Shown in pieces: positions 1 through 64,000 of a stretch of 64,000 nt of DNA. The stretch's first letter is position 1. The number at the start of each line of letters is the position of its first letter. Location: contig NZ_CP063849.1 of the NCBI RefSeq assembly GCF_015277775.1, positions 682,001 through 746,000 on the forward strand, given 5' to 3'. The notes below the pieces were generated by a model. The model was not told the DNA's origin. It searched no databases and saw only the letters and a list, made by a program, of their open reading frames with translations. Origin of the DNA: Paludibaculum fermentans (GTDB taxonomy: Bacteria; Acidobacteriota; Terriglobia; Bryobacterales; Bryobacteraceae). A program made the position numbers and the translations under genes.

Positions 1-1
1 G

Positions 2-364
2 CTGCTGTTTGCTGCCGCGGTGTTTTTCATGGGCGGCCCCGCGGTCTTTGTCTGGGGGTATCTGGTCTCGACGGTGCTGCTGTACCACGGAACCTTTTCG
101 ATCAACTCGCTGGGGCATCTGTTCGGCAGCCGCCGCTTCCACACTCCAGATCAGAGCCGCAACAACTGGGTGCTGGCGTTGCTGACCTTCGGGGAGGGCT
201 GGCACAACAACCATCACTTCTCCATGGCCAGTTGCCGGCAGGGCTTCCGCTGGTGGGAGATCGATATTACGTACGGCGTCCTCAAGCTGCTGAGCCTGGT
301 GGGGATCGCGAAAAACCTGAGGCCGTTCCGGGCCACCGGGCAGGAACAGCGGAGAGCTGCCTGA
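2..364 (+). CDS. Acyl-CoA/fatty-acid desaturase, C-terminal part (cut by window edge)
   Basis: The reading frame is open from the window edge to TGA 362-364, so the gene starts outside. Visible features are a hydrophobic stretch at the N-terminus, the third histidine box of membrane di-iron desaturases (GWHNNHH), and the preceding 'SINSLGH' segment typical of stearoyl-CoA/delta-9-type desaturases. The enzyme would introduce a double bond into membrane acyl chains using O2. The next gene starts inside its stop codon (overlap 364), so it is the first visible member of a four-gene operon with a flavoprotein, DUF1365 and a cyclopropane-synthase-like methyltransferase. Family is secure; substrate is unknown. 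Confidence 0.88.
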   Translation: MLFAAAVFFMGGPAVFVWGYLVSTVLLYHGTFSINSLGHLFGSRRFHTPDQSRNNWVLALLTFGEGWHNNHHFSMASCRQGFRWWEIDITYGVLKLLSLVGIAKNLRPFRATGQEQRRAA

Positions 365-1611
365 TGCGCATTGCAGTGATCGGTAGCGGTATCTCCGGTC
401 TGGCCGCGGGATGGTACCTGAGCAAAAAGCACGAGGTCTCTCTCTTCGAGAAGGAGACCCGGCTGGGCGGACACACGAATACGGTGATGGTGGAGTCGAG
501 CTCCGGGCCTGTGCCCATCGACACCGGCTTCATCGTGCACAACGACCGGACCTATCCCAATCTGTGCCGCCTTCTGGATGAACTGGGCGTGCGGACACAA
601 CCGAGCGATATGTCCTTCGGGGTGTGCTGCCGCCGCACCGGCTTCGAATACTCCAGCCGCGGGCTGAATGGCTTCTTCGCGCAGCGATCGAATCTCTTCA
701 GTCCGCGGCACTACCGGCTGTTCCGGGAGATTCTGCGGTTCAACCGGACCGCACCGAAACTGCTGAACGAACCTGGCGCGGGGGAAGCGACCATTGGCGA
801 ACTGCTCGATGAGGGGCGCTATGACGAGAGCTTCTGCCAGCACTACCTCTATCCCATGGCGGCGGCTGTGTGGTCGATGTCGCTGGATGCCATACGGTCC
901 TTTCCGGCCCTCACTTTGCTCCGGTTCTTTGACAACCACGGAATGCTCGGCATCGATACGCATCCTCAGTGGAAAGTGATCCGCGGAGGCAGCAACACGT
1001 ACATCCCGTTGCTGGCTGCTCCGTTCAGAGACCGGATCCACTCGGGCGTGACCATTGAATCAATTGGCCGGAGCCACACCGGCGTGACCCTGAAGTTTCG
1101 CGATCGACCTGCCATGGACTTCGACGAGGTGGTGTTCGCCTGCCACGGCGACGAGGTGCTGCCTCTGCTGGAGGCGCCCACTGACACGGAGCGCGAAGTA
1201 TTGGGCAATTTCCGGACCAGCCGCAACGTAGCGGTACTGCATACGGATTCGTCGTTGCTGCCGGCCCGGCCGCAGGCGCGGGCGAGTTGGAACTACAACC
1301 TGGGATTGCAGGCAAAGGACCTCGTCACGCTCACATATCACATGAACCGTCTGCAGTCGCTGCGGACTCCGGAGGAGTACTGCGTCACCCTGAACGGCGA
1401 GGAGGCGATTGATGCTTCCAAGGTCCTGCGCCGCATCGTCTACACCCACCCGCTCTACACCCGGGAAGCCGTGCGCGCCCAGGATCGCTGGAGTGAGATC
1501 AGCGGCCGCAACCACACGCACTTCTGCGGGGCGTACTGGTTCTACGGGTTTCACGAAGACGGCCTGAAGTCGGCCATGCGAGTGGCGCGCACGCTCTCGG
1601 TGGAGTGCTAA
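364..1611 (+). CDS. FAD-dependent amine-oxidase-like flavoprotein (COG2907 type)
   Basis: 415 aa starting at ATG 364, which overlaps the desaturase stop. It begins directly with a Rossmann dinucleotide-binding motif (IAVIGSGISGLAAGW) followed by the second-strand acidic segment 'SLFEKETRLGGHTNT'. This is the canonical FAD-binding start of NAD(P)/FAD amine-oxidase-like proteins, so upstream in-frame starts are unlikely. From family knowledge, COG2907 proteins co-occur with DUF1365 and Cfa-like methyltransferases, and in alphaproteobacteria similar clusters have been tied to unusual fatty acids. Here the same neighbours follow with a gap of 4 bp. The substrate is inferred to be a membrane acyl chain; this is not shown by the sequence. 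Confidence 0.85.
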   Translation: MRIAVIGSGISGLAAGWYLSKKHEVSLFEKETRLGGHTNTVMVESSSGPVPIDTGFIVHNDRTYPNLCRLLDELGVRTQPSDMSFGVCCRRTGFEYSSRGLNGFFAQRSNLFSPRHYRLFREILRFNRTAPKLLNEPGAGEATIGELLDEGRYDESFCQHYLYPMAAAVWSMSLDAIRSFPALTLLRFFDNHGMLGIDTHPQWKVIRGGSNTYIPLLAAPFRDRIHSGVTIESIGRSHTGVTLKFRDRPAMDFDEVVFACHGDEVLPLLEAPTDTEREVLGNFRTSRNVAVLHTDSSLLPARPQARASWNYNLGLQAKDLVTLTYHMNRLQSLRTPEEYCVTLNGEEAIDASKVLRRIVYTHPLYTREAVRAQDRWSEISGRNHTHFCGAYWFYGFHEDGLKSAMRVARTLSVEC

Positions 1612-1615
1612 CCGC

Positions 1616-2374
1616 ATGGAATCCGCCTTCTATTTCGGCACCGTGCGGCATCGCCGCTTTCGTCCCGTGCCGCACGAGTTTCGCTACGGCCTGTTCATGG
1701 CCTTCCTGGACATCGACCGCATTCCGGAGCTGATGGGGATCTCGCGCCTGCTCAGCTATAACCGTTTCAACTGCGCCAGCTTTGAACAGCGCGATCATTT
1801 TGGCGATCCGCGGCTGACGCTGCGGGAGCGGCTGGCGGCGGAGGCGCGGGAGCGCGGGCTGAGCCTGCCGGATGGCCCCATCTTCCTGCTGACCCATCTG
1901 CGCTACTACGGCTACAACTTCAACCCCGTATCTTTTTTCTACTGCTACGACTCCGGCCTGCATCTCAGTTGCATCGTGGCGGAAGTAAACAGCACGTTTG
2001 GGGAGAGCCGCAACTACTGGCTGGAGACGAGCAACGAACTGCCGGGCTCGACCTCGAAGCGGTACCAGGTGCGGAAGGAAATGCACGTTTCGCCCTTCAT
2101 GGGCATGGACTTGGACTACGCCTTCACTTTCAAGCCGCCGGCTGAAGACATGGTCGCGCACATGGAGACGATCGAGAACGGCCAGGCGTTCTTTGACGCC
2201 ACGCTGGTGCTGCAGCGGCGGCCCTGGTCAGCCGCGTCGCTCCGCCATGCGCTGCTCGTGCACCCCTGGATGACGGCCAAAGTGATCGTGGCCATCCATT
2301 GGGAAGCTCTGCGCTTGTATCTCAAGAAGACACCGGTGTTCACCCATCCGCGGCACAAAACGCGTGAGGTTTGA
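1616..2374 (+). CDS. DUF1365 family protein
   Basis: 252 aa. The N-terminus 'FYFGTVRHRRFRPVPHEFRY' and the internal 'NFNPVSFFYCYD' segment are hallmarks of DUF1365 (COG3496), whose biochemical function is not established. It lies 4 bp after the COG2907 gene and is followed by the methyltransferase start at 2391, so it is embedded in the lipid-modification operon. The length is normal for the family. No signal peptide is seen. A soluble partner of the flavoprotein or methyltransferase in acyl-chain modification is the plausible role, by gene association only. Confidence 0.85.
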   Translation: MESAFYFGTVRHRRFRPVPHEFRYGLFMAFLDIDRIPELMGISRLLSYNRFNCASFEQRDHFGDPRLTLRERLAAEARERGLSLPDGPIFLLTHLRYYGYNFNPVSFFYCYDSGLHLSCIVAEVNSTFGESRNYWLETSNELPGSTSKRYQVRKEMHVSPFMGMDLDYAFTFKPPAEDMVAHMETIENGQAFFDATLVLQRRPWSAASLRHALLVHPWMTAKVIVAIHWEALRLYLKKTPVFTHPRHKTREV

Positions 2375-2390
2375 GGAGAGGACAAGGCCC

Positions 2391-3647
2391 ATGAACAAGC
2401 TGGCAAAGCGCATGCTGATGAGGGTGCTGGAAGGCATCACGGCGTCGGAACTGGAGTTGGTGTCGGAGGGGCGGTCGCACCGCTTCGGCGACTCCGGCTC
2501 GAACCTGCGTGCCCGGCTGGTGGTGCACAATGAACGCTTCTTCGTCCGCGCCCTGAAGGGCGGAGACACGGGCATGGGCGAGTCGTACATGGATGGCGAC
2601 TGGTCCTCGCCCGACCTGGTTTCCCTCGTCCGCCTCGCCGTGCGCAACAGTGCGGCGCTGGAGCGGTCGAATGGCTTCTTCGCCTCGCTCAGCCTCTTCC
2701 TGAACAACGTGCGCCACCGGCTGCGGAAGAACACGATCGCCGGCAGCCGCCGCAACATCCAGGCCCACTACGACCTGAGCAACGACTTCTTCCGCCTCTT
2801 CCTCGACAGGCGCATGCTCTACTCCTGCGGCTGGTACGAGACGCCGCAGGACTCGTTGGAGACCGCGCAATTCCAGAAGATCGATCGCATCTGCCGCAAG
2901 CTGCAGTTGCAGCCCGGGGATCATGTGCTGGAGATCGGCACAGGTTGGGGCGGCTTTGCCTTGCATGCGGCGCGGGGATACGGCTGCCGGGTGACCACCA
3001 CTACGATCAGCCGGCAACAGTACGACTACGCGAAACAGCTCTTCGAGTCCGCCGGCCTGGACGGGCAGATCCAATTGCTGCTGCAGGACTACCGGCTCCT
3101 CACCGGCCAGTACGACAAGATCGTCAGCATCGAGATGTTCGAGGCCATCGGGTATGAACACTACGACGACTATTTCGCCGCCTGCAACCGGCTGTTGAAG
3201 CCGGATGGCTCGATGCTGCTGCAAACGATCACGATGAACGAGCAGCGGTTCCCGGCCTATCGCAAGCAGAGCGATTGGATCCAAAAGTACATCTTTCCGG
3301 GTGCGCAACTGGCTTCCGTCCGCGGGATTCTGGACTCGCTGGCGAACGTCACCAGCCTCTCGATGTTCCACTGTGAGGCCATGGGGACACACTATGCCCG
3401 GACGCTGGCCGCCTGGCGCGAGCGGTTCCATCGAGCCCTGCCGCAAGTCCGGCAACTGGGCTTCGACGAGCGCTTCATCCGCATGTGGGACTACTATCTC
3501 GCCTTCTGCGAGGGTGCGTTCCTGGAGCGCCACATCAGCGATGTGCAGCTCATGCTGACGAAAAACTACAATCCGAAAACGCTGTTTCAGGAACCCTGGC
3601 AGCAGCAACACAATGTCGAGCGGCGGGGCTCCCTCGTCGAGCAATGA
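2391..3647 (+). CDS. Cyclopropane-fatty-acyl-phospholipid synthase-like SAM methyltransferase
   Basis: 418 aa. ATG 2391 is chosen over an in-frame GTG at 2364 because GAGGAG at 2373-2378 is placed for it and the GTG lies inside the DUF1365 gene. Features are the Cfa-type 'HYDLSNDFFRLFLD' segment, SAM motif I 'VLEIGTGWGGFA', and the 'MFEAIGYEHYDDYF' region. Cfa-family enzymes methylate or cyclopropanate the double bond of phospholipid acyl chains, which fits the desaturase at the operon start. Because COG2907 and DUF1365 are also present, the product might be a branched, methylated or furan-type chain rather than a simple cyclopropane; the sequence cannot decide. Confidence 0.87.
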   Translation: MNKLAKRMLMRVLEGITASELELVSEGRSHRFGDSGSNLRARLVVHNERFFVRALKGGDTGMGESYMDGDWSSPDLVSLVRLAVRNSAALERSNGFFASLSLFLNNVRHRLRKNTIAGSRRNIQAHYDLSNDFFRLFLDRRMLYSCGWYETPQDSLETAQFQKIDRICRKLQLQPGDHVLEIGTGWGGFALHAARGYGCRVTTTTISRQQYDYAKQLFESAGLDGQIQLLLQDYRLLTGQYDKIVSIEMFEAIGYEHYDDYFAACNRLLKPDGSMLLQTITMNEQRFPAYRKQSDWIQKYIFPGAQLASVRGILDSLANVTSLSMFHCEAMGTHYARTLAAWRERFHRALPQVRQLGFDERFIRMWDYYLAFCEGAFLERHISDVQLMLTKNYNPKTLFQEPWQQQHNVERRGSLVEQ

Positions 3648-3659
3648 GTCCTTGCGAAG

Positions 3660-5366
3660 CTACCGGCGCATCAGCCGCGGCAGCAGGATCAGCCCCGAGC
3701 CGCAGAAGATCAGGGACAGTACGAGCAGCAGCGACTGGCCCTGCTGGAGGTCCTCGGCGAGCAGCTTGATGCCGGCCAAGGCCAGCAGGGGGTAAGCGAG
3801 CCGGGTGATCTCCGCGCGGCTCCATCTGGCGCCGGCCCAGGCGGCGGCGATGGCTAAGGCGGTGAGCATGGCTGTGCGGATAGGCGCTGCCGGGGAGAGA
3901 TAGCGGCAGGTCCAGGTAGCGGCCAGGCCCGCGGTGCCCCACACGACCAGTGCCGCCATGACTACGAGTTCCACGTCATCCAGCCAGTGGCGCTGCTTGT
4001 CGGCAAGGATCAGCACCGCGTAGCAGGACGCGGCGCCCGCCAGGGCCAGGACGTACTCCGCCGGGATGCTCTCGGCGAGTCCTCCGCTGACTCGAATGAT
4101 CCTCGAGGTCGCCTCCACCATCAGGCTGGAGTGCCAGACGCCGAGCAGCAGATAGAGGGCGGCGTGGATCCGCAACGTGTCGCGGCCGCCGTGCAGGCCG
4201 GCCAGCATCAGCAGGACCGCCAGCAGGGACCACGCGGCAACCAGTGCGGCTCCGCTCAGGAGCACGGCGCAGCCCAAGGGAATCAACAGAGCGCCGAAGG
4301 TGGAGTAGGTGTGGAAATTGCGGTCCCGCTTGTGTTCCTTGTCCAGAAAGGCGAAGGACACGACGTAGCAGGCCGAGCCCGCAAGCAGGCAGAAGAGGCC
4401 GACGCTGAGGGTGCCGGCCGGAGCGGAGCCGGAGAAGCGCAGAGCTCCACCCATGGAGATGGCAAAAGCGATGGCGGCCTGGCCGATTTCAAACCACGTG
4501 ATGTTCAGGCCCCGGAAGATGGTGCGGCCCACCGTGCCGGCCAGATAGATGGTGAGCAGGGCAATCTGCGCACCCGCGACGGCGCCGGGCCGGATGGGCG
4601 CCAGGAACTCGCTGCCCGCCGCCGCACGGGTCGCCAGTTCGGCCAGGGCCACGACACAGAGATCGGCGGCGATGGCGGCGATCCAGCGCAGCCCCAGCCA
4701 GTGATCGCGGAAGGCCGACATCTCGACGGCGGCGGCGATGATCAGTAGTGTCACCGTCCAGAGTGAGGCATCGTGCGTTTCGCGAAACAGCGCGCAGGCG
4801 GTCAGCAGTGCGGCCGGAGTGACGATCCAGCCGATGGCGGTGACGTTCTGTTTCCAGCCGATGGCCATGCCGAGGAGAGCAAAACCGACCACGACCACTG
4901 AGGCGCTCGCCGCTGAAATGAGATGGAAGCGAATGGTCATCTCCCATAGCATGGGGACGAGGATCAGCGCCGCCGTCAGGGCGTGGACCGTGCTGTAGAC
5001 AGGCCGCTCGCTGGCACGCCGCGCGGCCAGGTAGAGCCACCACGCGGCATACAGAATGCCGGCCGCCGCAGCCGCCGCGCCCGCGATGCCGCCGGATTCG
5101 GTGAACGTGCGCAACAGATAGGCGCCGGCGATCCCCATCACGGCCCAGCCAAAGAGGGGCATGAGGTTGGGCGCGGCATCGAAGACGGCTCCGCCCGCCG
5201 TCACAGCCTTGACTTCGTCCGCCTCGATGCGAACCGCCTGTGGCTCCAACTGGGCTGGTTGCGGCAGCGTGGCGTGCTCCAGGGACGCGACGCGAGACTG
5301 CAGTTGCGAGACGGTCCGGCTCAGTTCCTCCAGCCGGACCAGGATCGTGTCACGAGACTCCTCCAT
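3660..5366 (-). CDS. DUF2339-like polytopic membrane protein
   Basis: 568 aa. The first ~40 residues are a charged heptad-like helix (EESRDTILVRLEELSRTVSQ), followed by a proline-rich linker and then many alternating hydrophobic helices to the C-terminus. This is the layout of DUF2339 'predicted membrane proteins', function unknown. ATG 5364-5366 lies within the end of the NrfD-like gene (17-bp overlap), so it is probably the last gene of the cytochrome-ferredoxin-NrfD transcription unit. It converges with the lipid operon with only 12 bp between stops. Whether it belongs functionally to the redox module is not known. Confidence 0.7.
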   Translation of the reverse strand: MEESRDTILVRLEELSRTVSQLQSRVASLEHATLPQPAQLEPQAVRIEADEVKAVTAGGAVFDAAPNLMPLFGWAVMGIAGAYLLRTFTESGGIAGAAAAAAGILYAAWWLYLAARRASERPVYSTVHALTAALILVPMLWEMTIRFHLISAASASVVVVGFALLGMAIGWKQNVTAIGWIVTPAALLTACALFRETHDASLWTVTLLIIAAAVEMSAFRDHWLGLRWIAAIAADLCVVALAELATRAAAGSEFLAPIRPGAVAGAQIALLTIYLAGTVGRTIFRGLNITWFEIGQAAIAFAISMGGALRFSGSAPAGTLSVGLFCLLAGSACYVVSFAFLDKEHKRDRNFHTYSTFGALLIPLGCAVLLSGAALVAAWSLLAVLLMLAGLHGGRDTLRIHAALYLLLGVWHSSLMVEATSRIIRVSGGLAESIPAEYVLALAGAASCYAVLILADKQRHWLDDVELVVMAALVVWGTAGLAATWTCRYLSPAAPIRTAMLTALAIAAAWAGARWSRAEITRLAYPLLALAGIKLLAEDLQQGQSLLLVLSLIFCGSGLILLPRLMRR

Positions 5367-6540
5367 GCGGTCCTCCCACTACTCGGGCATGCGTGGCCGA
5401 CCAGGGGGGCAATAACGTGATCAGCCCCCAGATAATGACGAACGGAAGAATCATTAGGAAGACCGCGGGCAGGAGTCCTTCGCGCGTCGCGAATTCCATT
5501 TTGTAGGTGGTGTAGCCGAGGAAACTCTTGGAGAACAGTTGTCCGCCGATGACGACGTTCCACCTCATCGCGAAGATGCCGATCAGTGTGAGGCCGCCGG
5601 CAGCGCCGTACATCAGGCGGCGAGTCGCTTCGCTGAAGCGATAGACCTGATTGGCCGCGAGCAGGGCCAGTGGCACACAGGTGCCCGCAATGATCTGCAG
5701 CAGCACCTGGGAGAAGAAGAGCCTTGTATGGACCATGAAATCGAGGCTCTGGAAGGATTCACCGGATTCATAAATGCGATGGATCAGGTCGAGCATTTCC
5801 AGGGAGAAGTCGATGACGAAGGTATAGAACAGATAGCGGGCGATGGTGTCGAGGCATCGCATATCAATACTTTGTTTGCGCATCTTCGAGGCCGCCATGT
5901 ACATCAACATGACGAGCGCAATGCCGGAGACCATGGCGGAGAAGAGAAACACGATGGGCATCAGCGGCGTCGACCACCATGGATTCGCCTTCACCGATCC
6001 GAAGATGAAGCCGACATAGCCGTGCAGCAGGAACGCCGACGGGATACCGACCACCGTGATGATGTAGCCGGCGCGCTCATCGATGGCGAGCGCCTTGTCG
6101 CTGATATTGTTGGAGCCCAGCGTCAGCACGCGGTAGATCCAGCGCTTCAGGCCCGTGGCCGATTGCGCCAGTTGGACGATGTCCTTGCGGTAGTCGAGCC
6201 AGATCTCCAGGAACAGCACCACGGCCAGGTACCACATGTAGACGAAGCCGAACATGGCCATGGCCGACGTCTTGTGTGGGGTGGTGAACATTTCGTAGGA
6301 GCGCTCCGGATGGCCCAGGTGCAATTGCAGCGGCAGCGGCGCCACCAGCATGAAGCCAAAGGCTGTCAGCAGCGCGAGCCGGTAAGTGGGCTTCACGGCC
6401 TCCACACGGAACACACGCTCCAGCGATGCGAGAATAAACGCGCCGGCCACCAGGCCTGTGATGAAGGGGTAGAGCACGATGAGTATGCTCCACTGCAACT
6501 CCACCTCGTTCGGATACATGAACCCTTCCACGCCGTGCAT
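5350..6540 (-). CDS. NrfD/HybB-type quinone-interacting membrane subunit
   Basis: 396 aa with about nine hydrophobic helices and no cofactor motifs of its own, as in NrfD/PsrC/HybB proteins that pass electrons between a periplasmic Fe-S partner and the quinone pool. ATG 6540 is preceded by GGGAG about 10 nt upstream. The gene lies 12 bp after the four-cluster ferredoxin gene, its obligate partner in this class. The unit runs cytochrome, ferredoxin, NrfD, DUF2339. HybAB of E. coli hydrogenase-2 has the same pairing, and a [NiFe]-hydrogenase operon lies about 6.6 kb away on the opposite strand, but other catalytic partners are possible. Confidence 0.86.
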   Translation of the reverse strand: MHGVEGFMYPNEVELQWSILIVLYPFITGLVAGAFILASLERVFRVEAVKPTYRLALLTAFGFMLVAPLPLQLHLGHPERSYEMFTTPHKTSAMAMFGFVYMWYLAVVLFLEIWLDYRKDIVQLAQSATGLKRWIYRVLTLGSNNISDKALAIDERAGYIITVVGIPSAFLLHGYVGFIFGSVKANPWWSTPLMPIVFLFSAMVSGIALVMLMYMAASKMRKQSIDMRCLDTIARYLFYTFVIDFSLEMLDLIHRIYESGESFQSLDFMVHTRLFFSQVLLQIIAGTCVPLALLAANQVYRFSEATRRLMYGAAGGLTLIGIFAMRWNVVIGGQLFSKSFLGYTTYKMEFATREGLLPAVFLMILPFVIIWGLITLLPPWSATHARVVGGPHGGVS

Positions 6541-6552
6541 GTTGTATCTCCC

Positions 6553-7290
6553 TTAACGCACCGATTGATCCAACGACTTGTAGTAGACCTTTGAGCCCGT
6601 CGCCATGTGCGGCTTCAGCACCTGAATCGAGTTGGTGCGCAGGATCTCATGCACCGGGTCGTTGGGATTCTTCAGGTCGACGAGTTGTCTCGCCCCCGTT
6701 GGGCACGTCTCGCAGCACGCCGTGGTGAGCCCCTGGCTGATGCGGTGGTAGCAGAGCGTGCACTTATCGACCACCTCCTTTTGCGGATCGATATACCGGC
6801 AGCCGTAAGGGCAGGCCTGCACGCAATAGCGGCAGCCCAGGCAGTAGGACTTGTCGACCAGGACAAGGCCATCGGGCGTCTCGAACGTAGCCCCCACCGG
6901 GCATACCTGTACGCACGGGGAATGTTCGCAATGGTTGCAGAGCTTCGGCACGAAGAAGTTCTTGGTGTTCTTATGCTCGGTATTCGGGAAGCCGTCCATG
7001 CCGCCGTTGGGCGATTCCACAATCGGATGCTCTGCCGGATAGTCGGGGACGCTGTAGCGCTCCACCCAGGTACGAAAGTATCCGGTGGGCACGCCGTTTT
7101 CCTGGGAACAGGCACGGACACAGTTGCCGCAGCCGATGCACTTTGCAATATCGACAATCATGCCCCAGTAGTGATCAGCCAGTTTGTACTTTGATTCCGG
7201 CGGCGCTGCCGAAACTCCATTCTTGTGATCAAGAAACGCGGCTGCTGCTGGAGTGAGTATCAGGAGAAGATGTCTGCGAGTCAGTTCCAT
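6553..7290 (-). CDS. Periplasmic four-cluster 4Fe-4S ferredoxin (HybA/NrfC-like), Tat substrate
   Basis: 245 aa. The N-terminus has a Tat-type signal (TRRHLLLILTPAAAAFL). Cysteine groups follow in the order of HybA/NrfC/PsrB electron-transfer subunits: CIGCGNCVRAC, CNHCEHSPCVQVCP, CLGCRYCVQACPYG, then CTLCYHR..CCETCPTGA. That is sixteen cysteines for four [4Fe-4S] clusters. AGGGGA precedes the ATG. No C-terminal membrane helix of the HybA kind is obvious. It would shuttle electrons between the tetraheme cytochrome or a catalytic subunit and the NrfD-like protein encoded 12 bp downstream. Confidence 0.92.
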   Translation of the reverse strand: MELTRRHLLLILTPAAAAFLDHKNGVSAAPPESKYKLADHYWGMIVDIAKCIGCGNCVRACSQENGVPTGYFRTWVERYSVPDYPAEHPIVESPNGGMDGFPNTEHKNTKNFFVPKLCNHCEHSPCVQVCPVGATFETPDGLVLVDKSYCLGCRYCVQACPYGCRYIDPQKEVVDKCTLCYHRISQGLTTACCETCPTGARQLVDLKNPNDPVHEILRTNSIQVLKPHMATGSKVYYKSLDQSVR

Positions 7291-7302
7291 GATGTCATCC
7301 CC

Positions 7303-7752
7303 TTAACCGATCTTCGGGCTGTGCGGCTGATGACAGCCATTGCAGGCGTCTCCGCCGGAATGATCCTTCGAGAGTACCTGCGGAAACTTTGCTGGCTTGG
7401 CTGAGTTCGCCTCGTGACACCGGGCGCAGAGCATTCTCGTATCGGGCAAAATCGGCTTCGCTACGCCCGTGTCCTCGGCATGTTTGGCCTGGGGACCATG
7501 GCAGGCCTCGCAGCCGATGTTGGCGTGCTTCGAGGCTTTCAGTACTTTCAACTGATCGTCATGGCACATCTCGCAGGTGGGTCTGCCCGCGAAGGCAATC
7601 GGCCGCGCCCGGATCTCCTCCAGGGCAGAACCCCGGAAGTGCCCATACTGGCCGAAGGTCGCGGGCATGACCCGCTGCCGGATGAGCAGAAAGATGATCA
7701 GCGCGGCGCCGAACAGTGCCGCGATCCGGACAAGATGTGCAGCCTCTTTCAT
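7303..7752 (-). CDS. Membrane-anchored tetraheme cytochrome c (cytochrome c3/c7-like)
   Basis: 149 aa. An uncleaved-looking hydrophobic helix at residues ~9-24 is followed by four c-type heme motifs: CEMCH (60-64), CEACH (81-85), CARCH (109-113) and CNGCH (137-141). Extra histidines (for example KHANIG and KHAED) could be distal ligands. AGGAG about 8 nt before the ATG gives a clear ribosome-binding site. It is the first gene of the minus-strand unit leading to the ferredoxin and NrfD subunits, which makes it a periplasmic electron-entry or exit module. Similar CxxCH proteins feed Nrf-type or alternative complex III-like systems; the true redox partner is unproven. Confidence 0.9.
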   Translation of the reverse strand: MKEAAHLVRIAALFGAALIIFLLIRQRVMPATFGQYGHFRGSALEEIRARPIAFAGRPTCEMCHDDQLKVLKASKHANIGCEACHGPQAKHAEDTGVAKPILPDTRMLCARCHEANSAKPAKFPQVLSKDHSGGDACNGCHQPHSPKIG

Positions 7753-8019
7753 TCACGGCTCCTATGGCCGGGCAACATTTGCAATTCGTGTTCCACTTCA
7801 GAATCGTTGGCACTATGCACACAGCAAGAAGACAAGTGGGTCGAAAGACCCGAAGTGTGGGGCAACTTGCGCGCCCCTTGTTGGGGCTAACCCAATGCTC
7901 AAAGCGCCACTCAATATATGTTGAAAATGGCAACACTTTGACATCATCCAACGCCTGTCTTTGCTTGTCGCAGGGTGACCGCGAAGTTGCCGGGGCTACT
8001 GGTCCATCTGGAAACTGCC

Positions 8020-8025
8020 TATAAT
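8020..8025 (+). promoter_or_regulatory. -10 box (TATAAT) for the secreted 1026-aa protein
   Basis: A perfect TATAAT lies 19 nt before ATG 8045. No good -35 is visible at 16-18 bp. It sits in the 292-bp gap (7753-8044) between divergent genes, which holds the ribosome-binding site of the cytochrome gene on the other strand and an isolated TTGACA at 7938-7943 with no matching -10. Nothing else was recognised in the gap. Confidence 0.4.
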
Positions 8026-8044
8026 CAGGTCCGAAGGTGTAGTA

Positions 8045-11000
8045 ATGCCTCGACCAGCTCTCCTCCTCGTCCACCTCTGTCTACTCTCCTCGTGTGCGCT
8101 TTCGGCCCAAACCCCCGTCCTGCCCGGCAAGGCCGTCAACTTCTCCCTACCCGCGGTTCAGAACGCCACCTTGTTCCACGGAGACTACAGCCATCTGCTC
8201 CATGTACCCGCCACGGCGACCAGTGCCACTGTTGAGATTCGCAGCACTCTCGCTGAAGTCGATGTCGATCTCCATGTCCGCTTTGGGACCGATACTGAAG
8301 TGGCCGGAGGGGCCATTGTTTCGGATTATTCCTCGGTGGGTTTGACCGCAGCCGAGCGAATCGTCATCGACGGTTCCGCCTCTCCTCCTCTGCGCGCGGG
8401 CGACTACTACATCTCCTACGCCGTGTATACGAAGGGCGTTGAGATCCCGCTCACCCTGACGGTCACACTGGCAGGCGAGTCGACCGAACCCGTCGCGCTG
8501 GTCACATCCGACATCCCGGACCCGTGCCTGCTGACTGCCTCCCGGGATTTCACACTCGCCCAGGCCGCACGCATTCGCCGGGTTCTCGCCCTCTATCAAT
8601 GGGAGACGGACGAAGCGCAAGTCGACTACACCATCCTGCGCGGCCCGGTGGCGGTGACCAGCGGATCTCTGGCCCGTGGCGCCTGCGTCTCCGAAGGATC
8701 TTCGTGGTGCCTGGCGGAAGCCGATGCGGACGTGACCTTGCCCTCGGGCCCCTACCGGTTGCAGTTGGCGCAACCCCAGGCTTGTTCCGCCGCGGATGCC
8801 GGACCCGCGGTCGTTGCGATCTATGGTGACCTGCTTCCGGCGCCCTCCTGGCGGCCGCTTGCCGAGACCGTTGCCGGTCCTGACGGTGGAGTGATCGAAG
8901 CCGGCTTGTCGATCCAGGTTCCAGCGGGCGCTCTGGCGGCGCCCGTGCCCGTGCGTGTTGCGACTCTGGACACAACTGAGCCTGCTTCGCCCCAGCGGCT
9001 ATCCGCCATCTATCAACTGGAGGGGCTAGGCTTGAACCAGTCGCGGCCAATCTCGATCTCCATACCGCTCACCGCCGCTCCGCAGGGAGCGTTGACCATC
9101 GTGTGGTCTACGTCGATGCCCGCCGGACTCACCACCCCGCAAGGCGTTCGTCTGTTGCCGGCAAGCTACGAGAATGGCCGCGCGGTGGCCGAACTGCCTG
9201 CGGTGGACCTGGGCAGCGCGGAAGACGGAGTCTCCGCTACCTCCAACTCAAAGCGCAGATCCGCTCTCGTGGATCCAACTTCGCTCACCAGCCGGCTCTA
9301 TGTGCTCGGGGGCTTTGCCGAGGTTGGATCGCCGTCCGGCCGCTTCGTCATCCACTACCCGGTGAGTGGTGACGCGGTGCAGGAGATCGCCGAGGAGACC
9401 GGGATCTTCCTGGACTCGGTGGAAGCACGCCTCAAAACCATGGCCGTTGACACCTCCCGCCGGACCTCCCGCATCGATGTCTATCTGGCCTCCCCCAACG
9501 GCACCGAAGGTTCTCTGTTCGGCTTGAATAGCACTTCCGGCGATCCCATCAATGGAGTCACGGAGAGCGACATCTGGGGGGCGGCCAACGTCGGCTACGT
9601 CCTGAACTTGAACTTCGCCACCGATCGGGAGAACTTCCACATCACGGCCGCCCACGAACTGCTGCACGTCTATCAGGCGGCCTTTGACCCGCGCAACGTC
9701 TCCCTGCGCAGGGCCGTGACCGACTCACCCTGGCTGTGGCTGCTGGAGGCGACCCCCACCTGGCTGGAGCGGGCATTCTCTGACCATCCCGACAAGTTCA
9801 CCCCCACGGAAGCCGTGCACCACCGCTTCTACGCCTTCCGGCACGGCCTCAATTACTCCACCGCCTTCGACACCACGGACAACTACCACGGCTACGGAGC
9901 AGCCAGCCTGATCGAGTATCTTGCCCCGGTGCAGAGCCCCAAGGCGAATTTCCTGGGCAAGCTCATGGAGCAGTTTGCCGCTTCCAAGGGCATCCTGCTC
10001 ACGACGAACCGCTACTCGACTCTCGAAGCGATCCGCAACCTGACGGGGGAGCCCTGGATCACCCTCTGGCCGGGCTACTTTGCCGAACTTCTGGAAGGCC
10101 GAATCTATCCCGCGATCAGCGTCTACAAGTCCTCTGGTGTGACCGGCTCGATGCTCGCCTTCCAATCAGACCCTGAAGTCATGAAGTCGACCTTTAGTCT
10201 GGCCGGCGACACCGCGAAAGCCCAGACCTTTGCGTTCCCGTGGCAGGCTCCGCCGTTGTCGGCCGCGCTGATGTATGGGGTCGTCCCGGCGCGATCGGCC
10301 CTGCCTGCCGGGGCACGCCTGACCTATCGCTTTCTCACTGCGTCCAGTGGCGACTACTTCTTCCTCTACCACTTTGACGGGAAGACCGGCCAGACCACCC
10401 GGCTCTATCATGGGTCGGCGCCCTTCACCATCGACAACCTGGCTTCGCTGGCCACCGACGCCACCACCGAGCTCTACGCGTTCATTCTCAACGCGGAAGA
10501 CCAGCCGGATGCGGGCGCCACCTGCAATCAGCGCGAGTTCCAGGCGATCTACGATCCCGGCACCCCGAATCCGCTCATCAAGGCGACGGGGGTGTCGGTC
10601 AGGGTAAACGCTTTGCCGACCTTTGTGGACCCCGTTACCAAGGGCACCACCGACTCGTTCATCGGCTGGAATGAGTTCATCACCAATGCGCACTGCGGTT
10701 CGAATGCGGTGCGCAACAATTCCTGGTCCGGCACCACCTTCAATGTGGTCGCGGATTGCGATGGCCGCATGGGGGGAGAGGACAACCCGGTGGGCGTCGC
10801 GCACACGACGGCGACTGTGAAGATGAACCCGTCGTTCACCGCCATCGATCAGCTCCAGATGAACCAGACCCTGACCGTGCGGACCTCCAATCACGTGGGC
10901 GAATATCGCAAAACGACCTCGATCTGCCTGCAGAACCTGCCGCCCGACGACACGGTGAAGTACAAGTCCTATGTTCAAACGGTGCCCTCGGCGGATGCCC

Positions 11001-11125
11001 CAGGCAAGGTCTGCGGCATTGAGATCAAGCGCGAAGCGCTCAATGGGGAGGCCGTCACCAACACACTCATCCTGAAGTCGCTGGAGTGGCCGGCGGCCGC
11101 GTCGTTGCGGGTTGAGATTCAATAG
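8045..11125 (+). CDS. Large secreted protein with HExxH metallopeptidase-like core
   Basis: 1026 aa. A Sec signal peptide (residues ~1-20, ending ALSAQ) is followed by a beta-rich region like the PPC/pre-peptidase domain (to ~residue 145). A ZU5-like segment (~280-320, 'PDGGVIEAGLSIQVPAGAL') comes next. The zinc motif HELLH is at residues 537-541, with a downstream acidic 'LLEATPTWLE' that could supply the third ligand as in gluzincins. The C-terminal half is beta-rich and cysteine-poor. The gene stands alone between the redox module and a convergent NHL gene. Proteolytic activity is inferred from the motif only; a non-catalytic adhesin-like role is possible. Confidence 0.75.
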   Translation: MPRPALLLVHLCLLSSCALSAQTPVLPGKAVNFSLPAVQNATLFHGDYSHLLHVPATATSATVEIRSTLAEVDVDLHVRFGTDTEVAGGAIVSDYSSVGLTAAERIVIDGSASPPLRAGDYYISYAVYTKGVEIPLTLTVTLAGESTEPVALVTSDIPDPCLLTASRDFTLAQAARIRRVLALYQWETDEAQVDYTILRGPVAVTSGSLARGACVSEGSSWCLAEADADVTLPSGPYRLQLAQPQACSAADAGPAVVAIYGDLLPAPSWRPLAETVAGPDGGVIEAGLSIQVPAGALAAPVPVRVATLDTTEPASPQRLSAIYQLEGLGLNQSRPISISIPLTAAPQGALTIVWSTSMPAGLTTPQGVRLLPASYENGRAVAELPAVDLGSAEDGVSATSNSKRRSALVDPTSLTSRLYVLGGFAEVGSPSGRFVIHYPVSGDAVQEIAEETGIFLDSVEARLKTMAVDTSRRTSRIDVYLASPNGTEGSLFGLNSTSGDPINGVTESDIWGAANVGYVLNLNFATDRENFHITAAHELLHVYQAAFDPRNVSLRRAVTDSPWLWLLEATPTWLERAFSDHPDKFTPTEAVHHRFYAFRHGLNYSTAFDTTDNYHGYGAASLIEYLAPVQSPKANFLGKLMEQFAASKGILLTTNRYSTLEAIRNLTGEPWITLWPGYFAELLEGRIYPAISVYKSSGVTGSMLAFQSDPEVMKSTFSLAGDTAKAQTFAFPWQAPPLSAALMYGVVPARSALPAGARLTYRFLTASSGDYFFLYHFDGKTGQTTRLYHGSAPFTIDNLASLATDATTELYAFILNAEDQPDAGATCNQREFQAIYDPGTPNPLIKATGVSVRVNALPTFVDPVTKGTTDSFIGWNEFITNAHCGSNAVRNNSWSGTTFNVVADCDGRMGGEDNPVGVAHTTATVKMNPSFTAIDQLQMNQTLTVRTSNHVGEYRKTTSICLQNLPPDDTVKYKSYVQTVPSADAPGKVCGIEIKREALNGEAVTNTLILKSLEWPAAASLRVEIQ

Positions 11126-11131
11126 TTCACC

Positions 11132-11163
11132 GGGCGGATGCAGCCGCAGACCGGCATCCGCCC
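11132..11163. terminator. Hairpin terminator between convergent genes
   Basis: A perfect 10-bp inverted repeat (GGGCGGATGC at 11132-11141, GCATCCGCCC at 11154-11163) with a 12-nt loop fills the 49-bp gap between two convergent stop codons. No U-run follows on either strand, so it may work as a bidirectional stabilising hairpin. Confidence 0.65.
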
Positions 11164-11174
11164 AACTTGGGCCC

Positions 11175-13970
11175 CTATGCTGAAGGGCGTGCTGCCGCTA
11201 CGGCCACCGTCACCTCGGGCTGCGTCGAGACCCCGCCCACCTGGACTGCAACCGGTACCTGCCCACCCACCGGCGCGGCCGCCGGCACGCGCACTTTCAC
11301 CTCGACGACGCCCGGCTCGACGAGCTCCGCCGAAACCACTTCATCCGCCGGGACCTCTCCGAAAAGCACCGCCACGGGCAGCACCGGTTTGGGGCGTGGA
11401 TCCGCTGGCACCGCCCCCGGAGCCACGTCCGCATCCAGCAGCCCGGCACCGGTCAACCGCAGAGTCAGCACCTCGCCCACCGCCACCGGAGTCTCCACGG
11501 CGTTGGCCGTTCCATCCTGGTTCTTCGCCTGCGCCTGGCCCTTGCCGTCTTCCCCTGCAAAGAGACCAGGAGCCGATGGGGTCTGGGTCAATTGAATCCG
11601 GTTCGTGAGAACCCCGCCGCGCAGAATCTCGATGTAGCTGATGACACGCGCCGTCAGCGGCACAATCGCTCGCACCTTGCCCGAGGACGCCGAGACCACC
11701 GGGGCCGGCGACGAGTTGATCAGGACCCGGGTTCCTCCGGCCTCACCGCCAAGGACGCCGAACTCGTCGACCACGCCGGCCGCGGGTTCCTCCGGACCAA
11801 TGCCCGGCCCCTCCACCTCGATGATCTCGCCCGGAGCGATCGGGCCCGTCAGTTGACTGGCCGCGTTCCGCACCAGCCCGGCATCCAGGGTCTTGGGCAG
11901 CAGCCGGTAAATCGTCGTGCCGGCTGAGAAGTAGAGCTGGCCCTTGGTATCGACCGCGACCGATTGCAGCGTGCCGAAGGCCACAGTGGACGGGTCGGCG
12001 CTCTCCAGCGCAGTCGCGGTTGTCTTGCTGGCGCCCGCCACGGTGGTGATGACGCCATCCGGATCGATGCGGCGGATATAGCCGGCGTACTCGGCCAGGA
12101 AAATGCTTCCGTCTTTGTCGCAGGCAATGTCGGACAGGAAACCCAGGCCGGCCGAGATAGCAGGCCCCCCATCCCCGCTACGGCTGGTCGCGCCCGTGCC
12201 CGCGATGGTGCGGATGATCCCCTGGGCATCGACTTTGCGGATCCGGTAGTTGTCGGCGTCGGAGATAACCAGTCCGCCGTCCGGAGTCATGCACAGGCGG
12301 TTGGGTCGCGCCAGTTGGGCCGAGACCGCTGCGCCGTTGTCCCCCGTGTAGCCGTAATTGCCGTTGCCGGCCACTGTCGTGATGTTGCCCGAAGCATCCA
12401 CCCGCCGGATCCGCGAATGATTGGTGTCCGCAATATAAAGCTGGCCTGCCGCGTCCGTCGTGACGCTCTCCGGCCAGATGAAGGTCGCCTTGACCGCCGG
12501 ACCGCCGTCCCCGATGGCCGCCGCGGTGCTGCCGCTGGCATTGCCGCCGCCACCCGCAATCGACAGCGTGCTCTCCGCGCTCACCATGCGAATCAGGCTC
12601 GCGTCGGCATCGTATGCCTCCACGGAATCGCCGCGCTGCGCCACGTAGAGGTTGCCCTGTGCATCGTGGCTCGTCGCCCAGGGAAAGAAGAGGCTTCCCT
12701 CCGTAGCCGCACCCCCATTGCCGCCCGACCCCGGAATGCTGTTTCCGGCCACCGTGCTGATCTCTCCGGCTTGCGTGATCCGCCGGATCATGTGGTGATC
12801 GGAGTCGGCCAGAAAGAGATTGTCGTTCGCATCGAAACTCAGGCCCCGCGCAGTGATCAGCCGCGCATTCATGGCCATCCCGGTGCCGCCCATGTAGGTG
12901 AGGTCAGTGGTCCCTGCGAAGGTCGTGATCACTCCGTCCGTGTCGACGCGCCGGATGAGGCGATTGTCGATGAAATAGAGAGCACCCTCCGGACCCACGG
13001 TCAGGTGGGTGGGATAGGAGACCTGTGCCGCTTGCGCGCTGCCTCCATCGCCGGAGTAGCCTCTGACACCCGTGCCCGCAAAGGTCATGAGCCGGCCCGC
13101 GGCCACGTTGCGCACACGCGCGCCATACGACTCGGAGATGTACACCGCACCGCTACTCGACGCGGCTACGCCATACGGATAGCTCAGCGTCGCATTGGTA
13201 GGCGCGATCCCCTCTTTCCCGTAACTCTCACTGCCGCCGCCCGCGAAGGTCGACAACAGGCCGCTTTTCGTGTCCAGCACGCGGATCCGCGAACTGTTGG
13301 ACGAGGAGATGTACAGCCGCCCCGCGCTATCCAGTGCAAGCTGCTCGGGACTGATCACCTGCCCCGACGTGCCCGGTACGTTCTCCCCATAGGTGCTGCC
13401 GGACGTGCCGGCCACGGTCGTCATCGTTCCTTCCGCGCTCATCCTGCGGATCCGGCTTGCGCCCTTTTCCGCGATATACAAATTGCCGGCCGTGTCGAAG
13501 ACCAGGCCGCTGGGCCCTTTGACCGTGGCCTCCAGCGCCGGAACATTGTCGGCCACGGGAGTCGTCTTGCCCGTCCCCGCGATCAGTGTCTCCGTCCCGT
13601 CTTCGTTCAGCCGGTAGATCATGTTCTGGCCGTAGGCGCTGTAATAAATGCTGCCGTCCGGATGCACGGCGACACCCCCCATGGTCGCTTTCGGGCGGAG
13701 CACGGTGACAGTCCCATCCGCGCCAATCCGGAAGAGGCGCGCCAGTCGGGTATCCGCAATCAACAGCGCGCCATCCGGCGTGAAGGCCAGATCGTAGGGC
13801 TGTTCCAGGTACAGGCTTAGCGGCGTCAGCGCGCCGGTCTGGAGTGTCGATCCGCCGGCAAACCGGCTCACCACATAGCCCTCCCGGTACTGCGCACTCA
13901 ATGCAATGGAGAAACAGGCAAGAGCGGCGAGCATCAGTCGCCCCCGATTCGACCACGATGCCGTAAACAA
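11175..13970 (-). CDS. Secreted NHL-repeat beta-propeller protein with TIGR03437-like C-terminal module
   Basis: 931 aa from a TTG start at 13968-13970, which has a strong GGAGG 8 nt upstream. An internal ATG (13932-13934) would leave a shorter signal region. The signal peptide ends near 'SIALSAQ'. About ten NHL-type repeats follow, each with the 'P.G.A...DG.LY.AD....RIR.V...G.I.T.AG' pattern, up to residue ~670. The last ~240 residues (from '[17 protein letters not shown]') look like the Ig-like module greatly expanded in Solibacter. The role is unknown: extracellular binding or scaffold, not obviously an enzyme. Its promoter region would share the 367-bp gap with hyaA. Confidence 0.85.
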
Positions 13971-13978
13971 GATAATTA

Positions 13979-13983
13979 CCTCC
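13979..13983 (-). promoter_or_regulatory. Shine-Dalgarno GGAGG supporting a TTG start
   Basis: On the minus strand GGAGG is followed by 8 nt and then TTG (13968-13970), the first codon of the NHL protein frame. Spacing is near ideal. The downstream ATG has only a GGGGG-like run before it. This site decides the start. The rest of the 13971-14337 gap shows only the hyaA ribosome-binding site; no convincing promoter was recognised. Confidence 0.6.
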
Positions 13984-14337
13984 GATGGTCAACTTAGCAC
14001 GAGGAAAAATGGAGCGCCTCCCCCTGGGAAGTCAAGGACCCTAGGTCACGCAAGTCACCCACCCCACTGGGTCTTGCCACGCACGCCTGACTGTTCGATA
14101 GCCGGGCATTGGGGCATTTGCGCCACATGCCTTCGGCCGGTGCGTCGACGGAACCCCGCCCCTCACCGGTTTTCCGCCGATTTCTTTGGATTCCCGCCGT
14201 TTCATCGACTGGTCACAAAAATGCATATCCGCCCGCCAGGACGCGCGCCGCGACTCACCTCGCCAGCCGCCGATGGACCCCGTTGTCCCTCTGAAGCCGA
14301 CTCGTGCGCGCCGCCCGTCGTGTCAGGAGGGTTCGTG

Positions 14338-15477
14338 ATGTCGCTTCGTTCCGCTCCGTCCACGTACGATCTGCTCCGCACCCATGGAGTCGATCGCCGC
14401 ACTTTCCTACGTTTCTGCACCGCCACCGCCGCTGCCCTGGGCTTGGAATCCGCCCTCATTCCGCAGGTGGTTTCGGCCATGGAGACCAAGCCCCGCCTGC
14501 CTGTCCTGTGGCTGCACGGTTTGGAGTGCACCTGCTGCAGTGAGAGCTTCATCCGCTCATCACACCCCATTGCCGCCGATATCGTCCTCAACATGATCTC
14601 GCTGGATTACGACGACACCCTCATGGCTGCCGCCGGCGACCAGGCGGAGGAGAACCGCCGCCGCATCATGAAGGACTACAAGGGCCAGTACATTGTCGCG
14701 GTCGAGGGCAATGCCCCCACGCGCGACGGCGGGGTCTATTGCACCATCGGCGGCGAGACCTTCCTCAGCATCCTGAAAGAGACCTGCGCCGACGCCAAGG
14801 CGGTCATCGCTTGGGGCTCCTGTGCCTCCAATGGCTGTGTCCAGGCCGCCAAACCCAACCCCACCGGAGCCACGCCCGTCCACGAGATCATTCACGACAA
14901 GCCCGTCATCAACGTCCCCGGCTGCCCGCCCATCGCCGAGGTCATGACCGGGGTCATCACCTACATCCTTACCTTCGACGCCCTGCCGGAACTCGACCGC
15001 TTCGGCCGCCCGAAGATGTTCTACGGCCAGCGCATCCACGACAAGTGCTACCGCCGCGCCTTCTTCGACGCCGGCCAGTTTGTCGAGAACTGGGACGACG
15101 AAGGCGCCCGCAAGGGCTGGTGTCTTTATAAGATGGGCTGCCGCGGCCCGATGACCTACAACTCCTGCTCCACCATGAAGTGGAACAACGGCGTCAGCTT
15201 CCCCATCGGCTCCGGCCACCCCTGCATCGGCTGCAGTGAAGAAAACTTCTGGGACAACGGTCCCTTCTATCAGCGGCTCGGCGCCATCCCAGTTCCTGGA
15301 ATCGATTCCACACCGGATGCCGTCGGCAAGACCCTCGCCGTCCTCACCGGAGCCGGTGTGGCCGCTCACCTCGTCTCCCGCGCCGCCCTCGGCGGTGTCA
15401 TGAAGAAGATCACCAGTCCGCCCGCGCAGCCGCCGCCCGGCCCGGCAAAGGACGACACCAAGGAAGGGGGCAACTGA
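14338..15477 (+). CDS. hyaA: [NiFe]-hydrogenase small subunit, six-cysteine (oxygen-tolerant type)
   Basis: 379 aa; ATG 14338 has AGGAGG 8 nt upstream. A Tat signal is present (DRRTFLRF, residues 19-26). The proximal-cluster cysteines are C64, C66, C67, C162, C167 and C196. Their spacing equals that of the six ligands (17, 19, 20, 115, 120, 149) of E. coli Hyd-1, including the two extra cysteines that form the [4Fe-3S] cluster of oxygen-tolerant enzymes. The distal cluster ligands are H234, C237, C262 and C268; the medial cluster ligands are C277, C296 and C299. A hydrophobic C-terminal helix could anchor it. It takes electrons from the large subunit, encoded 3 bp downstream, and passes them to cytochrome b. 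Confidence 0.96.
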
Positions 15478-15480
15478 GCC

Positions 15481-17202
15481 ATGGCGACCCGAATCGTAGT
15501 CGATCCCGTCACTCGCATTGAAGGCCACCTCCGAGTGGAGGCCATCCTCGACGACCAGCGCCGCGTGAAAGACGCCATGAGCACCGGCACCATGTGGCGC
15601 GGCATCGAGGTCATCCTGCAGGGCCGCGACCCGCGCGATGCCTGGGCCTTCACTGAGCGCATCTGCGGAGTCTGCACCACCGTCCACGCCCTCACCAGCG
15701 TCCGCGCCGTCGAGAACGCTCTAGGCATTCAGGTGCCGCGTAACGCCGACTCCATCCGCAACATCATGTTCCTCGCGCAGATGATCCACGATCACGTGGT
15801 GCACTTCTACCATCTGCACGCTCTCGATTGGGTCGATATCGTCAGCACCCTCAAAGCCGACCCGGCGGCCACCGCCGCCCTGGCCCAGAAGGTGTCGCCC
15901 CACTGGCCCAAGTCGACTGAAGGCTACTTCCGCGACACCCAGGCTCGTCTCAAAAAGTTCGTCGAGTCCGGCCAGTTGGGCCTCTTCCAGAACGCTTACT
16001 GGGGCCACCCCGCCTACAAACTGCCGCCGGAAGCCAACCTGATGGCCGTCGCCCACTACCTGGAGGCGCTCGCCTGGCAGAAGGAGATCGTCAAGATCCA
16101 CACGGTCTTCGGAGGCAAGAATCCGCATCCCAACTACCTGGTGGGCGGCATGGCCTCCGCCTTCAACATGCAGGGCGACAACGCCATCAACCAGGAGCGC
16201 CTCAACCTCGTCAAGGAGAAGATCGAGGAGGCCGCGGCCATCGTCAACGACCTCTACATCCCCGATCTGCTCGCCGTTGCCTCCTTCTACCCCGAGTGGG
16301 CCGCCATCGGCGGAGGCCTCGGCAACTTCATGGCCTACGGAGACGTCCCGCAGAACGGCGTGGGCGATCCCGCCCAGTTCCGCCTGCCGCGCGGCATCAT
16401 CCTGGGCAGGAATCTGGCCGAAGTCGTGCCCCTCGATCACGCCGACGCCAACCAGATCACCGAGGAGATCTCACACTCCTGGTATCAGTACGCCGGCGGC
16501 AAAACAGCGCTCCATCCCTGGGACGGCGAAACCACCCCGCACTACACCGGACCCAAACCGCCCTACAAAAACCTGGACGAAACCAAGCCCTATAGCTGGC
16601 TCAAGGCGCCGCGCTGGAAAGGCAAGGCCATGGAGGTCGGACCGCTCTCCAGGATGCTGGTCGGCTATGCCAGCGGACGCACCGAGTTCAAGGACATCGT
16701 CAACGACGCGCTCGGCAAGCTGAAAGCGCCTCCGGCCGCACTGTTCTCTACTCTCGGCCGCACCGCCGCGCGAGGACTCGAGGCCGCTCTCTGCGTCGGC
16801 TGGCTTCGGCAGGAGTACGACCGTTTGATTGCGAACCTTCGCAACGGCGATAGCGCCACCGCCGACACCAGGCGTTGGGATCCGTCCACCTGGCCCAAGG
16901 AGACCAAGGGCTACGGCTTCACCGAAGCCCCGCGCGGCGCACTGGCCCATTGGATCCACATCAAAGACGGCAAGATCGCCAACTACCAGTGCATCGTCCC
17001 CTCCACCTGGAACGCCTCGCCTCGCGACGCCCAAGGCCAGTTGGGCGCCTACGAGTCGGCCCTGATCGGCACGCCCATGGCCGATCCGGCCCGCCCGCTG
17101 GAGATCCTGCGCACCATCCACAGCTTTGATCCCTGCCTGGCCTGCGCCTCGCACGTCTTTGGCCCGGATGGCGAGAAGCTCGCCGAGGTCGTCGTCCGCT
17201 AG
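15481..17202 (+). CDS. hyaB: [NiFe]-hydrogenase large (catalytic) subunit
   Basis: 573 aa. It binds the NiFe(CN)2CO site through the L1 motif [11 protein letters not shown] (C62, C65) and the L2 motif DPCLACASH (C552, C555). The last 15 residues after H558 form the C-terminal peptide removed by the maturation protease, and the matching protease gene is two genes downstream. The segments '[14 protein letters not shown]' and '[15 protein letters not shown]' match Hyd-1-type (group 1d-like) HyaB as recalled. It oxidises H2 in the periplasm and is exported with the Tat-bearing small subunit. It starts 3 bp after the hyaA stop. Maturation genes (hypA-F) must lie elsewhere. Confidence 0.96.
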
Positions 17203-17215
17203 GAAGGAGAACGTC

Positions 17216-17941
17216 ATGGCCACCGCCTATGAACGCCTGGACCTCTCGCCCGGCGAAGCCAAGTTCGGCATGCGCTACGTCTGGGAATTCCCGGTGCGAT
17301 TGTCGCACTGGGTCAACGTCGCGGCCATCCCCATCCTCTTTGCCACCGGACTCTATATCGGAGCCCCGCAGCTCGCACCCAATGGCGAAGCCTGGCAGCA
17401 TTTCGTCATGGGCCGCGTCCGACAGATCCACTTCGTGGCCGCTTACGCTCTGCTGTTCAGCTTTCTGTTGCGCGTCTTCTGGTTCTGGGTCGGCAACAAC
17501 TACGCGCGCTCGGGCTTCCCCTTTGTGTGGCGAAAAGCATGGTGGGGTGATCTCGCCGCCCAAACCCTGCAATACCTCAAGCTCGATCGCGGACACGTCC
17601 ACCTGGGCCACAACGCCCTGGCCGGCGCCAGCTACACTTTCTTCGTGATCTTCCTGGGTTGGTTCCAGATCCTCACAGGACTGGCGCTCTACTCAGAGAC
17701 CAATCCGGGCGGCTTCTGGAGCCGGCTCACCGGCTGGGTGTTCCCTCTGTTGGGCGGCTCCTACGGCGTCCGCCTCTGGCACCACACCACGGCCTGGGGC
17801 TTTGTCGTCTTCGTCATCCTCCACATCTACATCGTGCTGTACGACAACGCCCAGTTCCGCAATGGCCTGATCTCGTCCATCATCTCGGGCTTCAAGTTCT
17901 ACGAGAAAGGCGACCTCGACCATGACAAATGGCTCACCTGA
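17216..17941 (+). CDS. hyaC: Ni/Fe-hydrogenase b-type cytochrome subunit
   Basis: 241 aa; ATG 17216 is preceded by AGGAAGGA. Four to five membrane helices are present, with histidines typical of HyaC di-heme cytochrome b: 'RLSHWVNV', 'IHFVAAYAL', 'RLWHHTTAWG' and 'ILHIYIVLYD'. It anchors the HyaAB dimer and delivers electrons to quinone. It follows hyaB by 13 bp and overlaps hyaD by 20 bp, so all four genes form one operon. Because this subunit already gives a quinone connection, the separate NrfD module upstream would be an extra or alternative route. Confidence 0.94.
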   Translation: MATAYERLDLSPGEAKFGMRYVWEFPVRLSHWVNVAAIPILFATGLYIGAPQLAPNGEAWQHFVMGRVRQIHFVAAYALLFSFLLRVFWFWVGNNYARSGFPFVWRKAWWGDLAAQTLQYLKLDRGHVHLGHNALAGASYTFFVIFLGWFQILTGLALYSETNPGGFWSRLTGWVFPLLGGSYGVRLWHHTTAWGFVVFVILHIYIVLYDNAQFRNGLISSIISGFKFYEKGDLDHDKWLT

Positions 17942-18464
17942 GCCGCCCGCAGCAGGGCAGGGCAGCCGCTCGGCGGGTTTCGATCCGCCGGGCCCCGCCC
18001 CGGTACTTGTCCTGGGCTTAGGCAATCTCCTGCTCAGCGACGACGGCGTCGGCCTGCGTCTTCTCGAATTGCTCTCGGCCGACCCCGCCCCCGGAGTCGA
18101 ATATGTGGATGGGGGGACCCAGGGATTAGCCCTGCTGGGCCTGTTCGAAGGCCGCCATTCGGTGGTCGTCTGCGATGCCGTGGCCCTCGACGGGGAACCC
18201 GGCGCCATCCATGTTCTCGACAAGGCGGCGATCGCGGAATTGCGAGGCAGCCGCGCGGGCTCGGCTCACGAGAGCAACGCGCTGGGCTTGCTGCAGGCGC
18301 TCACTCTTCTGGGCCAGGACCCGGACGAACTGTGGGTGGTCGGCATCGAGCCCGAAGTGGTGCGCACGGGCATTGGCCTGTCCGCTTCCGTCACTGCGTC
18401 CTTGGCCGGCTGCGTCCAGCAGGCGAGGCAGTTGATTCCGCGCCATGCCTCCATGCGACCATAG
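17922..18464 (+). CDS. hyaD: Hydrogenase maturation endopeptidase (HyaD/HybD family)
   Basis: 180 aa, starting inside the end of hyaC. About 25 extra residues rich in Gly, Ser and Pro precede the core. The core begins VLVLGLGNLLLSDDGVG; the second Asp of SDDG sits where HybD has the nickel-binding Glu. The 'DGGTQG' and 'VVVCDAV' segments also match. It removes the 15-residue C-terminal tail of HyaB after nickel insertion. Context (fourth gene of the hya operon) and length agree with the family. Confidence 0.92.
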   Translation: MTNGSPEPPAAGQGSRSAGFDPPGPAPVLVLGLGNLLLSDDGVGLRLLELLSADPAPGVEYVDGGTQGLALLGLFEGRHSVVVCDAVALDGEPGAIHVLDKAAIAELRGSRAGSAHESNALGLLQALTLLGQDPDELWVVGIEPEVVRTGIGLSASVTASLAGCVQQARQLIPRHASMRP

Positions 18465-18475
18465 TTCCAAACCTG

Positions 18476-19339
18476 ATGAAGTCCACAGTAAGAGTTGCCG
18501 CCGTCTCCGCTGAGAGCCACCCCGCCCGCACCGAAGCAAACCTGGATACCATCCGCCGTTGTGCCCGCAAAGCAGCGGAACAGGGGGCCGATCTGGTGCT
18601 CTTTCCCGAACTCAGCGTCACCGGCTTCGTTCCGAACCATCCCGTGGGCGATCACGCGCAGTGGCTGCGCGAGGTCCTGCAAGGCGCCTGGGCTATGGCG
18701 GAGCCGCTCAACGGTCCCGCTGTGCGCGAACTCGCCGCCATTTCCGCCGAAACCGGAGTCTTTCTGGCCGCGGGGCTCCTGGAGAATGCGGGCAACGTCC
18801 TCTTCAATACGCATGTGCTGGCCGGCGAAGGCCGCGTCTACGCTCACTGGCGGAAGATGCACATCCCGATGTTCGAAATGCAGGTCTACAACGGCGGCGG
18901 CGTTCCTGAGGTCGTCGACACACCCTTGGGCCGCATCGGCGCGAACATCTGCTTCGATACGCTCCTGCCCGAGTCCACCCGCCTGCTGGCCGTGCAGGGT
19001 TGCGAAATCGCGCTGTTTCCGTTCGCCGCCGATCCCGCCCCCGGCACCGCCGAAGCCTGGGCCGCCTGGGCCCGTCCCGTGCTCCAGGCGCGTTGTGCGG
19101 AAAACGGAATCTACGGAGCCGCCTGCAACTACCTCGGCAGCGTCTCCTTCGCGGGCGCCAGCCAGTCGTTCCCAGGCGGAGCCATGACGCTAGCCCCCGG
19201 AGGCCAGGTCCTGGCGGAAGGTGCAGCCGAGCTGCTGCTGACCGACTTCACCGCCCAGGGCCTGCTCGATGCGCGGGCGGCCTTCGAGTACACTTTCCGC
19301 TTCCGCCGGCCAGAGCTGTACGGTTCCCTCACTCGTTAG
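18476..19339 (+). CDS. Carbon-nitrogen hydrolase (nitrilase superfamily)
   Basis: 287 aa from ATG 18476; the frame is open further upstream but that part overlaps hyaD. The catalytic triad of the superfamily is visible: Glu in LFPELSVTG, Lys in WRKMHIP, and Cys in GANICFDTLLPE. No signal peptide is seen, so it should be cytoplasmic. It hydrolyses a non-peptide C-N bond (amide or nitrile), but the substrate cannot be read. It lies 11 bp after hyaD, so co-transcription with the hydrogenase is likely. A role connected with hydrogenase maturation or nitrogen scavenging is speculation. Confidence 0.87.
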   Translation: MKSTVRVAAVSAESHPARTEANLDTIRRCARKAAEQGADLVLFPELSVTGFVPNHPVGDHAQWLREVLQGAWAMAEPLNGPAVRELAAISAETGVFLAAGLLENAGNVLFNTHVLAGEGRVYAHWRKMHIPMFEMQVYNGGGVPEVVDTPLGRIGANICFDTLLPESTRLLAVQGCEIALFPFAADPAPGTAEAWAAWARPVLQARCAENGIYGAACNYLGSVSFAGASQSFPGGAMTLAPGGQVLAEGAAELLLTDFTAQGLLDARAAFEYTFRFRRPELYGSLTR

Positions 19340-19381
19340 CGGTGCAGTCCGTCGGAACGTACACCGGGTTCTCCGGCGAAT

Positions 19382-19387
19382 TACACT
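19382..19387 (+). promoter_or_regulatory. -10-like TACACT 6 nt before the radical-SAM ATG
   Basis: TACACT is followed by exactly 6 nt and then ATG 19394. If used, transcription would start at the A of the start codon, giving a leaderless mRNA. No Shine-Dalgarno sequence is visible in the 54-bp gap after the nitrilase gene. Confidence 0.35.
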
Positions 19388-19393
19388 GGATTT

Positions 19394-20578
19394 ATGAGCC
19401 GATTCCGCGAATTGACTCTCCTCTCTTCCGCGGACGGCGCACGGATGGCCCTTGGTTTCCCCCTGGCCGCGCTTCACCTGTTGCGCGATGGAGCCGTTAC
19501 CCAGGGCGCCACGCCCTTTCCCCGGAGGCTCGGACTCTTCCTCACGAATCGCTGCAATTTCGCCTGCCCGATGTGCGCCGTGCAGGATGCCCGCGACGAA
19601 GGGCTCGCCCACGGCGGCGACATGCCCTTCCAAATCCTCGACACAGTTTTGGCCGAATGTTCGCCCCATCAGCCGGTGGTCGATCTCATTGGCGGCGAAC
19701 CGCTGCTCTACCCGCGCATCGGCGAAGCCGTGCAACTGGCCTCGCGCCGCCGCGTTCTCGCGGTCCTGACGACCAACGGTCTCAAGTTGGAGCAGCAGGC
19801 CGAAGCCCTGGTGAAAGCCCGTCTACCCATGCTCCAGATCTCAATCGATGGCTGGGACGAGCCCTCGCAAGCCGCGCGCGGCGGAGTGAGAGACTCGCTG
19901 AGCCGGATCCGTGCCGGCATTCGAGCCGTGCAGCAGGCCCGCGGACGCCGGTCATTTCCTGCGATCCGCGTCCTCACCGCCATCACTCGGGTCAACCATG
20001 CTCACCTCGATCGCATCCAGCAACTTGTCGCGGAACTGGGTGTCCGTTCCTGGGGCCTCTCCAACTACTTCTACGTCAACCGCAATGCCCACGCCCGGCA
20101 CCAGGAGTTTGCCCTGTTGCACGGCCTCACCGGAGCCGTCGTCGCCCATTCGATCCCTGGAGATGTCTATCTGGATTCGGTCCAGGTGGCTGGCCTCAAG
20201 GCTTCTCTCCTGCGCGTAAAAGCCGCAAACCGAACGCTCCGGCTGAAGATCGCCTACGCCTGGGACATCGACCTGGACAGCTACTACTCGACCCGCGAGG
20301 CCGCCCGTGGCCTGCTCTGCGAACTACCCTGCCGGCGTCTCGACATCCAGACCGACGGCCGGATGGCGGTCTGTGTCAGCGGCAAACAACTGGGCCAGGT
20401 AGGCCGCGACAGCATCACGCAGGTGCGGCAAGGTGCGGCCATGGCCGGCTACCGCCGCCTTTACGAGCAAACCCGCCCCATGCCCATGTGCTTCCGTTGC
20501 TGCGGCTTGTCGCAGTCGATCCGGTTTGACGCCGTGGCTGTGCCCCATCGCGAGCCGGCAGCAACTGCGCGCCAGTGA
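19394..20578 (+). CDS. Radical SAM protein with SPASM-like C-terminus
   Basis: 394 aa. The radical-SAM cluster motif CNFACPMC is near residue 56, followed by 'DLIGGEPLLYP' (glycine-rich SAM contact) and 'LTTNGLKLE'. The C-terminal region carries cysteines in 'CELPCRRLDIQTDGRMAVC' and 'MCFRCCG', resembling SPASM or twitch auxiliary-cluster domains. Such enzymes modify peptides or cofactors; the substrate is not evident and no precursor peptide was found nearby. It lies 54 bp after the nitrilase on the same strand. It is the last gene of the hydrogenase neighbourhood; the next gene is convergent. Confidence 0.85.
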   Translation: MSRFRELTLLSSADGARMALGFPLAALHLLRDGAVTQGATPFPRRLGLFLTNRCNFACPMCAVQDARDEGLAHGGDMPFQILDTVLAECSPHQPVVDLIGGEPLLYPRIGEAVQLASRRRVLAVLTTNGLKLEQQAEALVKARLPMLQISIDGWDEPSQAARGGVRDSLSRIRAGIRAVQQARGRRSFPAIRVLTAITRVNHAHLDRIQQLVAELGVRSWGLSNYFYVNRNAHARHQEFALLHGLTGAVVAHSIPGDVYLDSVQVAGLKASLLRVKAANRTLRLKIAYAWDIDLDSYYSTREAARGLLCELPCRRLDIQTDGRMAVCVSGKQLGQVGRDSITQVRQGAAMAGYRRLYEQTRPMPMCFRCCGLSQSIRFDAVAVPHREPAATARQ

Positions 20579-20736
20579 CCGCGGAGCGCGGCCGAGAGCC
20601 ACCAGCGACGGAAGTGCTCACGTTTCTATGACACCCAGAAGAGGAACGCGAAGTTTCGATAGGAAGGCTGTGAACTTCAGAGAGAAATGGCGGGCCTTCT
20701 TCGGTGCTTCGGGGCGTTCACCCACACGGCCGGCGC

Positions 20737-22260
20737 TCAAGCGGTCCCTTTCGTAGCCTTACAGCGCAATTCAACCTTTTCCACCCAACGGCGAAAGCGC
20801 GGCTGAAGGTGTTCAGCGTGATGATTCACTGCTTCGCGAGCCGCTTTCAGGTGCTCCGCACGAGCCTCCGGTGATTGTCCGGAGAGCGCGAATTGCAATA
20901 TGGCCCTGAACACTGATCGATAGGATCCGTGGCCTCGCATAGTCGGATAACGCACAAGGATCTGCCACTCAGGCTGCTCAAGAAGCCGACTGAGTGTCTC
21001 TACGCTCCGGCAAAGCGAGAACCATCGTTCAGCGTCCTCACGCAGCGCCCTCAGCGCTAGTTCGGCGGAGTCGAAGCAGGTCGGACCTGCAACTGCGGCG
21101 CGCATTGCAGGCATCAACCACATCTGAAGTTGGCACTCACCGTACTTCGGTCGAAACTCACCGTGACGGTTTCTTCTGACGCCATCGTGTTCAGCCAGTT
21201 CCGGCCAGAATACCCCTAGTCCCAGACGAAACAGACCGGAGGGGTATTCGTTTGCTCGCTTCTCAAATGGGTCCATGGGGATAAATGAGACGACCTCAAT
21301 GGAGTTTCCGGTGGGACGGTGGGCGAGCCGATCACTGAATTCGACAAAGCCATTCGCGCGCAATTGCGGCCATAAGCATTCTCGAGCCGAGAGAACCACA
21401 TGCCCTGCCCCCTCAATCTGAATAGAGGGGCGTGTGATTGGGCCCGTGGACCAATTCGCCCCGAAAAGCTGACACTCCGGCGGGTGGATAGCAAACTCAT
21501 CCTGCGGTAGTGAGATCGAACCCAATACCCCCGTGAGGAGGTCCCTGAGGCGATACGACTCCAGCTCAACTTCGATTGGTCTTGTGAACCCAGGTGAGTA
21601 TATGTCTAGCTTCGCTTCAGCTGAGGCATTGATGGCAGCAAGGCATGCACTCGCAGACATGGAATCCGGTGATTGGGTATGTAGTTCTACCTTTAGGCTG
21701 GCCAAGAGATCACAAGCGGAGAAAGAGCCCGGGGCACCTGAAGTACCGAGACCGAGCGTCTCCGTCCCCCTAAGCGGCGCTGCGTTCTCAGACATTGCGA
21801 GAACAACACTGCCGAGGTCTTCGAACGCTGTGAACCATGGAGGGGCCTGTTCTTCCAGCAGGCAGATAACTTCATTGAGCACCGCGGCCATCGTGCTACC
21901 GTCCGGGGCGACATAGAAGATGTCGGCCCTCTCGAAGCCGTCGACCGTAGTTCTCTTCTTCAGGTGCACCCGGAATGAGCATGCGGGCTCCTGTGGGCGT
22001 GCAAGGCCGATCGAGTCCCTCTTCACCCACCTGTCAAAGGTACTTCCCCTAAGCAAGACTCCTAGGTTCAGAGCGAACGAAAACGTTGTGCAGCCGAGCC
22101 CATCCGCCAGGTGAGAATTGAACGACTGGAAGTTGACCACATCAATCAGTGGTCCCCGATATCGCCATGCATTGCGGCCATCAAACTTGGAGAAACCCTG
22201 ACGCCGAAGAACCGGCCACACTTCTGATCGTAGGAGCTTGCTAACAACTTTGCTATCCAT
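20737..22260 (-). CDS. Hypothetical protein with two DUF4304-like repeats
   Basis: 507 aa, no signal or membrane helix. Residues ~1-110 ('LLRSEVWPVLRRQGFSKFDGRNAWRY', then 'IDVVNFQSF') and ~285-380 ('RECLWPQLRANGFVEFSD', then 'IEVVSFIPM') look like two copies of one domain. The pattern is a helix ending in a ..W..L...GF.. motif, then strands with 'I(D/E)VV.F'. This resembles DUF4304, of unknown function. The surrounding DNA is less GC-rich than the hydrogenase operon and is followed by transposase relics, so it may be acquired. The function is not known. Confidence 0.6.
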   Translation of the reverse strand: MDSKVVSKLLRSEVWPVLRRQGFSKFDGRNAWRYRGPLIDVVNFQSFNSHLADGLGCTTFSFALNLGVLLRGSTFDRWVKRDSIGLARPQEPACSFRVHLKKRTTVDGFERADIFYVAPDGSTMAAVLNEVICLLEEQAPPWFTAFEDLGSVVLAMSENAAPLRGTETLGLGTSGAPGSFSACDLLASLKVELHTQSPDSMSASACLAAINASAEAKLDIYSPGFTRPIEVELESYRLRDLLTGVLGSISLPQDEFAIHPPECQLFGANWSTGPITRPSIQIEGAGHVVLSARECLWPQLRANGFVEFSDRLAHRPTGNSIEVVSFIPMDPFEKRANEYPSGLFRLGLGVFWPELAEHDGVRRNRHGEFRPKYGECQLQMWLMPAMRAAVAGPTCFDSAELALRALREDAERWFSLCRSVETLSRLLEQPEWQILVRYPTMRGHGSYRSVFRAILQFALSGQSPEARAEHLKAAREAVNHHAEHLQPRFRRWVEKVELRCKATKGTA

Positions 22261-22311
22261 CTCAGCAAGCGTTCCTATCCGTCGGCTCCGAAATCACTTT
22301 ATAGGCTTCGA

Positions 22312-22458
22312 TCATTTCGTCCTCTTCTGCGACAGGGTCCGCCACAACGTATGGCGACTGACATCAAGTTCATCGGCAACCTGCACTTTGCTGTACTCCC
22401 CGGACAACAGGAGCGTCCTCGCCTTCTTCAAGTCGGCCGCATCGAGCGCCTTGCAAAG
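22312..22458 (-). pseudogene. Serine recombinase/resolvase remnant (C-terminal helix-turn-helix only)
   Basis: The minus strand encodes, up to TGA 22312-22314, 'ALDAADLKKARTLLLSG', then 'VQVADELDVSRHTLWRTL'. This is the helix-turn-helix tail of Pin/Tn3-type resolvases. The frame is closed upstream by TAG 22489-22491 and no catalytic domain (the Ser nucleophile region) is present. It is therefore only the last ~48 residues, left by deletion. It directly follows the transposase relic in the same frame, indicating a decayed mobile segment. Confidence 0.72.
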
Positions 22459-22488
22459 GGAGACGTTCAGTGGCCTGTCACTGTCGTT

Positions 22489-22956
22489 CTATCCGCATAT
22501 TCTGCCAGGCAAAAACCTCCAGTATCCTACTCTAAACGACCACTTCCGATCACACCGGATCCGCCTCATTCCCGATCTGGCTCTCATTACCCCAACTTCC
22601 TTCGCTGGCGTCTGCTCCCCCGCCACCTTCGCCCAAAGCCCAGCCCGTTGCGCGTGCATTTCCTCCGTAAAGGCCTTGTCTCCAAACGGCTGGCCAGAGT
22701 GCGTCGCGCGGCGCAGCCTTCTTAGCGCGATCTCCACCTCCGGTTCATTCAACAGGCGCACCCAGGCTGGATCGGCGCCCTCCGTTCGGCAAAAGGACAG
22801 GTCCGCGATCCGCGCCGGCTCTTCCCCTGACAGATGAGCCTCCGCGCTCGATCATCCATATCTCCGCGGATCGGTCACCAGCCCGGGCGGCCCGAACACG
22901 GCAGGATGATTCAGTCTCATCCAAATACGGGGGTGCCATACCACGACGTCCACCTT
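22489..22956 (-). pseudogene. RAYT/IS200-like transposase remnant with in-frame stop
   Basis: The C-terminal part reads 'EIALRRLRRATHSGQPFGD', a signature of REP-associated (Y1-type) transposases that end with ...RR.T.TGRP.G. Upstream in the same frame the text is 'GLVTDPRRYG', a TGA at 22852-22854, then 'SSAEAHLSG'. In intact relatives this spot reads ..PWSSY.AHL, so the TGA probably replaces the conserved Trp codon TGG. A further stop lies at 22957-22959 and no catalytic HUH/Tyr domain remains. This is a truncated, dead gene. The identity of the segment upstream of the TGA is less certain. Confidence 0.62.
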
Positions 22957-22961
22957 TCACA

Positions 22962-24299
22962 TCACGCGATCAACCGCGCAACGTCCCCCCCATCGCCGAT
23001 CAATGCGTTCTCTTTGGAAGGCAAGGTTCGGACGATCAGCAAGGCCGTCAGCGGGACGGCGATCGCGTAGACATACTGTGTCCGCGACACGCCGATGCCG
23101 AACGGAAACCAGATGCCCGGCACGCCGATCGGATCGAGCAGTTCGGCGCCGAACAATGCGGCCATCGTCGAGGCCAAGGTGCCGAGCGCCAGGAGCCGCC
23201 TTGGTCCTGTGCGGGCAATGCGCGCGCCGATCACGATAAACAACGCGATCGACCCCAGCCGGCTGCCGCTTGTGACATTCGCCGCACGCATCACGGCGCC
23301 GATGGCCCCCGCGACCGACAGCAGTGCAGCCAACACATCGAGGCTGCGCCACGGACGCTCGCACCAACGGTTCCAGGCCAACGTCCAGACCGCCACCATC
23401 GGCACCCACATCACCGACGCCTGCCACGCATAGGTGTCCAGATCGATCAGATCGGTCCATGCGACGATCGCGTTGCTGAGTCTCCTCGCTGCCATCAGCG
23501 CCAGCGCCATGCTGGCCAGCATCAGGAAACTCCTGCGGCTGCTGCGATACCGGTACCCCAGCGCCAGGCCGATGACCGCGAACATGGCGGCCGGTTCGAT
23601 CACTTCGACAATGTAACCGGCGATGGTTCGTCCCCATTGCACACGGTGCAGCGCTTCGCTAACCGGCCGCTGAGCGAGTATGGGCGCGCTGTGCATGCCG
23701 CCGCCGTCCGCGCTGCCGCCGGAGCCGGGCCGCATGTATGCGCGGACAGCGATCACGCCACGGGTGCCCGCCGCATCGCTGGGAAGCGCGAACCGAAGTG
23801 GCCGCGTACCAACGACGCGAGGCGCCGGGCCGAGCTCGCCCGACCCGCCCAGTAACCGGCCGTTCCAATATAGTTCGTAGCCGTCCTCGACGAGGGTCGG
23901 CCCCAGGATCTCCCACGATGCGCGTCCGGCCGGCACCGCCACCGCGCGCCGGTACCACGCGTAGCCGTGATAGCCGGGATGACCGTGCGCCATCCACCCG
24001 CCTACGTAGTCCGGCAGGCCCACGTCGCCGTCGTGGCTGCCAGGCAAGGCCGTCATATCGACCGTCTCCCAACCGCTATCGTCCGCATTGCCGTCTGCCC
24101 AGTGTGGGTCATCGCCGGTCCGGAATCGCCAGGAGCCATCGAGCAGCGTAGCTGCGGCCCGCAGCGCCGGCGGATCGGGGCGACCGCCGCTTGCCAGGTC
24201 GGCGGTCACGATGGCCACCGCCAGCAGCGTCGCCATCACGATGCCGGCGATCAGTTTTAGTTGTGTTGCATCGCTTGGACTCATTGGCGTTCTAACCAT
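22962..24299 (-). CDS. Membrane protein: beta-sandwich (galactose-binding-like) domain plus seven helices
   Basis: 445 aa (ATG 24299, or ATG 24284 five codons later). One N-terminal helix is followed by an extracytoplasmic domain (~35-200) with 'LLDGSWRFRTGDDPHW' and 'YAWYRRAVAVPAG', like sugar-binding jelly-roll domains of glycosidases and 7TM-DISM sensors. About seven hydrophobic helices then run to the end. No kinase, cyclase or other output domain follows, so signalling would need a partner. It is divergent from a CGNR regulator, and a 28-bp palindrome lies in the 50-bp gap, so it is the likely regulated target. Codon usage looks different from its neighbours (many ATCG/GATC combinations), suggesting possible transfer. 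Confidence 0.65.
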   Translation of the reverse strand: MVRTPMSPSDATQLKLIAGIVMATLLAVAIVTADLASGGRPDPPALRAAATLLDGSWRFRTGDDPHWADGNADDSGWETVDMTALPGSHDGDVGLPDYVGGWMAHGHPGYHGYAWYRRAVAVPAGRASWEILGPTLVEDGYELYWNGRLLGGSGELGPAPRVVGTRPLRFALPSDAAGTRGVIAVRAYMRPGSGGSADGGGMHSAPILAQRPVSEALHRVQWGRTIAGYIVEVIEPAAMFAVIGLALGYRYRSSRRSFLMLASMALALMAARRLSNAIVAWTDLIDLDTYAWQASVMWVPMVAVWTLAWNRWCERPWRSLDVLAALLSVAGAIGAVMRAANVTSGSRLGSIALFIVIGARIARTGPRRLLALGTLASTMAALFGAELLDPIGVPGIWFPFGIGVSRTQYVYAIAVPLTALLIVRTLPSKENALIGDGGDVARLIA

Positions 24300-24311
24300 A
24301 TACAGGGTCGA

Positions 24312-24339
24312 TATACGGTTAGGCTAGCATAACCGTATA
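24312..24339. promoter_or_regulatory. 28-bp palindromic operator between divergent genes
   Basis: TATACGGTTA (24312-24321) and TAACCGTATA (24330-24339) are perfect inverted copies. The centre contains GCTAGC (24323-24328), itself a palindrome, so 13 of 14 base pairs match. A third half-site with one difference, TAACCATATA (24293-24302), overlaps the start codon of the membrane-protein gene. The right arm runs into the -10-like box of the CGNR gene. This is the pattern expected for an autoregulating repressor that controls both directions. Confidence 0.75.
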
Positions 24340-24343
24340 AAAT
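24338..24343 (+). promoter_or_regulatory. -10-like TAAAAT 6 nt before the CGNR start
   Basis: TAAAAT (within TATAAAAT, 24336-24343) is followed by GAGATC and then ATG 24350, so a transcript would be leaderless. It overlaps the last bases of the palindrome, so binding there would block the promoter. Confidence 0.4.
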
Positions 24344-24349
24344 GAGATC

Positions 24350-24973
24350 ATGTGGTTAGATTCGATGGCCGCCATGGACAGCGGAAATTACAGATATCAG
24401 TTTGTCGCCGGAAACCTCGCGCTCGATTTCGTCAACACCGTCGCATTTCGAGCGGATCCCGGGAAGAGGAAGGACCATCTGCAATGTGCCGCGGATGTGC
24501 GCCTGTGGGCTGGCCAGGCTCAGTTGCCGGATCGGGCTGCAATCCTTTCCGAGCCCCTTCTGGGAACCCCGGCGCTGCGGCGCATCCGCGCAATCCGCGA
24601 ACAACTGTTTGCGGTTTTCCATGCAATCGCAAGCGATGACCCGGTCCCGGCGGACACACTGGCCCAGATTGGCAATGCTTTGCACGATTGTTGCGCCAGG
24701 AGATGTTTGTCCCTTCAGGGAACTGATGTTCGCTGGACTTGGCGGCCTGGAGCGCGGTGTACGGACTATCTCCTCTATCCCGTCCTCATGGCAGCAACCG
24801 ATCTTCTCACCTCTGTTGCCCGCGGTTCGGTCCGTCAATGCGAAGACGCAGGCTGCGGCTGGCTGTTCCTGGACCGATCCAATGCCCGCAAGCGACGTTG
24901 GTGCAGCATGGCTGACTGCGGCAACCGCAACAAGGCCCGCAAGTTCTACCAGCGCGAGGCCGGTCTGATCTAG
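24350..24973 (+). CDS. CGNR zinc-finger transcriptional regulator (ABATE + CGNR)
   Basis: 207 aa. The N-terminal 'FVAGNLALDFVNTV' is the ABATE domain signature. The C-terminal zinc finger uses C164 and C169 (CEDAGC), then C185 and C190 (CSMADCGNR), which includes the name-giving CGNR, followed by a basic tail (KARKFYQR) for DNA contact. The family is a known class of stress-related bacterial regulators. It is transcribed divergently from the membrane-protein gene with the palindromic operator between. The start may be ATG 24350 (fits the leaderless promoter) or the ATGs a few codons later. Confidence 0.9.
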   Translation: MWLDSMAAMDSGNYRYQFVAGNLALDFVNTVAFRADPGKRKDHLQCAADVRLWAGQAQLPDRAAILSEPLLGTPALRRIRAIREQLFAVFHAIASDDPVPADTLAQIGNALHDCCARRCLSLQGTDVRWTWRPGARCTDYLLYPVLMAATDLLTSVARGSVRQCEDAGCGWLFLDRSNARKRRWCSMADCGNRNKARKFYQREAGLI

Positions 24974-25226
24974 AAAGTCGTCAGAAAGGCCACGGCCACA
25001 GGGCTCGCCGAGCACCGCCTTGCGAAGGCCAACCCTGAAGTGCCCGGGGAAGCCTGCCCCGCAAATGCCTCCGATCCGGCTCCACTTCTTCCCGAATTCC
25101 GGCATTAAACCGTATTCATTGCCCGCCGCTCAGGATTTATCTTCTCTTTCCATCCAATCGCTTACAGCCGTACCCTCCTGAGTTGCTCGTCCCCATGGTG
25201 TACAACCTCGACCAAGGAGCAACCAC

Positions 25227-25700
25227 ATGGAAATCTTCAAGCCGGCGATGGACGGGTTCATCCCCTCGCGCCACTTTCTGCAAACCACCGGTGCCGAGAA
25301 CGACCTCCTCCTCGGAGACGACTCGGCCAGCGTCATCACGTGCATCGAGGACCAGGGCCTCTTCAGGGCCCTCCGCGACGACGTCCACCAGCACGTCGCC
25401 CCCACGACCCGCCTCGAGCAGCACATGGCCGATTCCATTGCCGAGGAACTTTGGCGCAACTCCCGGTACTCGCTCGTCGAAACCACCGCCCTCTGCGTGG
25501 CCATCGAGCGCGATTGGGAATCGGTGACGAAGGAGTGCCCCAACGCCGATCCCGCTTACCGCACCTACGTCGCCATTCGAGACCGGAGCGCCCGCGACAC
25601 TTCCTGCATCCGCAGTAGCCAGGACTTCGAAGCCCGCTCCTGGCGCCGCAGCCGCGCCGACCTCGCCACCCTCCGCACCTACCGGACGAAGCCCCGCTAA
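25227..25700 (+). CDS. Hypothetical protein, relative of the 26.5-kb gene product
   Basis: 157 aa; AAGGAG at 25214-25219 supports ATG 25227. The segment 'TRLEQHMADSIAEELWRNSR' aligns in pattern with 'NCLEEEIFHRILTHTWNLRR' of the protein encoded at 26483: ..LE....I....W..R, then an E-rich helix. The two appear to be paralogues, this one lacking the basic N-terminal 'STGP...GKARSSQNARRHG' block. It starts a three-gene same-strand cassette that ends in the hairpin-repeat array. From memory this type is lineage-specific in Acidobacteriota and of unknown function. The preceding 253-bp gap (24974-25226) shows nothing recognisable. Confidence 0.65.
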   Translation: MEIFKPAMDGFIPSRHFLQTTGAENDLLLGDDSASVITCIEDQGLFRALRDDVHQHVAPTTRLEQHMADSIAEELWRNSRYSLVETTALCVAIERDWESVTKECPNADPAYRTYVAIRDRSARDTSCIRSSQDFEARSWRRSRADLATLRTYRTKPR

Positions 25701-25724
25701 CGTCCGAAACCGGAATCCAACACC

Positions 25725-26765
25725 ATGACGAAACGAACCCGATCCCACCGCCGCGCCGCACGCCCAGCCCGCCGGCCCAGCCTCCACGACAGCCTTTACC
25801 GCTTGCCTGCCGGCATCGAAGCCAGCCTCTACGAACAGTCGTTGGAGCAGACGGAGGACATCGCCGACCCGCGCTTCCGCACCCTGTTCGTCCAACGCCT
25901 CCTTCTCCGAGGCCATGAGCGCCGCCTCTTCCAAATCGAAGCCAAACTCTGGGCCGAAGCCCTTCGTGTCAACCACGGAGCCCGCCGCCAGGCCGTGCTC
26001 TGGATTCACCAGAACCACGCCGAGGTCCTCCAAATCCTGGGCCGCTACCACGCCTGGATCTGTGCCCGAATCACCGCCGTCCAGAAGGCCCTCCGCCCCT
26101 TCCACGCCCAGGAGCGCGCCCGCCAGGCGGCCAGCGTTCCGGCTGTCTTCGCCGCGGCGGCCGGCTCCAGCCGCCCCATTCTCGTGGGCGTCCCAAGCGA
26201 AGCCAACGGCCGCCTTTCAGCTCGTGACACAAGCCCACAAAACGCGGAGTCGGTCGCACCCCTGCAGTCCCTCAGGCAGCCGTCCGGCACCTCCAAGCCA
26301 ACGCACTTGTCCCCCAATTCCGGTATTGAGCGATTGGCCGTCACCGCATCCGAAACTCTTTATTTCGTTTCTTTTCAACAAAAGCTTCCAGAAATGGGCC
26401 AATTTCCCTTGACACTCCCAGTTACCCTGGAATCGCGCCGGCCCCTACGCCGGCCATTTTCATTTACAAGGAGTTTGACATCATGGCTACCGCCGCTCAG
26501 ATCACCGCCAATCAGGCCAACGCAAAACAGTCCACCGGACCCGTCTCCATCCAAGGCAAGGCCCGCTCATCCCAGAACGCCCGTCGCCACGGCTTCACCG
26601 CCCAGCACCTCAGCATCACGCCCGAAGACCGCGCCTCGTTCACCGCCCTCGAAGCGTCCCTGCGCCTCGATACCCGGCCCGCGAACTGCCTCGAGGAGGA
26701 GATCTTCCACCGCATCCTCACTCACACCTGGAACCTCCGCCGCATCGAATCCTTCGAATGCTTGA
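25725..26765 (+). CDS. Hypothetical basic protein; 3' end doubtful
   Basis: The ORF is 346 codons. Only residues ~1-200 look like protein: Arg-rich start, then a helical region 'ADPRFRTLFVQRLLLRGHERRL' and 'HQNHAEVLQILGRYHAW'. Beyond ~residue 230 the composition turns into Pro/Ser/Arg low-complexity typical of a non-coding frame. The last 283 bp overlap the well-supported gene at 26483 in a different frame and include its Shine-Dalgarno sequence. The true gene has probably lost its stop by a frameshift or extends without function. It sits 24 bp after the 25227 gene. Family unknown. Confidence 0.5.
   Translation: MTKRTRSHRRAARPARRPSLHDSLYRLPAGIEASLYEQSLEQTEDIADPRFRTLFVQRLLLRGHERRLFQIEAKLWAEALRVNHGARRQAVLWIHQNHAEVLQILGRYHAWICARITAVQKALRPFHAQERARQAASVPAVFAAAAGSSRPILVGVPSEANGRLSARDTSPQNAESVAPLQSLRQPSGTSKPTHLSPNSGIERLAVTASETLYFVSFQQKLPEMGQFPLTLPVTLESRRPLRRPFSFTRSLTSWLPPLRSPPIRPTQNSPPDPSPSKARPAHPRTPVATASPPSTSASRPKTAPRSPPSKRPCASIPGPRTASRRRSSTASSLTPGTSAASNPSNA
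26437..26454 (+). terminator. Small GC hairpin with T-rich tail upstream of the 26483 gene
   Basis: GCCGGC (26437-26442), CCCTAC loop, GCCGGC (26449-26454), then CATTTTCATTT. It resembles an intrinsic terminator for the 25725 gene, but because that ORF runs through it, it also marks where the ORF stops being believable. Confidence 0.4.
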
Positions 26766-27190
26766 TCCTCGCCGAAACGGACCCATTGGCCGAAACCGAC
26801 CCGCACGGCGCCCAACTCGACCGCTATGCCCGCTACCGCCGCGATCTGGAACGCGGCCTCTACCGCGCCATCAAGGAACTCAGCAAACTCCAAGCAGAGC
26901 GCGCGGCCCTAGCCCAGCAACACCCCGATGTCGTCAAAGGTGTCCGCGAAAACGTCCCCCTGGCTGAAGTCACCCGCCTGACGAGCAACACCGACGAACT
27001 CTTCTTCTACGAAGGCTTTGGCCGCCCGCGCCGCGCCCTCCAACACCTCACCACCGGCATCGACACCAACCACCCCGACAACCAGGACCCGCTCGCAGAC
27101 CTCCAACCGATCCGCATTCCACGAAACGAAGCCAACCCCGCCGCCGCAGACGGACTGCCTGACAACTTCTACAACGTTTCCAAGCGCTGA
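26483..27190 (+). CDS. Lineage-specific protein of the 'STGP..GKARSSQNARRHG' family
   Basis: 235 aa with AAGGAG 9 nt before the ATG. The N-terminus 'QITANQANAKQSTGPVSIQG' followed by 'KARSSQNARRHGFTA' is a basic block recalled from multicopy proteins of Acidobacteriota and other soil bacteria, of unknown function; nucleic-acid contact is plausible from its charge. A helical middle ('IFHRILTHTWNLRRIE', 'LDRYARYRRDLERGLYRAI') and a variable tail with 'RNEANPAAAD' follow. The DNA for this tail contains the first exact copy (27121-27133) of the 13-mer that recurs in the repeat array just downstream. Confidence 0.72.
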   Translation: MATAAQITANQANAKQSTGPVSIQGKARSSQNARRHGFTAQHLSITPEDRASFTALEASLRLDTRPANCLEEEIFHRILTHTWNLRRIESFECLILAETDPLAETDPHGAQLDRYARYRRDLERGLYRAIKELSKLQAERAALAQQHPDVVKGVRENVPLAEVTRLTSNTDELFFYEGFGRPRRALQHLTTGIDTNHPDNQDPLADLQPIRIPRNEANPAAADGLPDNFYNVSKR

Positions 27191-28324
27191 AGACCACCCC
27201 AGCGCCAGTTCGCGCGGTGTTGACGAAACGAAGTCGCCGAGCATCAACGAAACGAAGCCGTCATCCGACTCATCTGCGGGTCGCATCACCAACCGGAGTC
27301 CATCTGGCCCTGCTCTTTGACAACCTCACCTGTAAATCCCCTCCGGGGAGCCACAGCCAGCAACCGCCGAGCCCTCCGTGTGCGCGTCCCCCGAGCCCAC
27401 CCCGTCGGGACGGCGCCCTCGTCGGCAGCCGGTCCCCTGACCGGCCCTCTTCTCTCTGCGGAACGGAAAGGAGGCCGCCGCCTTAACTAAGCGAGCCCGT
27501 CAACGAAACGAAGCCACCAGCCCCCTCGAACCGCCGAGCCCCCTCCGTCGGGACGGCGGACGCCCTCGTCCGCAGCCGGTCCCCTGACCGGCCCTCTTCT
27601 CCCTTCCAAGCGCCAAGGTTGCCGCCAACCCAACGAAACGAGCCCGTCAACGAAACGAAGCCACCAGCCCACCCGAACCGCCGAGCCCCCCCGCCAGGAG
27701 GGCGGACGCCCTCGTCCGCAGCCGGTCCCCTGACCGGCTCTCTTCTCTCTTCGGAATGGAAAGGAGGCCGCTGCCTCAACTAGCGAGCCCGTCAACGAAC
27801 GAAGCCACCAGCCCCGAACCATCGAGCCACCCCAGGAGGGCGGACGCCCTCGTCCGCAGCCGGTCCCCTGACCGGCTCTCTTCTCTCTTCGGAATGGAAA
27901 GGAGGCCGCTGCCTCAACTAGCGAGCCCGTCAACGAAACGAAGCCACCAGCCCCCGAACCATCGAGCCACCCCGTCGGGAGGGCGGACGCCCTCGTCCGC
28001 AGCCGGTCCCCTGACCGGCTCTTTTCTCTCTGCGGAACGGAAAGGCCGCCGCCGCCTCAACTAAGCGAGCCCGTCAACGAAACGAAGCCACCAGCCCACC
28101 CGCCCCGTCGAGCCCACCCCGTCAGGACGGCGGACGCCCTCGTCGGCAGCCGGTCCCCTGACCGGCCCACTTCTCATCCAGACGAAGGACCGATACCCCA
28201 AGCCGGTCCCCACCAGTCGTCCGATCCGGCAGCCCGGCCCCAATCCGTCTCGCCCAGTCCCGGCAGCGCCGGGCCACCCAGCCCCCAGCAACCAACAGCT
28301 TCCGGAACTCCACGAAACGAAGCC
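27121..28324 (+). repeat. Dispersed 13-mer ACGAAACGAAGCC, seven exact copies
   Basis: Exact copies start at 27121 (inside the 26483 gene, reading R-N-E-A), 27247, 27503, 27650, 27933, 28077 and 28312. Near copies are at about 27223, 27633, 27795 and 28459. From 27503 onward they form part of the tandem unit. The first ones precede the array, as if a coding motif was copied outward or the array grew from the gene tail. Confidence 0.7.
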
Positions 28325-28470
28325 ACCGGCCACACCCGCCGCCACCAGCCCACCCGAACCGTCGACGCCCCCGCACGGAGGGCGGACGCCCTCGTCCGCA
28401 GCCGGTCCCCTGACCGGCCCTCTCCTCCTTTCAACCTCCAAGCGTTACCGCAACCCAACAAAACGAAGCC
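27384..28470. repeat. Tandem array of ~143-bp units with paired hairpins (7 copies)
   Basis: Each unit carries hairpin 1, GCGGACGCCCTCGTCCGC (6-bp stem), one A, then hairpin 2, GCCGGTCCCCTGACCGGC (7-bp stem, CCCT loop). Hairpin-2 starts are 27428, 27575, 27721, 27859, 28002, 28149 and 28401. Spacings are 147, 146, 138, 143, 147 and 252. Hairpin 1 is intact at 27556, 27702, 27840, 27983 and 28382, has one stem mismatch at 28130, and is degraded in the first copy. Between hairpins there is a CTCTTCTC tract, a variable part, then the ACGAAACGAAGCC 13-mer. The 27191-28555 interval has no supported gene; the long ORFs on either strand are repeat translations. The look is REP/BIME-like, and a RAYT relic lies about 4.5 kb upstream. 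Confidence 0.85.
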
Positions 28471-28543
28471 ACACGCCCACCCTCCGGCAGCACCAACCCT
28501 CTCCTCCGACAACCAAGGAGAACCCCGTCCCCCGCCAGTGGTC

Positions 28544-28549
28544 TATCGT
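28544..28549 (+). promoter_or_regulatory. -10-like TATCGT 6 nt before the isomerase ATG
   Basis: TATCGT then GGGAGC then ATG 28556. This is the same hexamer and distance as at the BlaI gene (63537-63542). It supports ATG 28556 over the in-frame GTG at 28538, which would lie upstream of the box. Confidence 0.4.
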
Positions 28550-28555
28550 GGGAGC

Positions 28556-29464
28556 ATGCGTAGCCTGCTCTCCGCGATCCTCACCCTCAGCCTCCTCTCC
28601 TGGGGCGCCGCACCCGCCTCAATGCAGGCCGGGCATGTCGGCATCTTTCTCCGCTGCACCGGCAAGACCGAACCCCGCGAGGCACTGCAGGCCGTGCGCT
28701 CCCTCGGCCTGCACATGGTTCAGATCAGCAAGCTGCCCGACCGCTTCTACTCCCCCGAAGGCGCCAAGGAATTCGCGGCCCTGCTGAAGGAATCCGGAGT
28801 CCAGGCTAGCGCCGTCGTGGCCGTCTACGACGGTGAGAACTACAAGGACATCCCCACCATTCGCGCCACCGTCGGGTTCATGCCCGCCGCCTTCATGGAC
28901 CAACGCGTCGCCTACACGAAGAAGTGCGTCGACTTCGCGGCCGCCCTCAAAGTGAAGATCGTCACCTTTCACGTCGGCTTCCTGCCCGCCCAGCCCACCG
29001 ATCCCGACTATCAGCGGCTGGTCCACGCCGTCAGGGACGTGGCACAGTACGCCGCGAAACACCGCGTCACCATCTCGCTGGAGACCGGCCAGGAAAGCGC
29101 CGACGAGTTGCTGCAGTTCCTCGGCCAGGTGGCCCGCCGCAACGTCGGCGTCAACTTCGACATGGCCAATCTGGTGCTCTACGGCAAGGATGATGCTCCG
29201 GCAGCGCTCAGGAAACTACTGCCCAAGGTCACTTCGGTTCACGTCAAAGACGGACTCCAGCCCGGAGACCCAGCCCGCCTGGGCGCTGAGACCCGGCTCG
29301 GAGAAGGGAAGGCCGGCGTGAAGGAATGCCTCCAGATCCTGAAGGCCGCGCACTTCGCCGGACCCGTGGTGATCGAGAACTACGTCTTTCGCGGTCGCAA
29401 GTCGGAACCGATGGACGAGCTCGCCTTGGCCAAGGCCTACGTCGATCAGATCCTGGCCCAATAA
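28556..29464 (+). CDS. Secreted sugar phosphate isomerase/epimerase-like TIM barrel
   Basis: 302 aa from ATG 28556. The signal peptide is residues ~1-22 (LLSAILTLSLLSWGAAPAS). It belongs to the xylose-isomerase-like AP endonuclease-2 fold: 'VKIVTFHVGF', 'ISLETGQES', 'VGVNFDMANLVLYG', 'VTSVHVKDG', and 'GPVVIENYVF' provide the Glu, Asp and His metal-site residues expected in that family. Export is unusual for a sugar epimerase but frequent in Bryobacterales-type genomes. It stands alone downstream of the repeat array. The substrate is unknown. Confidence 0.82.
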   Translation: MRSLLSAILTLSLLSWGAAPASMQAGHVGIFLRCTGKTEPREALQAVRSLGLHMVQISKLPDRFYSPEGAKEFAALLKESGVQASAVVAVYDGENYKDIPTIRATVGFMPAAFMDQRVAYTKKCVDFAAALKVKIVTFHVGFLPAQPTDPDYQRLVHAVRDVAQYAAKHRVTISLETGQESADELLQFLGQVARRNVGVNFDMANLVLYGKDDAPAALRKLLPKVTSVHVKDGLQPGDPARLGAETRLGEGKAGVKECLQILKAAHFAGPVVIENYVFRGRKSEPMDELALAKAYVDQILAQ

Positions 29465-29568
29465 CCACCCCCGCGCGCCTCCTCTCGAAAGCCGCACACG
29501 CCCGGAGTGCACGGCAGGCCCTATACTAATCTCTGACTTTCGAGTGAGAGGGGTAACTGGGTTCCGGC

Positions 29569-31023
29569 ATGAGATGCGTAAAGCTGCTGTTTCTGTGTGC
29601 GACGCTCGCGGCGGCCGCCGACAATGATGCGCCGCGGCGCCTGGCCGCCCGCGCCCTGGGCGAAACGCCCCTCTGGACGGATCTGCGGGCCCTCTGCGAC
29701 GGCATCGGCGGCAGGCCCACTGGCTCGCCCGCCGCTCAACGTTCCGTGGAATGGGCGGTGAAGACCTTCCGCGCAGCCGGCCTGACCTCCGTCACAGTCG
29801 AGCCGTTCAAGATCCCCCAGCTCTGGTTGCCCGGCACCGCCGAAGCCTCCGCTCTGTCGCCCGTACAATTCCCCATCCGGCTGGCGGCGGCGCCCTTCAC
29901 GGCGTCCACCCACGGCGCACTGGAAGCGAACCTTGTCGATGTCGGCGAAGGCTCCGAACAGGACTTCGCCCGCGCGGGCGCTCGGGCCAGGGGCGCCATC
30001 GTACTGGTCCGCAGCAAGGAGATGAAGTCCTTCGACGACCTCTTCGCCGAGTACCTCCGGAACGATGCGCTGATCTCCTCCGCCAGGAAGGCCGGCGCCG
30101 CCGCGCTGCTGCTCCAGTCCACCCGCCCGCGCGGCCTGCTCTACCGCCATCCCATGGGCCTCGACGGCGCCCTCGTCCCGCTGCCGGCGGCGGTGGTCAG
30201 CCGCGAGCATGCCGAGCGCCTGTCCCGCCTGGCCGAAGCCGGCGACGTCCGCCTTCGCCTCAATCTGCAGAACCAGACCGGCGGCGAGTACGAATCGCAA
30301 AACGTCGTGGCCGAGATTCGTGGCCGCGAGAAGCCCGAGGAGATCGTCCTCATCGGAGCCCACCTCGACTCCTGGGATCTCGGCACCGGCGCCGAGGACA
30401 ACGGCGTCAACGTCGCCATGATCCTCGACGTGGCCCGCGGCTTCCAGGAACTCGGCATTGTGCCCCGCCGCACCATCCGCTTTGCGCTGTTTACCGGCGA
30501 GGAGCAAGGCATGTGGGGTTCGCGCCGCTACGTCGAACGCCATCGCGCGGAGCTCGACAACTTCGTCGCGACCGTCACCTTCGATACCGGCTCCGGCCGG
30601 CTCAGCGGCTTCTATCTGAATGGCCGCGAGGACCTGCGCGCGCCCGTCAACGCCGCTCTCGCGCCCCTCAGCGGCTTCACCGCCTCAGACCACCTGATCG
30701 ACGCACTCGACGGCACCGACAACTTCGACTTCCTGCTCTCCGGCGTACCCAACCTCGTCGGGGTGCAGGATCCCATCCCCTACCTGCCTGACTACCACGC
30801 CGAGTCCGACACCTTCGATCGCGTGAACCAGCGCGAGCAGAAGATCACCACGGCCATCGCCTCCGCCCTGGTGTGGTCGCTGGCCGAAAGCCCCCAGCGC
30901 CTGCGGCGCCAGTCCCGCCAGGAGGTCGAGAAACTCCTGATCGACACCAAGCTCGACCAGCAGATGAAGGCCTTTGGCCAGTGGAGCGACTTCACCGCCG
31001 GCCAGCGCGGTCTCTTCCAATAG
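29569..31023 (+). CDS. Secreted M28-family zinc aminopeptidase with PA domain
   Basis: 484 aa with a short signal peptide (KLLFLCATLAAAA). A PA-like insert (~110-225) precedes the M28 catalytic domain. Zinc-ligand motifs are in order: GAHLDSWD (His), GAEDNGVN (Asp), FTGEEQG (catalytic Glu then Glu), TFDTGSG (Asp) and DYHAESDTFD (His). It cleaves N-terminal residues from peptides outside the cytoplasm. TATACT at 29522-29527 is a possible -10. The stop is only 9 bp from the convergent gene at 31033. Confidence 0.9.
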   Translation: MRCVKLLFLCATLAAAADNDAPRRLAARALGETPLWTDLRALCDGIGGRPTGSPAAQRSVEWAVKTFRAAGLTSVTVEPFKIPQLWLPGTAEASALSPVQFPIRLAAAPFTASTHGALEANLVDVGEGSEQDFARAGARARGAIVLVRSKEMKSFDDLFAEYLRNDALISSARKAGAAALLLQSTRPRGLLYRHPMGLDGALVPLPAAVVSREHAERLSRLAEAGDVRLRLNLQNQTGGEYESQNVVAEIRGREKPEEIVLIGAHLDSWDLGTGAEDNGVNVAMILDVARGFQELGIVPRRTIRFALFTGEEQGMWGSRRYVERHRAELDNFVATVTFDTGSGRLSGFYLNGREDLRAPVNAALAPLSGFTASDHLIDALDGTDNFDFLLSGVPNLVGVQDPIPYLPDYHAESDTFDRVNQREQKITTAIASALVWSLAESPQRLRRQSRQEVEKLLIDTKLDQQMKAFGQWSDFTAGQRGLFQ

Positions 31024-31032
31024 CGCGCCGCC

Positions 31033-32094
31033 TCACGCGGCGTAGCGGTACTTCTTGCACACCAGCTCGCTGCCGATCCCCGAGATCAGCAGCCGCTCTT
31101 TCTGGTTGCTCAGCAGCCGCGCGGTCCAATCCGTGAAGCCTCCATCGGCCACGGGATACCGGTGGCCGTCCGGAGCCTGCGGTGAGATCCGCAGCGCGAA
31201 GCCGCGGTAGTAGCCGAGCCCCTCCAGCCTCGCCTGGTTCACTCGAAACTCGGCTTCGGGAAACTCGGCCCGCAGCGGCTCCACCACCGTCTCGTTCAGC
31301 AGCCGGTGCTCCATCTCCGTCGGCAGGTCGATCCCGCGCTCCTTCAGGAACCGCTCCGAGCCGCCAAACCAGTGCGCACGGACATTCTGCCGGATGTCTT
31401 CGTGAGTCACGCCCGCCTCCTCCAGGACCGCCTCGATCGCGCCCATGTCGGAGATCTCCACCAACGGGCGCTCAATCGAGAATCCAGCCGCCTCCAGAAC
31501 CCGGAACAGGTTCAGGTACACCCGCACATGCTCCCGCAGATGCTGCGTCTCGAAAGCCCACGCGCCCCTATCCCGCCCCGCCGTCACCATGGCGAACAAT
31601 CGAAAATGAGGCGTGAGGCCGGGTGCGTCGAAAGGTTGCAGCCGGATCACGCGGTGGCTGGAGCACAGCCGGATCAGGTCGGCGGAACTCCGGCGCCGTG
31701 CCGCTTCCAGGGCCATGGCGATCGTCGAATCCCCCAGCCCCTCCACGTTGCGGATGGTCGTCAGCAGATTGTTCTGGTGCGTGCCGCCCAATCGCGAACT
31801 CGCCCCGAACGGGCACACCGGCGACAGATCCAGGGCATCAAACTCCTCCGCCACTTCATAGGCAGCCAGGTCGAAGGCCGCAAAGTCGCGCGCATCCACG
31901 CTGCTGGGCGCCACCAGAGCATCGCGTTCCGCCTGGGCCAGCGCGGCAGACTCTTTCGCTGCGCGGGCACGCAGTTGATAGACCTCCAGCAGCAGCGAAC
32001 GCAGATCACTCGCCGGCAAGCGCACCGCCAGCGCTTCCGCCAGGCCCGCCACCCCCAATTCGCGTTCAATCCTGTGAACGATTTTTGATGGCAT
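31033..32094 (-). CDS. Unknown cytoplasmic protein, possible class II synthetase-like fold
   Basis: 353 aa. ATG 32094 has GAGGAA 6 nt upstream and the protein has no signal peptide; longer in-frame starts overlap the divergent Nudix promoter. The C-terminal part 'EGLGYYRGFALRISPQAPDG' then 'YPVADGGFTDWTARLL' is reminiscent of the HisS/HisZ core (G.(D/E)YY.G..F.., then ..GGRYD.L), but the motifs are not conserved enough to name it. Other parts ('HFRLFAMVTAGRDRG') are also weakly similar. No neighbours in an operon. Treat as unassigned. Confidence 0.6.
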   Translation of the reverse strand: MPSKIVHRIERELGVAGLAEALAVRLPASDLRSLLLEVYQLRARAAKESAALAQAERDALVAPSSVDARDFAAFDLAAYEVAEEFDALDLSPVCPFGASSRLGGTHQNNLLTTIRNVEGLGDSTIAMALEAARRRSSADLIRLCSSHRVIRLQPFDAPGLTPHFRLFAMVTAGRDRGAWAFETQHLREHVRVYLNLFRVLEAAGFSIERPLVEISDMGAIEAVLEEAGVTHEDIRQNVRAHWFGGSERFLKERGIDLPTEMEHRLLNETVVEPLRAEFPEAEFRVNQARLEGLGYYRGFALRISPQAPDGHRYPVADGGFTDWTARLLSNQKERLLISGIGSELVCKKYRYAA

Positions 32095-32166
32095 TTCCTC
32101 AGAATAACTCCGCCTTCCCGGCTCGTGCCGCATCCGCCGGCGATTGCCGATAATGGAGCAAGCACC

Positions 32167-32790
32167 ATGGACGACCCGCAATGGTTATCGTGGGTCCGGC
32201 AACTGCAGGCCATCGCGCAGACCGGGCTGACTTACGCGAAAGACGTCTACGATATCGAGCGCTATCAGACCCTGCGCCGCCTCTCCGCCGAGATGGCGGC
32301 GGCGGGTGCCGGACTCCCGGACTCCGCCAGCATCCTCGATCTGTTCAGCGGCGATACCGGCTATGCCACGCCCAAAGTGGATGTCCGCGCCGCGGTCTTC
32401 CAGGCTGGCCGCATCCTGCTCGTCCAGGAGCACGAGGACGGCCTGTGGACACTCCCCGGAGGCTGGGCCGACGTCGGTGACGCACCCAGCCAGGCCGCCG
32501 TGCGGGAGGTGAAGGAGGAATCCGGCTACGACGTCGTCGCCACCAAGCTCGCCGCCGTCTACGACCGCAATCTCCACGGCCACCCGCCCATCCCCTTCCA
32601 CGCCTACAAGCTCTACTTCCTGTGCGACCTGGTCGGTGGCCAGCCCACGACCAGTTACGAAACGGACGCCGTGGAGTTCTTCGCGGAAGACCAGATCCCT
32701 CCACTCTCGCTCACCCGGGTGACCCCGGCGCTCATAGCCCATCTCTTCGAGCACCACCGTCACCCCGAGTGGCCCACGTCTTTTGACTGA
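32167..32790 (+). CDS. Nudix hydrolase with N-terminal Nudix_N-type helical domain
   Basis: 207 aa; ATG 32167 with GGAG 9 nt upstream. Residues ~1-65 form the helical N-terminal domain (WLSWVRQLQAIAQTGLTYA, then YDIERYQTLRRLSAEM) found in ADP-ribose/nucleotide-linked Nudix enzymes. The Nudix box reads GGWADVGDAPSQAAVREVKE and continues ESGYD; Asp replaces the first Glu of the box, while the REVKEE metal-binding core is intact. It likely hydrolyses a nucleoside diphosphate-linked compound. Transcribed divergently from the gene at 31033. Confidence 0.9.
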   Translation: MDDPQWLSWVRQLQAIAQTGLTYAKDVYDIERYQTLRRLSAEMAAAGAGLPDSASILDLFSGDTGYATPKVDVRAAVFQAGRILLVQEHEDGLWTLPGGWADVGDAPSQAAVREVKEESGYDVVATKLAAVYDRNLHGHPPIPFHAYKLYFLCDLVGGQPTTSYETDAVEFFAEDQIPPLSLTRVTPALIAHLFEHHRHPEWPTSFD

Positions 32791-32805
32791 CGGGTCTGGG
32801 CGGAG

Positions 32806-33285
32806 TCAGGGCGCCCGGAAAACGTCCTTCCATCCGCCTGTTGGCCAAGCTACACCCACCACCGTGCCCACAATTGCACCCAGAGGCATAAACACCGCCT
32901 TGCCCGCATACGGGAACCAATCGCGGGAGGTCGATTGAGAATCGATGCCTGCGCCTGCCGCCAGGCCGGCGGCCGTGCCGATGCCGAGCCCAATGAGAGT
33001 GTTGCGCCCCCGGTGCCCCTGCTTCTTCAGGGAGACCCGCCGGACCTCCACACGCGCCAGCGTCTCCTGGCCCGTGGCCGCATTCAGCATCAGCGAATCC
33101 GGAGTCGCACGCTGGATGAATCCCCTCAGGTTCTTGCCACTGGAGAGGACAACCCGCACTTCCGCTCCAGCGGCGAGCGCGCTGAGATTCGCCCAGTTGG
33201 CCATCGGCTTTGGTTCCTGGGCGCCAAGGGGCGCCAGGGCCGCGAAAACTACAGAAAGTAGCGCCCATCGCAGAGGATTTGTCAT
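32806..33285 (-). CDS. Small secreted/membrane protein with glycine-rich helix
   Basis: 159 aa from ATG 33285. The signal peptide (LLSVVFAALAPLGAQ) is followed by a small beta-domain 'EVRVVLSSGKNLRGFIQRA', which looks Sm/SH3-like, and then two glycine-rich hydrophobic helices ('LIGLGIGTAAGLAAGAGI' and 'PLGAIVGTVVGVAW') like glycine-zipper membrane segments. The function is unknown. It converges with the Nudix gene (15-bp gap). Confidence 0.65.
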   Translation of the reverse strand: MTNPLRWALLSVVFAALAPLGAQEPKPMANWANLSALAAGAEVRVVLSSGKNLRGFIQRATPDSLMLNAATGQETLARVEVRRVSLKKQGHRGRNTLIGLGIGTAAGLAAGAGIDSQSTSRDWFPYAGKAVFMPLGAIVGTVVGVAWPTGGWKDVFRAP

Positions 33286-33393
33286 GGAGAGGGACTTCCG
33301 GGCCCGATACGCGCAAAAGTTCACCCAGCAGCATACACCGGTTGGCCGGGCGTGGCCAGTGGGTTCGCTCACAAAGCCCGGGGTCCAGCCGGC

Positions 33394-34617
33394 TTAGGCT
33401 TTGGCCCCTGGCCGCCGGGCTCCCAGCTCGCACAGCAGGGCCACCGCCGCCAACGCAGCAGCGCTATAGAACGCCGCCTGATAGTCGTGATAGCGGTCGT
33501 ACAGCACGCCGCCGATCCGCGGACCAATGATGCCCGCCACACCCCACGCCGTGAACAGGATCCCGTAGTTGATGCCCGCGTTCTTCGTCCCCCAGAAGTC
33601 GGACGCCGCTACGCCGTTCACCGACAACTGAGTCCCGTAGCACCAGTACACGACGAACACCGCCCCATAGAGCAGCGCCACATTGCTGCCCGCCGCATAC
33701 AGCGCGGGCATGGCCACGATGCAGATCCCGATCATGGTCCGCAGCACATTGATCCGCCCCAGACGGTCAGACATCCAGCCCGACAGGATCCGGCCCGACG
33801 CGTTCCCGAAGGCGCCCACCACCAGCGTCATCGTCGACAGCGCCGCCGCTCCAATCCCCACGCTCTTCGCGAAAGGCACCAGTTGGCTGATCACCATCAA
33901 CCCGGCCGAACAGCCCAGGGCATAGCCGAGCCACATCAGGTAGAACGTGCGCGTCTTCAACATCTCACTGGGCGCGAAGTCCCGGCTGGGGGCCGCACCC
34001 TGCACCGCCGGCGGGGTCCAGCCCGCGGGCCGGTAACCGGCCGGAGGATTCCTCAGCAGCAACGCACCCACGATGGTCATCACCAGGAAGATCCCACCCA
34101 GAATCTGGAAGGTCGCGGGCAGCCCGTAGGCTGGGATCAACTTCAATTGCGACAGCGGACCAAAGATGGCTGAGCCCGCGCCATATCCGCCCACCGCCAA
34201 GCCAACCGCCAGGCCGCGCTTATCCGGAAACCACTTCGCCATCACGGGAATCGGCGTCGCGTAGCCAAACCCATTGCCCAACCCGCCGATCACCCCGAAG
34301 CACAGATACAGGTAGTTCAGGCTCGTCGTGAAGGAGCAGAGGTAGAACCCCAAACTGACCAGGATCCCGCCCGTCAACGAACAGGCCAGCGGTCCGTACT
34401 TGTCCTGCAGCCGCCCCGCCGCCACGAAGCTCAGGGCGAACACGATCACGGCGATCGTGAAGACCATCGAGGTCTCCGCCCGCTTCCAGCCGAACTGAGC
34501 CTCCAGCGGCGCGACGAAGACGCTCCAGCCATACAGCGTCCCCAGCGCCAGATTCATGGACAACCCGCCCACCACACGCCACCACCGGTTCAGCCCGCCC
34601 AGTTCGTTCGCTTGCAT
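33394..34617 (-). CDS. MFS transporter, oxalate/formate antiporter (OFA)-like
   Basis: 407 aa, twelve hydrophobic helices. The start 'RWWRVVGGLSMNLALGTLYG' with WSVF next, and 'FGVIGGLGNGFGYATPIPV' then 'KWFPDKRGLAVGLAVGGYG', are typical of the OFA subfamily that exchanges small carboxylates. ATG 34617 is chosen because a -10-like TACGAT (34625-34630 on the minus strand) lies 7 nt upstream and the extension further upstream is not protein-like. Substrate unknown. Confidence 0.86.
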   Translation of the reverse strand: MQANELGGLNRWWRVVGGLSMNLALGTLYGWSVFVAPLEAQFGWKRAETSMVFTIAVIVFALSFVAAGRLQDKYGPLACSLTGGILVSLGFYLCSFTTSLNYLYLCFGVIGGLGNGFGYATPIPVMAKWFPDKRGLAVGLAVGGYGAGSAIFGPLSQLKLIPAYGLPATFQILGGIFLVMTIVGALLLRNPPAGYRPAGWTPPAVQGAAPSRDFAPSEMLKTRTFYLMWLGYALGCSAGLMVISQLVPFAKSVGIGAAALSTMTLVVGAFGNASGRILSGWMSDRLGRINVLRTMIGICIVAMPALYAAGSNVALLYGAVFVVYWCYGTQLSVNGVAASDFWGTKNAGINYGILFTAWGVAGIIGPRIGGVLYDRYHDYQAAFYSAAALAAVALLCELGARRPGAKA

Positions 34618-34744
34618 CCTACACATCGTAGGCGATTCCCGCCCCGACCGCAGCGGAATTGCGGCCGGCCCGCCTGACGCTCTTTGCCTTTCCCCCCGGC
34701 GCGCACAATAATGAAAGTCGCCTCGTCTCTGGAAGGAGTACACC

Positions 34745-36061
34745 ATGGACCGCAGGATCTTCCTCGCCTCCGTCGCCGCATCCGCCGCGGGATCTGAACC
34801 CGCCCTCGCCGCGCAGGGCGGCACGCCCGTCCGCGACAAGCCGCTCCGCACCGACAACTGGGGCCCGCTGCACTACGACTCGGCCGAAAAGGCACAAGTC
34901 GACGAGGTCGTCGATACCGGCGTCCCGTTCCGCTTCTCGGGCCGCCGCGGAGTCGCCCCCGTCAAAGTCTCCACCTATGAGAAGGAGTTCGCCGCCAAGA
35001 TCGGCGCCCGCTTCGCCCTGGCCGTGAGCTCCGGCACCGCCGCGCTCGAATGCGCCATCGCCGCCCTCCAGATCGGACCCGGCGACGAAGTCATCATGCC
35101 CGCCTGGACCTGGCACTCTGACTGCACCGCCGTGGTCCGCGCCGGAGCCCTCCCCGTCTTCGCCGAGATCGACGAGACCTTCAACCTCGATCCCGCTGAC
35201 CTCGAGGCCCGCATCACCCCGCACACCAAGGCCATCATCGCCGTCCACCTGCAGGGCAATCCGGCCCACCTCGATCCCATCCTCGCCATCGCCGGCAAAC
35301 ACAAGCTGCGCGTCATCGAAGACTGCTCGCAAGCCGTCGGAGCCTCCTACAAAGGCCGCCGCCTCGGCTCCATGGGCGACATCGCCACATACAGCCATCA
35401 GGAGAGCAAGACCATCACCTCCGGCGAAGGCGGCACCGTGGTCTCCTCCAACCCGGAACTCTTCGAACGCGCCGTCCGCTTCCACGACGTCGGCAACATC
35501 TTCGCGCCGCACAAGGACATGCTGGGCGAGGTCCGCCTCTCGCCCTTCGTCGGCACCAACTTCCGTATGAGCGAGTTCTCTGGCGGCGTCATGCTGGCGC
35601 AGCTCCGCAAGCTCGATCAGATCCTGGCCGCGGTCCGGGGCAATGCCGAGCGCGTCTACCACGGCCTCGCAGACATCCCTGGCCTGCGCTTCCGGCAGCG
35701 GCCCGATGCTGCCGGTGACCTCTGCTCTCCCGTGTTCGTCCGCTTCGACACCAAGGCCCAGCGCGACCGCTTCCTGGAGCTGATGAAGGCCGAGAACGTC
35801 CCGGCCAACGGTCCCAGCGGCTCAGTGGTCCTCCCCATCCAGCCCTATATCGAGAACAAGATCACGGTCCACCCCGCGTGGCCCTCCTGGCAATCCGAAC
35901 GCGGCAAGGCCATCCGCTACGGCGCAGCTTCCTGCCCGCGCACCATCGACATCCTGTCGCGCTTCGCCGGAGTCCCTGTCGGGCCCAAGTACACCCGCCA
36001 GGACACCGACGACATCGTGGCCGCCGTGCGCAAGGCGTACCCCGCGGCTCTCCGCGCCTGA
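34745..36061 (+). CDS. DegT/DnrJ/EryC1/StrS-type PLP aminotransferase with Tat-like N-terminus
   Basis: 438 aa; AAGGAG precedes ATG 34745. The N-terminus 'MDRRIFLASVAASAAGSEPA' reads like a short Tat signal, although members of this family are normally cytoplasmic. The fold is clear: 'LAVSSGTAALECAIAAL', 'VIMPAWTWHSDCTA', 'VIEDCSQAVGASYKGRRLGS', and the PLP lysine in HQESKTITSGEGG. These enzymes transfer an amino group to a keto-sugar or related substrate. It is followed by a ceramidase-like gene 28 bp downstream. The export signal is the odd feature. Confidence 0.86.
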   Translation: MDRRIFLASVAASAAGSEPALAAQGGTPVRDKPLRTDNWGPLHYDSAEKAQVDEVVDTGVPFRFSGRRGVAPVKVSTYEKEFAAKIGARFALAVSSGTAALECAIAALQIGPGDEVIMPAWTWHSDCTAVVRAGALPVFAEIDETFNLDPADLEARITPHTKAIIAVHLQGNPAHLDPILAIAGKHKLRVIEDCSQAVGASYKGRRLGSMGDIATYSHQESKTITSGEGGTVVSSNPELFERAVRFHDVGNIFAPHKDMLGEVRLSPFVGTNFRMSEFSGGVMLAQLRKLDQILAAVRGNAERVYHGLADIPGLRFRQRPDAAGDLCSPVFVRFDTKAQRDRFLELMKAENVPANGPSGSVVLPIQPYIENKITVHPAWPSWQSERGKAIRYGAASCPRTIDILSRFAGVPVGPKYTRQDTDDIVAAVRKAYPAALRA

Positions 36062-36089
36062 CCGGAACGCAGTACAATCAAGGACCCTC

Positions 36090-37343
36090 ATGGCCATTCG
36101 AATCCTCGCGCTGCTCCTGCTCTCCCTGGCGGCCTCCGCCCAGTTCCGCGCCGCGGCCGTCAAGGTCGACATCACACCCACCACGCCGCAGTGGCTGCTC
36201 GGTTACGGAGCCCGCCAGTCCACCGGCGTGCACGACCCCCTCTTCCACCGCATCGTTGCGCTCGACGACGGCTCCACCCAGTTCTTCCTCGTCTCCACCG
36301 ACATCGCGCTGTTTTCGCCCGCCTTCTACGACGAATTCTGCGCGGAGCTCAAGCAGCAGACCGGCATCGATCGCCTGAACATCTGGTGGACCGTCACCCA
36401 CACGCACTCCGCTCCGGAACTCGGCCCCGCCGGTCTCGCCCGCGCCTTCCTGGCCGGCCGCTATGATCATGAGCCCGATTGGGACTACGCCCGCTCTGTC
36501 AAACAGAAGCTGATCGCCGGCATTCAGGAGGCCCGCACGAAACTGGCGCCCGCCCGCCTCAGTGTCGGAGTCACCACCTCCAACGCCAACATCAACCGCC
36601 GCGCCCGCGACGAGAACGGCCGCATCGCCCTGGGGCTCAACCCCGACGGGCCCGTCGACCACCAGGTCGGGCTCATCCGCATCGATCGGCCCGACGGCTC
36701 GCCCATCGCCCTGCTCGCCAACTACGCCATGCACGGTACGGTTCTCAGCGGCAAGAACCAGCTCATCAGCGGCGACGCTCCGGGCATCGTGGCCAACTAC
36801 GTCGAACAGAAGCTCGGTGCGCCCATGCTCTTCCTGAACTCGGCCACCGGCGACATCGCCCCTCTCTACAGCGTCTATGACGACTTCAAGAAGGTGCGCA
36901 TCAGCGAGTTCAACGTCCTGCTCGGCGACCGCATTCTCAAAGCCAGTCGCGACCTGCCCGCCGCTTCGACGCCCGTGAAACTGAAGGCCGGCGAGCGCGT
37001 TCTGGAAACGCCGCTCAAACCCGGACTCCAGTGGCCCGAGGAACTGGCCGCCTACCTCACCCCGCAGTCGCAGGTCCGCCTGCCCGTCCGCTTTCTCCGC
37101 ATCAATGCCGATACCGCCCTGTGGGCCGCTCCGCTGGAGCTCTTCTGTGAAATCGCCATGGACGTCCGCGCCAAGTCTCCGGTAAAGAACACTTTCTACG
37201 TCGGCTACGCGAACGGCTGGCTCGGCTACCTGCCCACCGTCCAGGCCTTTCCCGAAGGGGGTTACGAAACCACAGTGACGCCCTTCACTCCGCAGGCCGG
37301 TGCTGCGCTGGCGGCCGCCGCCTTGCAGGGGCTGGACAAGTAG
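36090..37343 (+). CDS. Secreted neutral/alkaline ceramidase N-terminal-domain-like protein
   Basis: 417 aa. The signal peptide (ILALLLLSLAASA) is followed by 'KVDITPTTPQWLLGYG', the usual start of this family. Zinc-site-like histidines are in 'WTVTHTHSAPELG' and 'NYAMHGTVL'; 'ISGDAPGIV' marks the region of the nucleophile. It lacks the C-terminal domain of full ceramidases, so it belongs to the short 'neutral/alkaline non-lysosomal ceramidase N-terminal' group whose substrates are mostly unknown. TACAAT at 36073-36078 is a possible -10. Confidence 0.82.
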   Translation: MAIRILALLLLSLAASAQFRAAAVKVDITPTTPQWLLGYGARQSTGVHDPLFHRIVALDDGSTQFFLVSTDIALFSPAFYDEFCAELKQQTGIDRLNIWWTVTHTHSAPELGPAGLARAFLAGRYDHEPDWDYARSVKQKLIAGIQEARTKLAPARLSVGVTTSNANINRRARDENGRIALGLNPDGPVDHQVGLIRIDRPDGSPIALLANYAMHGTVLSGKNQLISGDAPGIVANYVEQKLGAPMLFLNSATGDIAPLYSVYDDFKKVRISEFNVLLGDRILKASRDLPAASTPVKLKAGERVLETPLKPGLQWPEELAAYLTPQSQVRLPVRFLRINADTALWAAPLELFCEIAMDVRAKSPVKNTFYVGYANGWLGYLPTVQAFPEGGYETTVTPFTPQAGAALAAAALQGLDK

Positions 37344-37404
37344 GCCCTCCGCGGCCCCGCCAAAACCGACTATCGTTGAGGATGTCCATCTTCGGAGCCA
37401 CCGT

Positions 37405-39018
37405 ATGTCCTACCGCCTCGCCCTGCTAGGCATCCTTGCCTTGACCCGGTTCGCTAACGCGCAGCAAGCCTGCGAAAAGTTGGCGGAGCTGAAGCTGCCC
37501 CATACGGAGATCACCTCCGCCGTGGCCCTGCCCGCCGGTCCGCTGCCGGGCGGCAACCCCGGCTCGAAGCCGGTCGACCTGCCGGCGCACTGCGTCGTGA
37601 AGGCCATCTCGCGGCCCACCTCCGATTCCGAGATCAAGGTGGAGGTCTGGCTGCCGGCCGCCGGCTGGAACGGCAAATATCTGCAATCGGGCAACGGCGG
37701 CTGGGCCGGTTCCATTCCCACGTCCACCCTCGCCGGTTTCCTCCAGCGCGGCTATGCCGCCGCCGGCACCGACGATGGCCATTCGAATGCCGCTGAGGGA
37801 GGGCCCGCCGGTTGGGCCATCGGCCATCCCGAGAAGCTGATCGACTTCGGCCACCGCGCTCTCCATGAGACAGGCATCCTTGCCAAGGCGGTCATCCGCG
37901 CTTACTACGAGAAACCCTCCGCCCGGAACTACTTCTTCGGCTGCTCCGACGGCGGCCGCGAAGCCCTGATGGAGGTCCAGCGCTACCCGGAAGACTTCGA
38001 CGGCATCATCGCCGGAGCCCCCGCCAACGACTGGTCCAACCATTTCACCGGCTTCGTCTGGAACGAACAGGCGCTCACCAAGAACGCGGCCAGCGCCATC
38101 CCGGTGGAGAAACTGCCGGTGATTCACAAAGCCGTACTCGCCGCCTGCGACGCCAACGACGGGGTCAAGGATGGCGTGATCGAGGATCCGCGCACCTGCC
38201 ATTTCGATCCCGGCGTGCTCGCCTGCAAGGGCGGCGACTCGGCCGAATGCCTGACCGAACCGCAACTCGTGACTCTCGATAGGATCTACAGCGGCCCGAA
38301 GAACGAACGCACCGGCCAGCAGATCTATCCCGGCTACCCGCCCGGACACGAAGCGATCCCTGGAGCCTGGCGCCCCTGGATCATCAACAGCCCTTCCCAG
38401 CAATCGATCCAAGGCATGTTCGGCAACTCGTTCTTCGGCCAGGCAGTTTTTGAGGATCCGGGCTGGGACTTCCGCACCCTGAACTTCGACTCCGATGTCG
38501 CGTACGCGGCGGAGAAGGCCGGAGTCGTCATCAACTCCAACAGCCCCGATCTCCGCACCTTCCGCGCGCACGGCGGCAAGCTCATCCAGTATCACGGCTG
38601 GGCCGACGCGGCCATCTCGCCCTTTGGCTCGATCAACTACTACGAGAAGGTCCGCGCCTTCCTCTCGCGCTACCCCGATCCGCGCGCCAAGGACCGCGAA
38701 ATTACGAGTTTCTACCGGCTCTTCATGGTGCCCGGCATGGGCCATTGCGCCGGCGGCCTCGGTCCGAACAGCTTCGGCAATGCCGGCAACCAGTTCGTCG
38801 GCGATCCGGAGCGCGATCTCCTCACCGCCCTCGATCGTTGGGTGGAACAGGGTGTCGCGCCGGAGCGTTTCATCGGTACGGGCCGAGCAACCGGCAATCC
38901 GGAGACGACCCTGACCCGGCCGCTCTGCCAGTACCCGCAGGTGGCCCGCTATAAAGGTTCCGGCGACCCAAACCAGGCAGCCAGTTTTGCCTGCGTGGCG
39001 CCGCCCCAACCGCAGTAG
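37405..39018 (+). CDS. Tannase/feruloyl-esterase family protein (copy 1)
   Basis: 537 aa; ATG 37405 with GGAG upstream. The signal peptide ends near 'RFANA'. Catalytic features of the tannase family: the nucleophile in FGCSDGGREA; Asp in GWADAAISP; His in GMGHCAGG. A cysteine sits next to both Ser and His, the pair that forms the family's characteristic disulfide. It hydrolyses ester bonds of galloyl or feruloyl groups on plant material. Extra cysteines suggest further disulfides. A second copy lies at 46738. Confidence 0.9.
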   Translation: MSYRLALLGILALTRFANAQQACEKLAELKLPHTEITSAVALPAGPLPGGNPGSKPVDLPAHCVVKAISRPTSDSEIKVEVWLPAAGWNGKYLQSGNGGWAGSIPTSTLAGFLQRGYAAAGTDDGHSNAAEGGPAGWAIGHPEKLIDFGHRALHETGILAKAVIRAYYEKPSARNYFFGCSDGGREALMEVQRYPEDFDGIIAGAPANDWSNHFTGFVWNEQALTKNAASAIPVEKLPVIHKAVLAACDANDGVKDGVIEDPRTCHFDPGVLACKGGDSAECLTEPQLVTLDRIYSGPKNERTGQQIYPGYPPGHEAIPGAWRPWIINSPSQQSIQGMFGNSFFGQAVFEDPGWDFRTLNFDSDVAYAAEKAGVVINSNSPDLRTFRAHGGKLIQYHGWADAAISPFGSINYYEKVRAFLSRYPDPRAKDREITSFYRLFMVPGMGHCAGGLGPNSFGNAGNQFVGDPERDLLTALDRWVEQGVAPERFIGTGRATGNPETTLTRPLCQYPQVARYKGSGDPNQAASFACVAPPQPQ

Positions 39019-39089
39019 ACAGCGGACGTATCAACGCCTTGCTCGAGAATCGGCAGGGTGACGACGAAGCCCGGCTCCAGCGGACACCT

Positions 39090-39839
39090 ATGCCTTCGAA
39101 ATCAAAGAAGAAGCCTCAACCCGACGCGCAGCAGGCGCCGGCCGGCGATCTCGGCCAGCAGGTCGAGCAGGCGCTGGCCTGGCTGGAGGAGGCCAGCACG
39201 CCCCGCGACCGCGAGAATCTGGTGCGCTTTGGCATCAATGCGAAAGAGGCGTTGGGCGTTTCCATGGCGAACATCCAGTCAATCGCAAAACGCCTCGGCC
39301 GCAGCCACGAACTCGCCGCCGCGCTCTGGGCCACTGGAGTCTATGAAGCACGGATGCTCACGGCGTTTGTCGACGACCCCACGGAGGTCACCCCCGCGCA
39401 GATGGACCGCTGGTGCCGCGACTTCGACAACTGGGGCATCTGCGACACCCTCTGTTTCTGCCTCTTTGACCGCACTCCGCACGCCTGGGCCAAAGTCGCC
39501 CAGTGGGGCGCGCGCGACGAAGAGTTCATCAAACGGGCCGGCTTTGCCCTGCTCGCCAGCCTGGCTGGACACGACAAGGAATCCGGCGACGAACCCTTCC
39601 TGGCCAGCCTGCCACTGATCGAGAGTGCCGCCTTTGACGACCGCAACTTCGTCAAAAAAGGGGTGAGTTGGGCGTTGCGCGGGCTTGGCCGCCGCGGCCC
39701 CGATGTCTGCCAGGCCGCGCTCGTCGTCGCCCGGCGTCTCGCGGATTCCACCCATCCGGGCGCCCGCTGGGTGGGCAGGGATGCCCTGAGGGATCTCACC
39801 AAACGCGCTTCCGCCGTCAAACGCGCGACCCGGAAATAG
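39090..39839 (+). CDS. DNA alkylation repair enzyme-like HEAT-repeat protein (AlkD type)
   Basis: 249 aa from ATG 39090; an in-frame TTG upstream gives 17 unlikely residues. The Lys-rich start (KSKKKPQ) is followed by helical repeats with 'GVSMANIQSIAKRLGRSHEL', 'LWATGVYEARMLTAFVDDP', 'DNWGICDTL' and 'NFVKKGVSWALRGLGRRG'. This is the signature order of the AlkD/DNA-alkylation-repair family that excises alkylated bases. Cytoplasmic; no operon partner. Confidence 0.85.
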   Translation: MPSKSKKKPQPDAQQAPAGDLGQQVEQALAWLEEASTPRDRENLVRFGINAKEALGVSMANIQSIAKRLGRSHELAAALWATGVYEARMLTAFVDDPTEVTPAQMDRWCRDFDNWGICDTLCFCLFDRTPHAWAKVAQWGARDEEFIKRAGFALLASLAGHDKESGDEPFLASLPLIESAAFDDRNFVKKGVSWALRGLGRRGPDVCQAALVVARRLADSTHPGARWVGRDALRDLTKRASAVKRATRK

Positions 39840-39907
39840 TCCTTCACCGCGCTATCCCCGCCCGATGGATGATCAGGGGCTCGAAGGAAATGAGAATAAA
39901 GCACGGC

Positions 39908-40034
39908 GGCGAATAAAGTACAAATCTTCGCCTCAACGCCATACTCACTCCGGAGAGAGATTCGTTGTCTTATGGGCGCTGTTGGCTGAAATATTTATGC
40001 AGTGGCGGGAGCCTGGATCTCCGCTTTATTCGCC
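39908..40034. repeat. Non-coding island bounded by an 11-bp inverted repeat
   Basis: GGCGAATAAAG (39908-39918) and CTTTATTCGCC (40024-40034) are perfect inverted copies 105 bp apart inside the AT-richer 296-bp gap 39840-40135. No ORF of note lies between them. This could be a short non-autonomous element remnant or a long hairpin; nothing else was recognised in the gap. Confidence 0.4.
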
Positions 40035-40135
40035 CAAGGCAATGCCATGTCTCCTGCCATAATGTCCGGTATCATTTTGGTGGTGCCGAACATGGCTGGA
40101 AACAAATAGGCCGCCTGACTTATCCCGGCAACCGG

Positions 40136-41311
40136 CTAGGCGGCAGGTTCCACGATCACCGGTGGCGGTTGAATCCAGAACCACAGTATGGCCGCGACCA
40201 CCGCCAGCACGGCCGAGACCAGTAGGGCTCCTTCCCACCCGATGGACGCCGCCAGGATGGGGGTAAGTGCCGGAGAAATCAGGCCGCCAATGTTGCTGCC
40301 CATGTTCATGACGCCGCCGCCGGCTCCACTGCGTTCGCCCGCGACCGCCGTCATCGTGGCCCAGAATGGGCCTTCCACGCTCAGCACCAGCGCGGTCGCC
40401 AGTGCCAGGCAAACCGCGGCCAGGTAGGCGTGCTGCGTGTGCGCTCCAATGGCGATGAATACACCGGAACCGGCCAATCCGCCGATCGGAATCACCCTGC
40501 GGTCAAAGGAGATACGGTCAAACAGCCAGCCGCCCATGGGAATGGAAACGATGGACAGCAGCCAGGGCAGGCTGCCGAACAACGCGCTGCGCAATAGGTC
40601 GAAATGACGCACATCCACCAGGTAGAGATAGAACCAGAACACGAAGATATAGCCGACGTAGCCCTGTAGCGAATAGCTCAGGGTTAAGAGGAGAAAGCTG
40701 CGTGGCAGGGGCCGGCCGGAGGGCGCCGCAACGGGAAGCGCCGCTGCTACCGGTGCGGTCTGCTGCCGAACCCAAAGCCAGCCGAGTCCCACGGCCAGCG
40801 CGGGCAGGGAAGAGATCATCAGCGCCGAGCGCCACCCGATCCTCACCATCAGGAACGAGATCAATGGCGGAGCAATTGCCGAGCCCAGCCCGATCGCCGC
40901 CACCACCAGTCCATTCGCCCGGCCGCGCTTCTGCGCCGGCAAGGCCCGCGAAATGGCCTGCGCCGCCGCAGGAAATGTGGGCGCCTCCGCGACACCCAGC
41001 GCGAACCTGGCGCCGAGCAGCGCGGCGACGCTGGCGCCCGCACCGGCCATCCATGCCGTTGCCGCCACCCAGGCCAGGGCCGCCCAGGCGAGTACGCGCG
41101 GCGCGCCAAACCGGTCGGCCAGCATTCCGCCGGGAATCTGGCAGATTGCATAGCCTACCAGGAACGCGCTGAACACGCGGCCCATCGCCTGCTGCGACAG
41201 CCCCAGTTCGCGCATCATCATCACCCCGGCCACCGACACGTTCACCCGGCATAGATAACTCGCTGTCGCCGTGGCAGATAGGAGCGCCACCAGGCGCCAG
41301 GGGCGGGTCAC
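40136..41311 (-). CDS. MFS transporter, anion:cation symporter (ACS)-like
   Basis: 391 aa with twelve hydrophobic helices. 'YLCRVNVSVAGVMMMRELGL' and 'GYAICQIPGGMLADRFGAPR' match the ACS-type start (..D R.N.S.A......) and the conserved loop 2-3 motif. Likely imports an organic anion such as a sugar acid. The start overlaps the stop of the upstream GNAT gene by 4 bp, so both are co-transcribed from the minus strand. Confidence 0.86.
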   Translation of the reverse strand: MTRPWRLVALLSATATASYLCRVNVSVAGVMMMRELGLSQQAMGRVFSAFLVGYAICQIPGGMLADRFGAPRVLAWAALAWVAATAWMAGAGASVAALLGARFALGVAEAPTFPAAAQAISRALPAQKRGRANGLVVAAIGLGSAIAPPLISFLMVRIGWRSALMISSLPALAVGLGWLWVRQQTAPVAAALPVAAPSGRPLPRSFLLLTLSYSLQGYVGYIFVFWFYLYLVDVRHFDLLRSALFGSLPWLLSIVSIPMGGWLFDRISFDRRVIPIGGLAGSGVFIAIGAHTQHAYLAAVCLALATALVLSVEGPFWATMTAVAGERSGAGGGVMNMGSNIGGLISPALTPILAASIGWEGALLVSAVLAVVAAILWFWIQPPPVIVEPAA

Positions 41312-41766
41312 GGGCGCACCAGCCGCTTGTGCATCAGGAGCTCCGACGCGCCTTCGATGACGTAGTCCGGCAACTCGCCCCTCTGGATATACCCGCGCCG
41401 TTCATACAGTTTCCGTGCTTGCTGATTGAACGAGGACACGCACAGGAAGATATGCCGGGCCTCTGTGAACCAGCCTTCCGCCGCGTCCAGCAACGCCGAG
41501 CCGACACCCTGGCCACGCACCGGCTCGCTGGTCGCGATCGCCGCGATGTAGGGTGAGCCAGCCACGCCCGTCGGGTGCAGCAGCAGGAAGCCCACCCGTT
41601 CTCCGTCCAATCGCGCCAGCAAGACCACATATTGAGGGCCGCTGCAGCGCGCCAGGCAAGTCTCGAAGCCCCTGCCCAAAGTGAGCCATGGCTCGCTGGT
41701 CGACATGAGGCGGGCGCACCATTCGAGGTCGGCGCCGTGGGCAAGATCAATTTCTAAAGCAGGCAC
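41308..41766 (-). CDS. GNAT-family N-acetyltransferase
   Basis: 152 aa from GTG 41766. The acetyl-CoA-binding motif A is 'EPVRGQGVGSALLDAAE' (R.G.G.G), followed by 'LCVSSFNQQARKLYERRGY', the usual N.A..LYE..GF element. It transfers an acetyl group to an amine; the substrate is unknown. The stop codon overlaps the MFS transporter start, so transported and acetylated compounds may be related. Confidence 0.88.
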   Translation of the reverse strand: MPALEIDLAHGADLEWCARLMSTSEPWLTLGRGFETCLARCSGPQYVVLLARLDGERVGFLLLHPTGVAGSPYIAAIATSEPVRGQGVGSALLDAAEGWFTEARHIFLCVSSFNQQARKLYERRGYIQRGELPDYVIEGASELLMHKRLVRP

Positions 41767-42159
41767 GAGTGTGCCTAACAGTTTGCATCAATTGGCGGCA
41801 CCGTGCACCCGGGGCGAACGGCTCAACCTCAACCTGGTACGCCGGTACTACGAGTAAGAAACTGCATCTTTAGTTCAGCAATTGATGCGGCCTAATTTGT
41901 GTCCCGGCCTGTTCAGTTTCGCCCTATGTTCCTCGGGTCGTACTAAGGACATGGCTGCTAGCTGCACTAAAGCGTACTGGATTTCGATTTGTCTTCTTGT
42001 TTGGATGTCATCTGTATGATCGATTCAGGATTGAGCGCTGTTTTCCTGAACTTAAACAGGTGGAACCTTGTAACAAATTCTATGCTAATATTTTTACCAA
42101 TCTTCGCGGGCCTACGGCACCTCGCTTATTCGGAGCCCACGAGGAGTTGGAGGAAAACT
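41767..42159. other. Gene-free, AT-richer leader region upstream of the PEP-CTERM gene
   Basis: 393 bp without a supported gene. The frame of the downstream gene stays open back to 41989, but the residues are not protein-like and the real start (42160) has its own Shine-Dalgarno sequence. A long 5' leader is possible. A -24/-12 promoter was looked for and not convincingly found. Confidence 0.4.
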
Positions 42160-42861
42160 ATGCGCCGATCCCGCGCTTTGGGTCTAGGCCTGCTCTTACT
42201 GGCCGCAGGCACCCAACTGAGCGCAGCCACACTGATTTCAGAAGGATTTACGGATGTCACCACACTGGCCGGAGACGGTTGGGTGGTGATCAACAACAGT
42301 GCACCGATTGGAACCGACAGTTGGTTCCAGGGCAACACGGGTGTCTTCAACGCCCAGAGCGGTCCGGCCGATGCCTACATCGCCGCCAATTTTCTCAGCG
42401 CCGCGGCGAGCGGGAATGTCAGCAACTGGCTGATTTCCCCCGTCATCACGTTCAGCTACTCCACCGGCATCTCGTTCTACACGCGGACTGAGAGCCCTCA
42501 GCTTTTCGCCGACAGCCTGGAGCTGCGATTGAGCACGAATGGCGCAAGCACGGACGTGGGCGCTTCGGACTCATCGGTCGGTGACTTCACCACACTCATT
42601 CTCTCCGTGAACCCTCTGTTGAATCAAACGGGCTATCCCGGCTCCTGGACTCATGTCACCGCCGTCCTGAATCCCTTCGTAGGCACCGTCAGCGGCCGTC
42701 TTGCCCTGCGTTACCTCGTACCCGACACGAGCACCAACGGCAACTACATCGGCGTCGACACCTTCAAGGTGGAGGCCGTGCCTGAGCCCGCCACTTTTGG
42801 GCTGATGGCCGCCGGATTCGGCGCGATCCTGCTGCGGCGCCTGCGCCGCCAGTGCAAATAG
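42160..42861 (+). CDS. Secreted PEP-CTERM protein, choice-of-anchor J-like
   Basis: 233 aa; ATG 42160 with GGAGG 6 nt upstream. The signal peptide (ALGLGLLLLAAGTQLSAA) is followed by a beta-rich jelly-roll-like body ('SEGFTDVTTLAGDGWVVINN', 'NWLISPVITF', 'IGVDTFKVE') as in choice-of-anchor J domains. The end 'VPEPATFGLMAAGFGAILL' plus RRLRR is a textbook PEP-CTERM sorting signal: VPEP, helix, basic tail. It is processed by an exosortase, which is not encoded here. The next secreted gene starts 15 bp downstream. Confidence 0.9.
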   Translation: MRRSRALGLGLLLLAAGTQLSAATLISEGFTDVTTLAGDGWVVINNSAPIGTDSWFQGNTGVFNAQSGPADAYIAANFLSAAASGNVSNWLISPVITFSYSTGISFYTRTESPQLFADSLELRLSTNGASTDVGASDSSVGDFTTLILSVNPLLNQTGYPGSWTHVTAVLNPFVGTVSGRLALRYLVPDTSTNGNYIGVDTFKVEAVPEPATFGLMAAGFGAILLRRLRRQCK

Positions 42862-42876
42862 ACTCTGGAGAACTGT

Positions 42877-43377
42877 ATGTCGAAAACTGCCAAGAGCGTC
42901 GCGCTCGCGACGTCGGTCCTTGCTGCTGCGGTCACGGTCCTGAACGCAGCGGCCCCCAGCGATCAACAACCTGCCCGCGCCGAGGCCACGGCTGCCCAGC
43001 CTGCGGACACCAATCAGAAGTCCACCCTCAAGCCCGTTACCGGCGAGCAAGCCGCGCCAGCGGGCGGCGTCATGATCTTCAAGGATCCGGTGACCGGCAA
43101 GTTCCGGGCACCGGAACAGGGCGAAGTGGAGGCACTCACGTCGACCGGGAAGAAGTCCATTCAGTCCGTCGCGCCAGCGGCCCAAACGCCTTTCAAGTCG
43201 CCCACGGGTGCAGGGATTGCAGTCAAGCTGGGCGCGGAATCAAGGAGTTACATGGTCGTCACGAAGACCGCGGATGGCAAGCTGAAGGAGTCGTGCGTCA
43301 CCGGCGACAAGGCCGCCACCGCCGTTCTCTCCGGCAACCAGGCGCCCGCCGAGAAGGGAGCTCTCGATGAGAAGTAG
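42877..43377 (+). CDS. Small secreted hypothetical protein
   Basis: 166 aa. The signal peptide (VALATSVLAAAVTVLNAAA) is followed by an Ala/Gln/Pro-rich linker and a small domain with 'GGVMIFKDPVTGKFRAPEQG' and 'SYMVVTKTADGKLKESCVTG'. No family recognised. It lies 15 bp after the PEP-CTERM gene and overlaps the following protease-like gene by 11 bp, so the three are probably made together and may form one extracellular assembly. Confidence 0.7.
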   Translation: MSKTAKSVALATSVLAAAVTVLNAAAPSDQQPARAEATAAQPADTNQKSTLKPVTGEQAAPAGGVMIFKDPVTGKFRAPEQGEVEALTSTGKKSIQSVAPAAQTPFKSPTGAGIAVKLGAESRSYMVVTKTADGKLKESCVTGDKAATAVLSGNQAPAEKGALDEK

Positions 43378-44779
43378 AATCCTCCCTGTCCTGGCGCTCG
43401 CCACACTTGCGCCCTTCGTCGTGAACGCCGCGGCGACGATTGTCATTGTTAACTTCGACGACCCGGGCGTAGGCTTCAACGATCCAACGCCAGTCGCCGC
43501 CGTGGGGGGCAATCCCGGTACAACACTGGGCCAGCAACGCCTGCTTGCGTTCCAGGCCGCGGCGAACAAATGGGGCGCCACCCTGACCAGCAACGTAATC
43601 ATCACCGTGGCGGCCTACTGGGACCACCTGTCCTGCAATTCCTCAGGCGCGGTTTTGGGCAGCGCCGGCGCCACTGAGGTATTCGCCGATTTTCCCGGAG
43701 CGATCCTGGCCGGCCATTGGTATGGCAAAGCGCTGACCAATAAGCTGTACGGCGCTGACGGCGATCCGGGCGTCCCGGATATCGTAGCGGGCTTCAACAT
43801 CGATCTGGGAAAGACAGGGTGCCTGGATGGCACCTTCTTCTACCTGGGGCTCGATGGCAATCACGGCGCCAACGTGGATCTGGTGACCGTTCTCGAGCAC
43901 GAGTTCGCCCACGGGTTGGGGTTCCAGACTTTCACCAGCGGATCGACCGGAGCGCCGTTTCTCGGGCTCCCGACGGTCACCGATGCGTTCCTGATGAATT
44001 CAGCGACCAGCAAGACCTGGGACACCATGACCAACGCCGAGCGCGCGGCCTCGGCCCTGTCCGGCAACAAGCTGGTGTGGACCGGGCCCAATGTCACGGC
44101 CGGTGTGCCCAGCGTTCTCCAGGCCGGCTCACCGAACCTCCGCATCAATGCGCCGGCGTCGGTGGCCGGAAACTACCTCGTCGGCACCGCCTCGTTTGGT
44201 CCGGCTCTGACCGCTGCCGGCCTTACGGCCGAGATCATGCCAGTTGTCGATCAAGCCAACGGCACGGGCCTGGCCTGCACCACGCTTTCCGCCGCGAATG
44301 CTCTGGCGGTGAGTGGCAAGATCGGGTTGGTCGACCGGGGCGGCTGCACCTTCAACGTGAAAGCAGCCAGGCTGCAGGCTGCCGGCGCGGTCGGCATGAT
44401 TGTCGTCGATAACGTCGCCGGTTCTCCGCCGCCCGGACTGGGCGGCACTGACGGCAGCATCACCATTCCGGCAGTTCGCATTACCCTTGGGGACGGCAAC
44501 GCCCTGAAAGTCGCGCTGTCCAAACGCTCGCGCACGCACTCAGGCGTCTTCGGCTTCCTCGGCGTCGACCTCACATTGCGTTCCGGCGCGGACAACCTCA
44601 ACCACGCCCTGATGTACGCCCCGAACCCCTACCAGAGCGGTTCGTCGGTGTCTCACTTCGACGTCAGCGCCTTCCCGAATCTGCTCATGGAGCCGGCGAT
44701 CAACGGCGACCTGACCCACGAAGTCACCGTTCCCACCGACCTGACCTTCGCCTTCCTGAAGGACATCGGCTGGAATTAG
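43367..44779 (+). CDS. Secreted PA-domain protein with HExxH metallopeptidase motif
   Basis: 470 aa. Signal peptide residues 1-22 (ILPVLALATLAPFVVNAA). The zinc motif HEFAHGLGF is near residue 181, in the pattern HExxHxxGF of metzincin-like proteases. A PA domain is at ~280-385 ('GKIGLVDRGGCTFNVKAARL', 'GAVGMIVVDN'). The C-terminus 'DLTFAFLKDIGWN' is a common end in this group. Last gene of the secreted trio; a strong hairpin follows. Confidence 0.82.
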   Translation: MRSRILPVLALATLAPFVVNAAATIVIVNFDDPGVGFNDPTPVAAVGGNPGTTLGQQRLLAFQAAANKWGATLTSNVIITVAAYWDHLSCNSSGAVLGSAGATEVFADFPGAILAGHWYGKALTNKLYGADGDPGVPDIVAGFNIDLGKTGCLDGTFFYLGLDGNHGANVDLVTVLEHEFAHGLGFQTFTSGSTGAPFLGLPTVTDAFLMNSATSKTWDTMTNAERAASALSGNKLVWTGPNVTAGVPSVLQAGSPNLRINAPASVAGNYLVGTASFGPALTAAGLTAEIMPVVDQANGTGLACTTLSAANALAVSGKIGLVDRGGCTFNVKAARLQAAGAVGMIVVDNVAGSPPPGLGGTDGSITIPAVRITLGDGNALKVALSKRSRTHSGVFGFLGVDLTLRSGADNLNHALMYAPNPYQSGSSVSHFDVSAFPNLLMEPAINGDLTHEVTVPTDLTFAFLKDIGWN

Positions 44780-44795
44780 TCCGAGCCTAACCGCC

Positions 44796-44835
44796 AACGG
44801 CTTCGTCACGGCCAAAGGGCCGGGGCGAAGCCGTT
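44796..44835. terminator. Hairpin terminator after the secreted trio
   Basis: Perfect 10-bp stem AACGGCTTCG (44796-44805) / CGAAGCCGTT (44826-44835), with a second inner stem GGCC/GGCC. It lies 16 bp after the stop at 44779. Confidence 0.7.
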
Positions 44836-44923
44836 CGTGTTTCCGCCATTCGATCCGGCCTGGACAGGCTTGCCCTCGACGCCGCGGCATTCTATAGACT
44901 AAATCCAGTCCGGTAGTACCACC

Positions 44924-46690
44924 ATGCACTTCAGCAGTACCGTCCGATTCGCCTGCATCGGGATCACAGCCGCCCTGGCGGCTACGTTATGTGCCCAGGA
45001 GCTTCCGCACCTGCGCAAACAAGGCACAGCCACCCAACTCATCGTCGAGGGACAGCCCTTCCTGGCTGTGGCGGGTGAGTTGGGCAACAACTCCGCCAGC
45101 AGCCTCGAGTACATGCGTCCCATCTGGCCGCGCCTGGCCTCCGCCAACCTGAACACCGTGCTGGCCGCGGTGTCGTGGGCGCAGCTCGAGCCCCAGGAAG
45201 GCAAGTTCCAGTTCGAATTGCTGGACGGCCTGCTGGCAGAGGCCCGCCGCCATCAACTGAAACTCGTCCTGCTCTGGTTTGGCAGTTGGAAGAACGGGCT
45301 CTCCAGCTATGTGCCGTATTGGGTGAAGCAGGATTACAAGCGCTTCCCGCGCATCCGCCTCGGCTCGGGCCGCGGCATGGAATTGCTCAGCACGTTCGGA
45401 GACGCCAGCCGCGATGCGGACGCCAAGGCATTCCGAGCCATGATGCGCCATCTCAAGTCGGTGGATGGCCGTGATCATACCGTCCTCATGATCCAGGTGG
45501 AGAACGAGGTGGGTGTCCTGCGAGATTCCCGCGACCGCTCCGATGCGGCGAACCGGGCCTACTCCTCCCCGGTGCCGAAGGAACTGATGCAGCACCTCGC
45601 CCAGCATCGCAGCAGCCTGGCTCCGGAACTTTTGGAAGCCTGGAAGGGGAACGGCTTCAAGTCCAGCGGAACCTGGGCCGAGGTCTTTGGCCCCGGCAAG
45701 CCGGAGAGCGTGGAGATGCCGATCCAGACCACCAGCCCGCCGCTGAGCGCCGAAGAGTTCGAGACCGCCTGGCGAAAACTCACGTGGCCTTCGGACGAGT
45801 TCTTCATGGCCTGGCACTACGCCCGCTACATCAACCGCATCATCGAGGAGGGCAAGGCCGAATACAACCTGCCGATGTTCGTGAACGCCTGGCTCCAGGG
45901 GCCGAACACCGCGTGGCCCGGCACTTATCCCAGCGGAGGTCCCTTGCCGCAGGTGCACGACATCTGGCGCGCCGGAGCCCCGGCCTGTGACCTGCTGGCG
46001 CCCGACCTCTACCTGCCGCAGTTCGACGAGGTGTCGGAGCGTTTCATCCGCAACGGCAATCCCCTGTTCATTCCCGAGACCTCGGTCAATCCGGCCAATG
46101 CCCTGGTGGCCTTCGGCAAGTACGGCGCCATGGGCTTCTCGCCTTTCTACATCGACAGGTCCGCCGGACCCGACACCGAACTCGCCGCCGCCTACAAGGT
46201 CATCACCAGCATGGCTCCCGCCATTGCCGCGCAGCAGGGCAAGGACACCATGACCGCGATCCGCATGAAGCTGGGCGACGCGCCGCAACAGTTCGAATTG
46301 GGCGGCTACCAGCTCAAAGTCTCGTTTCTAGGCCGCGGCCGCATCCCGATCGCACCGGAGCCCAAGCCCGCCGCACCCGCTGCCACTCAAGCCGCTGCTC
46401 CGGCCGCGCAGCCTGCCCAGGCTGGTCCTGCGCAAGGCGCGGCGATCCTGGCCGCCTCAGGGCCCAGCGAATTCTACCTCGGCGGCATCGGCGGCGCCTT
46501 CCGCATCGACCTCACCCCAAAGACTCCGGGACCGGGCATCGTAGGCATCGGCGACGTGCAGGAAGGGCGGTTTGAGAACGGCAAGTGGACCGTGATCCGG
46601 CAATTGGGTGGCGACGATACGGGGCAGGGTGAGATCCTCACGCTGCGTCCAAACACCGTCATGCACGTCACGGTCTACCGGTATGAGTAA
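44924..46690 (+). CDS. Secreted GH35/DUF5597-like beta-galactosidase-type glycosidase
   Basis: 588 aa. Signal peptide (ITAALAATLCAQ). TIM barrel with 'NLNTVLAAVSWAQLEPQEGK', 'LKLVLLWFGSWKNG' and acid/base Glu in MIQVENEVG; nucleophile candidate Glu in LFIPETSVN. These match GH35-like enzymes of the DUF5597 group as recalled. Residues ~480-515 are an Ala/Pro linker, then a C-terminal beta domain. It acts on terminal galactose or related sugars of plant polymers. TATAGA at 44893-44898 may be the -10. First gene of the polymer-degradation stretch. Confidence 0.84.
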   Translation: MHFSSTVRFACIGITAALAATLCAQELPHLRKQGTATQLIVEGQPFLAVAGELGNNSASSLEYMRPIWPRLASANLNTVLAAVSWAQLEPQEGKFQFELLDGLLAEARRHQLKLVLLWFGSWKNGLSSYVPYWVKQDYKRFPRIRLGSGRGMELLSTFGDASRDADAKAFRAMMRHLKSVDGRDHTVLMIQVENEVGVLRDSRDRSDAANRAYSSPVPKELMQHLAQHRSSLAPELLEAWKGNGFKSSGTWAEVFGPGKPESVEMPIQTTSPPLSAEEFETAWRKLTWPSDEFFMAWHYARYINRIIEEGKAEYNLPMFVNAWLQGPNTAWPGTYPSGGPLPQVHDIWRAGAPACDLLAPDLYLPQFDEVSERFIRNGNPLFIPETSVNPANALVAFGKYGAMGFSPFYIDRSAGPDTELAAAYKVITSMAPAIAAQQGKDTMTAIRMKLGDAPQQFELGGYQLKVSFLGRGRIPIAPEPKPAAPAATQAAAPAAQPAQAGPAQGAAILAASGPSEFYLGGIGGAFRIDLTPKTPGPGIVGIGDVQEGRFENGKWTVIRQLGGDDTGQGEILTLRPNTVMHVTVYRYE

Positions 46691-46737
46691 AATGGTTTTC
46701 CTGTTGCAGATATGAGGGAATCAGAGGTGAAACACGG

Positions 46738-48279
46738 ATGAGATGGACAATGTTCAGTGCAATGCTGGCGTTGGGCGCGGCGGGATTGGCCCAGGCGCAA
46801 GGGCCGGCCGAGTGCGCCAACCTGGCGAGCCTCAAGATCCCGAACCTGTCGATGGTGATCACCAAAACGGAGTGGATCCCCGCCTCGCCGCCCGGAGCCC
46901 CTCCGGCTGCCCCCAGGTACACCGGGCCCCTGCCGGCCTTCTGCCGGCTGGATGCCGTCCTCGACAAGCGCACCGGCGAGGGCGGCAAGCCCTATGGCAT
47001 CGGTTTCGCCCTCACGCTGCCGGCGGAGTGGAACCAGCGCTTCCTGATGCAGGGTGGCGGAGGGCTGAACGGCTCCGTTCAGTTCCCGCTGGGCGGCCAA
47101 GCCGCCGGAGCCGCGCCCGGACTGGCGCGCGGCTTCGCCGTCGTCAACACCGACTCCGGCCACACCGGCACCGGAGGGTTTGACGCCAGCTTCCTGCAGG
47201 ATCAGCAGGCGAGCCTCGATTTCGCTTACATCGCCGTCGGTCGCGTGGCCCAGGTGGCGAAGCTCATCATCGCCCACTACTACGGCAAACCGGCCGAGCA
47301 CTCCTACTTCTCCGGCTGCTCCACCGGCGGCCGCGAAGCCATGCTGATGACCCAGCGCTACCCGCTCTATTTCGACGGAGTGGTCTCCGGCGCTCCGGCC
47401 ATGCGGACGGGATACTCCAACCTGGCCGACCGCTGGGTGGCCATCAGCTTCAACCAGATCGCGCCCAAGGACGCACAAGGCAAACCGATTCCGGGCGGAG
47501 CGTTCACCGACACCGACCGTCAGCTGGTGGTCAAGTCGCTTTTGAAGCAATGCGACCTCAAGGATGGCGTCCAGGACGGCATGATCTTCAACGTCAGCGG
47601 CTGCGATTTCGATCCCGCCTCCCTCGTCTGCAGCGGAGCCAAGGACGACACCTGCCTCACCGCCCAACAGGCGGGCGCCCTCAAGCGGGCCTTTGGCGGT
47701 CCGAAGGACTCGCGCGGAATCCCGGTCTACTCCGGCTTCGCCTTCGACACAGGGATCACGGCCAAGCGAGGCATCCCCGGGTTGCTGAACCCCGGACCCA
47801 GTCCAGTGGGTCCGCCCAGCACTGGCACCGAGCAGGATGTGGACAAAGAAGCCCTGCTGGTGGCGAATCCGCTGGTGGACACGACCTCCACAAACCTCAC
47901 TACTTTCGCCGGCCATGGCGGGAAGCTGCTGTTCTATCACGGTGTGAGCGATCCCTGGTTCTCGGCGCTGGACACGCTGGATTACTACCAGAAGATGAGC
48001 GCGGCGAATGGCGGCCTGCCCAAGGTAGCCGGCTGGAGCCGCATCTACCTGGTGCCGGGCATGGGCCACTGCGGCGGCGGAGACGCGGCGCTGGATACCT
48101 TCGACATGCTGAGTGCGGTGGTCGATTGGGTGGAGAAGGGCACAGCGCCCGAGGCCGTCGTGGCCACGGGCCGAGCCTTCCCGGGCCGCAGCCGGCCGCT
48201 CTGCGCGTATCCCAAGTCCGCCCACTATACCGGGCAGGGCGATCCCGAGGACGCGAAGAACTTTGTGTGCCGCGAATAG
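46738..48279 (+). CDS. Tannase/feruloyl-esterase family protein (copy 2)
   Basis: 513 aa. Signal peptide (MFSAMLALGAAGLAQAQ). Catalytic Ser in SGCSTGGREA, Asp in GVSDPWFS, His in GMGHCGGG, with the paired cysteines beside Ser and His as in copy 1 at 37405. It is 47 bp after the glycosidase and 29 bp before a GH43 gene on the same strand, so here the esterase is part of a polysaccharide-degradation group. A feruloyl or acetyl ester on hemicellulose is a more likely substrate than tannin. Confidence 0.9.
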   Translation: MRWTMFSAMLALGAAGLAQAQGPAECANLASLKIPNLSMVITKTEWIPASPPGAPPAAPRYTGPLPAFCRLDAVLDKRTGEGGKPYGIGFALTLPAEWNQRFLMQGGGGLNGSVQFPLGGQAAGAAPGLARGFAVVNTDSGHTGTGGFDASFLQDQQASLDFAYIAVGRVAQVAKLIIAHYYGKPAEHSYFSGCSTGGREAMLMTQRYPLYFDGVVSGAPAMRTGYSNLADRWVAISFNQIAPKDAQGKPIPGGAFTDTDRQLVVKSLLKQCDLKDGVQDGMIFNVSGCDFDPASLVCSGAKDDTCLTAQQAGALKRAFGGPKDSRGIPVYSGFAFDTGITAKRGIPGLLNPGPSPVGPPSTGTEQDVDKEALLVANPLVDTTSTNLTTFAGHGGKLLFYHGVSDPWFSALDTLDYYQKMSAANGGLPKVAGWSRIYLVPGMGHCGGGDAALDTFDMLSAVVDWVEKGTAPEAVVATGRAFPGRSRPLCAYPKSAHYTGQGDPEDAKNFVCRE

Positions 48280-48308
48280 GATCGTGGAGAGACAGGAGCC
48301 ACTCAGTC

Positions 48309-49484
48309 ATGTCCGATAGAAATCGACCCGCCGCTCCAGCGACTGCCACAGCTTCGCGGCGCAGCGTACTGCGCGGGCTGGGAGCCGCCGTGGCCGCACC
48401 GCTGCTGGCGGCCGGACAGGAGGTCCCGCAGACCTACACGAATCCGCTGGGCATCGCCGTAGCCGACCCCTTCGTCCTGCGCGAGCCCAATGGCCAGTAC
48501 TTCGTCTACGGCACCGGAGGCGGCAAAGGCACCACGGCCTACCCCGCCTTCACCTCCACCGACGTGGTCCATTGGCAGCCGGTGGGCGAGGTCTATTCGC
48601 GGGACCCCGCCACAGCCTGGTGTACCGATACTTTCTGGGCTCCGGCCGTCTACCACGTCAAGGATCGCTACTACCTCTTCTACAGCGCCCAGTGGCGCGA
48701 CAACCCCAACAAGGAGAAGGAGAACTACCGCATCGGCGCGGCTGTCTCCGACAAGCCCCAGGGGCCGTTCCGCGACATCCGCAACGCGCCGCTGTTCGAC
48801 CCCGGCTATCCGGCCATCGACGCGGAACTGCTCTTCGATGCCGACGGCCGCGTCTATCTCTTCTACTCGCGCTGCTGCTACAAACATCCGGTCGAGAGCG
48901 AGCTTGCCGACTGGGCGCGCAAGGAGAAGCTCTACACCGAGATCGAAGAGAGCTGGATCTACGGCGTTGAAGTGAAGCCGGATTTCACGGGCACGATCGG
49001 CGAACCGGTGATGGCCCTGCGCCCGCCCGTCAGTCTCTCGGACAAGAATGCCGCCTGGGAGAACCTCTCCGTGACGACGAAGGAGGTCAACCGCCGCTGG
49101 ACGGAGGGTCCCTGCGCCTTCAAGCACGGCGGCACCTACTACCTGATGTATTCGGCCAATCACTATCTGGGCGAGAACTACGCACTGGGTTACGCGACGG
49201 CGAAGCAGCCCCTGGGCCCCTACACCAAGGCCGCGAACAATCCGGTGCTGAAGAAGAATACGGATCGCGGCGGCAACGTCACCGGTCCGGCGCACAACTG
49301 CGTGACCTATTCGCCCGACGGGTCGGAGATGCTCTGTCTCTATGCCGGCAGAACGGCCGCGACCGGCCAGCGCCGGGTTCTGTTCCTCGACCGCATGGAG
49401 ATCCGCAAGGACGGCACGCTGGTGGTCCACGGGCCGGTCACCACGCCGCAGCCATTGCCCTCGAACCGCAAGCGAGACGGCTGA
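48309..49484 (+). CDS. Tat-exported glycoside hydrolase family 43-like enzyme
   Basis: 391 aa from ATG 48309; the frame stays open upstream across the tannase gene but that part is antisense-like noise. Tat signal SRRSVLRGLGAAVAAPLLAA. Five-bladed propeller catalytic residues of GH43: Asp in IAVADPFVL, Asp in PAIDAELLFD, Glu in WTEGPCAFK. Typical substrates are arabinan or xylan side chains. Adjacent to the tannase-like esterase and convergent with the SGNH gene (stop-to-stop 1 bp). Confidence 0.9.
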   Translation: MSDRNRPAAPATATASRRSVLRGLGAAVAAPLLAAGQEVPQTYTNPLGIAVADPFVLREPNGQYFVYGTGGGKGTTAYPAFTSTDVVHWQPVGEVYSRDPATAWCTDTFWAPAVYHVKDRYYLFYSAQWRDNPNKEKENYRIGAAVSDKPQGPFRDIRNAPLFDPGYPAIDAELLFDADGRVYLFYSRCCYKHPVESELADWARKEKLYTEIEESWIYGVEVKPDFTGTIGEPVMALRPPVSLSDKNAAWENLSVTTKEVNRRWTEGPCAFKHGGTYYLMYSANHYLGENYALGYATAKQPLGPYTKAANNPVLKKNTDRGGNVTGPAHNCVTYSPDGSEMLCLYAGRTAATGQRRVLFLDRMEIRKDGTLVVHGPVTTPQPLPSNRKRDG

Positions 49485-49485
49485 T

Positions 49486-50964
49486 TCAGCGGGGCCGGAG
49501 CACGCCGGCCTCGGTCAGGGCCTGCACCCAGATGGCATAGCCTTCGTCGGTGGGATGGGTGCCGTCGTTCATCAGGCGCTTGGGCAGCGTCGCATCGGGC
49601 GCCAGGAACCGCGCGCCGATGTCGAGGAACGTCGTGCCGGCCTTGCCGGCCAGGGCCGCGGCCAGCAGTTGGTTCACCGTCGCAATCGGCACCCGCAGCC
49701 GGGAGGCAACAGGGAAGCCGCGCGGAAAGATGCCCATCACGACGATGCGGCTCTCCGGAGAAGCCGCCCGCACCTTGCCGTGAATCGCCAGGATCCCTGC
49801 CACGACCTCCTCCGGCGTGTTGGCTCGCGCGTTGATTGTGCCGGTGAGGTTGTTCGTGCCGATGTTGATGATCACGGTCTTGGGGTGCAGGCCGTCGAAC
49901 TCGCCGTGCTGCAGCCGCCACAGGACGTTCTGCGTGCGGTCCCAGCCGAAGCCGAGGTTCAACACCTCCCTGCCGCCAAACGCCGCTTCCCACGACTTCG
50001 GCCCATTCACGCGATTGGCCTTCGGCAAGCCGCCCCAGAAGTGGGTGATGGAATCGCCGATGAGGACAATCTCGGGCTTCATCTGCGCCTTGATGGCCAT
50101 CACATCGCGATGCCGCTGATCCCAATCGTAAGAGTCGCGTTCCAGGCGCGGCACCGGAATCACGGCCGTATTCACCTTGTTCAGCGCGGCGAGGTACTGC
50201 CGCGGCGCATCCTCCATCAGCCGAGCCAGGGTGGGTTCGATCGCTTCCGCCATCAGCCGCTGCCCGGTCGTATCGGGGTGCAGCGGCTTGCGCGGAGTCT
50301 TGAGGCGCGGGTCGTAGAAGAGAGCCGTATTCAGCCGGTCATCCTGGTAGAAAACGGAGCCGGCATCGACGTAGGTCACCTTGGCCTCGGCTTCATACCG
50401 TGTGGCGAGGTAGCGGTTGACTTCAGCATCGACGGTGCTCTTTTCCGGCGAGACTTCGCTGGGCAGCAACCCCAGCAGCAGGATGGAGCTCTGCGGCAGC
50501 TTCTCGTGCAGCTTTGCCACCACGGCGTCTATCCCGTGCGACGTCTCTTCCGCCGAATGCCCGCGAGCCGTGTCGTTGGTGCCGATCAGCAGGACCACCG
50601 CGCGCGGCCGCAGCCCATCCACCTCGCCATGCTCCAGCCGCCACAGCACGTGCGCCGTGGTATCGCCGCTGAAGCCCAGGTTCAGGGCCTTCCGGCTGGC
50701 ATAGAACCGCTGCCAGGTCGGCTGGAAATCCTCATCCGGCGGATCGGCCTTCTCATAGTTCTGAGTGATGGAGTCGCCCAGCAGCACTAGTTCCGCGTCG
50801 CGCTCGGCCTGGACTTTCTCCAGCACCGCGGCATGCCGCTTAGACCACCACTGCTCCTGCAGGCGATCAGCCGGAGTAGTCACCAGACTTTGGGCGAGGC
50901 CGCCTGTGGCGCACAGCGCCAGCAGCAGGCAGAGGTGGAGGAACGGTCGAATGCGCTTCAGCAT
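49486..50964 (-). CDS. Secreted double-domain SGNH/GDSL hydrolase
   Basis: 492 aa, signal peptide (LLLALCATGGLAQ). Two complete SGNH esterase domains are fused. First domain: LVLLGDSITQN, 'NLGFSGDTTAHVLWRL', VVLLIGTNDTA and 'PLHPDTTGQ'. Second domain: IVLIGDSITHF, 'NLGFGWDRTQNVLWRL', VIINIGTNNLT and 'DGTHPTDEGY'. Each has block I Ser, Gly, Asn and the DxxH-like block V (PDT..H missing the Asp in the first: LHPD). Likely acetyl-ester removal from polysaccharides. TACAAT (50973-50978, minus strand) is 8 nt before the ATG. Confidence 0.9.
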   Translation of the reverse strand: MLKRIRPFLHLCLLLALCATGGLAQSLVTTPADRLQEQWWSKRHAAVLEKVQAERDAELVLLGDSITQNYEKADPPDEDFQPTWQRFYASRKALNLGFSGDTTAHVLWRLEHGEVDGLRPRAVVLLIGTNDTARGHSAEETSHGIDAVVAKLHEKLPQSSILLLGLLPSEVSPEKSTVDAEVNRYLATRYEAEAKVTYVDAGSVFYQDDRLNTALFYDPRLKTPRKPLHPDTTGQRLMAEAIEPTLARLMEDAPRQYLAALNKVNTAVIPVPRLERDSYDWDQRHRDVMAIKAQMKPEIVLIGDSITHFWGGLPKANRVNGPKSWEAAFGGREVLNLGFGWDRTQNVLWRLQHGEFDGLHPKTVIINIGTNNLTGTINARANTPEEVVAGILAIHGKVRAASPESRIVVMGIFPRGFPVASRLRVPIATVNQLLAAALAGKAGTTFLDIGARFLAPDATLPKRLMNDGTHPTDEGYAIWVQALTEAGVLRPR

Positions 50965-51028
50965 TGCCCCTCATTGTAGCGAGGCGGCTTCGATGGCAGC
51001 CGCCCTTGTGCATGGAAACCCGCGGGCA

Positions 51029-51034
51029 TAGACT
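51029..51034 (+). promoter_or_regulatory. -10-like TAGACT 7 nt before the GH30 ATG
   Basis: TAGACT then 7 nt then ATG 51042. No Shine-Dalgarno is visible, so a leaderless transcript is possible. It supports ATG 51042 as start, since upstream in-frame codons overlap the divergent SGNH gene. Confidence 0.35.
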
Positions 51035-51041
51035 AAGCGCC

Positions 51042-52532
51042 ATGTCGAACGGAAGTACTCGCCGGGCATTGCTGACTACGTCAGGCGCCGCCGCGATGTT
51101 CAGCGCATTGCCAGCCATGGCACAGACACAAGCAGGCGGAGCGGGCTCGATCAGTGTCCGCCGCACCGCTGGAAAGGATCAGTTCGCTGAGCAGCCCCCG
51201 CTGCAATGGCAGCCTGCCGCGGCGAAGACGGACGAGGCGATCGTCCTGGATCCCACGCGCACTTATCAGGAGATGCTCGGCTTCGGAGGCGCGCTGACGG
51301 ACGCCTCGGCCTACATGATCCACCAGCTCGATGGGGCAGCAAAGGAAAAGCTGATGCACGAGCTGTACCATCCCTCCGAACTCGGCATGGGCGTCACGCG
51401 CGTCTGCATCGGCTCCAGCGACTTCGCCACGAAGATGTACAGCTATGACGAGGGCGAGCCCGATCCAGAGCTCAAGCGCTTCTCCATCGACCAGGACAAG
51501 CAGTACATCCTGCCCCAACTGCGCATGGCCCGCAAGCTCAATCCCGACCTGTTCCTGCTCGCCAGCCCCTGGAGCCCGCCCGGCTGGATGAAGGCCAGCG
51601 GCACGATGTTGGGCGGGTCTTTGAAGCCGAAGAATTTCGGAGTTTACGCCCGTTATCTCGTGAAATTCTTGAAAGCCTACGAAGCCGAAGGCGTGCCGAT
51701 CGACGCCATCACCTCGCAGAACGAGGTGGATACGGATCAGGACGCCCGCATGCCCGCCTGTGTCTGGGCGCAGGAACACGAGATCGTCTTCGTCAGCCAG
51801 CAACTGGGTCCGGCCATCGCGGAGAACAAACTCAAGACGAAGATCTGGATGCTCGACCACAACTGGAACCTGTGGGGCCGCGTCATCAACTCGCTGGAGG
51901 AACCCGCGTTCAACAAGTACATCGACGGGGTCGCCTGGCACCCCTATCTCGGCACCATCGACGCCATGAGCCGGGTCCACGACGCGTTCCCGGACAAACA
52001 CGCCTACTGGACGGAAGGCAGTTTCAGCAGCGTCGGAGCCTTTGCCGGCGGCGGACTGGCTGGAGCCGCGCCGCTCGCGTCCACCGACGCCCCGAAGCGC
52101 GAGGCCGTGCCGCCGCAGATCCGCATTGCGCGGGGCGGTGCGCTGGCCGCTGCGGCCGTCCGCAACTGGACCCGCTGCTTCATGCTCTGGAACATTGTCC
52201 TCGACGAGAACGGCAACCCCAACATCGGACCGTTCGTCCATGCTCGAGGTACTCTCACCATCGACTCCAAGACGAAGGAAATCTCGCGCAGCACCGACTA
52301 CTGGGTGCTGAAGCACTACACGCATGCGGCCCGCCGAGGGTCGAAGCGCTTCGCCTCACAAGGCGGTGGAGAAGCCGTGGCCCACGCCGCGTTTACTCAC
52401 CGTGACGGCACGAAGGTGCTGGTGCTGAGCAATGTGACTGACGCGGACAAGGCGGTCCAGGTGCGGGTGGGCGGCCTGATGACCCAGTTGACCGTGCCCG
52501 CTTACTCCATCACGAACCTGAGTTGGGTGTAG
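51042..52532 (+). CDS. Exported glycoside hydrolase family 30 (glucosylceramidase-like)
   Basis: 496 aa. Tat-type signal STRRALLTTSGAAAMFSALP. GH30 hallmarks: 'EMLGFGGALTDASAYMIHQL', 'LLASPWSPPGWMKASGTMLG', acid/base Glu in ITSQNEVDTDQ, nucleophile Glu in YWTEGSFSS, and the C-terminal beta domain ending 'ITNLSWV'. It cleaves beta-glucosyl or beta-xylosyl linkages outside the cell. Divergent from the SGNH hydrolase. A perfect hairpin lies 32 bp after the stop. Confidence 0.9.
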   Translation: MSNGSTRRALLTTSGAAAMFSALPAMAQTQAGGAGSISVRRTAGKDQFAEQPPLQWQPAAAKTDEAIVLDPTRTYQEMLGFGGALTDASAYMIHQLDGAAKEKLMHELYHPSELGMGVTRVCIGSSDFATKMYSYDEGEPDPELKRFSIDQDKQYILPQLRMARKLNPDLFLLASPWSPPGWMKASGTMLGGSLKPKNFGVYARYLVKFLKAYEAEGVPIDAITSQNEVDTDQDARMPACVWAQEHEIVFVSQQLGPAIAENKLKTKIWMLDHNWNLWGRVINSLEEPAFNKYIDGVAWHPYLGTIDAMSRVHDAFPDKHAYWTEGSFSSVGAFAGGGLAGAAPLASTDAPKREAVPPQIRIARGGALAAAAVRNWTRCFMLWNIVLDENGNPNIGPFVHARGTLTIDSKTKEISRSTDYWVLKHYTHAARRGSKRFASQGGGEAVAHAAFTHRDGTKVLVLSNVTDADKAVQVRVGGLMTQLTVPAYSITNLSWV

Positions 52533-52563
52533 GGGCGAAGAAGCAGGCAATCCCCAAAGGATA

Positions 52564-52593
52564 GAGGCCGCTGCCATCGCTGACAGCGGCCTC
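52564..52593. terminator. Hairpin terminator shared by convergent GH30 and icd genes
   Basis: Perfect 10-bp stem GAGGCCGCTG (52564-52573) / CAGCGGCCTC (52584-52593), 10-nt loop, centred in the 80-bp gap between the two stop codons. Confidence 0.72.
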
Positions 52594-52612
52594 CAGGTGT
52601 TGCAGTTCTGTA

Positions 52613-53827
52613 CTACGAGAGACGCCGTTTGAGTTCCGAGTCGATCTCCGCCATGAAGGCTTCGGTCGTCAGGAACGGGTGATTCGGGCCGATCAGGATC
52701 GCCAGGTCCTTCGTCATCTTGCCCGACTCCACGACATCCACGCAGACCTTTTCCAGGGTGTGGGCGAAGCTGACCACGTCCGGGGTTCCGTCCATGGTGC
52801 CGCGATGGTGCAGGCCGCGCGTCCAGGCGTAGATCGACGCGATCGGGTTGGTCGAGGTCGGCTTCCCCTGCTGGTGCATCCGGTAGTGCCGCGTCACGGT
52901 GCCATGCGCCGCTTCCGCTTCCACGGTCTTGCCGTCCGGCGACATCAACACCGACGTCATCAGGCCCAGTGAGCCATAGCCCTGCGCCAGCGTGTCCGAT
53001 TGGACGTCGCCGTCGTAGTTCTTGCACGCCCACAGGTAGCCGCCGCTCCACTTCAGGTTGGCCGCCACCATGTCGTCGATCAGCCGGTGCTCATACGTCA
53101 GGCCCTTGGCTGCAAACGCGGACTTGAACTCAGCGTCGAAGATCTCCTGGAACAGGTTCTTGAACCGGCCGTCGTACGCCTTCAGGATCGTGTTCTTGCT
53201 GGACAGGTACACCGGATACGAGCGGTCCAGCGCGTAATTGAAACAGGCCCGCGCGAAACCGGAGATCGAGCTGTCGAGGTTGAACATGCCCAGGGCGATG
53301 CCGGCGCTGGGGGCGTCGATGATCTCGCGCTCAATGGGCTCGCTCCCGTCGGCGGGCGTAAACACCAGCTTCAGCTTGCCTGGGCCCGGGAACGTAAAGT
53401 CCTGCGCGCGGTACTGGTCGCCAAAGCCGTGGCGTGCCACAACCACCGGTTTGTCCCAATGGCTGACAATCCTGGGCACGTTCTTGCAGATGATCGGCTC
53501 GCGGAAGATCGTGCCGTCGAGGATGTTGCGGATGGTGCCGTTGGGGCTGCGCCACATCTTCTTCAGGCCGAATTCCTGCACCCGCGCCTCGTCGGGCGTG
53601 ATCGTGGCGCACTTGACGGCGACACCATATTGCTTGGTCGCATTGGCGGAGTCGATCGTAATCTGATCGTTCGTCTCGTCGCGCTTCTGCACCGACAGAT
53701 CGTAGTACTTGAGGTCGATCTCGAGGTAAGGGAGGATGAGGCGGTCGCGGATCCATTGCCAGATGATCCGGGTCATCTCATCGCCGTCCATCTCGACGAC
53801 GGGGTTCTTCACATGAATCTTAGCCAT
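52613..53827 (-). CDS. icd: NADP-dependent isocitrate dehydrogenase (homodimeric, eukaryote-like type)
   Basis: 404 aa. ATG 53827 gives the usual N-terminus '[20 protein letters not shown]'. Substrate-binding and metal motifs: '[20 protein letters not shown]', '[13 protein letters not shown]', '[20 protein letters not shown]', and '[14 protein letters not shown]', the NADP-side motif. It converts isocitrate to 2-oxoglutarate in the TCA cycle. This length and sequence type match the mitochondrial/cytosolic-like class rather than E. coli Icd. Single gene; sucCD lies about 3 kb away. Confidence 0.95.
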
Positions 53828-54030
53828 GAAACGAAAAGCTCCAGAGTGGATTGACATCTGATTATCGCCCAAGTCCCCTCCGATCCTCACCTGTTTATCG
53901 CGGGCGCCGCCGGTTCGCGGAAGCAGCTCCTCCGGCCTCGGCAGGCTGCCAGGGGCGACGGTGAACGGACGGGCGAAATCCGTAGAGGAAGTCTACAAGC
54001 TGAAGAGGGATTGGAGGGAAGGAGGAGGAA

Positions 54031-54107
54031 TGGTGGGCGCGGCAGGACTCGAACCTGCGACCTCCTGCGTGTGAAGCAGGCGCTCTAACCAACTGAGCTA
54101 CGCGCCC
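54031..54107 (-). tRNA. tRNA-Val (anticodon CAC)
   Basis: Read on the minus strand: 7-bp acceptor stem GGGCGCG/CGCGCCC, D-arm GCTC..GAGC, anticodon stem CCTGC/GCAGG with loop TTCACAC (anticodon CAC, valine codon GUG), short variable loop, T-arm GCAGG-TTCGAGT-CCTGC, and an encoded CCA end at 54031-54033. 77 nt in total, all stems paired. Confidence 0.96.
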
Positions 54108-54212
54108 TAAGGCGTGAAACTTCAGTGTACAACAGCACCCACCCCGCTTGTCCACAGCCAACGAACAGTTCCCCCCTATGACTACGCCTTAAGCCATGAT
54201 AAGCTCTCGCCC

Positions 54213-54800
54213 ATGAGGATCCTGCGATGGGCTCCGGCCCTCTTCATCTCTCTGGTCGCGCCCCTGCTCCTGCACGCGCAGACCTACGGCGAGAGCGGTG
54301 ACGTCCCCTATGTGCCAACTCCTCAACACGTTGTCGATGCCATGCTCAAACTCGGCAACGTCCAACCCGGCGATGTCGTCTTCGACCTCGGCTGCGGCGA
54401 CGGCCGCATCGTGGTCACCGCCGCCGAAAAATTCTCGGCCACCGGCACCGGCATCGACCTGAACCCCAAACGCATCGCCGAAGCCACCGAGAATGCCCGC
54501 AAGGCCGGCGTGGCCGACAAGGTGAAGTTCATGGAACAGAACCTGTTCGAGTCCGATGTCAGCCAGGCCACACTCGTCACTCTTTATCTCCTGCCCGAGG
54601 TGAACCTGAAACTGCGGCCGCGCCTGCTCCAGCAGTTGAAGCCCGGTTCGCGCATCGTCTCTCACAGCTTCGACATGGGTGAATGGAAACCCGACAAGCA
54701 TTTCGATGCCGATGGCCGCATCCTCTACCTCTGGACCGTCACCGAAAAGGCCAAAGCCGAGTTCGCCAACAAGCCTGAGCCAGGCGGCGCGGGCCACTGA
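54213..54800 (+). CDS. SAM methyltransferase with N-terminal signal peptide
   Basis: 195 aa from ATG 54213. Residues ~1-22 (ILRWAPALFISLVAPLLLHA) form a clear Sec signal or anchor. The rest is a class I methyltransferase: 'VVFDLGCGDGRIVVTAA' (motif I), 'GTGIDLNPKRIAEA', 'ATLVTLYLLPEVNLKL'. SAM is cytoplasmic, so a secreted methyltransferase would be puzzling; membrane anchoring with the domain inside is an alternative. Substrate unknown. The upstream gap holds the tRNA on the other strand. Confidence 0.8.
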   Translation: MRILRWAPALFISLVAPLLLHAQTYGESGDVPYVPTPQHVVDAMLKLGNVQPGDVVFDLGCGDGRIVVTAAEKFSATGTGIDLNPKRIAEATENARKAGVADKVKFMEQNLFESDVSQATLVTLYLLPEVNLKLRPRLLQQLKPGSRIVSHSFDMGEWKPDKHFDADGRILYLWTVTEKAKAEFANKPEPGGAGH

Positions 54801-54889
54801 TTGCCCTTCGGCATGACCCGGCGCTTCGAACCCGCGTATACTGCTTTTACGTTTCCTCTCATCCCTGTCCGACAAGGAGCCATCGCCGC

Positions 54890-56218
54890 ATGAATCGCCG
54901 CAGCTTTCTTCACACCGGTACCGCCGGGCTTGCCGCCTTAAACGCTCTCGCCGACGACAAGCCCAAACGCGTCGGTCTCATCGGCACCGGCTGGTATGGC
55001 AAGTGCGACCTCCTGCGCCTCATTCAGGTGGCTCCCGTCGACGTGGTCTCGCTTTGCGACGTCGATCGCAAGATGCTTTCCGAGGCCGCCGACATCGTCG
55101 CCTCCCGCCAGCTGTCAAAGAAAAAACCGCGCACTTTCGCCGACTACCGCCAGATGTTGAAGGAGAAGGATCTCGACATCGTCCTCATCGCGACACCCGA
55201 TCACTGGCACGCCCTCGCCATGATCGAGGCCGTGAAGTCCGGAGTCGATGTCTACGTCCAGAAGCCCATCAGCGTCGATATCACGGAAGGCGAAGCCATG
55301 CTGGCCGCCGCCCGCAAGTACAAGCGCGTCGTCCAGGTGGGCACGCAACGCCGCTCCACGCCCCACCTCATTGAGGCCCGCGACCAGATCGTCCGCTCCG
55401 GCAAGCTCGGCAAGATCGGCCTGGTTGAGATCTGCTGCTACTACCCGATGCGCGCCCGCGGTGACGCTCCCGACATTGCTCCGCCCGAGAATCTCGACTA
55501 CGAGATGTGGACCGGACCCGCGCCCATGCGTCCCTACAACCGCCTCGTCCACCCGCGCTCCTGGCGCGCCTTCATGGAATACGGCAACGGCATCGTGGGC
55601 GACATGGCCATTCACATGTTCGACATGGTGCGCTGGATGATGGATCTCGGCTGGCCCACCAGCGTGTCGTCCGAAGGTGGCATCCTGATCGACAAAGCCA
55701 GCAAGTCGAACATCTCCGATACCCAGACCGCGACCTTCGACTACCCGGATGTGAAGATCGTCTGGACCCATCGCACCTGGGGCCAGCCGCCGGACCCGAA
55801 ATATACCTGGGCGGCCACCCTCTACGGCGATAAGGGCACTCTCAAAGCCAGCGTCATGAGCTACGACTTCACGCCCGTCCAGGGCACGCCCATCCACAAG
55901 GACGTCACCTACGAGTTCGAACAATATCCCGAGGACCGTACCGAGAAGGATCTGGAGCGCCACTGCGCGCCCGCCATCCGCGGCCACATGAAGAACCTGC
56001 TCGAGAACATCGCCTCGCGCGGCAAGCCGGTCGCCGACATCGAACAGGGCCACATCTCTACGGCAAGCTGCATCCTGGCCAACCTCTCCATGAAGCTGGG
56101 CCGCTCGCTGAAGTGGGATCCCGTGAAGGGCAGGGTAGTGGGCGACGAAGAGGCCAACCGGCTGTTGACCCGGCCTTACCGCAAGCCCTGGGTCCATCCC
56201 ACCGCCGCCAACGTCTAA
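54890..56218 (+). CDS. Gfo/Idh/MocA-family oxidoreductase with Tat-like signal
   Basis: 442 aa. 'NRRSFLHTGTAGLAALNALA' is a Tat-type leader. It is followed by the NAD(P)-binding 'VGLIGTGWYGKCDLLRL', 'IVLIATPDHWHALAMIEAVK', and 'VDVYVQKPISVDITEGEAML' with the catalytic Lys of the (E/Q)KP motif. Such proteins oxidise or reduce sugars and inositols; exported forms carry their cofactor through Tat. TATACT (54837-54842) is a possible -10. A terminator hairpin on the opposite strand follows. Confidence 0.88.
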   Translation: MNRRSFLHTGTAGLAALNALADDKPKRVGLIGTGWYGKCDLLRLIQVAPVDVVSLCDVDRKMLSEAADIVASRQLSKKKPRTFADYRQMLKEKDLDIVLIATPDHWHALAMIEAVKSGVDVYVQKPISVDITEGEAMLAAARKYKRVVQVGTQRRSTPHLIEARDQIVRSGKLGKIGLVEICCYYPMRARGDAPDIAPPENLDYEMWTGPAPMRPYNRLVHPRSWRAFMEYGNGIVGDMAIHMFDMVRWMMDLGWPTSVSSEGGILIDKASKSNISDTQTATFDYPDVKIVWTHRTWGQPPDPKYTWAATLYGDKGTLKASVMSYDFTPVQGTPIHKDVTYEFEQYPEDRTEKDLERHCAPAIRGHMKNLLENIASRGKPVADIEQGHISTASCILANLSMKLGRSLKWDPVKGRVVGDEEANRLLTRPYRKPWVHPTAANV

Positions 56219-56222
56219 ACGC

Positions 56223-56253
56223 AAAAATGGGGATGCCCCGCAAGGCATCCCCA
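56223..56253 (-). terminator. Intrinsic terminator of the sucC-sucD-ndk operon
   Basis: Perfect 10-bp stem TGGGGATGCC/GGCATCCCCA (56228-56237, 56244-56253) with a 6-nt loop, followed on the minus strand by TTTTT (56227-56223). It lies 22 bp after the ndk stop and is also just after the convergent oxidoreductase gene. Confidence 0.85.
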
Positions 56254-56275
56254 CTTCCAACAGAAAACGATCTGG

Positions 56276-56689
56276 CTAGTTGAGTTCGTAGCCGCGGAAG
56301 AACCACGCCAGCTCAATGGCCGCGTTCTCCTGGCTGTCCGAGCCGTGGCTCGCATTGCGGCCGATGTTCGCGCCGTAGAGCTTCCTCACCGTGCCGGCTT
56401 CCGCCTTCTCCGGATTCGTCGCGCCCATCACTTCGCGCCACTTGGCCACCGCGTCCTCACGCTCCAGCGCGAGCAGGATCACGGGACCCTCCGTCATGAA
56501 GGCGATCAGTTCTTCGAAAAAGCCCTTGCCCTTGTGGACGGCATAGAACCCTTCGGCGATGGGCCGCGTCAGGTGCTGCTTGCGCAGTGCGAGTACTTTG
56601 AACCCGTTCTTTTCAATCAGGGCGAGAATGTTGCCCGCGTTTCCGTCCGCAACGGCGTCCGGCTTGATGATGGCGAATGTACGTTCCAT
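56276..56689 (-). CDS. ndk: Nucleoside diphosphate kinase
   Basis: 137 aa. 'ERTFAIIKPDAVADGNAGNI' and the phospho-histidine site ASHGSDSQENA identify Ndk, which balances NTP pools by phosphate transfer. It starts 6 bp after sucD, so it is the third gene of the sucC-sucD-ndk operon; coupling of Ndk to succinyl-CoA synthetase-made GTP/ATP is a known association. Ends before the intrinsic terminator at 56253. Confidence 0.96.
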   Translation of the reverse strand: MERTFAIIKPDAVADGNAGNILALIEKNGFKVLALRKQHLTRPIAEGFYAVHKGKGFFEELIAFMTEGPVILLALEREDAVAKWREVMGATNPEKAEAGTVRKLYGANIGRNASHGSDSQENAAIELAWFFRGYELN

Positions 56690-56695
56690 AGTTCC

Positions 56696-57571
56696 TTAAA
56701 GCTTGAGAGCTGCCTTGGCGCGGTCGCCGAGATCGGCGGGCGTCGGGCAAACGATGATACCGGCGTCTTCCATGGCGGCCATCTTGTCTGAGGCCTTGCC
56801 CGATCCACCGGAAATAATCGCACCGGCGTGGCCCATGCGGCGGCCGGGCGGCGCGGTCTGGCCCGCGATAAAGCCGATCACCGGCTTCTTCACGAACTCC
56901 TTCACATACGCGGCGGCGAGTTCCTCGGCGTTGCCGCCGATCTCACCGATCATGATGATGGCTTCCGTCGCCGGATCCTCATTGAACAGCCGCAGCGCAT
57001 CAATGTGCGTCGTGCCGATAATCGGATCTCCGCCGATGCCGATGCACGTGCTCTGGCCGATGCCCAGCGCCGTCAACTGGCCCACCGCTTCATAGGTCAG
57101 CGTGCCCGAGCGCGAGACCACGCCCACCGGGCCCGGCTTGTGAATGTGGCCCGGCATGATGCCGATCTTGCACTCTCCGGGTGTGATGATGCCGGGGCAG
57201 TTCGGACCAATCAGGCGGGTGCCCGGCTTGGTTCTCAGATACTGCCACGCCCTCACCATGTCCAGGGCCGGAATGCCTTCCGTGATACAGACCACCAGCG
57301 GCAGGCCCGCGTCGGCGGCTTCCATGATGGCTTCCGCCGCGAACGGCGGAGGCACGAAGATCACCGTGGCGTTGGCGCCCGTGGTCTTCACTGCTTCCGT
57401 GACGGTATCGAAGACGGGCCGCTCCAGGTGAGTCGTGCTGCCCTTGCCGGGCGTGACGCCGCCCACGATGTTGGTGCCGTAGGCGATCGCCTGCAGGGCG
57501 TGGAAGGTGCCTTCCTTGCCCGTGAAGCCCTGCACGAGCACGCGCGTGTTCTTGTTGACCAGTACGCTCAT
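56696..57571 (-). CDS. sucD: Succinyl-CoA synthetase alpha subunit
   Basis: 291 aa. CoA-binding start '[20 protein letters not shown]', '[18 protein letters not shown]', and the phospho-histidine in [14 protein letters not shown]. With SucC it makes succinate and ATP/GTP from succinyl-CoA. It lies 15 bp after sucC and 6 bp before ndk. Confidence 0.96.
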
Positions 57572-57586
57572 GGTTGGGATCCCTTT

Positions 57587-58744
57587 CTACTGCGCGAGCG
57601 CGACGACCTTCTCGGCCGCGTCCTTCATGCCGTCGGCCACCGTGAAGTTCAGGCCGGACTCCTTCAGGATCAGCCGCCCCTCCTGTACGTTGGTGCCTTC
57701 CATGCGAATCACCAGCGGCAGGTTCATGCCCAGCTCGCGCGAGGCATCCACCACACCCGCGGCCAGCGTGTCGCAGCGCAGGATGCCGCCGAAGATATTG
57801 ATCAGCACGGCCTTCACGCTCTTGTCATCCATCAGGATGCGGAACGCGTTCTTGATCTGTTCCTTGTTGGCTCCGCCGCCGACATCCAGGAAGTTCGCCG
57901 GGCTGCCGCCGGCGTACTTGATGATGTCCATCGTCGCCATCGCCAGGCCCGCGCCGTTCACCATGCAGCCGACGCTGCCGTCGAGCTTGATGTAGTTCAG
58001 GCCGAACTTCGAGGCCTCCACTTCCAGCGGATCCTCTTCGTTCAAATCGCGCAGCTCAGCCAGATCCTTGTGGCGGAACATCGCGTTGTCGTCGAAGGTG
58101 ACCTTCGCGTCCAGCGCCACCACCCGGCCGTCCGAAGTGAGAACCAGCGGATTGATCTCAGCCAGCGATCCGTCGGTGTCGAGGTAGGCCTTCGCCAGCG
58201 CCTGCATCGTCTTCACGGCCGCGCCTACGCTGGCGGCGGGAATGCCGATGCCGAAGGCCAGCTTGCGCGCCTGCCAGCCCATCAGGCCGGCGCCCGGATC
58301 GAACGCTTCCTTCAGGATCAGTTCCGGCGTCTTCGCGGCGACTTCCTCGATGTCCATGCCGCCGGCGGCGGAGGCCATCATGACGAGCTTGCCCTGCGCC
58401 CGGTCCAGCACGATGCCGAGATACAGCTCTTTCTCGATCGGCAACGTCTCTTCCACTAGCAGGCACTTCACCAGCCGGCCTTCCGGCCCCGTCTGGTGCG
58501 TGATCAGCGTCATCCCCAGGATCTTGGAGGCGGCTTCCGCCGCGGCATCCGCGTTGTCGGCCAGCTTGACGCCGCCGCCCTTACCGCGTCCGCCCGCATG
58601 AATCTGTGCTTTGACGACCACCCGGCCGCCGAGTTCCACCGCGATCGCCTTGGCCTCATCCACGCTGAGTGCCATGCGTCCGCGCGGTACTGGAACCCCA
58701 TACTTGGCCAAGATCGCCTTGGCTTGGTACTCGTGTATTTTCAT
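57587..58744 (-). CDS. sucC: Succinyl-CoA synthetase beta subunit
   Basis: 385 aa, full length. '[20 protein letters not shown]' at the start, the ATP-grasp segment '[20 protein letters not shown]', and '[20 protein letters not shown]' are diagnostic. First gene of sucC-sucD-ndk. The 50-bp gap to trpD on the other strand must hold both promoters. Confidence 0.96.
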
Positions 58745-58794
58745 AGGAATCCGCTTGTGGTAGGCTCGAATGAAGCCCCGAAATCCAATATAGC

Positions 58795-59817
58795 ATGCCG
58801 TTTTTGCCCCTCCTGCACCGCCTCCTGAACAGGGAAAGTCTGCCTGCTGCGGATGCCCGCGCGGCCATGTCCGCCATCCTTGCTGGCGAGGCCACCACGC
58901 CCCAGATCTGCGCCTTCCTGGCCGCCCTGCGAGTAAAAGGCGAAACCGCCGACGAGATCCTCGGCCTGGCCCAGGCCATGCGCGAGAGCGCCGTCCACAT
59001 CCACCACGGCATCACCGATCGCGTCGTGCTCGACACCTGCGGCACCGGCGGCGACAACCGTGGCACCTGCAACGTCTCCACCATCGTCGCCATCGTCGTT
59101 GCCGCCTGCGGCGTGCCCGTCGCCAAACACGGCAACCGCTCCATGTCTTCGCTCTGCGGCAGCGCCGATCTCCTCGAAGCCCTCGGTGTGAAGCTGCTGA
59201 CAGACCCCGCCGCCATCGCCCGCTCCATCCGCGAGATCGGCTTTGGCTTCCTCTTCGCCCCCGTCCTGCACCCGGCCATGAAAAACGCCATGCCCGCCCG
59301 CGCGGAGCTCAAGACGAAAACAGCCATGAACCTGCTCGGTCCGCTCACCAATCCGGCCGGAGCCACCGCCCAACTGGCCGGCGCACCCTCCCTGCAGGCC
59401 GCTGAACTGATGGCTGTCACCCTCGCGGCGCTGGGCCTCGAACACGGCTACGTGGTCCACGGCTTTGACGGCCTGGACGAAGTCACTACCACCGCGCCCA
59501 CGCACCTGCTCTCCATCACCAAGGGCGCCATCGACCATATTGAGGTCGCGCCCGAAGACTTCGGCGTGCCCCGCGCCACTATTGAACAGTTGAAGGGTGG
59601 AGAGATCACCACCAACCGCGACATCGCCCTCGCCGTGCTCAACGGCGCGCCCGGCGCGTATCGCGACATAGTTCTGGTGAATGCGAGCGTGGCGTTGAAG
59701 GCCGCCGGAGTGGCGCAGGCCTTCCACGAAGGCATGGAAATGGCCGGCGCGGCCGTGGACTCCGGCGCGGCGCTCAGGAAGCTGCGGCAGGTGGCGGAGT
59801 TCAGTCAGGGCGCGTAA
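58795..59817 (+). CDS. trpD: Anthranilate phosphoribosyltransferase
   Basis: 340 aa. PRPP-binding [17 protein letters not shown], '[20 protein letters not shown]' (anthranilate and PRPP contacts) and '[14 protein letters not shown]' define TrpD, which makes phosphoribosyl-anthranilate in tryptophan synthesis. No other trp genes are present in the window. Divergent from sucC and convergent with a receiver-like gene (14-bp gap). Confidence 0.95.
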
Positions 59818-59831
59818 TTCGCGCCCCGCGG

Positions 59832-60209
59832 CTACATCGAGCCTGTGTGGCGCTTGAGAATTTGCGGCAGGTTGGTCGAGAAGGCCGAACGCGCCAGCAC
59901 CATATTGGCGCCCGCATCCTGTGCCTGCTGCTTCAACTCCCCTTGTACGTGCGACACGAAGCCGATGAGGGACACGCGCTTCAGATCTTCTATCGCCTTG
60001 AAATTCGTGATCACGGAGACTGCGTTCACGGAATGCGCGTTGAGATCCAGGATGACGAGCAGCGGCTGCTCGGCGACGCTCTTTTCGAGAACGTCTTTCT
60101 CTGACTTGAGGAATTCACAGGTCAGGCCGGCGCGTTTAGCGGCGTCGTTGATCTTCACGACAAAGAAGAGGTCGTCAACGACCGCGAGTATCTTGGTGGA
60201 CTTGGGCAT
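59832..60209 (-). CDS. Stand-alone receiver-like protein, divergent
   Basis: 125 aa, a single CheY-like fold. The acidic pair (AVVDDLFF) and the phospho-acceptor Asp (LLVILDLNAH) are present, and the Ser of 'GFVSHV' sits at the switch position. The invariant Lys of the KP motif is missing: the region reads 'VLARSAFSTN'. It may therefore be poorly phosphorylated or a pseudo-receiver. No output domain or kinase nearby. Divergent from zwf. Confidence 0.75.
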   Translation of the reverse strand: MPKSTKILAVVDDLFFVVKINDAAKRAGLTCEFLKSEKDVLEKSVAEQPLLVILDLNAHSVNAVSVITNFKAIEDLKRVSLIGFVSHVQGELKQQAQDAGANMVLARSAFSTNLPQILKRHTGSM

Positions 60210-60286
60210 GGGAATTCAAAACAGACGGCAGGAAATTTGATTTTAGCTTCTATGGGGGCCGTGGGCAAGGCCCCCCCTGCTCATGC

Positions 60287-60292
60287 TAATGT
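60287..60292 (+). promoter_or_regulatory. -10-like TAATGT 6 nt before zwf
   Basis: TAATGT, 6 nt, then ATG 60299; no Shine-Dalgarno before the ATG. A leaderless zwf-opcA-pgl transcript is possible. The 89-bp divergent gap holds nothing else recognised. Confidence 0.35.
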
Positions 60293-60298
60293 AGGCGC

Positions 60299-61828
60299 AT
60301 GGCTGGGACCTATCCTCTCGAGGATCCGCTTCGCTACGAAAAGCCGGTTTCTCCTTCGGCAATTGTCATTTTCGGCGCGAACGGCGACCTCACCAAACGA
60401 AAGCTGTTGCCCGCCCTCTACAGGCTGGCTTACGAACGCCGTCTGCCCGCTGGATTCGCGATCGTCGGTATCTCCCGCACCGAGATGACCGACGACCAGT
60501 TCCGCGAAAAAATGCGCGAAAGCGTCGAACACTTCCTGGAAGACAGTCCCTTCGACGCCGATCTTTGGGCCAATTTCGCGAAGGGCCTCTTCTACGTCAG
60601 CGGCGACCTCGCCGACGCCGCGATGTACACCGCCCTCGACGCCCGCCTCAAGGAGATCGAAGTCAGCCGCCAGACCGGCGGCAACGTGCTCTTCTATCTG
60701 TCCACGCAGCCCAGTTACTACTCCACGGCCGCTGCCGGCCTGGGCGCCGCTGGACTCCAAAACCCCTCGACCCCCGGCGCCTGGCGCCGGATCATCGTCG
60801 AGAAACCCTTCGGCCACGACACCGCCAGCGCCGCCGAACTGAACACCAACCTGCAGGCCGTCTTCCCCGAAAATGCGATCTATCGCATCGATCACTACCT
60901 CGGCAAGGAGACCGTCCAGAACATCCTGGCCTTCCGCTTCGGCAACGGCATCTTCGAACCCCTCTGGAACCGCCGCTATGTGAACCACGTGCAGATCACG
61001 GCGGCCGAAGCCATCGGCGTTGAAGGCCGCGGAGCCTACTACCAGGAGGCCGGCGCCCTCCGCGACATGATCCAGAATCACCTGCTCCAGGTGATGGCGA
61101 CCATCTCGATGGAGCCGCCCGCCAGTTACGAACCCAACGCCGTTCGCGACGAGCGTGCCAAACTCCTGCGCTCCATCCGCACCCTCAAGCCCGAGGAAGT
61201 GGCCACCCACGCCGTCAAAGGCCAGTACGGTCCCGCCAAAATCGGCGGCGCCGACGTCCCCGGCTTCCGCCAGGAACAAGGCGTGGACCCCGAAGCCCAG
61301 ACCGATACCTTCGCCGCTATCACCGCGACTGTCGAGAACTGGCGCTGGGCCGGCGTCCCGTTCTACATCCGCACCGGCAAGCGCCTGCCCAAGCGCGTCA
61401 CCGATATCGCCATTCAGTTCAACCAGGCGCCGCTGTCCATCTTCGAGGGCGAAACCGGCCAGCAGTGGCCCAATCTCCTGGTCGTCCGCATCCAGCCGGA
61501 AGAGGGAATCTCCCTCCGCTTCTTCTCCAAACTGCCCGGCGCCGGCATGAAACTCCGCCCGGTCACCATGGACTTCAACTACGGCACCAGCTTCGGCACG
61601 CGCACGCCCACGGCCTACGAAACGCTGCTGCTGGATGCCCTGGAGGGCGACGCGACGCTCTACACCCGCCTCGACATGGTCGAAGCCAGTTGGAATGTCG
61701 TCCAGCCCATCCTCAACGTCTGGAACGAGACAAAGTTCGAATTCCCGAACTACGCCGCGGGCACCTGGGGCCCGGCGGCCGCTGATGAAATGCTCGCCGC
61801 GCGCGGTCACGTCTGGAGGGTTCCATAA
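60299..61828 (+). CDS. zwf: Glucose-6-phosphate 1-dehydrogenase
   Basis: 509 aa. NADP-binding 'AIVIFGANGDLTKRKLLPAL', substrate motif RIDHYLGKETVQN with the catalytic His region, and 'RVDVPGF'-like C-terminal region 'PFYIRTGKRLPKRVTDIAIQ' are all present. It catalyses the first step of the oxidative pentose phosphate pathway. The stop codon TAATG overlaps the opcA start, and pgl follows, so one operon encodes the first two pathway enzymes plus the assembly factor. Confidence 0.97.
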   Translation: MAGTYPLEDPLRYEKPVSPSAIVIFGANGDLTKRKLLPALYRLAYERRLPAGFAIVGISRTEMTDDQFREKMRESVEHFLEDSPFDADLWANFAKGLFYVSGDLADAAMYTALDARLKEIEVSRQTGGNVLFYLSTQPSYYSTAAAGLGAAGLQNPSTPGAWRRIIVEKPFGHDTASAAELNTNLQAVFPENAIYRIDHYLGKETVQNILAFRFGNGIFEPLWNRRYVNHVQITAAEAIGVEGRGAYYQEAGALRDMIQNHLLQVMATISMEPPASYEPNAVRDERAKLLRSIRTLKPEEVATHAVKGQYGPAKIGGADVPGFRQEQGVDPEAQTDTFAAITATVENWRWAGVPFYIRTGKRLPKRVTDIAIQFNQAPLSIFEGETGQQWPNLLVVRIQPEEGISLRFFSKLPGAGMKLRPVTMDFNYGTSFGTRTPTAYETLLLDALEGDATLYTRLDMVEASWNVVQPILNVWNETKFEFPNYAAGTWGPAAADEMLAARGHVWRVP

Positions 61829-62799
61829 TGGCCGAACCAGCAGTCATCGACGCCGGCCAGCTCCTCAAGGAGCTGGACAATAGCTGGCGGTCCATCGGCA
61901 AATCGGAAGGCTCGGGCGTGCTCCGCGCCTGCGCCATGACTCTCCTGGTCGTCGTCCGGGCTGAGGAAGATCCACAGGTTCTCGGCGAAACCCTGGCCGA
62001 GATCATGCACGAGCACCCCAACCGCACCATCGTCATCCGGGTTGGGGAAGGGAACGCGCCGGTCGAGGCTCGGACCACCCTCCAGTGCTGGATGCCCTTC
62101 GGCCGCCGCCAGCAGATCTGCTGCGAGCAGATCGACATCTGCGCCACCCGCGAGAACCTCTCCGCCGTGCCACCCATCATCTTCGGACTCATGGTGGCCG
62201 ACCTCCCCGTCGCCCTCTGGTGCCGCGACCTCTCGCTGGCTTCACTCGAAGAACTGCGCCCCGTCCTGCGCCTCGCCGGCAAAGTGATGGTGGACAGCTC
62301 CTCCCAGCGCGACGCCGTCAAGGCCCTGGAGTGCCTCAAGAAGCTCTCCGGCGGCACGTGGACCCTGGCCGACCTCACCTGGGCCCGCATCACCCGCTGG
62401 CGCGAAACCATCGCCCAGGTGCTGCGCCGCGGCGAGCCGATGGAGTGGTGCGAAGTCACCTACGCCGGTAAAGGCATCTCCACCGCCGCCGGCTATCTGG
62501 CTGCCTGGCTCAAACGCGTCTCGGGCTCCGATGTTCCTCTTCGTTGCGAGGACGAGGAGTGTCCTCCGGCCGGCATGGGCCGCATCCGGGCTGTCCGCCT
62601 TCAGGGCGGCAGCCAGGTCGTCTCCCTGCGCCGCACCGGCCGCACCTCGCTCAGCATCGAGGCCGGACGCATGGGGTCGACGGCGGTCTTCCCGCTGCAC
62701 ACCGACTCCATGCTGCTGCACGAGGAGCTCAACGTCTTCGGGCGCGACCCGCTGTTTCAGGACGCGCTGGCGACCCTGCCTGAGGTCGTGCGCGGATGA
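61828..62799 (+). CDS. opcA: Glucose-6-phosphate dehydrogenase assembly protein OpcA
   Basis: 323 aa. 'RACAMTLLVVVRAEEDPQVL' and 'VADLPVALWCRDLSLASLEE' are typical of OpcA-type proteins that activate or assemble Zwf in cyanobacteria and actinobacteria. Its location directly between zwf and pgl, with overlapping codons on both sides, supports the assignment. Confidence 0.88.
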   Translation: MAEPAVIDAGQLLKELDNSWRSIGKSEGSGVLRACAMTLLVVVRAEEDPQVLGETLAEIMHEHPNRTIVIRVGEGNAPVEARTTLQCWMPFGRRQQICCEQIDICATRENLSAVPPIIFGLMVADLPVALWCRDLSLASLEELRPVLRLAGKVMVDSSSQRDAVKALECLKKLSGGTWTLADLTWARITRWRETIAQVLRRGEPMEWCEVTYAGKGISTAAGYLAAWLKRVSGSDVPLRCEDEECPPAGMGRIRAVRLQGGSQVVSLRRTGRTSLSIEAGRMGSTAVFPLHTDSMLLHEELNVFGRDPLFQDALATLPEVVRG

Positions 62800-63497
62800 C
62801 CGATCGAATCCACGTATTCAGCGACGCCCAGGGCGCGGCGGAAGGCTGCGCCCGGGCGATCGCTGACCGCCTGAACGAAGCCATTGCCCTGCGCGGCACG
62901 GCCTCGCTCGCCGTATCCGGCGGCAGCACGCCCAAGCTCATGTTCCGCGAGATGGTCGAATTGGGCCTCGATTGGTCGAAAATCCAGCTCTTCTGGGTGG
63001 ACGAGCGCGTCGTCCCGCCCACCGACGACCAGAGCAACTACCGCATGACCCGCGAAAACCTGATCGTCCCGGGCCATTTGCCCGAGACCCAGGTCCACCG
63101 CGTTCGCGGCGAAATGGAAGCCGTCGCGGCCGCCGCGCTCTACCAGAGCGAAATCGAAGCCGCTCTCGGTCCGGAGCCTCGCTTTGACGTGGTCCAATGC
63201 GGAGTCGGCGACGACGGCCACACCGCGTCGCTCTTCCCCGGAGAACCCATGGTGGCCGACCGCATCGGCCTCGTGGCCGCCCTCTGGGTCGCCAAGAAGA
63301 ACCAGTGGCGCGTCACCCTGCTTCCGAAACCCATCCTGGCCGCACGCAGCCTGTATGTCCTCTCCAGCGGAGCCGATAAGGCCGTCGCCGTCCAGTCGGC
63401 CCTGCAGGGCCCGGACAATCCCCTGGGCGTCCCCTCCCAAATGCTCCGCGACGCCGAATGGTTCAGCGACGCGGCCGCCGTGCAACATCTCGCATAA
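62796..63497 (+). CDS. pgl: 6-phosphogluconolactonase
   Basis: 233 aa, DevB/SOL type. 'SLAVSGGSTPKLMFREM', 'IQLFWVDERVVPPTDDQSNY' and 'VVQCGVGDDGHTASLFPG' are the family motifs. It hydrolyses the lactone made by Zwf. The start overlaps opcA by 4 bp (ATGA). The stop is 2 bp from the first BlaI operator, so the next gene is separately regulated. Confidence 0.95.
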   Translation: MTDRIHVFSDAQGAAEGCARAIADRLNEAIALRGTASLAVSGGSTPKLMFREMVELGLDWSKIQLFWVDERVVPPTDDQSNYRMTRENLIVPGHLPETQVHRVRGEMEAVAAAALYQSEIEAALGPEPRFDVVQCGVGDDGHTASLFPGEPMVADRIGLVAALWVAKKNQWRVTLLPKPILAARSLYVLSSGADKAVAVQSALQGPDNPLGVPSQMLRDAEWFSDAAAVQHLA

Positions 63498-63499
63498 AG

Positions 63500-63542
63500 T
63501 ACGAAGTTCTTCGTTGACAGTACGAAGGACTTCGTATATCGT
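63500..63542 (+). promoter_or_regulatory. Promoter with two palindromic operators controlling the BlaI-type gene
   Basis: Operator 1: TACGAAGTTCTTCGTT (63500-63515, inner 14 bp perfect). Operator 2: TACGAAGGACTTCGTA (63521-63536, perfect). Centres are 21 bp apart, two helical turns. TTGACA (63514-63519) and TATCGT (63537-63542) are separated by 17 bp, and operator 2 fills that spacer. TATCGT is 6 nt before the GTG start. This is typical geometry for self-repression by BlaI/MecI-family dimers. Confidence 0.82.
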
Positions 63543-63548
63543 CGGGAT

Positions 63549-63920
63549 GTGAGACCAACCGCATCGGAATTAGAGATCCTCGGTGTGCTTTGGGAGCAGG
63601 GCCCCAGCACCGTGAGGCAGGTCCATGAAGTGCTGGATGGCCGCAAGCCAACCGGCTACACCACTGTCCTGAAGCTCCTGCAAATCATGTCGGAAAAAGG
63701 ACTTGTCGCGCGGGAGGAGTCTGCCCGCGCCCACGTCTACCGTGCCGCGGCGGCGCGCGAGGAGACTCAGGGCCAGCTTGTGGGCGACCTCGTCGACCGC
63801 GCCTTTGGCGGCAGCGCGGCCGAACTCGTCATGCGCGCCCTTTCTACCCGCCCCGCGTCTCAGGAAGAGTTGGACGAGATCCGCAGGATGCTCGATTCCT
63901 ATCGGGGAGGGGCCGTATGA
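63549..63920 (+). CDS. BlaI/MecI/CopY-family repressor
   Basis: 123 aa from GTG 63549; the overlapping ATG at 63547 is out of frame and there is no Shine-Dalgarno, in keeping with a leaderless start. Winged-helix domain: 'TASELEILGVLWEQGPSTVR', 'TGYTTVLKLLQIMSEKGLVA', then a C-terminal dimerisation helix with 'SQEELDEIRRMLD'. It represses its own operon through the two palindromes and is inactivated by proteolysis triggered by the M56 partner, whose start overlaps its stop (ATGA). Confidence 0.93.
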   Translation: MRPTASELEILGVLWEQGPSTVRQVHEVLDGRKPTGYTTVLKLLQIMSEKGLVAREESARAHVYRAAAAREETQGQLVGDLVDRAFGGSAAELVMRALSTRPASQEELDEIRRMLDSYRGGAV

Positions 63921-64000
63921 TCTACCGGGATGCCCTTGGGTGGGCTCTCATTCACTTCCTCTGGCAAGGCGCCGCCCTCGGGCTGGCGGCCGCCCTCATC
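63917..64000 (+). CDS. BlaR1/M56-type membrane sensor peptidase (N-terminal 28 residues, cut by window edge)
   Basis: ATG 63917 overlaps the repressor stop. The visible residues 'GWALIHFLWQGAALGLAAAL' form the first membrane helix with the H(F)LWQG signature found at the start of M56/BlaR1 proteins. The zinc-peptidase loop and any sensor domain lie beyond the window. The signal sensed is unknown; beta-lactam is only one option. Confidence 0.82.
   Translation, partial: MIYRDALGWALIHFLWQGAALGLAAALI

Follow-up and report, generated by a model that had tools for sequence, protein, structure and literature searches.

The stretch of Paludibaculum fermentans DNA analysed here (the window, 64,000 nucleotides, C1:682001-746000 of a 9.53-Mb genome) contains a head-to-tail series of paired hairpins, which raises the questions of what kind of element the hairpin pair is, what keeps its stems paired and how it came to be repeated at this place. 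We propose that an acidobacterial two-hairpin REP, in which a 4-base foot precedes two 7-bp hairpins set one base apart, has been expanded locally and head-to-tail to give the array, and we put the probability of this reading at about 80%. It draws on copies scattered between genes, on stems that co-vary and on inverted copies that flank RAYT genes in this genome and in relatives.

Architecture of the array

Model R1, applied to the whole window at E ≤ 0.1, places seven + strand REP copies of 51-55 bases between 27403 and 28426 with scores of 55.0-84.6 bits, and the seven-unit array of paired hairpins described in the original prediction is therefore real. Six of these copies sat in the R1 seed alignment, from which copy 1 (27403) was excluded, so that their high scores arise by construction. 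An eighth row, at 29692-29736, scores 14.2 bits and is at chance level. The copies and the array are as follows.

27403..27453, + strand: REP copy 1, with a 4-base deletion and a damaged hairpin 1 (R1 55.0 bits; RNA fold z -0.35)
27546..27600, + strand: REP copy 2, foot GGAC (R1 81.3 bits)
27692..27746, + strand: REP copy 3, foot GGAG (R1 84.6 bits; RNA fold z -2.87)
27830..27884, + strand: REP copy 4, foot GGAG (R1 82.3 bits; RNA fold z -3.07)
27973..28027, + strand: REP copy 5, foot GGAG (R1 83.1 bits; RNA fold z -2.39)
28120..28174, + strand: REP copy 6, foot GGAC, with one mismatch in hairpin 1 (R1 77.9 bits)
28372..28426, + strand: REP copy 7, foot GGAG, following a longer unit of 252 bases (R1 79.5 bits; RNA fold z -3.01)
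27403..28480, + strand: the whole head-to-tail array with its spacers, most of which contain the motif CGAAACGAAGCC

Each element runs from the foot (GGAG or GGAC) through hairpin 1, a single A and hairpin 2. Both hairpins have a 7-bp stem and a CCCT loop, hairpin 1 reading GCGGACG-CCCT-CGTCCGC and hairpin 2 GCCGGTC-CCCT-GACCGGC; the single A between the stems had been recognised correctly, and hairpin 1 is one pair longer than first stated. Comparison of the units agrees with the earlier description of an unchanged hairpin 2 and a mostly preserved hairpin 1: hairpin 2 is without any difference in all seven units, and hairpin 1 is undamaged in five, being altered in units 1 and 6. RNA folding covered five of the seven units (1, 3, 4, 5 and 7), with z between -2.39 and -3.07 in four of them and -0.35 in unit 1, and folding unit 3 as DNA gave z of -5.11 and -3.48 for the two strands.

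Unit lengths are 143, 146, 138, 143, 147 and 252 bases, followed by a partial last unit, and Tandem Repeats Finder reports 27391-28175 with a period of 147 and 5.5 copies. The predicted period of ~143 bp accordingly describes five of the seven units and fails for the 252-base unit and the partial last one. Between units the hairpin parts are 86-98% identical and the spacers 55-100%; a CRISPR array was considered and rejected, the spacers being homologous to this degree and the unit length variable. For the long stop-free ORFs across the array, the earlier suggestion that they are by-products would fit.

Two smaller observations concern the window itself. Seven occurrences of the motif CGAAACGAAGCC lie in it, at 27122-28313, all on the + strand and none on the - strand, and each falls in the end of a 235-aa gene, in that gene's tail or in the array spacers. 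Searching the whole window against Rfam at gathering scores returned tRNA only, the sole match being a tRNA gene at 54034-54107 on the - strand.

A dispersed family with co-varying stems

The array DNA gives 53 BLAST matches in the genome, and a covariance model built from 38 distinct copies finds 89 genome copies at E ≤ 0.001, a number that may be a lower bound because 150 of ~17,000 candidates were scored. The seed alignment of this model, A1, holds 38 of 39 distinct rows, identical copies and the damaged window unit 1 having been removed. The 89 copies group into 57 clusters, of which 39 are single and 18 contain two to seven copies. All but one of the clusters (56/57) lie outside crudely predicted genes. 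Simple recent duplication, which the original prediction had itself set against its reading, is contradicted by the copies found elsewhere in the genome and by the compensatory variation in relatives described below.

Multi-copy clusters are arranged head-to-tail without exception, in the window genome (18/18) and in two relatives, G006 (5/5) and G002 (3/3). Since neighbouring copies never alternate in orientation, the array is not BIME-like; of the REP/BIME-type label originally given to it, the REP part is upheld by the genome-wide intergenic copies and the inverted RAYT flanks, and the BIME part is given up because all 18 clusters point one way. REPINs are two inverted REPs paired. The clustering of REPs between genes is a feature shared with BIMEs and REPINs, but BIMEs, in the portions of the sources available to us (PMC2817692, PMC3116915), alternate in orientation, unlike the one-directional clusters of the window genome.

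The two-hairpin REP type occurs in Acidobacteriota, chiefly in records titled Bryobacterales or Bryobacteraceae. In a set of 21 genomes made up of the window genome and 20 relatives, six have copies, eight have a RAYT homologue (E ≤ 1e-10) and five have both; G006 has 77 copies, and the G006 counts given here use those in 20 fetched regions. Conservation between genera extends to the sequence of the hairpin element, besides its shape.

Pairing is kept in 97.7% of stem cells across the 38 distinct copies, and both sides change at seven of the 14 pairs, which none of 500 shuffles matches. Three further alignments were fitted to the model, and are so biased towards it, in which both sides change at 8/14 pairs among 84 distinct copies (a number that 3/500 shuffles also get, the covariation score being attained by 0/500), at 10/14 pairs among 58 distinct copies from relatives (65 rows, four being repeat reads of the same places) and at 11/14 pairs among 39 copies within ~2 kb of RAYT genes. 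Compensatory changes are thus present in all four alignments, in line with the prediction of a maintained paired structure; judged by these substitutions, the pairing of both stems is selected or otherwise maintained. Hairpin 2 and the last pair of hairpin 1 account for most of the variation. Of the seven pairs of hairpin 1, four are invariant in the 38-copy alignment, and a G.G mismatch occupies the third pair of hairpin 1 in 22 of the 84 distinct copies. G-T wobbles outnumber A-C mismatches 25 to 12 over three alignments, a weak sign of RNA-level selection.

A base-by-base comparison with G002 covered three sites, from a sample of 12% of the orthologous REP sites. At the first (L173/L212) the G002 copy differs in hairpin 2 by a compensated change, at the second (L174) the REP is conserved but degenerate, and at the third (L176) it is present in the window genome and missing in G002, a difference that is no more than compatible with mobilisation by a RAYT.

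Two additional structural features were examined and rejected as general. Single folds showed a three-way junction closed by an outer helix between the foot and a CT-rich tail, in which 79.5% of cells pair and one of five pairs changes on both sides. A 'double foot', with CYAC no more than 2 bases after hairpin 2, is found in 8/90 copies.

RAYT genes, the foot and the active site

Nine Y1_Tnp matches are present in the window genome, one of which has REP flanks. This RAYT, at C1:4458645-4459205, has REP_Tyr_transpos as its best NCBIfam match (E 8.9e-20, 71.1 bits against a curated cut-off of 80), with one REP copy upstream on the + strand and two downstream on the - strand. The RAYT homologues of G006 and G009 are flanked in the same inverted layout, their REPs having GTAG and GTGG as feet. 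The window genome has another RAYT, 53% identical, that keeps NHVH and is without such REP flanks.

We surveyed acidobacterial RAYT loci from genome contigs, taking the best 80 of at least 473 relatives, and scored a close inverted pair where the upstream side had a + copy and the downstream end a - copy, within ~120 bases (E ≤ 0.01). Twelve of these best 80 loci have such a pair, among them 10 of the first 14 (L275-L288).

Loci with a close inverted pair: L275, L276, L277, L280, L281, L282, L283, L284, L286, L288, L315, L349

One of the two flanking copies is a weak match at L283, L288 and L349, and a 13th locus, L294, has inverted copies that lie farther off. As for the remaining early loci, L278 has REP copies on a single strand only, the record of L279 starts 19 bases ahead of the RAYT gene, and no REP copies were found at E ≤ 0.01 at L285 and L287. 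With L282 taken to be the G009 locus, inverted flanks are found at 14 loci in total, namely the window genome's own, that of G006 and the 12. Against the link to RAYT stands the absence of a close inverted pair from 68 of the best 80 of at least 473 loci.

The draft genome of G002 (99% complete) has 89 REP copies, sampled here in L195 and L197-L254, and zero RAYT homologues at E ≤ 1e-10. The counterpart of the RAYT locus in this genome holds ~7.2 kb of other DNA instead. G002 is thus an instance of REPs without a visible RAYT partner.

The feet of the window genome (n=90) are GGAG in 47 copies, or 48 in an alternative tally that differs by one inserted base, and GGAC in 39; none is GTRG. Those of G002 resemble them in 12/18 cases, and G006 (n=38) has GTAG in 16, GGAG in 13, GTAC in seven and GTAA in two. 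Copies of relatives that lie near RAYT genes have the foot GTRG in 29 or 30 of 39 cases. As GTRG feet are lacking in the window genome, we class its repeat as a variant among RAYT-associated REPs, and not as a plain member; homologous copies in relatives do have GTRG feet.

The REP-flanked RAYT of the window genome is altered as well. It reads NDVH, with Asp replacing the first His of HUH, and retains the catalytic Tyr and the W motif. HUH is intact in 80/80 of the other RAYT loci (the best 80 of at least 473), with the proviso that, of the two patterns searched, one accepted only H or D at the first HUH position, so that other residues are under-sampled. This replacement suggests that the cognate transposase may be impaired. 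For one published RAYT, the available part of the report describes an altered foot that moved the cleavage site while cleavage persisted (PMC8266576).

A comparison with known systems places the family close to the GTAG-tagged REPs with RAYT/TnpA_REP. According to the portions of PMC3733652, PMC6006769 and PMC8266576 compared, those elements are likewise intergenic, lie behind genes and near RAYT genes, begin with a 5' tetranucleotide foot and have stems that mostly measure 6-9 bp and include complementary variants. Peculiar to the present family, relative to these accounts, are two hairpins per foot, the GGAG/GGAC foot and a RAYT whose first HUH His is replaced. The class 3 TnpA_Y1 structures of Solibacter usitatus, for which the consulted part of PMC6006769 gives about 600 copies and a CnGA foot, are likewise secondary structures of an acidobacterium, present in high copy number and close to a Y1 protein. 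They differ in combining that foot with a Y----Q motif, in contrast to the GTRG/GGAS foot and YIxxNP found here; membership of class 3 was rejected because neither CnGA nor Y----Q is present. REPs predicted by RepRanger in three Acidobacteriota genomes are intergenic palindromes of the same phylum, but they come from other genera, and the available text gives per-genome counts with neither a two-hairpin family nor a RAYT link (PMC12306157). The sections of the REP papers compared name no double-hairpin type, and among the open-licence papers listed no title or abstract describes the window repeat. Many short repeats are mentioned for Ellin6076 in the accessible part of PMC3174227. The family adds a double-hairpin type to the REPs, unusual also in its altered foot and its fixed direction behind genes.

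As to how the copies spread, the element, folded as a single strand, would once have been a substrate that a RAYT copied or moved. In the lineage of the window these REPs may have ceased to behave as ordinary mobile ones, as suggested by the change of foot from GTRG to GGAG/GGAC and of the RAYT His to Asp.

Direction behind genes and origin of the array

By our own crude, codon-based gene calls, in which coding bases make up 60% of the samples of the window genome and G006 and 83% of that of G002, REP clusters of the window genome lie between divergent genes in 3 of 41 cases with both neighbours called. They share the direction of the gene just upstream in 25/26 cases within 150 bp and 42/49 within 1500 bp, and in 22/23 within 150 bp when the RAYT locus and those of the 235-aa gene family described below are removed; the gene downstream shows no direction bias (13/23 within 150 bp). 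In G006 the direction agrees with the upstream gene in 13/14 cases within 150 bp and 15/20 within 1500 bp. The corresponding figures for G002 are 5/5, alone not significant, and 7/10, the downstream gene there being opposite in 7/8, and in both relatives the bias weakens with distance. REPs are reported mainly behind genes in the available part of PMC3733652, in which we found no strict direction relative to the upstream gene. Two readings of the co-orientation remain, a role in RNA and insertion into the exposed non-template strand.

Co-oriented copies at the 3' ends of genes are also what duplicated intrinsic terminators, or terminator-like ends with no tie to transposition, would look like. 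A loose terminator scan of window 26200-28700 gave 16 sites against a shuffle mean of 3.6, and four terminator-like sites are hairpin 2 of window copies (four of the seven) with a CT-rich tail. However, at least five T in the 8 bases after hairpin 2 are found in 11 of the 23 copies at loci of the gene family and in only one of the 67 elsewhere. Inverted copies on either side of RAYT genes at 14 loci would be unexpected of terminators, as would the conservation of sequence, beyond shape, between genera, and we regard this explanation as improbable.

If the hairpins are REPs, as we prefer, their location at transcript 3' ends may now be what maintains the pairing, and double hairpins running in the direction of the transcript could serve as a mark on the RNA end or as its protection. 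A more far-reaching version, in which a mobile REP system turned into a host RNA element as its RAYT lost the catalytic His, the foot drifted, one-directional 3'-end marks were selected and tandem amplification followed where it was useful, is one that we advance tentatively and with more doubt than conviction. REPs are widespread, and a long-standing question is whether they are selfish or useful. With a changed foot and a changed RAYT active site, hairpins that continue to co-vary and an orientation that nearly always follows transcription, the present family is a natural test case that could show whether transposition or host function maintains such elements.

Copy spacing is constant or nearly so within most loci of at least three copies, yet it differs from locus to locus, being 97 at 4247k, 87 at 4632k, 81 at 8660k and 143 at 8640k; REP pairs lie 78 (4459k), 84, 108 and up to 316 bp apart. 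The large, regular period once taken as a trait of the element is thus not one, and the ~143 bp of the window would reflect duplication of a REP together with its flank, a process by which spacing comes to vary by locus. The available part of PMC3733652 describes large clusters in which a REP recurs along with flanking DNA. Tandem arrays would arise from single copies when REP and local flank are duplicated, perhaps by replication slippage or unequal crossing over at the hairpins. A spacing of 143-147 recurs at four places: the sibling arrays at 4056k and 4060k, the array behind a third gene copy (8640k) and the unrelated-looking 4185k.

The arrays at 4056k, 4060k and 8640k all stand behind copies of one gene, which also precedes the window array. 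In the window, it and the duplicated DNA ahead of it are as follows.

26483..27190, + strand: 235-aa gene just upstream of the array, one of 25 genome copies (E ≤ 1e-60)
25082..26303, + strand: upstream half of a duplicated 'long form' common to five loci, with ORFs at 25227-25700 and from 25725 onward

The 25 copies of this gene family (L021-L045) were taken from 49 matches; one carries an in-frame stop and 17 others are 80-97% identical. REP copies lie downstream of eight of the 25. The arrays at 4056k (four copies) and 4060k (three) are 97% and 87% identical to the window array over stretches, and the genes ahead of them encode proteins 96% and 93% identical to that of the window. Judging by these identities, the window array was copied together with its upstream gene.

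It could be asked whether the gene and its REP tail form the mobile unit, the gene product and not a RAYT spreading the hairpins. The REPs at those eight of 25 gene copies share the strand of the gene and are no more than 2 kb downstream of it, with none upstream; our own arithmetic expects ~0.15 such loci. Loci of the family hold 23 of the 89 REP copies, and the long-form units at five loci are 88-90% identical over 2.3-2.8 kb. We nevertheless think this very unlikely: REPs are absent from 17 of the 25 gene copies, 66 of the 89 lie elsewhere, and one of the 26 gene-family loci examined in relatives carries a REP copy. One locus (L024) matches the gene unit of the window up to the array and then continues without it. 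The 235-aa product itself has a helical predicted structure of medium confidence (mean pLDDT 68.7), and the family has nothing convincing in Pfam (best E 0.019) or PHROGs (best E 0.022) and zero NCBIfam matches.

Expansion of a REP thus remains our preferred account of the hairpins; the gene with its leader, for its part, looks like a dispersing unit. No clean empty or insertion site was seen for the array. At the syntenic place in G002 (L195), window 19326-28538 (9.2 kb) is unmatched, and its sides lie ~100 bases apart. A conserved CCACTTCTCCCCCAATTCC-like leader is found ~180 bases upstream of many copies of the 235-aa gene, and the long form (window 25082-27190) has another leader-like stretch, at 25082, as well as two additional ORFs.
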